In this document: in pieces, positions 1 through 37,320 of the stretch
How positions within the stretch are numbered: position 1 is the stretch's first letter
Layout: each line of letters opens with the position of its first letter
Source: a virus
Length of the DNA stretch: 37,320 nt
Virus record (IMG/VR): IMGVR_UViG_3300037193_001295
Location: 1-37,320 of that record
Direction: 5' to 3' (one strand)
Notes under the pieces: generated by a model
Database searches by the model: none
Seen by the model: only the letters and a program-made list of their open reading frames with translations
Told to the model about the DNA's origin: nothing
Position numbers and translations under genes: made by a program

Positions 1-204
1 CACGGTCATGACCACGCGGGACCACCAGACCGACGCCACGACGGCGAGCACCATCGCAGCGGCGAGGCCCCACGGGTTCGTCCCGAGGCCCTGCGTGGCC
101 AGCACCGCCGAGCAGACCGGGAACAGCAGCCCGAGCGCGCCGAGCACGAGCCATGCCAGGGGGCGCAGGATGCGGACGAGCCACGCGTCTATGCGCGGGG
201 TCAC
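1..204 (-). CDS. Small membrane protein, incomplete at window edge
   Basis: Read from a GTG at 204 that overlaps the TGA of the upstream gene (GTGA), the frame stays open to the window edge, giving 68 codons. The product has two hydrophobic stretches, roughly residues 14-37 and 47-62, separated by a short Gly/Asn/Pro turn, so it is a likely two-pass membrane protein with an Arg-rich N-terminus (probably cytoplasmic). No family was recognised. It is the last visible gene of the leftward operon that begins at 2330. The start is supported by the overlap only; no separate Shine-Dalgarno sequence is obvious. Confidence 0.6.
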   Translation of the reverse strand, partial: MTPRIDAWLVRILRPLAWLVLGALGLLFPVCSAVLATQGLGTNPWGLAAAMVLAVVASVWWSRVVMTV

Positions 205-674
205 GTCCGCTTCCCGGCTCTGCCCAGTGCCATGCGGAGTTGGGCGGGTGAGGTGCCTTGGAGCATGTTCGTGGCGAGGGCTTCCTGGATCTGCCGCGGG
301 CTGATCCGGCCGTGACCGGCGGGCGCCGTGTAGGTCTCGCCGCGGTCGTTCTCGTGGTAGCGCGGCGCCGCGTTGCCGATCTTGCGCCAGCGCTGTTGCC
401 CGGCCCGCTTGAACGGCTCCCACAACTCAACGCGCGTGTAGCAGCCGCAGCGCGTGCACGTGATGTGCCGCTCGAACGCCCGGTACTCCTTGTTCCACTT
501 CGCGAACTCCAGCCGGGACGCGCTCATCGGCGGGATGTCGTGGCGTCCTTCTCGGCATGCGGCCAGCTCCGGGCTGAGCCCGTCGACGAACTTGTCGACC
601 TCGGCCTGATCCATGAACAGGTCGGCGTCGAGCGCGATCTGTTCGCCCTGGATCGAGTACAGCTCAGCGGTCAT
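201..674 (-). CDS. Hypothetical protein with CxxC zinc-ribbon-like motif
   Basis: This 157-residue protein has an N-terminal acidic half and a C-terminal half with a Cys-Thr-Arg-Cys-Gly-Cys cluster around residues 73-78, preceded by a Cys-Arg-x-Gly-Arg-His element near residue 40. Together these could bind zinc. The C-terminal part (YTAPAGHGRISPRQIQEAL) resembles the tail of zinc-ribbon-like small proteins common in actinobacteria and their phages, which suggests nucleic-acid binding, but that is inference. The start overlaps the upstream gene by 11 nt and the stop overlaps the next start as GTGA, so it is tightly coupled within the Lsr2 operon. Confidence 0.7.
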   Translation of the reverse strand: MTAELYSIQGEQIALDADLFMDQAEVDKFVDGLSPELAACREGRHDIPPMSASRLEFAKWNKEYRAFERHITCTRCGCYTRVELWEPFKRAGQQRWRKIGNAAPRYHENDRGETYTAPAGHGRISPRQIQEALATNMLQGTSPAQLRMALGRAGKRT

Positions 675-873
675 CGGTTGGGTTCCTGCCTTCCGGGTCG
701 AGGCCCTGGTCGAACGCCTCCAGGTGCTCGCCGCAGAACGCGGCCGAGTACCGGGGCTTGTCCTCTCGTGCGGGCACGGTCCGCACGCCGATGGCGGTCT
801 TCCGGCACCAGACCGGAGGCCACACGGGAGCGACGCTCACGGTCCACATGCACCACTCACGCTGGTCATCCAT
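664..873 (-). CDS. Small Cys-containing hypothetical protein (69 aa)
   Basis: A 69-residue protein with cysteines at residues 8, 23 and 47 followed by a His at 50 (FCGEHLEAF). The spacing could form a small zinc site of the type seen in short actinobacterial proteins, but no family is recognised. It overlaps the Lsr2-like gene upstream by 8 nt and the next gene downstream by 11 nt. A GGAG lies about 12 nt before the ATG, a weak ribosome binding site, so translation may depend on coupling. Confidence 0.6.
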   Translation of the reverse strand: MDDQREWCMWTVSVAPVWPPVWCRKTAIGVRTVPAREDKPRYSAAFCGEHLEAFDQGLDPEGRNPTDDR

Positions 874-1450
874 CGATGATCGGGTCTCCGCCGTGGGCCT
901 CGCGGTACATCTGGCGGAACTCGGCTGGGAGGGCGCCGCGCGGGTTGACGGTCAGGCCCTGCTCGCGGATGAACGCCCGGATGGCCTGGTTCGCGTCGCG
1001 TTGGGTGGCGAAGGTGGGCGGGCTCGCCGCGACCGGCTTCGCCTCCTCGACCGGCTTCGCCTCCTCGACCGGCTCCTCACTCGGGGTGGCGCCGTTGCGG
1101 TTGCGCTTCGCGTAGGCGTCGAGGATGGCCCCGGGGATGCGGCCGCGGCCGTCGCGCTGCTCGGGCCAGCCGTTCTCGGCCGCCCACGCCCGGATGATGC
1201 GCGCCTCCTCCCGGGTGGGCACCGGCCGGACCGTTCCGACCCGCGGCCGGGTGCCGCCGGGCTGGCGTCGAGCGACGCGCAGGAACGGCTCCAGGGCGTC
1301 GGTCAGTGCCCGGTAGTTGGGAGCGCAGAGGTCGATCTCGTAGTGCCGGCCGTCGAGCATGATCTGCACGTCGGGGTGGTCGGCGTCGACGTCTCGGCCC
1401 TGTCTCTTCTCCAGGTCGTCCAGGACTGTGACGGTGCGGATCTGCGCCAT
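866..1450 (-). CDS. lsr2: Lsr2-like nucleoid protein with two predicted DNA-binding domains
   Basis: Lsr2 proteins are actinobacterial H-NS-like nucleoid proteins that bind AT-rich DNA and silence foreign genes. Residues 1-60 match the N-terminal dimerisation domain (VTVLDDLE, YEIDLCAPNYRAL). Residues 78-115 match the C-terminal DNA-binding domain (IIRAWAAENGW, then GRGRIPGAILDAYA) with the RGR core at 102-104. A linker with a repeated six-residue EEAKPV unit follows, then residues 150-185 (AIRAFIREQGLTVNPRGALP) look like a second copy of the DNA-binding domain. Typical Lsr2 is about 112 residues; this is 194. In a phage it may silence host or phage promoters or counteract host Lsr2. The Lsr2 assignment is strong; the second domain is inferred from pattern alone. 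Confidence 0.88.
   Translation of the reverse strand: MAQIRTVTVLDDLEKRQGRDVDADHPDVQIMLDGRHYEIDLCAPNYRALTDALEPFLRVARRQPGGTRPRVGTVRPVPTREEARIIRAWAAENGWPEQRDGRGRIPGAILDAYAKRNRNGATPSEEPVEEAKPVEEAKPVAASPPTFATQRDANQAIRAFIREQGLTVNPRGALPAEFRQMYREAHGGDPIIDG
1031..1078. repeat. 18-bp tandem repeat inside the Lsr2-like gene
   Basis: Two identical 18-bp units (1031-1048 and 1049-1066, GACCGGCTTCGCCTCCTC) and a partial third (1067-1078) lie in tandem. They encode the EEAKPV repeat of the linker between the two predicted DNA-binding domains. The unit is a multiple of three, so copy-number change would lengthen or shorten the linker without breaking the frame. Confidence 0.9.
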
Positions 1451-1483
1451 CGGTGACTGCTTCCTCTCGGGTGGGGGGTGGTG

Positions 1484-1972
1484 CTACTCGGGGCGCCGGT
1501 GCGCCCCGGGGGGTCGTTCGCAGCGAGCTGCGGCGGTGTGGAGCGAGACGAGCGTGGAGAGCATCTCGGCGACCTGGGCGCAGAACGCGGCGGAGGTGTA
1601 CTCGCGCAGGAGCCGCGCGGCGCCGTCGTCGTCGTCGTTCATGCAGGCGACGACGGCGGTGACGGCGATCTGGTTGCACTCGGGCAGCTCGTCGAAGTGG
1701 ATCGGCCGGGCGTCGTTGAAGATCGCGAACACGCCGCCGCCCGGCCCGTACTGCCTGATCAGTGCGTCGCTGGTCATGTTGGCGAGGGCGAGGCTCAGCC
1801 ACCAGAACCTGTACCGGGCGACTTCCTCGCCGTCGGTGTGCACGCGGTCGAGGAGGTCTTTCATCTCGGTGGCGACGGCGGGTGTGTCGCCGTCGATGTG
1901 GGCGCAGAGCACGCGGCCGAGGGCGAGCAGGGTCTCGAACTGACTCGTCCGCTCCTGGACGTCAGAGGGCAT
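1484..1972 (-). CDS. Hypothetical protein (162 aa)
   Basis: No family was recognised. The protein is mostly helical in appearance with an acidic stretch (CMNDDDDGAARLL) in the middle and a basic, Pro-rich C-terminus. An AGGAGG sits five bases before the ATG, a strong ribosome binding site, and the first codons overlap the end of the upstream gene by 11 nt. It is the second gene of the leftward operon from 2330, ahead of the Lsr2-like gene. Composition matches its neighbours. Confidence 0.7.
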   Translation of the reverse strand: MPSDVQERTSQFETLLALGRVLCAHIDGDTPAVATEMKDLLDRVHTDGEEVARYRFWWLSLALANMTSDALIRQYGPGGGVFAIFNDARPIHFDELPECNQIAVTAVVACMNDDDDGAARLLREYTSAAFCAQVAEMLSTLVSLHTAAARCERPPGAHRRPE

Positions 1973-2330
1973 CGAAGCCTCCTCCGAGGGTGCGCATCTG
2001 GACCGGCACGTCGCGCACGGCGACCGACACGAGGACGTCGCGGCTGGTGCGCACGACCATCCCGTTCACGAGGCGGGCGCTCGCGGGCAGCTTGACGATG
2101 TACTGCTCGTGACCGCAGTCGGCGGGGCCGCTGTACTGCCACCCTGCGTGCAGGTGCGAGCCGTCGGGGTAGTCGACGCGGACTGTCTCGGGCTCCATCA
2201 CGACGCTGTCCGGCTCGACGATGTTCGCGGGCCCCGTCGGGGAGTCGACGCGGTTGGGCCGCTCGACTTTGATCATTTCCCGGAGTGTTCGGAGCCATGA
2301 CTGTGTGAGTGGTGCGCGGTGTCGTGCCAC
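1962..2330 (-). CDS. Hypothetical protein, first gene of leftward accessory operon
   Basis: A 122-residue protein starting with GTG, chosen because GAGAGG lies eight bases upstream; an internal ATG at 2276 is an alternative start. The body looks like a beta-rich domain (VRVDYPDG, GWQYSGPADCGHEQYIVKL, DVLVSVAVRDVPVQM). No family was recognised. It is the first gene after the divergent non-coding region, so its expression sets that of the Lsr2-like gene further along. Confidence 0.65.
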   Translation of the reverse strand: MARHRAPLTQSWLRTLREMIKVERPNRVDSPTGPANIVEPDSVVMEPETVRVDYPDGSHLHAGWQYSGPADCGHEQYIVKLPASARLVNGMVVRTSRDVLVSVAVRDVPVQMRTLGGGFDAL

Positions 2331-2405
2331 GTGCGAGACCTCTCTGTCGTCGGCGGGGGGTCTTACGTGTCACCACCCCCGCATTAGGTGCGGAGGTTGG
2401 CGCGC

Positions 2406-2434
2406 ATTGCACCGGTTGGTCGGTACGTGCGCAA
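2406..2434 (-). promoter_or_regulatory. Candidate leftward promoter
   Basis: On the minus strand, TTGCGC (2434-2429) and TGCAAT (2411-2406) are separated by 17 bp, a plausible but imperfect -35/-10 pair about 75 bp upstream of the GTG at 2330. The match is only three of six and four of six positions, so it remains a candidate. Confidence 0.25.
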
Positions 2435-2450
2435 GTTGGGGGGGCGTGTC

Positions 2451-2488
2451 GCGCCCATTCCCACCTGTAGGTGTGACGCCCATTTCCG
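2451..2488. promoter_or_regulatory. Operator-like palindrome flanked by direct repeats
   Basis: CACCTGTAGGTG at 2462-2473 is an inverted repeat with 5-bp arms and a 2-bp centre. It is flanked by near-identical 13-mers, GCGCCCATTCCCA (2451-2463) and ACGCCCATTTCCG (2476-2488), whose starts are 25 bp apart. This arrangement in a divergent promoter region is typical of a repressor or activator site. The cognate protein is not known. Confidence 0.4.
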
Positions 2489-2636
2489 CAGGACCCCGCC
2501 CGATGTTTGCGATGCTAACTCTGCGTCATTCTCGTTTGGTACAGACGGGTCACGGCGTGTCTGGGTGTGGCGCGCCGTGCACGGGACAGCTACCGTGCAA
2601 GGTTCTGTGTAGTACGGCGACGACCAGGAGATCAGA

Positions 2637-2708
2637 GTGAACAGCAGCCCGCACGGCCCTCATCCGTCCCTACCCGCGGCCTACGAACGAGTGACCACGC
2701 CCTCATGA
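2637..2708 (+). CDS. Leader peptide or tiny ORF (23 aa), first of rightward cassette
   Basis: A GTG at 2637 has an AGGAG seven bases upstream and opens 23 codons, ending in a TGA that overlaps the next ATG (ATGA at 2705). The peptide is Pro/His/Ser-rich and has no recognisable motif. It may be a real small protein or a leader that couples translation of the next gene. The ribosome binding site and exact overlap are the only support. Confidence 0.5.
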   Translation: MNSSPHGPHPSLPAAYERVTTPS

Positions 2709-2920
2709 CCGTGCGGTTTCACCCCACGGACGCCCCACTCCGCGCCGAGGGCACCCGCGCCGAGCTCATCGCAAAGCTCCGGGAGCTGGCCCGGGGGTGG
2801 ACGCACCTGGGCAAGGACAAGCGCGCGGACGCGGCCCGAGACGGAGCAGCGCAGCTCGACGAGGGCGCTCTCACCGTCCGGGTAGGGCACACCCAGTACG
2901 TAGTGATCGACACCGAGTGA
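2705..2920 (+). CDS. Hypothetical protein (71 aa)
   Basis: The ATG at 2705 overlaps the stop of the 23-codon ORF. The protein has an amphipathic helix (ELIAKLRELARGW) followed by a basic segment and a short beta-like end (LTVRVGHTQYVVIDT). No family was recognised. Its codon use (G/C third positions) is that of a real gene. It belongs to a chain of six small rightward genes with common transcription ending at 3622. Confidence 0.65.
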   Translation: MTVRFHPTDAPLRAEGTRAELIAKLRELARGWTHLGKDKRADAARDGAAQLDEGALTVRVGHTQYVVIDTE

Positions 2921-2966
2921 TCCAGCGGGTCCATGCCAGGACCCCACAGAGAGAGACGACAACTCC

Positions 2967-3083
2967 ATGAACACCCAAGCGGACTGCGCTCGCGCGCAGA
3001 GAAGGTCGCTTGACTCCAGGCCCGCCGGGCCGGGGCCAGACGACACGTCGCACCCCCGGTCGTTCCGGCGGGCCGTTCCATGA
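2967..3083 (+). CDS. Tiny ORF (38 aa)
   Basis: ATG at 2967 is preceded by a purine-rich GAGAGAG about 11 bases upstream, and the TGA overlaps the next ATG (ATGA at 3080). The product is basic, Arg/Pro-rich and without a recognisable fold. Support comes from position and coupling, not from sequence similarity; it may be a translational coupler for the next gene, which lacks its own ribosome binding site. Confidence 0.4.
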   Translation: MNTQADCARAQRRSLDSRPAGPGPDDTSHPRSFRRAVP

Positions 3084-3277
3084 CCGGCGCCGACAGAGCG
3101 GAGATCGTGGCGTTCATCGCCAACGACCCCGGCATGGCGAAGAGGCTGCTCGACGTCCATCGCGAAGACGGCACCGGGCATTGCAGGGTCTGCGTCAACG
3201 GGGGCGTTCGGCACGTCTGGCCCTGCCCGTTGCACGGCCTCGCCGTACTCGCTCTTGCCCAGCCGGGGCGGGGGTGA
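3080..3277 (+). CDS. Small Cys-rich protein (65 aa)
   Basis: The N-terminal half is helical. The C-terminal half has Cys-Arg-Val-Cys near residues 35-38 and a Trp-Pro-Cys-Pro-Leu-His element about ten residues further on, a layout shared by many short actinobacterial and actinophage proteins of unknown role and consistent with a bound zinc. It is coupled by ATGA to the ORF before it and by GTGA to the one after. Function is unknown. Confidence 0.65.
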   Translation: MTGADRAEIVAFIANDPGMAKRLLDVHREDGTGHCRVCVNGGVRHVWPCPLHGLAVLALAQPGRG

Positions 3278-3450
3278 GCACGGTGGGCCTGGTCCAGATC
3301 GAATCCGGGTGGTGGGAGTTCGAGGGCGATGAGCCCCCGGGCGTGATCTTCTGCCGACCTGATCAGGGCGGAGATCCCGACAGTGTGCGGGCGATCCTGC
3401 GCGTGGTCGCGACCGACGACGACAAGCTCGGTGCGGGTGATCCCGCATGA
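3274..3450 (+). CDS. Hypothetical protein (58 aa)
   Basis: Starts at a GTG overlapping the previous stop (GTGA) with a G-rich stretch just upstream. The product is acidic with an aromatic-rich start (ESGWWEFEGDEPPG). No family was recognised. The frame is open further upstream, but an earlier start would lie entirely inside the previous gene, so the coupled start was preferred. The stop overlaps the next ATG. Confidence 0.55.
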   Translation: MSTVGLVQIESGWWEFEGDEPPGVIFCRPDQGGDPDSVRAILRVVATDDDKLGAGDPA

Positions 3451-3560
3451 CGACTCGGGAGCGTGTTGGAGCCTGGCTCCTGTGGGGGTTCCTCGGCTGC
3501 GCCAGCGTGTTCGCGTTGTGTCTGCTGGTCGAGGGTGTCGTCGGACTTGCGGGGCGGTGA
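3447..3560 (+). CDS. Single-pass small membrane protein (37 aa)
   Basis: Starting at the ATGA overlap at 3447, the 37 codons encode a short charged N-terminus and one hydrophobic segment (about residues 9-35, AWLLWGFLGCASVFALCLL). It is the last ORF before the terminator at 3587. Small single-pass proteins in this position can be superinfection or toxin-like proteins, but nothing in the sequence shows this. Confidence 0.5.
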   Translation: MTTRERVGAWLLWGFLGCASVFALCLLVEGVVGLAGR

Positions 3561-3586
3561 CGCTACTGGCCCTAGAACGCACGAAG

Positions 3587-3622
3587 CGGCCCCCCTACCG
3601 CGGTCTCACGGTAGGGGGGCCG
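3587..3622. terminator. Strong intrinsic terminator, probably bidirectional
   Basis: A perfect 14-bp stem (CGGCCCCCCTACCG at 3587-3600, its complement at 3609-3622) with an 8-nt loop, followed on the plus strand by TTCTGTGT. It closes the rightward cassette and lies between convergent genes, so it may also stop transcripts arriving from the minus strand. Confidence 0.88.
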
Positions 3623-3650
3623 TTCTGTGTGATCTCCTCGCCGGAGGTCT

Positions 3651-3884
3651 CTACAGGGTGCCGTGCAGGCGGCAGTCGGGGTGCTGGAGGTACTTGCCCA
3701 CCTCGGGGGGCGCACCCACGGTGGTGAGCAGTCCTTCGCCGAAGCCGTTGAGCCACACGGGGCAGATGCAGCCGGACGAGAGCGCGGCGGGGTGACCGGG
3801 CGGGGGTGCCGGGTGCTCGCGCTCCTCCTCGTCGGTCTGCTCCTCGGTGGTCTCCTCGACCGACTTCTCGGCGGTCATGGTCAT
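3651..3884 (-). CDS. Small protein with acidic N-terminus and Cys cluster (77 aa)
   Basis: ATG at 3884 or 3878 follows an AGGAGG (4 or 10 bases upstream). The first part is Glu/Thr-rich, the second has Cys-x-Cys-Pro and a final His-Pro-Asp-Cys-x-Leu-His, a possible metal site. No family recognised. The longer open frame back to 3938 was rejected because it runs through the hairpin at 3906-3959 and has no ribosome binding site. It sits between two hairpins, so it may be expressed alone. Confidence 0.6.
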   Translation of the reverse strand: MTMTAEKSVEETTEEQTDEEEREHPAPPPGHPAALSSGCICPVWLNGFGEGLLTTVGAPPEVGKYLQHPDCRLHGTL

Positions 3885-3905
3885 CGGGCCTCCTGAGTCG
3901 AGAGG

Positions 3906-3959
3906 CGGCCCCCCTCGCCGACAGTGAAGGGGTTTCACGGCGGGCGGCGAGGGGGGCCG
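3906..3959 (-). terminator. Terminator-like hairpin after the secreted-protein gene
   Basis: A perfect 15-bp stem (CGGCCCCCCTCGCCG at 3906-3920, complement at 3945-3959) encloses a 24-nt loop that itself holds a GTGAA/TTCAC hairpin. It lies just downstream of the gene ending at 3985. No T-run follows on the minus strand, so it could be a factor-assisted terminator or an RNA-protecting structure. Confidence 0.7.
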
Positions 3960-3984
3960 GTCTGGGGAGCCGGACGAGAAGGAC

Positions 3985-4257
3985 TTAGTCCTCGCCGCCC
4001 AGGACGGAGAGGTCGTCGACGAGATCGGTCAGGGTGTCGTCGAGGTCAGCGACGTCGTTGAGGGCGTCGGAGACGTCGACCGCGTCCGTCACGTCGGTGT
4101 CGGCACAGTTGAGCATCGGCGCGTTGATCAGTGCCTGCTCCGGGCCGAGGACGCAGGGGTCGTCGGTCTTGTCGCCCGCGAACGCGAGGCCGGCGCCTGC
4201 GCTGAGGGTGACGAGGACGGCACCGGCGACCGCGGCGATGCGGCTGGAGTTGCGCAT
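3985..4257 (-). CDS. Small secreted acidic protein with signal peptide
   Basis: The 90-residue product has a classical signal peptide: basic MRNSSR, a hydrophobic core (IAAVAGAVLVTLSAGAGLA) and a likely cleavage after AFA at about residue 27. The mature part, about 63 residues, has two cysteines that could pair (DPCVLGPEQ and MLNCADTD) and an extremely acidic C-terminus rich in Asp, Val and Leu (DLDDTLTDLVDDLSVL). AAGGAG lies 11 bases before the ATG. It is flanked by hairpins, so it is probably its own transcription unit. Exported small phage proteins can alter the host surface or block superinfection; that role is inference only. No family was recognised. Confidence 0.75.
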   Translation of the reverse strand: MRNSSRIAAVAGAVLVTLSAGAGLAFAGDKTDDPCVLGPEQALINAPMLNCADTDVTDAVDVSDALNDVADLDDTLTDLVDDLSVLGGED

Positions 4258-4363
4258 AGCTGACTGGCTCCTTCGGTTGGGTGTTCCGGTCGTGCTGTGC
4301 GGTGGCTTAACGCGGCGGGCCGTGGTGAAGGTTGCGGGTCCGCGGCCCGGTGTGCCTGGTCGT

Positions 4364-4401
4364 GTGACGTGCCGCTACCGATCACGTCCCGGTCACGTCA
4401 C
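4364..4401. repeat. Inverted repeat in gap between secreted-protein and tail genes
   Basis: GTGACGTG (4364-4371) and CACGTCAC (4394-4401) are perfect complements separated by 22 nt, and a further CACGT lies between them. The 198-bp gap (4258-4455) has no gene. The repeat may be an operator or promoter element for the secreted-protein gene, or a terminator for the tail operon ending at 4456; no T-run supports the latter. Confidence 0.4.
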
Positions 4402-4455
4402 GGAGTCGGGGGACAACACCCCGTGACGCGGCGACCCAGCGAGGGAGGCAGCCAC

Positions 4456-6741
4456 TCACGGTAGGGCGAGCAGCATGCGCCCCGGCTCGACCGCCGGAGC
4501 CGGGTCCGGGTCTCCGGGCTGGAGGTGCTCGACGAAGGAGATCCTCGCCACACCCTCACCGGTCGAGCCCGAGTCGATGGTCGTCTTGTTGTAGATCCCC
4601 CACTTGAAATACCACTCGCTGAGATCGGAGAAGGTTCCGCTTACGGGCCAGTCGTAGTTCGGGGTCGGACCAAGATCCGTATGAAGCCCAGCGATCACCC
4701 AGAGCTTCACCCGCGCGCTCTCCACGCGGCACCGAATAGTGATCTTCGTTTCGGGGGTGATCCCGACGACCGGGTTGTCGAATCCGGGGCCGTTCAGGAA
4801 CACGCGGATGCGCGGTGTGGCGACGTGATACTCGGCCGACAAGATCAACGGAATCGGGCTGTCCCCCGCCCCGTGGATCTGGAAGACGATCCCCTCCTTG
4901 CGGGGGTTCGAGCCGCCCGCGATGGAGGTCATGTCGACGCGCGTGGTGATCGTGAGCTGCCGCCGTGACGTGGTCAGCGGGTCGAACGCCGTGTTCGCGT
5001 AGCTGCCCGCCTCGTGCTCGCGATACTCGTCGCGGGTCGCCCCGGACGCGCCCGAGGTGGTCGCACCCTGCACCGGGGCGCGGCAGACGATCTCGCCGTT
5101 CTCCGTGTAGTTGTTCGCGTCGGTGTAGGTCGCCAGCTCGGGTTGATCGATCTGCGCGGCGTCGGTGTCGGGACCCGGGTCCTCCGTCGGCAGGGTGAGG
5201 TGCCAGCGGCTCAGGTCGAACAGTTCGCCCGGTGCCGGTGCGCCCGGTGTGGGGATGCCCTGCGCGATGACGTCCTCGACATAGCCGCGGTTCGTCGCCG
5301 AGCTGCGGACGGTGCTGTTCTGCTCGACGTGAACCCAGTACCGGCCGAGAGGGCGCGAGTACTGGCCCTGCTTGTTCCCCGTCGCCCCGAGCGCCGTGCC
5401 GATGACGCCGTCGTACACGCCCACCCGGAACGCGCCTGGGCTGTCGCGCAGGTCCTGGGCGAGCTGGAGCGTGCGCGCGCTCGGCGACGGCTGCCCCTCG
5501 GAGACGATGATGTCGTAGTCCGGCTCCGTCGAGTTGCCGTAACCGTGGATCTGCACGGCGTCCGTGCCATCGAGCGCGACCGTCTCGTGCACCGACTCGA
5601 AGACGTTCGGGCCGTCGTAGTTGGACTGGTCGCCGACCGTGTCGCCGTCGGAGTCGGTCGCGGCGTTCGCGTTCCGGTGCGTGGTCGCGAGCAGGAACGC
5701 GCGCGCGTTCGCCTTCGTGAACAGCGCGCCGGCCTCGGTGTGGGTGTACAGGTCGAACTTCGGGTGCGGTGCCTCGACGACCATCGGGCCGCGGTTCGCC
5801 TGCCGGTTCCACACGTACAGGCCCCAGAACCGCGAGCACGGGGTGCGCTCGCGCAGGAACGCGTACTGGCGCGAGTTGTCGGTGTCGGTGAACAGCACCA
5901 CGTCATAGCCGAAGCCGTCGACGTCCGCCGCGGCGCCCGAGTAGTCGCCGCTCATCAGCTTGCCGAACGCGCCCGCCATGGTGGCGGCCTGGGTCGTGGT
6001 GGGCACGTCGTAGCTCTCGTCGCCGGAGGAGTTGATCCGGTTCGAGTAGACCTCCGCCACGACGGCGGCGAACGTGCCCGACTCGGTGACGGGCTGCGGG
6101 CCGCCGCCGAGCGGGATCCCCGACGGACCGGCCTCGGTGGCGGGTGACCCGGTCGTGGTGAGGGTGCGGCCGTTGCCGGAGTAGTCGGTGGTCTCGGCTA
6201 CCTGGAGTGGGTAGGCGGCGGCCAGGTTCGCCGTCCGAACCGGCATGAGCTGTGCCGACTCGGCGTCAAGCTCAGCCTGGGTCAAGGCGGTGCCGAGCCA
6301 CAGTTTCACGCCGGTCAGGCAGCCGTTGAGCCATTGGCCGGTGTCAGGCCACTCGCCGAGCCAGAACTGTGCCGCGCTCACCGCGGATGCGGAGACCGTC
6401 GCCGTGGTGGCCTGGGTGATCGAGGCGCCGAGCGGCTTGTGGTAGGTGCGGATCGTCGTCCCGGAGACCGTGAGGGCCAGGAAGTGCCACGTACCGACGG
6501 TGGCAGCGACGACAGTCTGATCGTTGCCGTTGTCGAACAGGCATTCCCAGGTCGTACCGTTGGAGCTCGTCTCGAACGTGGCGGAGTTGCTCGATGCGCC
6601 GCTGTGCAGGTTCAGCGCTGTCACATAGGTGTTGCGGTCGACGCTGATCTTGACCCAGCAGCAGAACGTGTAGGTCGTCTGCGTGCCTGCGTTGAGGGTG
6701 GCGCGGTAGTAGTCGCTCGCGGAGTCGAACCGGACGGCCAT
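4456..6741 (-). CDS. Tail depolymerase/receptor-binding protein: LamG-like, hydrolase-like and PL7 lyase-like domains
   Basis: A 761-residue protein with three parts. Residues 1-205 are a LamG/concanavalin-like beta-sandwich (FDSASDYYRATLNAG, TYTFCCWVKI, LNGCLTGVKLWLG). Residues about 235-495 carry EAPHP (near 323), THRNAN, HE (near 385), QIHG (near 397) and HVEQ (near 475), suggesting a zinc amidohydrolase-type fold like N-formylglutamate amidohydrolases; this is tentative. Residues about 505-745 hold the three PL7 alginate-lyase blocks: RDEYRE (near 570), QIHG (near 620) and YFKWGIYNK (near 712). PL7 enzymes cleave uronate polymers by beta-elimination. Being last in the tail operon, it is probably a virion-bound enzyme that degrades host surface polymer. 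Confidence 0.8.
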   Translation of the reverse strand: MAVRFDSASDYYRATLNAGTQTTYTFCCWVKISVDRNTYVTALNLHSGASSNSATFETSSNGTTWECLFDNGNDQTVVAATVGTWHFLALTVSGTTIRTYHKPLGASITQATTATVSASAVSAAQFWLGEWPDTGQWLNGCLTGVKLWLGTALTQAELDAESAQLMPVRTANLAAAYPLQVAETTDYSGNGRTLTTTGSPATEAGPSGIPLGGGPQPVTESGTFAAVVAEVYSNRINSSGDESYDVPTTTQAATMAGAFGKLMSGDYSGAAADVDGFGYDVVLFTDTDNSRQYAFLRERTPCSRFWGLYVWNRQANRGPMVVEAPHPKFDLYTHTEAGALFTKANARAFLLATTHRNANAATDSDGDTVGDQSNYDGPNVFESVHETVALDGTDAVQIHGYGNSTEPDYDIIVSEGQPSPSARTLQLAQDLRDSPGAFRVGVYDGVIGTALGATGNKQGQYSRPLGRYWVHVEQNSTVRSSATNRGYVEDVIAQGIPTPGAPAPGELFDLSRWHLTLPTEDPGPDTDAAQIDQPELATYTDANNYTENGEIVCRAPVQGATTSGASGATRDEYREHEAGSYANTAFDPLTTSRRQLTITTRVDMTSIAGGSNPRKEGIVFQIHGAGDSPIPLILSAEYHVATPRIRVFLNGPGFDNPVVGITPETKITIRCRVESARVKLWVIAGLHTDLGPTPNYDWPVSGTFSDLSEWYFKWGIYNKTTIDSGSTGEGVARISFVEHLQPGDPDPAPAVEPGRMLLALP

Positions 6742-6742
6742 G

Positions 6743-7168
6743 TCAGGCTGCCGTCACCGTGGCCGCGGTGAGCACCCACTGACTGTTGAGGGCGAAGTAC
6801 TCGAACAGCCCGACCCAGAGCTGCCCAGAAACGGGGCTGTACGGGCCTCTGCCGACCCCGGTCGACGTGTCTACCGCAGAGTCCACGGTGACCGCGCGCG
6901 TCGCGGCAGAGGCCAGCACAGCCACCTCCACGCGCTGCCGGTCGCTGGCCCCGGTCGTCGACAAGCCCAGGGCGGTGATGTCGCCGGTCGCGGTGATGTT
7001 GACCGCGTACGAGATCGCCGTCGGGTCGAGCGTTATCGAGGCCGCGTAGGGCACGACGGTCGGGGTGACCGGGTGGGTGTGGTTGCTCGCCGCCTTGCCC
7101 GCCAGGGCAGCGGCCAGCCCCGACACGTCCGACTGCGGGACCTGTCCGTAGAGAGCGTGGGTTCCCAC
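6743..7168 (-). CDS. Tail fibre-like protein (141 aa)
   Basis: The N-terminus contains LAAALAGKAASNHTHP, a segment of the kind repeated in many phage tail fibres (GKA..NHTH). The rest is Thr/Ala/Val-rich and looks beta-structured. GTG start at 7168 with AAGGTGG upstream. The stop is one base from the ATG of the depolymerase gene, so the two proteins are probably made together; this one may be an adaptor or fibre component. Confidence 0.7.
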   Translation of the reverse strand: MGTHALYGQVPQSDVSGLAAALAGKAASNHTHPVTPTVVPYAASITLDPTAISYAVNITATGDITALGLSTTGASDRQRVEVAVLASAATRAVTVDSAVDTSTGVGRGPYSPVSGQLWVGLFEYFALNSQWVLTAATVTAA

Positions 7169-7170
7169 GC

Positions 7171-7725
7171 TCAGCCCACCTTGGAGATGAGCACCCGGTG
7201 CGAAGCGTTGCCGGGGACGGTGGCGCCGAAGTCGACCGAGACTGTGTTCTCGCTCGGGCGGGTCACGACCGGGTAGACAGTCTGGCCGTCCGAGACGCGG
7301 ACCACCTCGACGCGGACGTCGAGCGACCCGAGGTTGTGGGTCACGGTGAAGGTGCTCGCGACCGCGTCCCCGACCGCCTCCGCATGGGAACCCGCCGTGC
7401 TCGCGGACTCCAGGGTGTCGATCCGCGTGTCGAGGCCGTTGAGCTGGCCCGTGACCGTGGCCGCATAGTTCGGGTCATCGCCCAGTGCCGCGGCCAGCTC
7501 CTGAAGGGTGTCGAGCGCGGCGGGGGCCGCCCCCACGACGGACTGAACGCGTGCATCGACCGCCGATGCGAAGTCGGAGATCGTGGCCGCGAGCTGGGTG
7601 CCCGTGTGGTTCGCGCGTGCCTTCGCGGCGGCCTCGGCGGCGTCGAGCTGGCTCCGCGTGGTCAGCTCGTTCGACGCCGCGCCAGCCTCGGCCGCGATCT
7701 TGCTGTGGAAAGTCTGGGTAGCCAC
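7171..7725 (-). CDS. Tail fibre-like protein with coiled-coil and beta C-terminal domain
   Basis: Start GTG at 7725 chosen because AGGAG lies ten bases upstream, directly after the previous stop. The 184-residue product begins with a helical, Ala-rich segment (RSQLDAAEAAAKARANHTG) typical of fibre shafts, then a probable coiled coil around residues 60-115, and ends in a beta domain (TFTVTHNLGSLDVRVEVVR) also seen in the adjacent upstream gene. Probably part of the tail tip or a side fibre. Confidence 0.72.
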   Translation of the reverse strand: MATQTFHSKIAAEAGAASNELTTRSQLDAAEAAAKARANHTGTQLAATISDFASAVDARVQSVVGAAPAALDTLQELAAALGDDPNYAATVTGQLNGLDTRIDTLESASTAGSHAEAVGDAVASTFTVTHNLGSLDVRVEVVRVSDGQTVYPVVTRPSENTVSVDFGATVPGNASHRVLISKVG

Positions 7726-7739
7726 GAGACGGGCGCTCC

Positions 7740-8144
7740 TCAGGACAGGCGGGCAGTGCCGCGGATCGGGGTGTTGAAGTCGAGCCGGACCTGTCCGGCC
7801 GCGGGATAGCTGAGCGACGGGTAATGACGAGCCCCCACGTGGTCGAACACCTCGACCGCGGCAGGCTCGAACGAGAGCGGGTGCGCAATCAGCCAGACCG
7901 TCGCCGGGTCGATCTGCTCGTGCCGGTACGACAAGATCGTCGGGGTGCCGTCGCCGGAGATCGTGGCCGGAGACCACGGACCGGCCGAGGTCTTCGTCAA
8001 CACCTGCCCCGGGGTGGCGGTGGCGGCGCCCTCGACGTCGGTCAGGTCGTCGAGCGCGACCGGGCCTCCCCCGCCGGTGCCGCTGGAGAGCTGAACGGCG
8101 GTCACGGTCGAGGCCGTGCCGACGCGGACCACCTCGACGGTCAT
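7740..8144 (-). CDS. Minor tail / fibre-associated protein (134 aa)
   Basis: After a Gly-rich stretch and a segment typical of fibre proteins (LDDLTDVEGAATATPGQVL), the C-terminal 60 residues form a beta domain (VWLIAHPLSFEPAAVEVFD, VRLDF) similar in pattern to the C-terminus of the next gene. The start is an ATGA overlap with the upstream gene. Probably a structural tail-tip or fibre protein; exact role unknown. Confidence 0.7.
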   Translation of the reverse strand: MTVEVVRVGTASTVTAVQLSSGTGGGGPVALDDLTDVEGAATATPGQVLTKTSAGPWSPATISGDGTPTILSYRHEQIDPATVWLIAHPLSFEPAAVEVFDHVGARHYPSLSYPAAGQVRLDFNTPIRGTARLS

Positions 8145-8545
8145 CGGGTCACCTCACTGGCGACGCGGACCGCGCTCTCCTCGACGATCGACCACACGTC
8201 TTCGGGGTCGGTGGTGCTGGTGCACTCGACGTCGTAGACGCCGCTGCGCCACGACCAGGCCGTCGACTCGGTGGGCGTCACGGTGAGCGCGATCGCGTCG
8301 GTCTGGATCTCGCTGGTGGTGCCGTCGTCGTGTTCGACGGTGACGGTGACGCCGCTCAGGACGCGGATGTTCTCCGCGGCGGTGCTCCACTCGTGCAGCA
8401 CCTGGGCGTCACGGGCGGTCGGGCGGATCTGGGCCTTCACGGTGCGCCCGGCGAGCGAGACCGGGCCGCCGTCGAGCACGAGCGCCCAGGTCGGGCCGAC
8501 CCACGATTTGCCCTGCGGGATGACGAGGTCTTCATGCAAGGCCAC
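8141..8545 (-). CDS. Baseplate-like protein (BppU N-terminal-like)
   Basis: The opening (HEDLVIPQGKSWVGPTWALV) followed by VSLAGRTVKAQIRPTA matches the common phage pattern of a beta domain with an EQG-like start and a D-L-x-G-x-T-x-x-x-x-I-R block, found in BppU-like and other baseplate proteins. 134 residues, beta-rich, acidic. GTG start at 8545 overlaps the membrane-protein gene upstream by 14 nt. Probably links fibres to the tail tip; the family assignment is by pattern only. Confidence 0.62.
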   Translation of the reverse strand: MALHEDLVIPQGKSWVGPTWALVLDGGPVSLAGRTVKAQIRPTARDAQVLHEWSTAAENIRVLSGVTVTVEHDDGTTSEIQTDAIALTVTPTESTAWSWRSGVYDVECTSTTDPEDVWSIVEESAVRVASEVTR

Positions 8546-8849
8546 GTGTGCGCCCTTCGCGTTCGAGTAGCTGCGTGGCGGCGATCTCCCGCCCTGCGCT
8601 CGAGGTCGCGGGTACGAGCGGAGTGCCGTCCTCTGCCGTCGGGTTGGAGATCGGGGTGACGCGGCGACGTGCGGCGAGGGTGATCGCGGTACCGGCGACG
8701 ACCGCCACGACCGTTCCGATCGAGGCGAGCTGGGCGTCGTCGAGCTGCACCCAGCCGAGAGTCACCAGAGCCGCCAGGACGGCCTGAACCGTGGCGGCGA
8801 TCGCCACCGGCTCAGGCCGTCCCGCTCCCGACTGGGAGTGCTCGCCCAT
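8532..8849 (-). CDS. Two-helix membrane protein, holin-like
   Basis: Start ATG at 8849 chosen because it follows the previous stop by one base (TGACATG); a GTG at 8864 is possible. The 105-residue product has two hydrophobic segments (VAIAATVQAVLAALVTLGWV and SIGTVVAVVAGTAITLAA), a short linker and a basic C-terminal tail. Small two-pass proteins next to an amidase are often holins. Two other candidates are in the same cassette, so which forms the hole is open. Confidence 0.65.
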   Translation of the reverse strand: MGEHSQSGAGRPEPVAIAATVQAVLAALVTLGWVQLDDAQLASIGTVVAVVAGTAITLAARRRVTPISNPTAEDGTPLVPATSSAGREIAATQLLEREGRTRGLA

Positions 8850-8850
8850 G

Positions 8851-8970
8851 TCAGCGGTGGGCACGCTCGCCGTCGCCGTTGCCGTCCTCGTCGCCGTTGT
8901 CCGGCTGCTCCGGGTCCGGAACGTTCGGGTCGACCGGCTCGGGCTGGGCCGGGTCGCGCGGCTCCGTCAT
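8851..8970 (-). CDS. Very acidic Pro/Asp-rich small protein (39 aa)
   Basis: An AGGAGG four bases before the ATG at 8970 is one of the strongest ribosome binding sites of the window. The 39 residues are almost only Pro, Glu, Asp, Asn and Gly, with no hydrophobic core, so the peptide is likely disordered. Its stop is one base from the ATG of the next gene. It may be a short acidic effector or a device to raise translation of the holin-like gene. Confidence 0.55.
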   Translation of the reverse strand: MTEPRDPAQPEPVDPNVPDPEQPDNGDEDGNGDGERAHR

Positions 8971-9000
8971 CTTTCCTCCTCGCGGGTAGTGTGATCTCGC

Positions 9001-9017
9001 GGTTCTGGTGGAGAACC
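9001..9017 (-). terminator. Short hairpin between lysis genes
   Basis: GGTTCT/AGAACC form a perfect 6-bp stem with a 5-nt loop just after the stop of the gene ending at 9030. There is no T-run. It may weaken read-through or be an RNA processing site within the lysis region. Confidence 0.3.
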
Positions 9018-9029
9018 TCCGTGGGCGCC

Positions 9030-9497
9030 TCAGCAGGCAGAGACCGGCAGCGGGTTGGCGTTGCGCTGCGCGTCGGCCTCAGCGAGGAGGGCGCGGTATC
9101 GCTCGTATGCCTCGGTCAGGGCGATCCGGTCGCGGTTCGGGCCGAGCGCGGCGTCCAGGAGCTGGCGCTGCCCGTCGCGTTCGCGGGCCGCGGCCTCGTT
9201 GCGCTGCGCCCAGGCGGTGGCGAAGGCCCGGTTGTACTGGTTCTGGCAGGTCACGATCTCGGACTGCCGGTCCACGTAGACGGCTCCGATAACCACCGAC
9301 AGCAGGGCGAGGACGACGAGCGCGACGCCCAGAAGGCGGCTGCCGAACAGGTGGCGGCGCCACCACGGCGGCGGCGGTTCATCGATCACGACGACCTCCG
9401 GTGGTGGGTTGGCGGTGGCGCGTCCGGCGGCGCCGAGGGTGTAGCCGCACACGAGGCCGGCGAGGGTCCAAAACAGCGACAGGAGGGTGTAGGTCAT
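9030..9497 (-). CDS. Two-pass membrane protein with coiled-coil tail
   Basis: ATG at 9497 overlaps the previous stop (ATGA). The 155-residue product has two membrane segments (about residues 3-22 and 54-75, LLGVALVVLALLSVVIGAVYV) separated by a Pro-rich loop, then about 75 charged, helical residues with two cysteines, likely outside the membrane. The position after the amidase and holin suggests a lysis accessory protein, loosely comparable to spanin-like proteins, although a Gram-positive host has no outer membrane. Role unproven. Confidence 0.65.
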   Translation of the reverse strand: MTYTLLSLFWTLAGLVCGYTLGAAGRATANPPPEVVVIDEPPPPWWRRHLFGSRLLGVALVVLALLSVVIGAVYVDRQSEIVTCQNQYNRAFATAWAQRNEAAARERDGQRQLLDAALGPNRDRIALTEAYERYRALLAEADAQRNANPLPVSAC

Positions 9498-9745
9498 GGC
9501 CGATCCCGCGGCTCGGGCGGTGGCGCGGGTGGTTCCGCTGGGCGGATGACCCGCGAGATCAGGCCGGAGACCGTGCCCTCTCCCCCGCGCAGTGCCAGCG
9601 CGCCCCCGACGATGGTCATGAAGACGAAGTTGATCGTCGCGTCGGGTGTGTAGCCGGGGAGGAAGACGGTGGCGAGGAAGTTCCCCGCCCACACGAGGCT
9701 GACGAGCACAACGATCGCGTTCGCCAGGGGGGCCGGGAGCCTCAT
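9494..9745 (-). CDS. Holin-like membrane protein (83 aa)
   Basis: Two hydrophobic segments (about residues 8-30 and 39-52) joined by a short loop (LPGYTPDATIN), then a charged Pro/Arg-rich tail. This size, topology and position directly after the endolysin gene fit a small actinophage holin. The ATG at 9745 lies 14 bases inside the end of the operon from the amidase, whose stop is at 9759. Function is inferred from context and topology. Confidence 0.7.
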   Translation of the reverse strand: MRLPAPLANAIVVLVSLVWAGNFLATVFLPGYTPDATINFVFMTIVGGALALRGGEGTVSGLISRVIRPAEPPAPPPEPRDRP

Positions 9746-9758
9746 GGCTGGCCCCGGA

Positions 9759-10565
9759 TCACTTCGTGCTCTCCACGGCGACCGGGCGCGGGTTGTCGCA
9801 CAGATTGTGGCTGCGCTCGTCCATCGCCTCCCAGGTGCCGGGCTCGACCCACTGCACGAGGCCGCCCATCTCGCGGACCTGGTCGACGGTGGGCGCCTCG
9901 GTGGGGCCGAGACCGATGAACATCGGGCCCGACCACATCGCGACCCGCAGGGGCTCCCCGGGGGGCTGACAGTAGATGTACATCGGTGCCTCCTGGTGCA
10001 CGCGCGGAGCCGCTGGCTCCGGGGCGGGCGGGGCGAGCCAGCGCCGGACGTCCGCGCGGAAGGCGTTCATGTCCCAGTACGCCGGATCGATCTTGCGGGT
10101 CGGCGCCCACTCCTTGTGCCCGATCGCGCGGTCCGCGGGCAGCCCGAGGTGGCGCAGGAGCGCGGCCACGCCGCGCGGGTAGTTCGTGCGCTGCGCGGGG
10201 GTCCAGTCGTCGCGGGTGCCGACGCTCTCGGCCTCGACGCCGATCAGGTGGAAGTTGCCTTGACCGGCGGGCACCCACGGCGCGGAGCCGGTGCCCGCGT
10301 GGTACGCCTTCCCCGCCGCGACGATGATCCATACGCCGTTGCGGTCGAGGCCGAGGTTCGCCAGCGGGCCGGGCAGCGACGAGCGGCCCGAGACGACGAC
10401 CCGCTCCGACGGGTAGGCGCCCGAGGCCGGTCCGGCGGTGTGGTGGGCGAGCACCCCGAGGGGTGTACCCATCGCGCCGTGCCCGCGGGTACGCCAGCCC
10501 GCGATCTCGCGGACCGGGAGACCGGCGTCGCGCAGCACGTCCGCCAGCCACGTCAGGTAGGGCAT
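9759..10565 (-). CDS. lysA: Endolysin, N-acetylmuramoyl-L-alanine amidase
   Basis: A 268-residue Amidase_2-type zinc hydrolase that cuts the bond between muramic acid and the stem peptide of peptidoglycan. Visible motifs: VLAHHTAG with His41/42, a central HLIGVEAES, and GHKEWAPTRKIDP with His150, Lys158 and Asp160; these are the zinc and catalytic positions of the family. Residues about 195-268 are a separate tail after a Pro/Ala linker, with aromatic residues but no cell-wall-binding repeat I recognise; it may bind the wall. GGGAG lies seven bases before the ATG. It heads the lysis cassette. Confidence 0.9.
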   Translation of the reverse strand: MPYLTWLADVLRDAGLPVREIAGWRTRGHGAMGTPLGVLAHHTAGPASGAYPSERVVVSGRSSLPGPLANLGLDRNGVWIIVAAGKAYHAGTGSAPWVPAGQGNFHLIGVEAESVGTRDDWTPAQRTNYPRGVAALLRHLGLPADRAIGHKEWAPTRKIDPAYWDMNAFRADVRRWLAPPAPEPAAPRVHQEAPMYIYCQPPGEPLRVAMWSGPMFIGLGPTEAPTVDQVREMGGLVQWVEPGTWEAMDERSHNLCDNPRPVAVESTK

Positions 10566-10591
10566 CTGAGGCTCCCGAGGAGTCGAGCGCC

Positions 10592-11338
10592 CTACGCCCA
10601 GATCATCCAGTTGATCGTCATGTAGGGCTGGCGAAGATCAAGCGGGAACGAGTTGTTCTCAAAGTCGCTGTCGCCGCCGACCGAGTTGGTCGTGAACCCG
10701 TGCTCGTGGGTCACGTCTTCGGTCGCCGAGGTGAAGTGGTGCGAGTGACGACCGTCCGACTCGGCGTTCTTGATCGGGGCGGCGTTGGCGCCGGCGCCCA
10801 CCAGCCCGGGACCGTCCCAGTGATGGCCGTGGTTACCGCCGTCGAAGTCGGTCTGCCCGCCGTGCTTGTGCGGGCGGCTGGCCGCCCCGGTGGTGCCGTT
10901 GTGCGCGTGCGGGGGCAAGTTCGCGAAGGTCAGGAAACGGTGGGTCAGACCCCCGGACCGGCCGATGTAGTACGTCTCGTTCCCGAACCCGCCGGTGAAG
11001 ATGTCGCCCTGACTGATCGTGCCGCCTCCGATCGGGACGCGGCCCTGCATGTCGGGGAGCTGGAACGTGGTGGAGCCGTCACCGGCGCCGAACGCGTCCT
11101 CGATGATCAGGTTGTTCGTCTGCACCCACTGCCACAGATCGGGGTACTGGGCGCGGGAGACGGTCTGACCGCGCAGGAACAGCGCGCCCTCCTTCGGCGT
11201 CGGCCGTAGCGTGATCTCGATGTCGCCGGTCGACTTGCGGGCGAGGCGGGCGAAGACTGTGCTCTTGAGGTCGTCCAGCTCCCGTTGCAGGCGCGCCACC
11301 TGGTCGGTTGTGTCCTCTACCGGACGGTCGTCGGCCAT
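10592..11338 (-). CDS. Tail collar-domain fibre protein
   Basis: The 248-residue protein starts with a coiled coil (VARLQRELDDLKSTVFARL), then a collar domain as in T4 gp12 and related fibres (GALFLRGQTVSRAQYPDLW, FQLPDMQGRVPIGGG). The C-terminal half is rich in His pairs (PPHAHNG, HKHGG, NHGHHW, HSHHF, THEHG), which in such fibres coordinate metal in a trimer, and ends in the usual PYMTINWMIWA. It is a probable host-contact fibre. The ATG at 11338 overlaps the previous stop by one base. Confidence 0.88.
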   Translation of the reverse strand: MADDRPVEDTTDQVARLQRELDDLKSTVFARLARKSTGDIEITLRPTPKEGALFLRGQTVSRAQYPDLWQWVQTNNLIIEDAFGAGDGSTTFQLPDMQGRVPIGGGTISQGDIFTGGFGNETYYIGRSGGLTHRFLTFANLPPHAHNGTTGAASRPHKHGGQTDFDGGNHGHHWDGPGLVGAGANAAPIKNAESDGRHSHHFTSATEDVTHEHGFTTNSVGGDSDFENNSFPLDLRQPYMTINWMIWA

Positions 11339-11730
11339 CAGTCCTTGCCCTTCGGCAGGGTCGACGCGATGTCGCCGAGGTTGCCGGGGCGGCCGTACGG
11401 GTCGGCGGTCTTCCACTTCCCGGTCGCGTCGAGGACCCGAACGATCTTGAGCTTGCTTCCGGCGGCGGCGCTCTGTTCGGTGCACACCCACTCGCCGCGA
11501 CGGACCACGACCTCACGGTCGTCGGGCCAGGTCGGGTCGTCCTTCTCGGCGGGCTTGAACAGCGTGACCGCCTTGTCGGTGATCGCCGTGACGCGCCACC
11601 CGTGCGACGGGTCTGTGTTGCCGTCGAGCCGGTTGAGCCACGTCGCGATCTCGTCGTGGTTCTTCCCGTCCCACTCGGCGACCTCGGGCCAGGCCCTGAA
11701 CGCGCCGACGGAGAAGGTCTGTAGTGCCAT
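11338..11730 (-). CDS. Hypothetical tail-associated protein (130 aa)
   Basis: Start ATG at 11730 has AGAGG five bases upstream; a GTG at 11751 overlapping the previous stop is the alternative. The protein is mixed alpha/beta with many Trp residues (FRAWPEVAEWDGKNHDEIATW) and a middle strand-rich region (WRVTAITDKAVTLFKPAE). No family recognised. It lies between the hub protein and the collar fibre, with one-base overlap to the latter, so it is probably a minor tail or fibre-assembly protein. Confidence 0.65.
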   Translation of the reverse strand: MALQTFSVGAFRAWPEVAEWDGKNHDEIATWLNRLDGNTDPSHGWRVTAITDKAVTLFKPAEKDDPTWPDDREVVVRRGEWVCTEQSAAAGSKLKIVRVLDATGKWKTADPYGRPGNLGDIASTLPKGKD

Positions 11731-11747
11731 GCGTACCTCTCGGGTGA

Positions 11748-13793
11748 TCACACGAATTCGAGGTCGACGGTCTCCTTGCCGGTGGAGGAGACCTTGATCG
11801 ACTGGCGGCGGATGCGGAACGCGCCGTAGACGCCGAGAGCCCCCGCGAGGTCGTAGGTGATCGTGTCGCCCGCCGCGTACGCCTCCAGGTCGGCGTCAGG
11901 GGTGACCCGCACGTTCGGGCCAGGCACGATCAGCGCCTCCTTGCGCGCGTCGATCAGGCCGCGGGTGTGCGCGTCGAGCGTCGACTGATCCGACACGTCC
12001 GACCACGTCGCCGTGACCGCGGTCCGGCCGTACTTCGTGCGGAGGTCGTCGTTCGACTGCTCCGACCAGAGCGCGGTATCGGCGCCCGACGCGGTGCCGG
12101 TGCCGTAGCCCTGCGAAGCGAGGTCCCCGATCGCGACCGAGCACAGGGTGTCGCTCGACGCGATGTTCCGGGCGTCGATCACGATCGCGTCCTCGCCGGT
12201 GGACCGGTCGACACCCTTGAGCGGGTGCCAGAGCTGGAGGCGGCGCGTCGCCGGGTCGACCTCGGCGTCGAACCCGTCGATCCTCTGGCCCAACTCCTCG
12301 ACGCGCTGGCCGACGTTGTGCAGCTCCTTGCGGTAGTACGTGCCGTCTCGCAGCACCCCGGACAGACCGATCCCGGAGGTGTCGATGCCGAAGTGGCCGA
12401 ACTCCAGGCCCTGCCAGTTGTCGACCATCGTTTTAACGAACAGGAACTGATCCTGTTGAACGAACAGGAGATCGCGCTCGACGATCATCAGGCGCAGGTA
12501 GGCGAGGAGGCCCCTCGCGCTGATCGTCAGGTTCTCCCCCGACGAGCGCCAACCCACCAGCGGACCGGCGAACACGATCTGACCGTTGCGGTAGATCCAC
12601 AGTTCGGTGGCGTGTTCGTGCGGGCGGCGAAGGCGCTGGAGGATCGCCTCCGACACGCTGCTGATCTGCGCCGACGCCTCCATCTCCTGGGCCTGCGAGA
12701 TCGTGTTCGTGTACCGCAGGTCCTTCCACTCGATCGCGTCGACCTCCAGGAAGGTCGGGGGGCCGGCGATCTGCGGGACCCTCGCGACAACGACAAGCTC
12801 GTAGAGCGTGCCTTCGCGCAGGGGCAGGATCTGGGTGAACGGGATGTCGACGACGCGGACGAACTCCGTGCCGACGGACAGCTCGGCGAGCACGACCTGT
12901 TGCTGCGAGCTGCGGGTGTCGGTGCCGACGCCCTCGTCCGTGAGCGAGCGGGTCTGCTCCAGCGCGCGGGAGTCGTCCCCGACCGCGGTCTCGTCGAGCT
13001 GGATGAACGTCAGCCGCTCGACGGTGATCGTGTCGGTGCCGACGCCCTCCTCGACGTGGTCGAACGCGTCGAAGTCGGCGACGAGCACCTCGTCGGTACC
13101 GGCGCCTGAGTCGAGGACCGGGCCGATCGGGTCGAGGATCTGGATCGAGATCGCCTCGGACCCCTCGCCCCCCTCGGCGAGTGGCGGGTCCAGGTGGAGT
13201 GCCTCGCCCAGGTCGAGACCCGCCCCGGTCTCATCCAGGGCGACGTACCGGGTGCGGGCGAGGGAGATGCCGTCGTCGTTGCCCTGCCCGCCGTCGAGGA
13301 CCGGGCCGATGAGGGTCGCGGTGTCATAGGTGACGTACGCGTCGATCGGGCCGGAGAGCACGCGGGTCGTCGGCCCGTAGGGGCTGGGCAGCGTCGGCCA
13401 CGTGAAGTCCTCGGCCTCGACGCGGCCGTTGGAGTCGCTGTCGCGGTAGAACGTGACCGAGCCTGCGGGGTCCTGCCACAACACGCCGATCCAGTACGAG
13501 GTGCCCGCGATGACCTGGATCTTGTTCGCGCCGCTGAACGTGAAGGTCAGCCACGTGGCGGCGGTGGCGGAGAGCGTCAGGACGTCCGACTCGGCCAGCT
13601 TCGTCCCCGGGCTGCCGCCGGAGTTCGCGTAGATCGCGAACTTGACCTGCGTCGAACCACTGTCGATCGACAGCCGGGCCGTGCCGGTTGCGACGATCCC
13701 GGTCTCGGCGGGCGTGGCGGCCGAGACGGCGCCCTTCGTCGCGCTGGATGAGCTGCTGCTCGACCCGGTGGCGGTCTTACCGAAGGTCGCCAC
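11748..13793 (-). CDS. Tail hub-like minor tail protein with N-terminal jelly-roll and repeats
   Basis: 681 residues. Residues about 20-155 look like a carbohydrate-binding beta-sandwich (RLSIDSGSTQVKFAIYAN, IAGTSYWIGVLW). Residues about 160-320 contain four to five loose repeats of about 30 residues with a GPVLDxGxGxD or EEGVGTDT core. Residues about 330-681 resemble the hub protein of actinophage and Siphoviridae tails (YELVVVARVPQ, WIYRNGQIVFAGPLVGWRS, LTISARGLLAYL). The hub sits under the Dit ring and carries receptor-binding parts. GTG start with GAGG six bases upstream. The jelly-roll and repeats are unusual additions to the hub. Confidence 0.75.
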   Translation of the reverse strand: MATFGKTATGSSSSSSSATKGAVSAATPAETGIVATGTARLSIDSGSTQVKFAIYANSGGSPGTKLAESDVLTLSATAATWLTFTFSGANKIQVIAGTSYWIGVLWQDPAGSVTFYRDSDSNGRVEAEDFTWPTLPSPYGPTTRVLSGPIDAYVTYDTATLIGPVLDGGQGNDDGISLARTRYVALDETGAGLDLGEALHLDPPLAEGGEGSEAISIQILDPIGPVLDSGAGTDEVLVADFDAFDHVEEGVGTDTITVERLTFIQLDETAVGDDSRALEQTRSLTDEGVGTDTRSSQQQVVLAELSVGTEFVRVVDIPFTQILPLREGTLYELVVVARVPQIAGPPTFLEVDAIEWKDLRYTNTISQAQEMEASAQISSVSEAILQRLRRPHEHATELWIYRNGQIVFAGPLVGWRSSGENLTISARGLLAYLRLMIVERDLLFVQQDQFLFVKTMVDNWQGLEFGHFGIDTSGIGLSGVLRDGTYYRKELHNVGQRVEELGQRIDGFDAEVDPATRRLQLWHPLKGVDRSTGEDAIVIDARNIASSDTLCSVAIGDLASQGYGTGTASGADTALWSEQSNDDLRTKYGRTAVTATWSDVSDQSTLDAHTRGLIDARKEALIVPGPNVRVTPDADLEAYAAGDTITYDLAGALGVYGAFRIRRQSIKVSSTGKETVDLEFV

Positions 13794-13801
13794 GAGCTAC
13801 C

Positions 13802-14323
13802 TCAGTCGATGCTGATGTCGAACGTGATCTGGAACGAGCTGGCGTTCGTCTTCGCGCCCATGTCCTGCACGCGCCGGTTGAGCATGCGGCCGCTGCCCAG
13901 GCTCGGGGAGTTGAAGACCGCCGCCTCCTGCCAGCTCCAGTTGGCTTGCGTCGTGTCGAACGTGGCGCGGAACCGGATCGTCTTGTTCGTGCTGCCGGTG
14001 CCCGCGGTGTGCTCGGGGTAGCCGGTGTCGACTTGCTTGCGCAGCTTGTTCGACGTGGCCTGGAGATCGGTGTGCGTGGCGGCCGCGGCCGTGGCCGAGT
14101 CGCCCACGCCGATCGCGGCGTTCGCGGCGTTGAAGAAGGTGTTCGCCTGGCCGGCCGTGGCGGTGCCCGAGCCGATCAGGCACTGCCAGAGCGTCGAGAC
14201 GCCGCCGTGGACGAGCATGTTGCCGTCCCACTCCTGCACGTCGTACGGCAGGAGATCGGGCTCCCAGTCGCCCCAGAACTTCGCGAGCGTGATGTGGCAG
14301 CGCCAGTAGGCGGGTTCGTGCAC
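13802..14323 (-). CDS. Minor tail protein (173 aa)
   Basis: GTG at 14323 with GGAGG six bases upstream. The body has a Gly/Ala/Thr-rich middle and a beta-rich C-terminus (KTIRFRATFDTTQANWSWQE). Similar small proteins lie between Dit and hub genes in other actinophages, and in sequence pattern it resembles the protein at 16050. Structural role in the tail tip is inferred from position. Confidence 0.65.
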   Translation of the reverse strand: MHEPAYWRCHITLAKFWGDWEPDLLPYDVQEWDGNMLVHGGVSTLWQCLIGSGTATAGQANTFFNAANAAIGVGDSATAAAATHTDLQATSNKLRKQVDTGYPEHTAGTGSTNKTIRFRATFDTTQANWSWQEAAVFNSPSLGSGRMLNRRVQDMGAKTNASSFQITFDISID

Positions 14324-14380
14324 GGCAAGCCTCCAGAGCGAGCAGGGGGGCGGAGAGAGGGGGAAGCGCGCGGCGGGGGG

Positions 14381-16045
14381 TCAGCCGGACCAGGTGTCGC
14401 GGTACTCGACGAGGCAGGTCACCGGCGCGCCTGCGGGGGTTGTGTTCAGGTACAGGCGGTTCTCGCCCGGGCCGAGGGAGAAGTTCGAGCGCGGCTGCTG
14501 CCACGCCCCGTACTTGCTCTGGCCGTCGATCGTGATCACCGACCGCGGGGCGCCGGTGGCGCGCGCCTCCATGTCGCCGACGAGGGTCGCGTTCGCGGGG
14601 AGGATCGCCTGCACCACGAACGACACGTCGTTGGTCTGGTTCACCAACTCGACGCGCGTCACGGGCTCGCCGGTGGCGGGGTTGGTGATCCGGATGACCG
14701 GGTACACCCGCCCGTTCCCCTCGTTGATCATCGAGGCGAAGATCGGTTGGGCAGCGTCCGCGGGGGTGACCGGCACGATCAGCTGGCGGGGCGAGGCCGA
14801 GTAGTGCCGCGGGTCCGCGGCGAGCAGCGCGAACGACTGGTGGTTGATCAGGGTCTCCCGCCAGGACAGCTCGCGAGTAAGCGTGACCGGGCGGCAGCGG
14901 ATCATGCGCAGAGGCCGCCCGGGGTGCCGCCAGATCAGCTCCCAGTCCTCGTCGCGCTGCGGCACGAGAGACCGGTAGAGGTTGTCCATCAGCTCCTCGA
15001 CCTCGGCCTGATCGCCGCCGACCTTGAGCTTGAACATCACCTGCCGAGCCGCCTGTAGGTCGACGCCGCGCAGCGCGCCGTCTCCACGGGGCAGCTCGTC
15101 ATCGGAGGTGCGGATCTCCCACCCCTCCAGGCCCTCGTGGCTCTCGACCCGGTACGGGGTGTCGTCGCCCAGGAGCAGCCCATCCCAGCCACCGAGGCGA
15201 TATTGATAGTTGAAAGGGCCGACTCGGGCGGTGTAACCGCCGGTGCGCAGCATCGGCTGTCCTTGACCGGCGAGGACGCTCTGGAGCGGCCCGAAGACGG
15301 TCAGGGTGCCGGTGCCGCCGGTCTGGACGATCGGGCCCTGCTGCGTGCTGGTGAACCGCGCCGGACCGGTGGTGCCGCCCCGGAAGGTGACGATGTAGCC
15401 CTGCCACCGGCGGTCGGTGGAGAGATCGCCCTCCAGGTTCCATGAGCCGGTCTTGTTGACGATCGCGTGGTGGACCGACATCCGGCTCCGCTCCCAGTCG
15501 GAGTCGGAGTCGCCGCGGTACTTCTGAGGCGAGGTCGTGTCGTAGAGCCGGACGAGGCCGCCCTTCCACCCGTACTGGGTGGTGGAGGCGTACTGGTTGA
15601 TCACCGTGGCGATCACGAGTTCGTCGGCCTGCGAGGTGGTGCCGGTGCGCCCGGTGTGCGGGCTGTCGCTGTCGCTGCTCTCGATGTTGACCCGGTCGAG
15701 CGCGTTCTCCTGGGCGATGCCGGAGTACTCCATAGCGCGGATCTGGATCGACTTGTCCGCGTCGAGAGAGGTGACGGAGATCCAGAGCGTCGAGGGGGCG
15801 TTCTGGGTGTAGTAGATGACCGACTGGATGTCGCGCTGGCCGCGCTCGCCGACCTTCGTCAGGGTGGTGGTGCCGAACAGTCGACCTGCCCGCAGGCGCA
15901 GATCGGACGGCAGGGTGCCCGCGGCCGCGACCGCGACGTAGATCAGCGAGCCGGGGCGCGTCGGCCGGGAGAAGACCGCCACGCAGGTGCGGCCCTGCTC
16001 CTTCCCGGTCGTGTTGTACGCGCTCTGTTCGAGTACGGCGGGCAC
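14381..16045 (-). CDS. Dit-like distal tail protein with large N-terminal extension
   Basis: 554 residues. Residues about 275-440 fit a distal tail protein (ARQVMFKLKVGGDQAEVEEL, WELIWRHPGRPLRMIRCRPV, SFALLAADPRHYS), which forms the ring joining tail tube and tip; the final 120 residues are a beta-sandwich (MEARATGAPRSVITIDG, LGPGENRLYLNTT), as in the C-terminal domain of Dit. The first 230 residues are an additional beta-rich domain (VAVFSRPTRPGSLIYVAVAA, LVIATVINQYAST), perhaps carbohydrate binding, like evolved Dit proteins that carry a binding module. It directly follows the tape measure and one small gene, as expected for Dit. Confidence 0.78.
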   Translation of the reverse strand: MPAVLEQSAYNTTGKEQGRTCVAVFSRPTRPGSLIYVAVAAAGTLPSDLRLRAGRLFGTTTLTKVGERGQRDIQSVIYYTQNAPSTLWISVTSLDADKSIQIRAMEYSGIAQENALDRVNIESSDSDSPHTGRTGTTSQADELVIATVINQYASTTQYGWKGGLVRLYDTTSPQKYRGDSDSDWERSRMSVHHAIVNKTGSWNLEGDLSTDRRWQGYIVTFRGGTTGPARFTSTQQGPIVQTGGTGTLTVFGPLQSVLAGQGQPMLRTGGYTARVGPFNYQYRLGGWDGLLLGDDTPYRVESHEGLEGWEIRTSDDELPRGDGALRGVDLQAARQVMFKLKVGGDQAEVEELMDNLYRSLVPQRDEDWELIWRHPGRPLRMIRCRPVTLTRELSWRETLINHQSFALLAADPRHYSASPRQLIVPVTPADAAQPIFASMINEGNGRVYPVIRITNPATGEPVTRVELVNQTNDVSFVVQAILPANATLVGDMEARATGAPRSVITIDGQSKYGAWQQPRSNFSLGPGENRLYLNTTPAGAPVTCLVEYRDTWSG

Positions 16046-16049
16046 GGCC

Positions 16050-16469
16050 TCACGCCCAGCTCATGACGAGTTGACCGATGTCGAATTCGACCGGGGTGTT
16101 TCCGTTGCGCACGGTGATGGGCGCGTCGAGGGTGTTCGAGTATTCCGGCACGCCGCCCGTGAGCGCGGTGAACCAGCCGTAGTACCCGATCAGTCCCCAC
16201 ACGCCGGTCGGGTTGGTGAAGGTGAACTTCGTGCCGTTGGCCTTCGTGGTGATACCGCCGACGGTGGTCGCCGCGGGGAAGTTCGTCGCGTTGTTCGTGA
16301 CCGCCACGCGCGCGTAGGACCCGCCGACCGGCTCGGTGAAGTTCGTGCCGTCCGTGTTCGGGTTCGTGGTCGACAGGCCGAGGTACCACGTCGCCGGTGC
16401 CCAGCTCGACGAGCCGCCGCCGAACTGTGAGTCGGCAAGCGTCCGTTGGCGGGCAGAGTGCGCTCCCAC
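16050..16469 (-). CDS. Minor tail protein (139 aa)
   Basis: GTG at 16469 chosen because GGAGG lies seven bases upstream; the longer frame to 16649 overlaps the tape measure and has no such site. The product is beta-rich (ATWYLGLSTTNPNTDGTNF, GSYARVAVTNN, FTNPTGVWGLIGYYGWF) and matches the general pattern of small phage tail proteins found after the tape measure. Role unknown. Confidence 0.7.
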   Translation of the reverse strand: MGAHSARQRTLADSQFGGGSSSWAPATWYLGLSTTNPNTDGTNFTEPVGGSYARVAVTNNATNFPAATTVGGITTKANGTKFTFTNPTGVWGLIGYYGWFTALTGGVPEYSNTLDAPITVRNGNTPVEFDIGQLVMSWA

Positions 16470-16503
16470 GAGCAGACCTCCAGGGGTAGATGAGGGGCGC
16501 GCG

Positions 16504-19500
16504 TCAGCGCGCGAGACGGAGCGCGAGCTGCGCCGCGCGGGCTGTCTCGACGGGGTTGCCGGAGCGGTCCTCGACCGTGATCGGTCGGGCATTGCGCACG
16601 GCCTCGACGAGGTCGTCAAACCGCTCCTGGAGCGAGGCGCCGTCGCCACCCGCGCCGTTCTCCGCCATCGCCCGCCACTGGGTGTCGGTCAGCACCGGTT
16701 CCGGGCGGCCGGTGCCGTTGAAGACCGTGCTCCAGCCGGTCGGGAGATACCCGCCCTGGTCGTACCAGTGGTGGGCCTGCCAGAACGCCTGCGCGCCGGT
16801 CGGGCTCCCGTAGCGGGACGAGATGTAGCGCAGGCCGTAGACGGCCTGCTGATACGGGTTGCTGGTCTTGGAGCCGCCGACCGTCGCCCAGGTCGAGTCG
16901 AGGAACTGGAACAGGCCGTAGGCCGTGCTCGTCGGGTTCTGCGCGGTCGGGCGCCACCCAGACTCGTGGCTGATGATCCACGACAGCGCGGCCCACTGGG
17001 CGCCGCTGTCCCAGCCGAACGCGGCGGCCGCGCGGCGCACCTCGTCGACGACCGGGCCGGACCCGGCCGGGACGTCCCCGCCGATCCCGATCAGGGAGGC
17101 GAAGTAGTCGGTCACCTTCTTGAGCAGGGCAGGCCAGAGCGAGTCGGCCAGCTTCTTGACCAGGCCGATCGCGCCGCGGCCCCATTCGGTGTTGCTGAAC
17201 ATGCTGGTGACGCTGGAGATCCCGCCGGTGACCGCCTTCCACAGCGAATCGAGGCTGTTGCCGCTGCCCGCGTCGGTGACCGGACCGCCCTCGGCGAAGC
17301 CGGGGATGCCCAGCACCCGGTACAGGTTCGCGGCGCCCCTGCGGTCGGCTCCCGGGCGCAGGCCGCGGTGGAGCATGTCGACCGCGCCCGCCCCGCCCAG
17401 CGCGTCTACGGCGGGCTTGGAGAGCACGTACTCGCCCGGCATGAGCGCGGCGAGCACGGAGTCCTTCCCCGCGGTGCCGCCGGTGATCGCGCCGCCGCGG
17501 GCGAAGGCGGGCACGTGCCACTCCTGGAGCGGGCCGAGTCCGACGAGGCCGGCGACCCAATTCCAGACCTTCACGATGCCCTGGTTGTAAACGACATTGA
17601 CGACGGCTTCGATCGGGTCGCGCACCTTTGCCTTAATCGACTCCCAGGCCCTGCCGACCGCGTCCGCGCCGGTCTGGAAGGCGTTCGGGATGGTCTGGGT
17701 GACGAAGTTGACCAGCGGGTTCCAGACCGAGTCGCGTAGGAAGTTCCAGACCGCGGCGACCCCGTCGCGCAGGATGTTCCAGGCCGCGATGGCGCCGTCG
17801 CGCAGGATGTTGAACCCCTGCACCAGCGGGCCGATCAGGTACTGGTTGAGCGGGGCGAACACGCTGCTCTGGAGGAACGCCCAGACCGCGGCGAGGCCGT
17901 TCTGCACGGTGGTCCAGGCGGCGATCGCGGCGTCGCGGAAGAAGTTGAACACGACGACCAGGCCGACCCGCAGGATCGTGATCAGCGGCTGGATGATCGT
18001 CGTGTTGATGAGGTTCCAGGCGATCATCAGCCCTGCCTGCACGAGCTGCCAGGCGGCGATGGCCTGGTCACGCCAGTAGTTGAAGCCGATGACCAGGATG
18101 TTCAGGGCGTACCGGATCGCTGCGAAGATCGTCGCGTCGATGAACGCCCAGACCGCGGCCAGGCCCGCCTGGAGGCCCTGGAACGCTGAGACGCTGGCCG
18201 AGCTGGCGGTCGAGAACAGGCCGCCCAGGAGCGAGAGCCCGAGCCGGATCGGCGCGAACACGTACGTGTCGATGAAGGTCGCCGCCGTGGCGAGCCCGGT
18301 CTTGATGTACTCCCAGGCTGGCGAGATCCAGTTCGTCCAGAGCGCCATCGCGGCCATGCCGATGAGGTTGAACGCGATCACGAACGGCGCGACCAAGATC
18401 GTCGTGACGACGGCGATCAGGATGCGAATAGCCAGGCCGATGGCCGAGAAGACCGGCGAGAGGATGGTTTCCCACAGCCACGTCGCGGCGGTGCCGATCG
18501 CCTGCGCACCGGCGACGATCGCGTCGCGGGCGGTGGTGAAGGCGCTCACGGCGATCGCCCAGCCCGCCGCGAACAGCGCGCCCACGGTCGAGGCCGCGGA
18601 ACCCAGCCAGCCGAAAAACGCCTGGATGCCGTCCCAGGCCGCCTGCGCCCCGACCTTGATCGCTTCCCAGGCGCCGTTGACGATGTTGCGGAAGGTCTCG
18701 CTCGTGTTGTACGCGACGACCAGTCCTGCCACGAGAGCGACGAGCGCGGCGACGATGATCCCGACCGGGTTCGCCGCCATCGCCGCGTTCAGCAGCCACA
18801 TCGCGACCTGAAAGCCCATCACGGCGCCGCGGACGACCCCGACGATGCCGGACGCGATCGAGGTCGCCAGGCCCCACGCCGCGGTCGCGATCGCCGCCGC
18901 GTTCAGGGCGAGCACGAACACGCCGATCCCGACCGCGAGCGGGGTGATCCACGAGGCGTTGTTCTGCACCCACTGCCCGAAGGTCTGGAACGCAGGCACG
19001 ATCGCGCCGGTCAGCACCCCCGCGACGAGCGAGAGCGCCGGACCCAGGATCGGGCCGATGATCCCCGCCAGCGTGGTGACCGCGGGGATCACGTAGCCGC
19101 CGACCACGGTCACGAACGCCATCTGCATCGTGCGCATGAACGAGGTGATGTTCGCCTGCGCGGTGTCGCCGAGGGTCTGGTTCATGCGGTCGGCGGCCCC
19201 GCCGACCTGCCCGAGAGCGGAGACGGCGGACGAGGGATCGATCGCGAACAATGCGTCGCCCAGGTCTTCCGCCTGGGTGCCGAACAGCGCCACGGCCGCC
19301 TGAGAGCGGGCGACCGGGTCCGGCATGGCGCGTAGCCGGTCGATGGTCAGGTCCAGCGCGGCCGAGGCTTCCGGGCCGCCCTTGGCGATCCTGGCGGCCA
19401 TGTCGGTGGCGTTCAGGCCGACCGCCTGGAAGCCCTGCGCGGTGAGCTTGGAGCCGTCGACCGCGCGGATCGAGAACTCCTTGATCGCGTCCGCGACGAG

Positions 19501-20214
19501 GTCGCTGTTCCGGGCACCCGCCTGCATGCCCTGCACGAGGATGCCGGTCGCCGTGCCCGCGTCCAACCCGAACTTGTCGAACTGAACCGAGTACTCGGTC
19601 AGCGTGTCCAGGAAGTCGCCGCCGCGGTCCACCCCGAGCTGGAAGCCACGGGTGATCACGTCGAGCGCGGCCTGAGCGTTCGGGGCAAGCCCGGTCTTCA
19701 TGAGCTGGCCGACCGCCTGCGTCGAACCCGCCAGCTCGACGCCGAAGGTGTCGGCGAGGTTCAGGACCGTGCCGGTGATCTGCGACAGATCGGCGTCGTT
19801 GAGGTTGGCGCCGATGTTGCGGTGAACCTCGGCGATCGCCTCGTTGACCGAGTCGAGGCTCTCGCCGTAGGCGCTGGAGTAGAGCTGACCGGCGACGCGC
19901 CCGTACCGCTCGGAGTCCTGCGCGGTCAGGCCGAGCTGGGCCTGGAGCTTCGCCTGCCCCGCCTGGATGTCGAGGGCGGCTGAGACCGCGACCCCGACCG
20001 CGGCACCGATGACGGTACCGACGGCGGCGATCGCGGCGATCTTGCCCTTGAAGCCGGACTCGGTGCCCTCGCCGAGCGCGTCACCGGCGCGCTGGCCCGC
20101 CTGTCGGCTGGCCTGCTCGGTCCCGTTGACGATCTCGGAACCGAAGTTGCGCATGGAGGGCAGGACGTCGAGCCAGACCGAGCCCACGGTCACGCCAGCG
20201 GTCGCCACGCTCAC
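16504..20214 (-). CDS. tmp: Tape measure protein with lytic transglycosylase domain
   Basis: 1236 residues, the longest gene here. It sets tail length and is ejected during infection. Hydrophobic stretches lie at about 57-78, 385-425 and 440-530. Residues about 690-850 hold three similar 45-residue units around FNxxRDxAIAAW and AVWxFL. Residues about 1055-1160 are a soluble-lytic-transglycosylase domain (SWIISHESGW with the catalytic Glu near 1083, then YGLFQFLDSTWATVGG and YISSRYGSPTGAQAFWQAH) for local wall cutting during DNA entry. GTG at 20214 overlaps the stop of the frameshifted chaperone (GTGA). By the common value of about 1.5 angstrom per residue, the tail would be near 180 nm; this is an estimate. 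Confidence 0.93.
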   Translation of the reverse strand: MSVATAGVTVGSVWLDVLPSMRNFGSEIVNGTEQASRQAGQRAGDALGEGTESGFKGKIAAIAAVGTVIGAAVGVAVSAALDIQAGQAKLQAQLGLTAQDSERYGRVAGQLYSSAYGESLDSVNEAIAEVHRNIGANLNDADLSQITGTVLNLADTFGVELAGSTQAVGQLMKTGLAPNAQAALDVITRGFQLGVDRGGDFLDTLTEYSVQFDKFGLDAGTATGILVQGMQAGARNSDLVADAIKEFSIRAVDGSKLTAQGFQAVGLNATDMAARIAKGGPEASAALDLTIDRLRAMPDPVARSQAAVALFGTQAEDLGDALFAIDPSSAVSALGQVGGAADRMNQTLGDTAQANITSFMRTMQMAFVTVVGGYVIPAVTTLAGIIGPILGPALSLVAGVLTGAIVPAFQTFGQWVQNNASWITPLAVGIGVFVLALNAAAIATAAWGLATSIASGIVGVVRGAVMGFQVAMWLLNAAMAANPVGIIVAALVALVAGLVVAYNTSETFRNIVNGAWEAIKVGAQAAWDGIQAFFGWLGSAASTVGALFAAGWAIAVSAFTTARDAIVAGAQAIGTAATWLWETILSPVFSAIGLAIRILIAVVTTILVAPFVIAFNLIGMAAMALWTNWISPAWEYIKTGLATAATFIDTYVFAPIRLGLSLLGGLFSTASSASVSAFQGLQAGLAAVWAFIDATIFAAIRYALNILVIGFNYWRDQAIAAWQLVQAGLMIAWNLINTTIIQPLITILRVGLVVVFNFFRDAAIAAWTTVQNGLAAVWAFLQSSVFAPLNQYLIGPLVQGFNILRDGAIAAWNILRDGVAAVWNFLRDSVWNPLVNFVTQTIPNAFQTGADAVGRAWESIKAKVRDPIEAVVNVVYNQGIVKVWNWVAGLVGLGPLQEWHVPAFARGGAITGGTAGKDSVLAALMPGEYVLSKPAVDALGGAGAVDMLHRGLRPGADRRGAANLYRVLGIPGFAEGGPVTDAGSGNSLDSLWKAVTGGISSVTSMFSNTEWGRGAIGLVKKLADSLWPALLKKVTDYFASLIGIGGDVPAGSGPVVDEVRRAAAAFGWDSGAQWAALSWIISHESGWRPTAQNPTSTAYGLFQFLDSTWATVGGSKTSNPYQQAVYGLRYISSRYGSPTGAQAFWQAHHWYDQGGYLPTGWSTVFNGTGRPEPVLTDTQWRAMAENGAGGDGASLQERFDDLVEAVRNARPITVEDRSGNPVETARAAQLALRLAR

Positions 20215-20627
20215 GCTCCCTTCGGCTTGAGGCTGTCGAGGTAGGTCACGACGGACTGCGGGTCGTGATCTCCGATGTCGCCGATCGTGTGGCCGCGCTT
20301 CGCGTCATCGCCGGGGCGCGGATAGCGGCGCGGGTTCGGCACCCGGCGACGGCCCGCCACGGTGCGGTAGGTGGCCGCTGTGCCCGCCTGTACGGCGTCG
20401 ATCAGGTCGGCGAGTAGGTAGTGCTGCTCTGCCCACCCGTGGCCGCGCACGGCGCGGTACGCGGCTCCCCCGGGGGGCAGGTTCTCGATGTAGACGCGCA
20501 GCTTCCGCAGCGTGATCTCGCCGCGCCAGTAGGCGGCGGCGACGTCGTAGCCGTAGTGGTGTTCGAGGTCGGCTTCTATCGCTTCCGGCGCGGCCGCGAG
20601 GAGGTCGACGGCCGTGTAGGGCGTCCC
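20211..20627 (-). CDS. Tail assembly chaperone GT, -1 frameshift extension
   Basis: Open in the frame reached by a -1 shift from the gene ending at 20576, and it has no credible start of its own with ribosome binding site. Translated from the overlap it reads GTPYTAVDLLAAAPEAIEAD and then a helical, basic region ending in VVTYLDSLKPKGA. The G and GT proteins bind the tape measure and recruit tail tube subunits. The shift must occur between 20636 (last stop in this frame) and 20578 (stop of G). No perfect XXXYYYZ heptamer is seen; GGA at about 20626 and CCT at about 20620 could each re-pair one base back. The full fusion would be about 236 residues. Confidence 0.82.
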   Translation of the reverse strand, partial: GTPYTAVDLLAAAPEAIEADLEHHYGYDVAAAYWRGEITLRKLRVYIENLPPGGAAYRAVRGHGWAEQHYLLADLIDAVQAGTAATYRTVAGRRRVPNPRRYPRPGDDAKRGHTIGDIGDHDPQSVVTYLDSLKPKGA

Positions 20628-20920
20628 TCGGCGTTCTCATCCCGGAGTTGCTGCTGGACCTGTTGGACGATCAGCATCACGTAGCCCGCCTGGCCGCCGA
20701 GGGCGTGATAGCGCTCGTACTGCTCGTCGCCGAGCATGGCGCGTACCTGGTCGACGTCGGCCTGACCGGCGGCGGCGACCTCGTCCTTCCACTCGTCGGA
20801 GGCGAGCAGCGGGTGCGGGAACTGGAACTTCTCCCCGGCGAAGGTGAACACGATGTCGTCGCCGCCCACGGCTTCGCGGCGCTGGGCGACGATGGCGTCG
20901 AGATCGAACTCTTGTGGCAT
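20576..20920 (-). CDS. Tail assembly chaperone G
   Basis: 114 residues from an ATG with GGAAGG seven bases upstream. The sequence (FTFAGEKFQFPHPLL, VRAMLGDEQYERYHALGG) matches the usual actinophage G protein: a short beta start that names FxFxxxxFxLP and a helical remainder. It lies between major tail protein and tape measure, the classical place, and ends in an Arg-rich tail in zero frame. A fraction of ribosomes is expected to shift to the overlapping frame and make GT. Confidence 0.85.
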   Translation of the reverse strand: MPQEFDLDAIVAQRREAVGGDDIVFTFAGEKFQFPHPLLASDEWKDEVAAAGQADVDQVRAMLGDEQYERYHALGGQAGYVMLIVQQVQQQLRDENAEGRPTRPSTSSRPRRKR

Positions 20921-21030
20921 GGGTGAGCCTTCCGTGATCCAACTGTGGGTGCGGGTGAGCCACATCAGGGCCAGGCACTCGGCGGCGAGCCAGCCGACGA
21001 GCAGCCAGTCCCAGATGGACGAGCAAGCGG

Positions 21031-21210
21031 TCAGAGACCGACTCCGCCGCGGACCAGGTGAATGACCGCGACGATGGCGCAGACGACGGCGCCGATCCAC
21101 GCGATGATCGCGACGAGTTGGTCGCCCGGGCTGGGGATGTACGGGGCGAGCAGCACGGCGATCAGCACGCACACGACGGCGGCGATGAGCAGAGAGATCC
21201 AGCGCGGCAT
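21031..21210 (-). CDS. Small two-pass membrane protein (59 aa)
   Basis: ATG at 21210 with GGAGG six bases upstream. Two hydrophobic helices (WISLLIAAVVCVLIAVLLAP and LVAIIAWIGAVVCAIVAVIH) leave almost no soluble part. Membrane proteins are unusual between major tail protein and chaperone genes. The preceding terminator-like hairpin (21238-21281) implies lower expression than the tail protein. Role unknown. Confidence 0.65.
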   Translation of the reverse strand: MPRWISLLIAAVVCVLIAVLLAPYIPSPGDQLVAIIAWIGAVVCAIVAVIHLVRGGVGL

Positions 21211-21237
21211 CGGGGGCCTCCGGTGAGAGGGTGGGTC

Positions 21238-21281
21238 GGGGACCGGCGGGAGGCTCACCCGAAAAGCGCCCGCCGGTCCCC
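21238..21281 (-). terminator. Strong hairpin after the major tail protein gene
   Basis: GGGGACCGGCGGG (21238-21250) pairs perfectly over 13 bp with 21269-21281; the loop is 18 nt. A second small hairpin, CCGGTC/GACCGG at 21280-21295, directly follows the stop codon and competes with it. No T-run follows. Position after the abundant tail-tube gene fits a partial terminator or a 3' stabiliser. Confidence 0.7.
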
Positions 21282-21295
21282 GGTCTCGGGACCGG

Positions 21296-21877
21296 TCACG
21301 GGACGACGACCGGCGGCGCCCATCCCTCCTTGAACAGGCGCTTGATCGACACGCCGTCGGAGCCCGGGTAGGCGGTGATCGTCATCTCGTAGGCGATCAG
21401 CTCGTCGGACTTGTAGACGACGTCGCCTCGCTCGGTGACCTCGGCGAGGGGGCAGATCGCGCGGCGGTGGTAGTTGCCGTCGATCACGTCGAAGCCGAAG
21501 GCGCGGAGCTGCCGGTTCGGCTTCCCCTCCTCGTTGAACGAGACGATCGCGTCGGCCCCGGTGCCGGAGGTGGTGACGTCCTCCTCGTCCACGCGGTAGT
21601 AGAGGCTGACCGTCTGCCAGTTGCTCTCCCAGAACGTCGCCTGGAAGGTGCGGACCGAACGCGTCACCTCGATCCGGATCGGCTGGTTCGACTGCCACGG
21701 CGTGAACTCCTCGGAGTCCTCGTCGAGGGACTCGGTGAGTCCGTCGTCGGAGATGTAGCCGCAGTCGAGCCAGCCTTCGTCCCAGGCTGCGAGATCGACG
21801 GGTGCAACGGTGCCGGTCGGGGCGGTCATCACCATGCCGGTGACCCCGAGCCGGGCGAGGGTGGCGTTCAGTGCCAT
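21296..21877 (-). CDS. Major tail protein
   Basis: 193 residues, the tail-tube subunit. The pattern (LAAWDEGWLDCGYISDDGLT, QPIRIEVTRSVRTFQATF, YRVDEEDVTTSGTG) is that of actinophage and Siphoviridae tube proteins, with an acidic start and strong beta content. GGAGGAG lies eight bases before the ATG, and a strong hairpin follows the stop, both fitting high expression. It lies between the tail terminator and the chaperones as expected. Confidence 0.88.
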   Translation of the reverse strand: MALNATLARLGVTGMVMTAPTGTVAPVDLAAWDEGWLDCGYISDDGLTESLDEDSEEFTPWQSNQPIRIEVTRSVRTFQATFWESNWQTVSLYYRVDEEDVTTSGTGADAIVSFNEEGKPNRQLRAFGFDVIDGNYHRRAICPLAEVTERGDVVYKSDELIAYEMTITAYPGSDGVSIKRLFKEGWAPPVVVP

Positions 21878-21908
21878 GAAGGTGCTCCTCCGCTGGGCAT
21901 GGGAACGG

Positions 21909-21929
21909 CCCGCCGTGGGGTTCGGCGGG
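21909..21929. terminator. Hairpin between tail terminator and major tail genes
   Basis: CCCGCCG/CGGCGGG form a perfect 7-bp stem with a 7-nt loop and are followed by TTTGCTT on the plus strand. For the leftward transcript no T-run follows, so it may be an RNA processing or attenuation element before the highly expressed tail-tube gene. Confidence 0.35.
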
Positions 21930-21956
21930 TTTGCTTGGGCTCGGGTGAGGGGTGGA

Positions 21957-22355
21957 TCAGGCGGGACGCACGGTCAGGACGAACGTGCACCCGAAGTGGT
22001 AGAGCTCCGGGTTGAACTCCGGGCGCCAGGACGGGCCGACTTCCTCGGCCACGCTGGTGACCAGGCCGCCCGCCCCCGCGTAGCCCTTCGCGGCGGGCAT
22101 CGCCGCAGCGACCTCCCGGCAGAGCTGCGAGGCGTCCGCGCGTGAGCGTGCGTACGCGTCGATGTCCAGGCGGGGGCCGTCGAGCACGAGCGGTCGCACC
22201 TGCGCGCCGCCGATGCGGGAGACGCGCAGGAGCGGGACGTCGGACTCGAACCCGACGTACAGCTCGGCGACGACGGTGGCGGCCGGAAACGCCTCGGCGA
22301 GGTAGCCGATCAGTAGCTCCTCGCTGTCCGGCATCAGGACCGCCGGAATGGTCAC
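21957..22355 (-). CDS. Tail terminator / tail completion protein
   Basis: 132 residues. Start GTG at 22355 overlaps the upstream stop (GTGA) and has GAAGG seven bases upstream. The sequence (LIGYLAEAFPAATVVAEL, LLRVSRIGG, RLDIDAYARSRADASQLCRE) follows the tail-terminator pattern: N-terminal helix, beta sheet with an L-x-V-x-R-x-G strand and D-x-x-x-x-A preceding a helix. Such proteins cap the tail tube on the head side. Its place directly before the major tail gene supports this. Confidence 0.75.
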   Translation of the reverse strand: MTIPAVLMPDSEELLIGYLAEAFPAATVVAELYVGFESDVPLLRVSRIGGAQVRPLVLDGPRLDIDAYARSRADASQLCREVAAAMPAAKGYAGAGGLVTSVAEEVGPSWRPEFNPELYHFGCTFVLTVRPA

Positions 22356-22597
22356 TTCGCGGCCTTCTCCGATGCCGCGGAGGCGGTCACGTCAGCGGCG
22401 ATGACCTGCGGGCCGGGCGGGGTGGTGGTCGGGCCGGCAGGCTTGCGCAGCGCCTCGGCGTCCTTGCCGGTACCGGCCGGCGCGGCGCGGCCCTCGGAGA
22501 TCAGGATGCGCGCCTCCTGCTCGGTGACCTCGATCGTCTTGCCGATCCGGGAGTTGTCCCGGTCGAACGCGATGACGACCTTGACCTTGTTCGCCAT
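22352..22597 (-). CDS. Small structural-region protein (81 aa)
   Basis: The first 40 residues form a small alpha/beta domain (KVKVVIAFDRDNSRIGKTIE then EQEARILISEGRA), followed by a Pro/Ala/Thr-rich, probably disordered tail. Proteins like this are often found among connector genes of actinophages without known role. ATG with GGGGA eight bases upstream; the stop overlaps the tail-terminator GTG. Confidence 0.65.
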   Translation of the reverse strand: MANKVKVVIAFDRDNSRIGKTIEVTEQEARILISEGRAAPAGTGKDAEALRKPAGPTTTPPGPQVIAADVTASAASEKAAK

Positions 22598-22600
22598 GTG

Positions 22601-22882
22601 TCAGTTCCCCTGTTCTGCGGCGCGGCCGAGGACGCGCCTGCGGGCGGTCTTGGACGTGCCGAACTCGGCGTCGACGGCGGTCGACTCGATCCGGCTGTAT
22701 GGGCGGCCGGTCGGGCGGGTGCCGGACGAGGTGGTCACGTCGGCGTTCACGCCCTCGTTGCTGTTGATCGCGCGCGCCGCGCGGGCGATGCGCTCGGCCT
22801 GGTCGCGCAGGGCGTTGCGGACGCCCTGCTGGCGCATCGCGTCGCCGATGGCGCCGAAGTCGAGGGTCATGCGGGTGGGCAT
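22601..22882 (-). CDS. HK97 gp10-like tail-connector protein
   Basis: 93 residues starting at an ATG with AGGAGG five bases upstream. The segment LRDQAERIARAARAI followed by RPTGRPYSRI and a basic end (KTARRRVLGRAAEQ) follows the HK97 gp10 pattern (helix, then a short G-R-P-Y loop and beta hairpin). These proteins join head and tail. It lies between head closure and tail terminator genes, as usual. Confidence 0.72.
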   Translation of the reverse strand: MPTRMTLDFGAIGDAMRQQGVRNALRDQAERIARAARAINSNEGVNADVTTSSGTRPTGRPYSRIESTAVDAEFGTSKTARRRVLGRAAEQGN

Positions 22883-22892
22883 GGGGGCCTCC

Positions 22893-23243
22893 TCAGCCGG
22901 TGACGCGTTGGAGAGCGACCTCGACGTGGTGCACGGCGACCCGGCCGAACGGGTCCGGGTGCCGGGCGATCTCGCCCACGACCTCGCAGGCCGTGCCGTC
23001 GGCCAGCTCGATCCGGTCGGTGGGCAGGATGTCCAGGTCGACTCCGGGGCGGGACTGGAGCGTCCAGCCGGTCGTGATGCGGTCGCGCTCGCCGGGGCTG
23101 TGGTCCTCGGCGCGGGCCGCGGGTTGCACGGAGACGTCGGAGAACGTGGTGCGGGTGGCCTGCGACCAGTCCCGCACGCGGTTGCGGTACCGGTCGATCG
23201 TCTCGGGTGCGCGTACGCGGGTGACCGACTGGTGGAAGAACAC
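22893..23243 (-). CDS. Head-tail stopper / head closure protein
   Basis: GTG at 23243 follows the upstream stop by one base with GGAG upstream. 116 residues, beta-rich, with VDLDILPTDRIELADGTACE and EVVGEIARHPDPFG, a layout as in small head-closure proteins (a beta barrel of about 110 residues ending with W/F-x-x-H-x-E). Position after the adaptor fits. Earlier starts were rejected since they read through the adaptor gene. Confidence 0.68.
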   Translation of the reverse strand: MFFHQSVTRVRAPETIDRYRNRVRDWSQATRTTFSDVSVQPAARAEDHSPGERDRITTGWTLQSRPGVDLDILPTDRIELADGTACEVVGEIARHPDPFGRVAVHHVEVALQRVTG

Positions 23244-23244
23244 C

Positions 23245-23766
23245 TCAGGCTCCGAAGATCCGGTACCGGTCGAGGATCGCTTCCTCGACGGTGGCGAGCC
23301 CCGGGGCGGCCTCGCTGTTGAACGTGACCGTCTGGGCGCCCACGGACCACGACGCCACCCCAGCGGGCACAGACAGCCGCCCAGCAAGGCCACAGACGAC
23401 CGCGGCCAGCTCCGGTGGTGTCTCTACATACCCGCCGCTGTAGACCACGCGTACGGCCCGCAGAGCGGCTGGCCAGCCTGCGCGGCGGAACAGCACCCCG
23501 GAGGCCGACCACTCGTAGTCGGTGACCAGGGAGCCCCCCGCCTCCACCTCGTGTACGTCGGTGAGGTGGAGGCAGGGGACCGTGACCACGCGCCCGCCGT
23601 CGCAGTCGACCTTGACTTCGGCGTGGTCCTCGTAGGAGATCGCCCACCCGCAGTAGGAGCGAACCTGCCCGCTGGCAGCGCGCAGCGCCGAGCGTGCGGC
23701 GTGCTCGTCCACCCAGGCAGCGCCCGTCAGGCGGCGCAGCTCGTCGACCTCGGCGAGTGGGTCCAC
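23245..23766 (-). CDS. Head-tail adaptor (gp6-like)
   Basis: 173 residues, GTG start. The helical opening (DELRRLTGAAWVDEHAARSALRAAS) followed by VRSYCGW is characteristic of gp6-like adaptors that bind under the portal. The middle is beta-rich and the end again helical. It lies between capsid-region and stopper genes. Confidence 0.75.
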   Translation of the reverse strand: MDPLAEVDELRRLTGAAWVDEHAARSALRAASGQVRSYCGWAISYEDHAEVKVDCDGGRVVTVPCLHLTDVHEVEAGGSLVTDYEWSASGVLFRRAGWPAALRAVRVVYSGGYVETPPELAAVVCGLAGRLSVPAGVASWSVGAQTVTFNSEAAPGLATVEEAILDRYRIFGA

Positions 23767-23770
23767 GGCC

Positions 23771-24070
23771 CTACTTGTTCTCGGTGGTCCGGGCGCGGGT
23801 CGACGTCGAGCGGGTCTTCGTCTCGGCGGCGCTGTCCCCCTCGACCGGCACGGCGTCCGGATAGAGGTTCTTCGCGTCCTCGTCCGAGAGCTTCATGGTG
23901 GTCTCCATGCCACCCTGTCGGACCCTGTACTCGCGCAGCTCTCCCATGGGTGTCTCCTCCTTCACTTCGCGCGCGTCTACAGCGGGGGTGGTGGTGCTCG
24001 GGCCGCAGCTCGCGTGCGCGGCTCCGCACACCCGGCAGCGACGCCCGAGCACCCCACTCGTGACCAACAT
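23771..24070 (-). CDS. Small protein with CxxC motif in capsid region (99 aa)
   Basis: Start at ATG 24070, which overlaps the upstream stop (TGATG). The first 25 residues contain RRCRVCGAAHASCG, possibly a zinc site; the remainder (MGELREYRVRQGGMETTMKL) is a common actinophage segment in this position and could start separately at ATG 23947, which has AGGAGG eight bases upstream. Both starts may be used. The C-terminus is Thr/Arg/Glu-rich. Possibly a connector accessory. Confidence 0.62.
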   Translation of the reverse strand: MLVTSGVLGRRCRVCGAAHASCGPSTTTPAVDAREVKEETPMGELREYRVRQGGMETTMKLSDEDAKNLYPDAVPVEGDSAAETKTRSTSTRARTTENK

Positions 24071-24237
24071 CAGGCGCCGTTCAGCGCCGTCGCGATCTCG
24101 CGTGCCTTGGTGAGGGAGACCGCACTGGCCACGACGAGGTAGAAGACCTGGCCTCCCGAGTCCTCGCTGCGCATCGCCACGAGGTACTCATCGGGTCCGT
24201 CTCCCAGCGTGTCCTGAACCACCAGGTATTCGTCCAT
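24070..24237 (-). CDS. Small hypothetical protein (55 aa)
   Basis: ATG three bases after the major capsid stop (TGATCCATG) and stop overlapping the next start (TGATG), with good codon use. The 55 residues form a compact alpha/beta pattern (EYLVVQDTLGDG, GGQVFYLVVASAVSLTKARE). A length and pattern typical of a small folded domain; no family recognised. It may be translated by ribosomes coming from the abundant capsid gene. Confidence 0.65.
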   Translation of the reverse strand: MDEYLVVQDTLGDGPDEYLVAMRSEDSGGQVFYLVVASAVSLTKAREIATALNGA

Positions 24238-24240
24238 GGA

Positions 24241-25635
24241 TCAGACGCCGGTGGTGACGTCGACCTCGACGAAGGCGTTCGGCTGGACGATGCCGAAGGC
24301 CGCCCTCATCTCGGCGAGGATCGCGACCAGGTTCCTCACGAAGAAGTCGGCGTGAGAGTCGGTCACGGTGATCGACGCCTGCTCGCGATCCCACAGGATC
24401 GCCTTCCGCCAGTCACCCACGACGGCCGTGCCCTGCGGGATGCCCTCCAGCTCGACGACCGGCAGGCCCCAGAGCATCGGGGTCGGGCCGTTCGCGCCGA
24501 AGGGGCCGTTGCCGTAGAAGCGGCCGTCGTTGTCGCTGATCTCGTCGAGGGTCTCGACGTCCAGCGGGTTCATCACGTAGGCGTTGGCGACGGCCCGACC
24601 GGCGAGGCGGACCTTCGTCTTCGCGCGGCGCAGCGCGAGCAGCCGACCGAAGCCCTCGGGCTTGCCGGTGGGGTCGGCGACGGCGGCCTGCGTCTGGGTG
24701 CCGCTCGTGTTGAGGATGCCGGTGAAGTTCTCGCCGGTGCCGTCGCCGGAGACCATCTGGTCCTCCAGCTCCTCCTCCAAGCCGTAGAGGAGGAAGGCAT
24801 CGATGAGGGTCCGGACCTGCGCGGCGTCCGAGAGCGCGCGCTTGGTCGCCGGGATCCAGTGCGCGATGGTCCGCACGACCGCGGTCGCGCGCGTGGTGCT
24901 GAACCCGGACTCCGGCTTGTACCCGCCACCGGCGGCGTTCTCCAGGGCGCCCGTGGTCGTGTTCGCCGTAGGTCCGGCCGTGGTGGTTGCCTCGGCGACC
25001 GGCGCGGCGTTGTTCGTGACCGACAGGAGCTTCGGGTATTCGATCGTGTCCGAAGTGGTCTGGCCGTTGGTCACGACCTGCCGCAGCCCGAGCGGGCGGG
25101 TCAGCTCGTCCAGACCGTTCTGGAGCCCGAGCTGCTGAGGCAGGATCAGGTTCCCTGCGCTGGCGTCCTCGGTGCCGGTGACGAGCGCCTTCTGACCGCG
25201 GCGGCCGAAGGTCTTGAACCCGACCGGCGCGGACTGGACGCGCATCTTCTCGCCGAACTGCCCGTTCGGTGCGGACTTGAGCAGCCCGGAGTACGCGCCA
25301 GACTCGACGAAGTGGTCGCCGAGGGACTTCGCGCCGCCGGTGGGGTCGATCAGGCCGCCGTGGCGGACCTGGTCCTCGCGCTCGCGGCGCTCCTTCTCCC
25401 CGTCGATCAGGCCGATGCCGTCGCCCAGGTCGGCGATGGCCTGGCGCATCTGCTTGTCGGCCTTGGCCTTGTCCAGCTCGGCCTTCGTGTCCTTGGCCTT
25501 GCCGAACAGTTCGGTCACCTGCACGCGCTCGGCGTCGGTGAGGTCGCGCTTCTCCTCTTCGGCCCGAGCCGCGATGGCCTCGGCCCCCTTGAGGTGCGTC
25601 TTGAACTCGTCTACGAGACGAGCAATGCGGTCCAT
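24241..25635 (-). CDS. Major capsid protein, HK97 fold
   Basis: 464 residues. Residues 1-85 are a charged coiled coil (delta domain/scaffold) removed by the protease in HK97-type phages. The shell domain follows (DASAGNLILPQQLGLQNGLD, YPKLLSVTNNAAPVAEAT, ATKRALSDAAQVRTLID, NPLDVETLDEISDNDGRFY, GLPVVELEGIPQGTAVVGDW) and matches the HK97 capsid family. Start ATG at 25635 has AAGGAG ten bases upstream; earlier codons in frame have no such site. Confidence 0.92.
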   Translation of the reverse strand: MDRIARLVDEFKTHLKGAEAIAARAEEEKRDLTDAERVQVTELFGKAKDTKAELDKAKADKQMRQAIADLGDGIGLIDGEKERREREDQVRHGGLIDPTGGAKSLGDHFVESGAYSGLLKSAPNGQFGEKMRVQSAPVGFKTFGRRGQKALVTGTEDASAGNLILPQQLGLQNGLDELTRPLGLRQVVTNGQTTSDTIEYPKLLSVTNNAAPVAEATTTAGPTANTTTGALENAAGGGYKPESGFSTTRATAVVRTIAHWIPATKRALSDAAQVRTLIDAFLLYGLEEELEDQMVSGDGTGENFTGILNTSGTQTQAAVADPTGKPEGFGRLLALRRAKTKVRLAGRAVANAYVMNPLDVETLDEISDNDGRFYGNGPFGANGPTPMLWGLPVVELEGIPQGTAVVGDWRKAILWDREQASITVTDSHADFFVRNLVAILAEMRAAFGIVQPNAFVEVDVTTGV

Positions 25636-25663
25636 AGTGGACGCGCTCCTTCCGTGGGTTCGG

Positions 25664-26569
25664 TTACTCGATGTCGATCTCGGCGCCGAGGGCGCGGAGA
25701 TCGGCGAGCAGCCGGACGTCACTGGCGGAGCGGGACTCGGCGGGCCGGTCCGACTTGCCCCTGCCGGGGTCCTCGTCGGTGGCGGGCTGGTCTGGCTTGG
25801 CCTTGTCGTCGGTGCTCTCGCCCGCGGGTGCGGGCGGGTCTGTGGGACGGCTCTTGCCGTCGTCGTCGAGCGCGGCGAGAACGGACTGGATCGCCTTGCG
25901 CCCGGATTCGATCTGCGCGGCGGCGTCGCGCAGGGTGGTCTCGTTCTTCGCCGAGAGCACCCGGCCCGCCTTGGCGCTCAGGGCGGCCTCGACGGCGGCG
26001 CGGATGGTGGCGCCCTCGTCGGGGCTGTGCTTGCCGTGGATGTCGATGCGCAGGTCCCGACCGCCCGCCTTCACGGCGAGGAGTTCGGTCTCCTGGTTGA
26101 CGCCCACGAGGCAGGGGCCGACCTCGTAGAGCTTGAGCTTTCGCAGCTCGTAGTAGCCCTCGTCGTGGCCGTCGTCGTCGGCCTTCTCGATGTATCCGCC
26201 TTCCTGCACGTCGAAGGCGAACGAGAACTGTGTGACGCGCCGGCCCTTGAGCAGCCGGTAGACCTGGTTCGCCTTCGCCTGGTCCAGGTCGAGGCGGGCT
26301 TTGACCCAGAGCCCCTCGTCGCGTTCCTCGGCCTGCTCGACGAACCCGATGTGCATGTCCGGGTCGAACGACATGTGCGACCAGATGACCGGGATCGGGT
26401 CGCCGCGGTCCTTCCATTCGGCGAGGGTGTCGGCGAACGCACCCTTGAGGATCTTGTCGCCGTAGGAGTCGAGGTCCCAGGTGGCGACGATGGCCTCGAA
26501 CACGCCGTCGTCGGTGCCGTCCTGCTCTCCCGCAGCCTTCACGGCAACGTTGCATGACTTGATTCGCAT
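25664..26569 (-). CDS. Prohead maturation protease, HK97 type (S78)
   Basis: 301 residues. The protease domain (residues 1-165) shows DLDSYGDKILKGAFADTL, VIWSHM with His65 and VTQFSFAF with Ser116, the His and Ser of the S78 catalytic site, and a final ELRKLKLYEVGPCLVG strand. The remaining 135 residues are a helix plus a long charged disordered tail, perhaps a scaffold. The usual length is about 200, so the tail is extended. It directly precedes the capsid gene. Confidence 0.9.
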   Translation of the reverse strand: MRIKSCNVAVKAAGEQDGTDDGVFEAIVATWDLDSYGDKILKGAFADTLAEWKDRGDPIPVIWSHMSFDPDMHIGFVEQAEERDEGLWVKARLDLDQAKANQVYRLLKGRRVTQFSFAFDVQEGGYIEKADDDGHDEGYYELRKLKLYEVGPCLVGVNQETELLAVKAGGRDLRIDIHGKHSPDEGATIRAAVEAALSAKAGRVLSAKNETTLRDAAAQIESGRKAIQSVLAALDDDGKSRPTDPPAPAGESTDDKAKPDQPATDEDPGRGKSDRPAESRSASDVRLLADLRALGAEIDIE

Positions 26570-26594
26570 TGTTTGTGCGCGCCTTCCTGTGGCT

Positions 26595-26694
26595 CCGCAT
26601 GCGAATGCGTGCGGAACGGTGTGAATGGCTGGCAGCGGGTGAGCGACTTTGTGCCGTCGTCCCCTGGCGATCTCCGTGGTGATGCCGCCAGGGG
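26595..26694 (-). repeat. Hairpins in portal-protease gap
   Basis: The 186-bp gap 26570-26755 has no gene. It holds a 20-nt hairpin at 26595-26614 (CCGCATGCG/TGCGTGCGG, two G-T pairs, AA loop) and a perfect 9-bp stem CCCCTGGCG/CGCCAGGGG at 26661-26669 and 26686-26694. A further G/C-rich palindromic run follows to about 26718. These may attenuate or process the portal mRNA before the protease gene. Confidence 0.5.
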
Positions 26695-26755
26695 CCGGCG
26701 GGTCCCGGGGCCCCTACTGCTTCCCGGATTCGGTCGGCTGTGCCGTCGCGGGGGT

Positions 26756-28720
26756 CTAGTCGGCGAACTCGATTTCGATGACGCAGCGACAGTTCGCGCG
26801 CTCGTCCTCGTCGAGATCGGAGTCGCCAGGCCACTTCGCCCCGTTGGAGAACCTCGCGTCGAGATCGACGGTCTCGCCGTTGAGGCGGGCGTGGCTGGTG
26901 CGGGGGTTGGTCGAGCGAACCCGCCAGGTCTTCGTGGACTTGCGCCCGGTCTGGCGGGCAACCTCGGTCGTGCCGAACGCGGCGATGCTCGTCGCGTGGC
27001 TACGGGCGAGCTGCGGGGCGCGCGCCGACACGTACGCGGCGAACAGATCCTTGACCGTCTGCACCAGGTCGTCGGACTCGTCGAGCACGTCGATCAGGCG
27101 CCGCTTCGTGGCCCCGTTGACCGCACCGGCGACGCGCTCGGCGTTCGCGGCAAGGAACGCCAGCGTCCGGTCCTCGTCGTACTCGCCCTCGTCGAGATCC
27201 AGCTCCACGAGCGCGGCGTGCGCGGCAGCGGCGGCGATCAAGGTGTTCAGGCCGTACAGGTCGGCGGCCAGCTCCCCGTTCCAGCGCTCGTCGTCGAACA
27301 ACTCATTGACGTCCTCGGCCTTGCCGCGCCGTCGAGCGGCCTTCGCCGCGCCGACCGCCGAGGCGAGCGCCTTGCCCTGGCGGGCGAAGAACGCGGCGAG
27401 CACCTTCTCCGAGCGGGCGACGTGGTCGTCTTCGGCGTCGGCCTTCAGCCGGGGGCCGTCCGCCTTCGTGCGGGGCCGCCGGCCGAACTCCGTGGTCGGC
27501 TCCTCCGGTACGGAGTCGGCCGGGGACGCCTGCCCGCCGACGACCACGTTCAGCGGCGTGACCAACTCGTCGCCGCCGTCGATCTGCGGCAGGTTCTGCC
27601 GTGCGCGAGCCTCGTTGCGGGTCATCCAGGGAGCGCCCACGCTGGAGGAGAGCTGCGCCGCCTGCTCCTCGAACGACCCGGCGAGCTTCGCCTGAAGGTT
27701 GAACTCCAGATACGTGCCCGCCGTGTTGTCGAACTCCGGCAGGAGCTGGAGCTCCAGCTCCTCGGTGAGCATCTCCAGCCACGGGCCCAGGCAGTCCGAG
27801 TAGAGCTGCTTGTGCTGCTCCTTGATGTTGGAGAACGTGGCGTGTTCGAGGATGCCGACCATCGGCAGCGGCACGTGATAGGCGGCGGCGACTTCCTCGC
27901 GGGTCAACTTGCGGGCGCCGAGGTACTCCGCCTGCTCGGGAGTGACGGACTCGGACTTGAAGGTCATCCCATCCTCGAGGATCGGGGTGCCCCCTGCGTT
28001 CGGGCCGTCGCCGACGTACTGGCCCTGCCAGTCGAGCTTGAACCGTCCCTTCGCGACGTCGGTCCACTTCGGCGCGTCGACCGGCCGCGAGATGTAGCCG
28101 CTCATCCTGGCGCCGTTGCGCCAGAGCTGTTCGCGGTACTGGTTGGCCTGCCACTCCTCCAACAGCGTGCGGCGCAGCGCCTCGATCGGCGAGCAGCCCG
28201 AGCGCGCGTTCTCCGGGTTGTACCCGTGGAACCAGACCACCTGATCCGCGGGCAGGACGCGCTTGCCCTTCCCGCCGCGCACCTCGAACCCGTCCGGCAC
28301 GAACGGGTTGTCGCCGGTCGGGTGCGTCTTGCGCGGGTCGAGCCGCACGAGCGCGCCCGGGGCGCCGTCCTCGCCGCGCACCTTCGCCCAGTACGCCACG
28401 TCGTAGATCCCGAGGTCGTTCACCAGCGTGTCGAACAGCCGAAAACGGGTGGTGAACGGGTTCGGGCGCCCGAGCAGCACGGCAAGGGGGCTGTCGGCGA
28501 GACGGCGCCGGTCGGTGTCGGAGACCCGCTGATAGTGGTGCACGGCGAGCTGGGCGATGTTGCGGGCGAGGAAGCTGACCACGGTGCGGACCTGGTGCTG
28601 GGTGCGCCAGATCGTGGCGTAGTCCTGCGCGGTGCCGTCGGAGAGCGTCAGCGCGAACGGGGCGGGCGCGACGGGTCGGTCGGTGGCGGCGAGCTGTCCT
28701 TCCGAGATCACGAACGCCAC
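26756..28720 (-). CDS. Portal protein fused to MuF-like minor head domain
   Basis: 654 residues, GTG start. Residues about 25-390 match HK97-type portals (WRTQHQVRTVVSFLARNIAQ, LLGRPNPFTTRFRLFDTLV, EEWQANQYREQLWRNGARMS, EEVAAAYHVPLPMVGILEHA). After a linker rich in Lys/Arg/Glu, residues about 440-654 are helical and end in TWRVRSTNPRTSHARLNGE and NCRCVIEIE, the signature of phage Mu gpF-like head proteins. In most phages these are two genes; here there is no stop between. The portal forms the DNA gate of the capsid, and MuF-like proteins are internal head proteins. Confidence 0.88.
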   Translation of the reverse strand: MAFVISEGQLAATDRPVAPAPFALTLSDGTAQDYATIWRTQHQVRTVVSFLARNIAQLAVHHYQRVSDTDRRRLADSPLAVLLGRPNPFTTRFRLFDTLVNDLGIYDVAYWAKVRGEDGAPGALVRLDPRKTHPTGDNPFVPDGFEVRGGKGKRVLPADQVVWFHGYNPENARSGCSPIEALRRTLLEEWQANQYREQLWRNGARMSGYISRPVDAPKWTDVAKGRFKLDWQGQYVGDGPNAGGTPILEDGMTFKSESVTPEQAEYLGARKLTREEVAAAYHVPLPMVGILEHATFSNIKEQHKQLYSDCLGPWLEMLTEELELQLLPEFDNTAGTYLEFNLQAKLAGSFEEQAAQLSSSVGAPWMTRNEARARQNLPQIDGGDELVTPLNVVVGGQASPADSVPEEPTTEFGRRPRTKADGPRLKADAEDDHVARSEKVLAAFFARQGKALASAVGAAKAARRRGKAEDVNELFDDERWNGELAADLYGLNTLIAAAAAHAALVELDLDEGEYDEDRTLAFLAANAERVAGAVNGATKRRLIDVLDESDDLVQTVKDLFAAYVSARAPQLARSHATSIAAFGTTEVARQTGRKSTKTWRVRSTNPRTSHARLNGETVDLDARFSNGAKWPGDSDLDEDERANCRCVIEIEFAD

Positions 28721-28723
28721 GGC

Positions 28724-29014
28724 TCAGCCCCCGAGCCTCTGAACGAGGAGCACCTGGTCGCGGTCCACGATCGCCTCTCCGTCCATGGCGTTCGGTCGCA
28801 CGTTGCCCGGCTCGTACAGCTCGGCATCGCGCAGCACGAGGTACCGGCCGCGTCGAGCCCACAGCACGCCGCGCACGGCCTGTCCGGTCTGGAGGTTCAC
28901 CACTACGCGGTCGCGGACGGCGAGCCTGCTCGTGCTCAGCCGCTCGACGGCGAGCCAGCAGGCGAACGCGACCGCGACGAGGACGACCGCGAGGAGGGCG
29001 ACAGACTCGATCAC
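28724..29014 (-). CDS. Membrane-anchored small protein (96 aa)
   Basis: GTG at 29014 with GGGAGG four bases upstream. One N-terminal hydrophobic helix (residues 3-24, ESVALLAVVLVAVAFACWLA), then a small beta domain (VVVNLQTGQAVRGVLWARRG, LVLRDAELY) with an SH3- or Sm-like strand order. Homologous-looking proteins lie between terminase and portal in other actinophages. Role unknown. Confidence 0.7.
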   Translation of the reverse strand: MIESVALLAVVLVAVAFACWLAVERLSTSRLAVRDRVVVNLQTGQAVRGVLWARRGRYLVLRDAELYEPGNVRPNAMDGEAIVDRDQVLLVQRLGG

Positions 29015-29033
29015 ACGACCTCCCGTCGTCTGG

Positions 29034-30773
29034 TTAGACGACGCTGAGGCCGTCGTCTTCGTATGCGGATCGGCGGGGCGGTACCGCGTGGCTGGCCCGA
29101 GCGACCGCCATGATCAGCGCGACGACGGCGTCGATCTTCTCGCCAGCGCTGGCCTTGTCGGGCTTCACGTTGCCCGCGGGGTCCATCGCGACGGCGAGGT
29201 TGTCGATCTGCCATCGGACGCAGGGGTTACCGCCGTGCCGGGTGATCGGGTGCTCGGGTGTGCCTTCCAGGACGAGCCGCTGTAGCTCCTTGGTCGGGCC
29301 GCTCATCGAGGCGTAGCCCTGGCGCATGCTGACCATGGGGGCGCCGTCGTTCGTCAGGTCCGTGACGAGCGAGAGGGCGTTCCACGGGTCGTAGGCGATC
29401 TCGGCGACCTCGAACTCGTCCATGTCGCGGATGATCTGGGCGCGGATGAAGTCGTAGTCGGTGACGTTGCCCGGCGTGGTGATCAGCCAGCCCTCGCGCT
29501 CCCACACGGTCGCGGCACCGGCGGTGCGCCGGTCGAGGTTGCGCAGGTTCGCCTCCGGCGTCCAGATCCGCCAGAGCAGATCCAAACCTCCGCGCTCGTC
29601 GTCGGGCAGCGCCCAGCACAACGCGGTCAGGTCGCTGGTGGAGGCGAGGTCCAGACCGCCGTAGGCGCGGCGCCCGTGTAGCTCGTGCTCGACGACGATC
29701 CCGGCGTTGGCGTCCCACGGCGCCAGCTCGATGAACTTCGTTTCCTGCTTCGTGCGGATGCCGAGATGCAGCCTCAAGTACTTCGCCAGGTCCGCCGGTG
29801 ACTGCTTCGCCTCCTCGGCGGCCTTGCGCAGGTACCGGCGCGTCGGGGAGATCCCGAAGCCCGGGTTGGCCTTGCGCTGCGTGGCCTCCGAGTACGGGTC
29901 GTCCTCGCGGGTCGCGCACCACACGACGCCGTAGGTGGTCTCGTCGGTCAGCGCGCCGCGGGCGAGTTGCTCGACCCGCATCCGCTTCCGGTCGTAGATC
30001 GTGTGCCGCTTCCCGGAGTCCGCGGTCGTGATGATCACGACGAGGGGCTGTCGGCGGGACCCGGTGCCGGTCTCGATCGTCTCGACGAGATCGGGTGTCT
30101 TGTGCACGTGCAGCTCGTCGACGATGGCGCCGTGGATGTTCGCCCCGTGCTGGGCGTCGGCCACGCTGGAGACGACCTCGATGTAGCTGCCCGAGCGCGG
30201 GTGGATCACGCGCTTCATGACGGTCTTGACGTGCGGCTGGAGCGCGGGCGAGCGCTCGGCGAGTTGCTTGATCGGGTTGAACACGAACCCTGCTTGCTTC
30301 TCGCTGGTGGCCGCGGTGACCACCTGGGCGCCCGCCTCCCCGTCGGCGCAGGCGAGGTACATCGCGATCCCGCCCGAGAGCGTGGACTTCCCGTTCTTGC
30401 GCGGGACGTCCACGTACAGGCTGGTGATGATCCGGCAGTAGTCCTCGGCGTCGTCGTCCCAGCGCACCCACCCGAAGACCGGGGCGAGCACGTAGGCGAC
30501 CTGCCACGGGTCCGGGGTGAGTGGGCGGCCCGCCCACTGGCCCTGTGTGTGGCGCAGGAGCTTGAACGCTTTGATCACCCGGTCGACCCGGTGCGCGTCG
30601 AACCGTGCCCCCGGCACGTCCCGCGGTTCCGGCGTCTTGATCGCTGGTGGGCAGTCGGGCAGCGCGATGCCCCGGCTCACCAGGTACCAGGCGACCTCCG
30701 GTGAGAGCCGCAGACGCTCCAGCTCCGCGGCGTCGGGCAGCTCAGGAGCCGGTACCGGCGAACGGGTTGTCAT
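29034..30773 (-). CDS. terL: Terminase large subunit
   Basis: 579 residues, the motor and nuclease for DNA packaging. Walker A is VPRKNGKST (residues 123-131), Walker B is GAIVDE with Asp219-Glu220. The RNase H-like nuclease has candidate metal-binding acids Asp375 (GGLDLAS), Asp462 (AYDPWNA) and Asp548 (EKIDAVVALIMA). The start lies 32 nt inside the terS gene, so the two are coupled. Length and motifs are normal for the family. Confidence 0.95.
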   Translation of the reverse strand: MTTRSPVPAPELPDAAELERLRLSPEVAWYLVSRGIALPDCPPAIKTPEPRDVPGARFDAHRVDRVIKAFKLLRHTQGQWAGRPLTPDPWQVAYVLAPVFGWVRWDDDAEDYCRIITSLYVDVPRKNGKSTLSGGIAMYLACADGEAGAQVVTAATSEKQAGFVFNPIKQLAERSPALQPHVKTVMKRVIHPRSGSYIEVVSSVADAQHGANIHGAIVDELHVHKTPDLVETIETGTGSRRQPLVVIITTADSGKRHTIYDRKRMRVEQLARGALTDETTYGVVWCATREDDPYSEATQRKANPGFGISPTRRYLRKAAEEAKQSPADLAKYLRLHLGIRTKQETKFIELAPWDANAGIVVEHELHGRRAYGGLDLASTSDLTALCWALPDDERGGLDLLWRIWTPEANLRNLDRRTAGAATVWEREGWLITTPGNVTDYDFIRAQIIRDMDEFEVAEIAYDPWNALSLVTDLTNDGAPMVSMRQGYASMSGPTKELQRLVLEGTPEHPITRHGGNPCVRWQIDNLAVAMDPAGNVKPDKASAGEKIDAVVALIMAVARASHAVPPRRSAYEDDGLSVV

Positions 30774-31209
30774 CGACGCCCCCGCTGGCGTCGGCGGCCC
30801 GGATCGAGCTGCGCGCGCTCGGGGTCAGGCCGAACTCCTGCGCGAACGAGCGGATCGTGTTCGCGGCGTCCCGCTGGATCTGGAGCGCAGGGTTGCGCAC
30901 CAGGTTGCCGTGGATGCCCTTCACCAGCACCGAGGAGCGCTTGAGCACCTCGCAGGCGCGCCGGTGCGTCACCACGGCCTCGCAGTAGCAACGCAGGGCA
31001 TCCGAGTCCGACGGGAACGCGAGGTTCATCGCCTCCAGCTCGCGCACCACGCGGCGCCACACGGCGAGCACCTCGGGGCCGGCGTCGGCGGGCTCGACCA
31101 TCTCCGCGGGGCGCGGCTGCGGCTCGTCGTTGTTGATCCGGTCCTGGTGCCGCTCGCCCGAGAGGAGCTTGAGCACGGTCGGGCGTTGCGCGGGGCCTCG
31201 CTTACCCAC
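30742..31209 (-). CDS. terS: Terminase small subunit, P27 family
   Basis: 155 residues, beginning with the P27-type GKRGPAQRPTVLKLLSGERH, which binds the packaging site, and with helices rich in Arg (AVWRRVVRELEAMNLAF, CEAVVTHRRACEVL). GTG at 31209 with AGGAG six bases upstream. The start overlaps the end of folE by 8 nt and the stop overlaps terL, tying packaging to the modification operon. Confidence 0.9.
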   Translation of the reverse strand: MGKRGPAQRPTVLKLLSGERHQDRINNDEPQPRPAEMVEPADAGPEVLAVWRRVVRELEAMNLAFPSDSDALRCYCEAVVTHRRACEVLKRSSVLVKGIHGNLVRNPALQIQRDAANTIRSFAQEFGLTPSARSSIRAADASGGVDDNPFAGTGS

Positions 31210-31783
31210 GGCGGTCTCCTCTCCGGTGCTCTGCCAGCACGGTCTGAACGTTCGGGTCCTCGGGGGTCAGCTCCCACGCGCCGGTGAGCGCGACCGTGGT
31301 CGTCACGACCTCGTCCTGCTCTACCCCGCGCAGGCTGATGCACCCGTGCTCGGCGGTGATCACGCAGGCGGCGCCGACCGGGCGGAGGATCTCCTGCACG
31401 GTGCTGGCGGTCTGCCAGCCGAGCCGCTCCTGGACCTGGAGGCGGGCGGCGTAGTCGCCCAGCACGCGGGCCAGCTTGGACAGACCGACGATCTTCTCGC
31501 CGGGGAACGGCCGGTACGCGACCGTCGCCCACCCCGTGATCGGCAGGAGGTGGTGGGCGCACGTCGAGCGCACCCTGATCCCCGACAGCACCACCAGGCC
31601 CGGATTCGGAGGGGCGGTGAAGGTGCGCTCGAGGTGCCGTGCCGGGTCGAGGTCGTACCCGGCGAGCGCGGCGGTCCAGGCGCGGGCGACGCGGTCCGGG
31701 GTGTTGGCGGTGTGGTCGCCCTCGTCGACGCCCAGCGCGGTCAGGAGGTCTCGGACCGCCGTGGCGGCCTTCTCGACGTCCAT
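31202..31783 (-). CDS. folE: GTP cyclohydrolase I
   Basis: FolE opens GTP to dihydroneopterin triphosphate, the first step of both folate and 7-deazaguanine synthesis. 193 residues with the zinc ligands Cys75, His78 (RSTCAHHLLPI) and Cys148 (TAEHGC), and the motifs KIVGLSKLARVL and RLQVQERLGWQTA of the active site. ATG at 31783 overlaps the queE stop (TGATG) and AAGGGG lies eight bases upstream. Its neighbours show that the role is preQ0 rather than folate. The stop overlaps terS. Confidence 0.95.
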   Translation of the reverse strand: MDVEKAATAVRDLLTALGVDEGDHTANTPDRVARAWTAALAGYDLDPARHLERTFTAPPNPGLVVLSGIRVRSTCAHHLLPITGWATVAYRPFPGEKIVGLSKLARVLGDYAARLQVQERLGWQTASTVQEILRPVGAACVITAEHGCISLRGVEQDEVVTTTVALTGAWELTPEDPNVQTVLAEHRRGDRRG

Positions 31784-32538
31784 CAGCGGCCCCTTCCGTC
31801 GCCCCACGCCAGGACGTGCAGGCGGTGCGTGGCGTTGACGCCGTGGTGGGCTGCCGCGTCGGCGATCTCGGGCCAGATCAGGGCGAGGTCGTCGGCGGTG
31901 GTGCCCTCCGGCATCACGTACGTGCGCTCCAGCGGGATGCGCATCTGGTCGGCCAGCTCGATGGCGCGTTCGACGTCGCCCGCGTCGCGGCAGACGACCT
32001 TGAGGTGGACCTGCGGCCAGCTCTTGAGCGCCGGTGCCGGGGTCGGGTCCTGGTGCCCGCGGTGTGGACCGGCGTGCGGGAGCTTCGGCGAGACGATGAT
32101 CGCCCGGGAGTACGCCAGGGTGGTGGGCGAGGGATTGATGGTCCCGTTCGTCTCGATGTGCACCGGTAGGTCGTTCAGGACGAGGATCTTCAGGAGCCGC
32201 TCGAACGCGGGGCGGTCCTGGTGCAGGAGCGGCTCGCCGCCGGTGATGACCACGATCCCCGCGCGGTGCTCGACCAACTCCCCGGCGAGGCTGTCCGCGG
32301 TCCGGTGGGTGGTCTCGGCGCGCAGGTTGTACCGGCTCGCGTCCCAGGTGTAGGCACTGTCGCACCAGGAGCACGAGAGGTTGCACCCCATGAGCCGGAC
32401 GAAGCTGGCGGGGCGGCCGGCGGCCGGTCCCTCGCCTTGGATGGTGCGGTGGAACACCTCGGAGATCGGGAGGGTGTCGGTGATCTCCGGTGGGGTGCTC
32501 TCGCGGCGAGCCGCCTCGGCCTGGTGGGGGGCGCTCAC
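31783..32538 (-). CDS. queE: 7-carboxy-7-deazaguanine synthase
   Basis: A radical-SAM enzyme that contracts 6-carboxytetrahydropterin to 7-carboxy-7-deazaguanine. 251 residues with the Cx3Cx2C cluster site typical of the family: Cys52, Cys56, Cys59 (RLMGCNLSCSWCD), preceded by TIQGEGPAAGRPASFVR, which is characteristic of QueE, and ITGGEPLLH at 98-106 (the SAM-binding GGE). GTG start overlaps the queD stop (GTGA). Full length, no missing residues. Confidence 0.95.
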   Translation of the reverse strand: MSAPHQAEAARRESTPPEITDTLPISEVFHRTIQGEGPAAGRPASFVRLMGCNLSCSWCDSAYTWDASRYNLRAETTHRTADSLAGELVEHRAGIVVITGGEPLLHQDRPAFERLLKILVLNDLPVHIETNGTINPSPTTLAYSRAIIVSPKLPHAGPHRGHQDPTPAPALKSWPQVHLKVVCRDAGDVERAIELADQMRIPLERTYVMPEGTTADDLALIWPEIADAAAHHGVNATHRLHVLAWGDGRGR

Positions 32539-32954
32539 AGCGGCACGATCCGGGCGCTCGCGCTGTTGACGTGGGTCTCGTGGACGTCGACCCGTGCGGC
32601 GATCGGCCCGAACTCGCCCTGTGCCCAGCCGAGGACCCATCGGGCGATGTTCTCCGTGGTCGGATCGCCGTCGCACACGTACGTGCCGGGCAGGTCGAGA
32701 TCGCACAGCCGGTCCGACGCGTTGAGCAGGAGGCGATGGTCGTAGCTGCGGTCCAGGTGCTCGCGGAAGGCGCGCTTCACCTGCCCGAAGTCCAGGCCGT
32801 TGGACAGCCCCCGCTCGTCGGGGCCGCCGGTGATCTCCAGCTCGACCCACATCGAGTGCCCGTGGATGTTCTCGCACTTGCCGGGCAGCAGGGACAGCCG
32901 GTGGGCGACTTCGATGTTGTGCCGGACCCGGATCGACCCGCCGGTGATCTTCAC
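32535..32954 (-). CDS. queD: 6-carboxytetrahydropterin synthase
   Basis: QueD converts dihydroneopterin triphosphate to 6-carboxytetrahydropterin. 139 residues with zinc ligands His18 (EVAHRLS), His31 and His33 (HGHS), catalytic Cys27 (GKCENIHGH), Asp72-His73 (SYDHRLLLN), and the TTENIARW and Glu126 (VHETH) elements of the family. GTG start overlaps the queC stop (GTGA). Confidence 0.94.
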   Translation of the reverse strand: MKITGGSIRVRHNIEVAHRLSLLPGKCENIHGHSMWVELEITGGPDERGLSNGLDFGQVKRAFREHLDRSYDHRLLLNASDRLCDLDLPGTYVCDGDPTTENIARWVLGWAQGEFGPIAARVDVHETHVNSASARIVPL

Positions 32955-33613
32955 GCGTCGGTCCGGTACGGGGTCGGGTCGGTGACGCCTGCGTCGCGCA
33001 TCGCCTCGATCCGCTCGACGCATGTCCCGCACTCGCCGCAGTGGACGTCGTTGCCCTCGTAGCACGACCACGTGAGCTGGATCGGCACGCCGAGCTCGTC
33101 GGCGTGGCGGGCGATGTCGGTCTTCGTCCAGTGGACGAACGGGGCCGCGATCATCGCGTGGCCGTCGGTGGCGGCGATGACCGTCTGGCTTGCCAGCTCG
33201 ATGAACTCCGGGCGGCAGTCCGGGTAGATCGGGTGGTCGCCTGCGTGCACGGCGGTGAGCACCTGGTCGCAGCCGAAGGAGATCGCGACCCCGCACGCCG
33301 CCATGAGCAGGGTGGCGTTGCGGTTGGGGACGATGGTCGCCTTCATGGACTCGTCCGCGTAGTGCCCGTGCGGCACCTCGACGGAGCGGTCGGTGAGCGC
33401 GGAGCCGGTGAGCAGGCGCCCCCACCCGCGCAAGTCCAGGATCTCGTGCTGGATCGCGTAGAACTCGGCGATGTCGAGCGCGGCGGACATCTCCCGGATG
33501 TGGCGCTGGCCGTAGTCGACCGAGAGCGCGACCTTCGCGGTACTGGCGGCGACGCGGTCGGCGAGCAGCGTGGTCGAGTCCAGGCCGCCGGAGAGCAGGA
33601 CGAGATCAGGCAT
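32951..33613 (-). CDS. queC: 7-cyano-7-deazaguanine (preQ0) synthase
   Basis: QueC uses ATP and ammonia to turn 7-carboxy-7-deazaguanine into preQ0. 220 residues with the pyrophosphatase loop SGGLDST (8-14), DYGQRH, VPNRNATLL and the C-terminal zinc site Cys184, Cys192, Cys195, Cys198 (HCGECGTC). ATG at 33613 has GAGGAA upstream and overlaps the dpdA gene by 8 nt. No amidotransferase domain of the Gat-QueC type is attached. Ends PTPY..., as usual for the family. Confidence 0.95.
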   Translation of the reverse strand: MPDLVLLSGGLDSTTLLADRVAASTAKVALSVDYGQRHIREMSAALDIAEFYAIQHEILDLRGWGRLLTGSALTDRSVEVPHGHYADESMKATIVPNRNATLLMAACGVAISFGCDQVLTAVHAGDHPIYPDCRPEFIELASQTVIAATDGHAMIAAPFVHWTKTDIARHADELGVPIQLTWSCYEGNDVHCGECGTCVERIEAMRDAGVTDPTPYRTDA

Positions 33614-34655
33614 GGGCGTGTTCCTCGGGTGTGGTTTCGGGTGCGGTGGCGCGGCACCGGTGGTGGGCGCTGTAGACGCGCCACACGGACGGCACGCTCT
33701 GCCCGGTGTGGAGAGCACGGTCCAGCTCCGCAATGGGCTCTACGCCGAAGCTGGGCGTGATTGCCGCGTACAGGTGCGGGCCGTGCAGCCGCGCGTCGAG
33801 CTGTGAGAGCGCCGGTAGGTCCGTGGTCGTGGTCGCGTTGAAGTAGTGCGGGCCGGGGTCGGTGGCGCCGTGGGCGATCCCGGGGTGCGGGGCCGGTACG
33901 ACGGCGCGGCGCTTGAGCCACTCGTCGGCGACGGCGAACGCGAGGCCCATGGACTGGATCAGCGCGGCCCGCCCGGAGCTGGCCCCGGGGAGCCGGCCGG
34001 CGCGCACCAGCGGGCCGAGGTCGATCCCGTGGCCGCGGATGAGCTTCGCGTCGCGCAGCATCTTCGCCCGGTCCGCTGGCTTGTTCGGGTAGACGGCGAC
34101 GACGTCCTTGCCGTTGAAGTAGATGACCTTCCCGAACTGGAAGGCGCCCGACACGGTCGAGGAGTCCGAGCTGTAGGGCATGGCGTCGCGCAGCACCGCC
34201 ACCGAGCCGATGCCGAGCGCGTGGATTCCGCCGCCCTGGTCCTGGGCGCGGCGCTGGAGCATCTTCACGCGGGCTTTCTGAGCCGGGACCGGGAGACCGA
34301 CCAGGCCGCCGACGCACACGTAGCCGTTCTCCTGGACCATCGCGTCGAACTCGCGCAGCTTGTCGCCGCGGGTGAAGACCGGCATGACCGGCAGGCCCTT
34401 TGCGTGGAGTTTGCGCGTGTTCTTCGCGGTTTCCCGGCCGTTGCCGATGACGTCGAGGGTGACCGCGTGGTCCCAGCAGCCCCGCCAGGTCTCCAGGTAC
34501 TCGGCGTACGCGTCGAGGGAGATCGGGCGGCCCTTGGACCAGGCGGTGAACGCGCCGGAGTCGATGAGCAGGCGCCCGCAGACGAGCCGGTTCCGGACCT
34601 GCCGGAGGTTCGTGTCGGCGTGGAAGGCGTAGCTCAGCAGGAGGTTGACCGACAT
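33606..34655 (-). CDS. dpdA: DpdA-like DNA 7-deazaguanine transglycosylase
   Basis: 349 residues. DpdA proteins are relatives of tRNA-guanine transglycosylase that swap guanine in DNA for a 7-deazaguanine. Visible TGT-like features are IDSGAF (Asp32), TLDVIGN (Asp68), CVGGLVG (114-120), HALGIG (145-150) and PYSSDSST (Asp164 region), which match the DpdA pattern of DSGAF, GG-x-x-G, H-x-LG and S-x-DS; Asp32 and Asp164 are candidates for the catalytic pair. No typical four-Cys/His zinc site of bacterial TGT is obvious. ATG overlaps the parB stop (TGATG). Its place beside the preQ0 genes makes the function likely; the subfamily is not certain. Confidence 0.85.
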   Translation of the reverse strand: MSVNLLLSYAFHADTNLRQVRNRLVCGRLLIDSGAFTAWSKGRPISLDAYAEYLETWRGCWDHAVTLDVIGNGRETAKNTRKLHAKGLPVMPVFTRGDKLREFDAMVQENGYVCVGGLVGLPVPAQKARVKMLQRRAQDQGGGIHALGIGSVAVLRDAMPYSSDSSTVSGAFQFGKVIYFNGKDVVAVYPNKPADRAKMLRDAKLIRGHGIDLGPLVRAGRLPGASSGRAALIQSMGLAFAVADEWLKRRAVVPAPHPGIAHGATDPGPHYFNATTTTDLPALSQLDARLHGPHLYAAITPSFGVEPIAELDRALHTGQSVPSVWRVYSAHHRCRATAPETTPEEHAHA

Positions 34656-35239
34656 CAGTCGTCCAGCCCGATCCGGGAGAGCGCGTTCTCGACGCGCTCG
34701 CGGTCGTCGTGGCCGTCGAGCTGGCACCAGAGCGCGTGGACCTCGGGGGGTACCTGGCACTTGATCTGCGGCCAGCCCGCGCGGTCGGTGTCGGCGAGCA
34801 CGTCTTCGTCCTCGACCGGGTCGCCGCCCTGGCTCTCCAGCAGCGCGACGAGCGCGTCGAGATCGCCCGGGTCGTAGCCGGTGCCGTCGAGATCCGGGAG
34901 GTCGGTGAGCAACTCGGCGAGGATGCGTTCGTCGTAGCTGCCGAGATCGGCGGTGCGGTTGTCCGCGGCCACGATCCGGGCGCACTGGTCGTCGTCGACG
35001 TCCACCCAGACGACCGCGGCCTCGCCCATGCCCTCCTCGCGGGCCGCCATGAGGGTGTGGTTCCCGGCGAGCACCTCCCTCTCGCGCCCGGTGTGTGTGC
35101 CGCGGTTGACCACCAGGGGGCGGTACTGGCCGTTCACGCGCAGGGAGCGGGCGATGGCGTGCACGTCGCCCTGGCGGGGGTTGCGGTGGTACGTGCGCAG
35201 GTCTTTCACCGGCACGTACTCGAACTCCAGCTCGCTCAC
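34655..35239 (-). CDS. ParB-like protein
   Basis: 194 residues with the ParB/Srx N-terminal domain: VPVKDLRTYHRNPRQGD, HAIARSLRVNGQYRPLVVN, EVLAGNHTLMAAREEG and VDVDDDQCARIVAADNRTAD. The GNHT-type motif takes the place of the GERR/GxHR nucleotide-binding box. The C-terminal third is acidic. Phage ParB-like proteins have been described as nucleases or DNA-binding adaptors. Coupled to dpdA by TGATG and to its upstream gene by GTGA, it may help place DpdA on DNA or act on modified DNA; this is inference. Confidence 0.85.
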   Translation of the reverse strand: MSELEFEYVPVKDLRTYHRNPRQGDVHAIARSLRVNGQYRPLVVNRGTHTGREREVLAGNHTLMAAREEGMGEAAVVWVDVDDDQCARIVAADNRTADLGSYDERILAELLTDLPDLDGTGYDPGDLDALVALLESQGGDPVEDEDVLADTDRAGWPQIKCQVPPEVHALWCQLDGHDDRERVENALSRIGLDD

Positions 35240-35421
35240 TGCGGCACCGCCTCGGAGGCGTGCTCGGGGGCGCCGCGCAGGATCTTCGCGAGCATCTCCA
35301 GGCGGGTGGCCAGCTCGTCGCACAGGGCCTGCGGGTGCTCGCCGGAGACCTCGCCGAGGTTGAAGACGTGGCCGTCCACCCAGAGGCGGGCGCTGTGGCT
35401 GATCCGGACGGTCTGCGGCAT
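35236..35421 (-). CDS. Small protein heading the modification-packaging operon (61 aa)
   Basis: ATG at 35421 is preferred; a longer frame to a GTG at 35478 has no ribosome binding site and runs into the opposite gene. The product has a beta start (QTVRISHSARLWVDGHVFNL) and a helix (QALCDELATRLEMLAKILRG). No family recognised. The stop overlaps parB as GTGA. It is the first gene of the long leftward transcript, so a promoter should lie within 35422-35470, but I see no clear -35/-10 pair. Confidence 0.62.
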   Translation of the reverse strand: MPQTVRISHSARLWVDGHVFNLGEVSGEHPQALCDELATRLEMLAKILRGAPEHASEAVPQ

Positions 35422-35468
35422 GGGCTCGGGTAACCCTTCGGGGTGACGTTGCGTAGTTGTGCGGCGAC

Positions 35469-35777
35469 GTGCCGTCACTAGGCAGGCGTGGGCGCGTTGT
35501 GCTGGCCGTGCGGCGGGGGCTACGGGCGCGGAAGCGCAGGCTCGACGACCTGCGCGCGCAGGTGTTCGAGATCGGCATCGACGACCAGGCGCGGGACACG
35601 CGCGTGCTCGTCTACCTGACGGTCAGAGCGCGCCAACCCTGGGCCGCGATCGCCCTACACGACGTGTGCCGGATCTTCACCGGCGACGACGGCGCCCAGC
35701 TCTGGCGCCACCACCTGGACCGGCTCGGCCTCACAGACGCGCACCGCCGCCCCTCCTGTCGGCTGGTGCGCCCCTGA
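35469..35777 (+). CDS. Hypothetical protein (102 aa), divergent from modification operon
   Basis: Third positions are strongly G/C, so this rightward frame looks coding. The start is uncertain: GTG at 35469, TTG at 35457 or GTG at 35499. The N-terminus is Arg-rich, the middle (QVFEIGIDDQARDTRVLVYL) alpha/beta, and the C-terminus (QLWRHHLDRLGLTDAHRR) helical and basic, so nucleic-acid binding is possible. No family recognised. Its start lies only about 50 bp from the divergent operon, so it could regulate that operon. Confidence 0.58.
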   Translation: MPSLGRRGRVVLAVRRGLRARKRRLDDLRAQVFEIGIDDQARDTRVLVYLTVRARQPWAAIALHDVCRIFTGDDGAQLWRHHLDRLGLTDAHRRPSCRLVRP

Positions 35778-35832
35778 GGCGCCCGGTCTGGTCCGTCGGG
35801 CTGGGGAGCCCTACGGCGGGCCGGATCGGGCG

Positions 35833-35910
35833 CCGCGACACGCCGATAACCCCCGTATCGAGCTGCGGAAACGCCGCACCCGAAATGATCTACATCCGGG
35901 CGTGTCGCGG
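35833..35910. repeat. 12-bp inverted repeat enclosing three small hairpins
   Basis: CCGCGACACGCC (35833-35844) pairs perfectly with 35899-35910. The 54-nt interior can form CGATA/TATCG or GATA/TATC (35845-35859), GCGG/CCGC (35865-35877) and GAT/ATC (35887-35896). The outline is cloverleaf-like and 78 nt long, but there is no T-loop, D-loop or anticodon arrangement of a tRNA. Confidence 0.5.
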
Positions 35911-36005
35911 GGGAAGTTCGAGGACCGGCGAGGGTACGGGGCCCCGCGGCGACATCGCGTGCGCGCGCTCTCTCGCGAGAACCTTTCCCCGCGTCAGCGG
36001 GGCTC

Positions 36006-36034
36006 GCCGGTGGGGTGGTCTCCACCCCACCGGC
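36006..36034 (+). terminator. Intrinsic terminator of the rightward gene
   Basis: GCCGGTGGGGTGG (36006-36018) pairs perfectly over 13 bp with 36022-36034 around a 3-nt loop, followed by CCTTCATTCC. It lies downstream of the gene ending at 35777. Confidence 0.8.
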
Positions 36035-36042
36035 CCTTCATT

Positions 36043-36076
36043 CCGGGGGGGAGTCGCCACGGCGGCTCTCCCCCGG
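36043..36076 (-). terminator. Terminator-like hairpin of the leftward accessory genes
   Basis: CCGGGGGGGAG (36043-36053) pairs with CTCTCCCCCGG (36066-36076) over 11 bp with one G-T pair and a 12-nt loop. It directly follows the stop at 36085 of the leftward gene and faces the terminator at 36006-36034. Confidence 0.7.
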
Positions 36077-36084
36077 CTCCATGT

Positions 36085-36456
36085 TCAAGCGCGCGACGCC
36101 GTCGGGTGCGCGCTCGCCGACCGAGCCTCCCGGACCCGCTCGACCGCGCCCCGCACATTCCGCTCCACGTTCGCGTCCGACAGGTGCTGCGGCTCCAACA
36201 GCACCACCTCGCCGCACAACTCCCCCAGCACCGCCGACGGCATCGTCAGATAGATCATCACCATCGGCCGCGGCCCCTGCGGCGTCGGCACGAGCTGAAG
36301 CGCCACATCCCACGACACCCGCTCGCCCAGCGCGCACCCCCGCAACACCGACTGAACCTGCACCCCCACCGTCGTACACAGACGGGCGTGCCCGATGCAC
36401 CCCACCGACTCCACCGGCGGCAGCACCCACGGCTCCGCCGCAGCCCCGTCGCTCAT
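36085..36456 (-). CDS. Hypothetical protein (123 aa)
   Basis: ATG at 36456 overlaps the stop of the membrane-protein gene (ATGA) and has GGAG eight bases upstream. The protein has four cysteines, a beta-rich middle (RVSWDVALQLVPTPQGPRPM) and a helical C-terminus (DANVERNVRGAVERVREARS). Third positions are biased to G rather than C, unlike the structural genes. No family recognised. Confidence 0.62.
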   Translation of the reverse strand: MSDGAAAEPWVLPPVESVGCIGHARLCTTVGVQVQSVLRGCALGERVSWDVALQLVPTPQGPRPMVMIYLTMPSAVLGELCGEVVLLEPQHLSDANVERNVRGAVERVREARSASAHPTASRA

Positions 36457-36629
36457 CCGACCATCTCCGTGTTCCTCATCAGCCAGTCCGCCAGCAGCAA
36501 CAGCCCCGTCACACCCGCGCCCAGCAACAGCACCAGCAGACCGAGCAACACCCACGGCCCCCACCGGAACTCCGGCGAGACCGGGCGCCGGTGCCGACCC
36601 CCCGCCGGAAGCTGATCGCGATCTTTCAC
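36453..36629 (-). CDS. Small single-pass membrane protein (58 aa)
   Basis: GTG at 36629 with GGGGG upstream; the TGA overlaps the next ATG. An Arg-rich N-terminus of about 22 residues is followed by a long hydrophobic helix (residues 26-47, WVLLGLLVLLLGAGVTGLLL) and a short charged end, giving a probable N-inside protein. It is the first of a two-gene leftward unit. Role unknown. Confidence 0.6.
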   Translation of the reverse strand: MKDRDQLPAGGRHRRPVSPEFRWGPWVLLGLLVLLLGAGVTGLLLLADWLMRNTEMVG

Positions 36630-36811
36630 CAGGTCACCCCCGCCTCAGGCCCCGTAACTCGGCATGCAGAGAGCTTCACTACCTGCGGCGGTGTCCCGGG
36701 GCATGGGCACAGCGATGGCGACGCCCTTACCCCGTGTGGTTGCGCGGCGTGGCGCGCGGGGCGTGGCAGGGTGTTGCGTAGGTTGTTGCTCGGTGTGATC
36801 GGAGGGTGACG
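36630..36811. promoter_or_regulatory. Divergent promoter region, 182 bp
   Basis: No gene is visible between the leftward start at 36629 and the rightward start at 36812. TAGGTT at 36779-36784 has the TANNNT form of an actinobacterial -10 at a good distance from the start, but no convincing -35 accompanies it. The motif GTTGCGTAG (36773-36781) also occurs at 35449-35457 just before the other rightward gene. Confidence 0.3.
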
Positions 36812-37252
36812 GTGGGTGTGGTGCTGGAGGTTCCGGTCGAGGCGGCGCCGTGGTCGGTTGAGGTGAGGTCTCGGTCCTCGTACCTGTATGCGGTTGGGCT
36901 CCCTCATGGGTTCCCTGCCGTGAGGTCGGTGGCTGATGCTCGGGTGATCGCCATGACCTTGGAGCGGCAGCATCTGGTGCCGCTCGGGGTGGCGTGTGCT
37001 GTGTTGCTCGCCCGGCCGGAGTTGGCGTCGTATCAGCGGGATCGTGGGGTGTTCTCGACGGTCGGGCTCGGTCGTGGTCACGTCGTGGTGCGAGGGCCGG
37101 CGGTTGTGTACTTCACCGAGCCGGATGTTCAGCGTGGTGGGATGGCCTCGACGATCGAGGTAGGGCACGAGGATCTGGCGTCGTTGCGGGACGTGGTGCT
37201 CGCCGCGGTGCCGGTGGGGTCTGCCCCTGGCCCCGGTACCCCCCCGGTCTGA
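36812..37252 (+). CDS. Hypothetical protein (146 aa) with atypical codon use
   Basis: GTG at 36812 has GGAGG six bases upstream; GTG at 36806 is the alternative but too close to it. The protein is alpha/beta (EAAPWSVEVRSRSSYLYAVG, VADARVIAMTLERQHLVPLG) with a Pro/Gly-rich C-terminus. No family recognised. Its codons end in T more often than those of the virion genes (GTT, CCT, TAT, CAT), suggesting a different origin or lower expression. Confidence 0.65.
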   Translation: MGVVLEVPVEAAPWSVEVRSRSSYLYAVGLPHGFPAVRSVADARVIAMTLERQHLVPLGVACAVLLARPELASYQRDRGVFSTVGLGRGHVVVRGPAVVYFTEPDVQRGGMASTIEVGHEDLASLRDVVLAAVPVGSAPGPGTPPV

Positions 37253-37304
37253 CACCCCCCCTGGTTTGGTACCCCCCCTGCTCTGCTGCGCAGGGCACCC
37301 CCCC
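37238..37304. repeat. Four A-C7 tracts (G7-T on the minus strand)
   Basis: ACCCCCCC occurs at 37238-37245, 37254-37261, 37271-37278 and 37297-37304, always followed by C/T then G. Two copies are preceded by GGT, making GGTACC. Start-to-start distances are 16, 17 and 26 bp. On the minus strand this is four G7 runs within 67 nt, enough for a G-quadruplex. The run is at the window edge and may continue. Confidence 0.75.
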
Positions 37305-37320
37305 GGGGTGTGAGGGCCCC

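Follow-up and report, generated by a model that had tools for sequence, protein, structure and literature searches.

A probable phage cassette for dPreQ0 DNA modification, with a ParB-fold gene at its head and the terminase genes at its foot

Does a phage that carries genes for 7-deazaguanine synthesis place the modified base in its own DNA, or does it serve the tRNA of its host? This question is raised by an IMG/VR virus record, a linear contig of 37,320 bases with a GC content of 70% (the whole of which we call the window), for which an earlier note made from the sequence had proposed a complete preQ0 pathway together with DpdA. On our analysis, the cassette is very probably a self-contained phage dPreQ0 DNA-modification operon, with its chemistry assigned by homology. 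The record derives from a tailed phage as judged by PHROG matches (terminase, portal, head, tail and tape-measure proteins, plus an endolysin), and its Lsr2-like gene (866-1450) points to an actinobacterial host, such that dPreQ0 phages would gain one uncultivated actinophage lineage. No end repeats were found on the 37,320-base record, and the contig may be incomplete.

Five overlapping open reading frames occupy 31202-34655 on the minus strand, and from the upstream end these encode DpdA, a predicted DNA-guanine transglycosylase of 349 aa (33606-34655; phrog_887, 3.5e-32); QueC, a 7-cyano-7-deazaguanine synthase of 220 aa without a GAT domain (32951-33613; Pfam QueC, PF06508, 4.9e-57; NCBIfam TIGR00364, 172.5 bits against a cut-off of 150.3); QueD, a 6-carboxytetrahydropterin synthase of 139 aa with a GTG start (32535-32954; Pfam PTPS, PF01242, 1e-23; TIGR03367, 1.1e-18); QueE, a radical SAM 7-carboxy-7-deazaguanine synthase of 251 aa, also with a GTG start (31783-32538; PHROG QueE, phrog_2076, 1.2e-64; TIGR03365, 2e-26; Pfam Radical_SAM, 4.9e-11); and FolE, a GTP cyclohydrolase I of 193 aa (31202-31783; Pfam GTP_cyclohydroI, PF01227, 9.8e-50). 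The five genes that the earlier note had called are thus real and lie exactly within its interval, and its overlapping chain holds for them but not in its extent, as the chain also takes in three further minus-strand genes. At the upstream end, the TGA of a gene for a ParB/Srx-fold protein of 194 aa (34655-35239; GTG start; phrog_723, 2.1e-50), conserved yet overlooked in the original gene set, overlaps the dpdA ATG, and at the downstream end the small terminase subunit gene terS (30742-31209; TIGR01558, 74.8 bits, cut-off 45.6) overlaps folE and is itself overlapped by the large subunit gene terL (29034-30773; phrog_9, 7.6e-144). No preQ1 riboswitch was recognised, with no Rfam match.

Aligned with their E. 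coli counterparts, the four pathway enzymes match at catalytic and metal-binding positions, as had been read from the sequence: FolE keeps STCxHH...H.C with its zinc ligands intact, QueE keeps CxxxCxxC and TGGEP, QueD keeps CxxxHGH, and QueC keeps SGGxDS, YGQRHxxE, VPxRN, YPDC and C..CxxCxxC. Residues in the QueC motifs YxQxHxxE, VPxRN and YPDC are essential by mutagenesis (PMC13329287). The window therefore holds the complete FolE, QueD, QueE and QueC set found in the phage dPreQ0 group (Hutinet et al. 2019), and it is fair to suppose that the phage would not depend on a host pathway.

By themselves, these four enzymes would also suit an auxiliary metabolism that raises the level of queuosine, or of some other 7-deazaguanine, in the tRNA of the host, with phage DNA not the target, and Hutinet et al. 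raised a tRNA role for phages without DpdA (PMC6884629). Here, however, a linked DpdA is present, QueF and TGT have no match on the contig, and QueA, QueG and QueH are absent from the viruses analysed in PMC6884629. The 349-aa protein itself matches DNA-acting DpdA and not the Pfam TGT model (PF01702); it has no Pfam or NCBIfam match, and its PHROG matches (phrog_887 and, at 3.4e-19, phrog_7068) are both annotated 'queuine tRNA-ribosyltransferase'. With a profile of nine sequences, hhalign aligned it to the DpdA of Mycobacterium phage Arbiter over its full length (8.5e-74) and to the DpdA of Escherichia phage CAjan over the catalytic half (1.3e-27). The residues D32, D68, H145 and D164 are kept across the phage DpdA proteins compared (excluding the first DpdA copy of contig L014), with H145 corresponding to CAjan H187 and, we infer, to the conserved His 196 of PMC6884629. 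Against E. coli Tgt the sole aligned motif was DSG(A/G)F, and the TGT zinc motif CxCxxC is absent from the window and CAjan DpdA proteins alike. An AF2 model of low confidence (pLDDT 63) had a TGT as its top, though weak, PDB match (E 3.8e-3) among many TIM barrels, and its best matches in a viral structure library were other phage DpdA proteins. Judged by sequence, the protein belongs to phage DpdA, and the comparison with DpdA families that the earlier note had called for places it inside TGT/DpdA, in keeping with the DpdA-like transglycosylase that had been proposed. We accordingly regard the tRNA role as very improbable. Searching PDB sequences with the DpdA profile returned only matches to a 46-residue stretch of coronavirus spike, which we rejected as chance; plasmids yielded no DpdA match, and an alignment of six DpdA sequences proved too divergent to scan a collection with.

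As to what the dPreQ0 operon would do, FolE, QueD, QueE and QueC are expected to convert GTP by way of H2NTP, CPH4 and CDG to preQ0, after which DpdA, as a DNA-acting TGT homologue, would swap a fraction of guanines for preQ0 in replicated phage DNA, the base exchange being the reaction assigned to DpdA. The modified virion DNA would then withstand restriction enzymes with G in their site, and the adjacent ParB-fold protein would most likely aid DpdA in engaging DNA. Because the cassette is contiguous with terS and terL, modification probably continues up to packaging. The genes are identified, their active sites are intact, their order is conserved, and they are homologous to experimentally proven systems; for the window phage we infer, by analogy with those systems, both the modification chemistry and the restriction resistance of virion DNA.

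Among those systems, Rosebush, which has the same genes as the window, carries about 28% of the G in its virion DNA as dPreQ0 and shows resistance to BamHI, EcoRV and NdeI, while CAjan carries dPreQ0 at 32% of G and loses both modification and restriction resistance upon dpdA deletion (PMC6884629). The Rosebush cassette thus bears out the earlier statement that known phage relatives have 7-deazaguanine DNA and resist restriction, and the gene set shared with a phage of measured dPreQ0, together with DpdA homology, supports a probable 7-deazaguanine modification here. Arbiter belongs to the species Rosebushvirus rosebush according to NCBI, and its record stands in for Rosebush in our comparisons. 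It shares with the window the order ParB-DpdA-QueC-QueD-QueE-FolE-terminase, a DpdA homologous over the full length and a QueC about 55% identical; its DpdA, in contrast, is 28% identical (BLASTP), and in the window a separate terS gene stands between folE and terL, unlike in the Rosebush system. This gene order recurs in PenguinLover67, Sour, Finch and Sonali as well as in viral contigs. CAjan has the same five enzymes, aligned DpdA motifs and the same predicted product, but differs in gene order, in having no ParB annotated beside dpdA, and in a putative preQ0 transporter within its cluster. The window system is therefore of a known kind, the phage dPreQ0 cassette. In Mycobacterium phage Bipper, where QueC is missing and a carboxy-deazaguanine product is possible (Hutinet et al., PMC6884629), a protein of 141 aa that has no Pfam match lies between dpdA and queD (L002:2047-2469).

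We predict dPreQ0 as the end product, by analogy, because no QueF, TGT or Gat-QueC was matched on the contig and the Rosebush and CAjan gene sets are alike. A different 7-deazaguanine (dADG, dG+ or dCDG), made through an off-contig enzyme or a relaxed DpdA specificity, is unlikely: QueC is canonical in the window, no tailoring enzyme was recognised, and almost all of the modified base in Rosebush and CAjan, whose gene set is the same, is dPreQ0 (PMC6884629). In its favour, several derivatives occur in phage nt-1 DNA (PMC6884629), QueC was not found in the sequence examined of three close relatives (L012, L013 and L032), and the linear contig may be partial, so that the product could be altered by a tailoring enzyme, DpdC- or ArcS-like for instance, encoded outside it. 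Site choice may also differ, given that the window DpdA and the Rosebush-species enzyme share only about 28% identity. Mycobacterium phage Orion, which has DpdA and unmodified DNA (PMC6884629), offers a precedent for a cassette that is present yet inactive, but Orion lacks the preQ0 genes that the window has. With every cassette gene in the window open and overlapping, active-site residues conserved and gene order kept in divergent relatives, an inactive cassette with unmodified DNA is scarcely to be expected.

Beyond the dPreQ0 cassette itself, the ParB-fold gene and the relatives in which QueC is replaced are what this locus adds. The ParB-fold protein gave a model of pLDDT 89 (AF2) whose best PDB matches were CTP- or CDP-bound ParB proteins (8.9e-08), and Arbiter gp1, annotated 'transcriptional regulator', is of the same ParB subfamily (hhalign 5.8e-48). 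Modelled in this way, it is possibly a DpdB-like accessory that forms the conserved first gene of the cassette, a role earlier proposed for phage CRB2 ORF1 (PMC6392294). Bacterial Dpd restriction-modification likewise combines a TGT-like DpdA with a ParB-superfamily partner, the ParB-like ATPase DpdB (PMC12839542), a likeness drawn by description; it differs in DpdC, for which the cassette proteins scanned gave no convincing match (E 0.013, on QueE).

To place this gene in a broader context, we gathered 80 viral loci with the window ParB subfamily, reduced to 54 non-redundant loci (among L026-L105), and assigned neighbouring module classes on a Pfam basis. A putative DNA-modifying enzyme was fused to ParB or lay within 2.5 kb downstream in 47 of the 54, a count that is partly circular because the reference proteins came from the same neighbourhoods, so that the useful part is the positional contrast: no such enzyme was found in the other 316 kb of these loci. 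The modules were TET/JBP (11), N6/N4 methylase (10), ParB-fused Methyltransf_23 (8), DpdA (7), PAPS-reductase-like (4), AAA-GNAT (3), C5 methylase (2) and Mom (2), the PAPS, GNAT and Methyltransf_23 groups being only presumed to modify DNA. The putative enzymes beside or fused to this ParB represent at least five chemistries: TET/JBP, the N6/N4 and C5 methylases, Mom and DpdA. On the ParB tree, most of whose branches are weakly supported, module type switches many times: nine labels require 23 changes, compared with 38.9 when shuffled. Association of ParB with methyltransferases has been described, including ParBc domains, themselves of unknown function, fused to DNA methyltransferases (PMC12783734), and ParB is also part of a thymine hypermodification cassette (PMC11955845). 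The AAA-GNAT group consists of an AAA-type NTPase fused to a GNAT protein adjoining ParB (L041:878-1975, L058:6683-7834, L063:6531-7667), possibly a putative Mom-like modification enzyme. A 773-aa reading frame (L034:5565-7883) combines weak ParB and N6/N4 methylase matches with a pyridoxal-phosphate (PALP) domain.

From these patterns, we tentatively propose, with more doubt than confidence, that ParB is a general actinophage DNA-modification clamp or loader for unrelated enzymes, constant beside swapped modules, and that the window DpdA needs it for full activity. A general requirement is made doubtful by phage 9g, whose DpdA and Gat-QueC modify plasmid DNA in E. coli with no other phage genes (PMC6884629), and by CAjan, with no ParB annotated near dpdA. 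If ParB were a common loader, this would be directly testable in a DpdA phage, with one ParB gene to delete and a quantitative LC-MS readout.

Among phages with a window-like TerS or TerL, ParB is constant and the neighbouring module is exchanged: DpdA with QueCDE in the window and L107, DpdA with a methyltransferase and without QueC in L012 and L013, a C5 methylase in L028/L035, an AAA-GNAT protein in L058, and ParB fused to an N6/N4 methylase in L074 and L103. The dPreQ0 cassette would thus occupy an exchangeable slot beside the terminase, with the ParB-fold protein as its constant element. In L012 and L013, whose DpdA, TerS and TerL are about 55-66% identical to those of the window, a class I SAM methyltransferase stands at the QueC position (L012:1897-2682 and L013:1931-2707; 71% identical to each other), and QueC has no match on either contig (12.6 and 25.4 kb). 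This replacement points to a possibly different deazaguanine product from that of the window. No relative of this methyltransferase turned up in phage records, and it shows no recognisable relationship to the methyltransferase that accompanies the C5 methylase in L028. L032, with the TerS most similar to that of the window (80% identical), encodes ParB, a divergent DpdA-like protein (1634-2638), a 160-aa reading frame, QueD, QueE and FolE, with no QueC match within the 6.7 kb read. Two tandem DpdA genes of different types lie between the ParB-like gene and QueC in L014 and L015, the first copy of the pair having SGAFSA, LDVIGD, HGLGL and VDSS motifs. L107, a contig of a Pseudonocardiaceae MAG in which TGT was not found, has the same cassette and terminase as the window, and its TerL of 923 aa (L107:12245-15016) carries an intein-like insertion after KNGK that ends in ...HN before TTLAGG.
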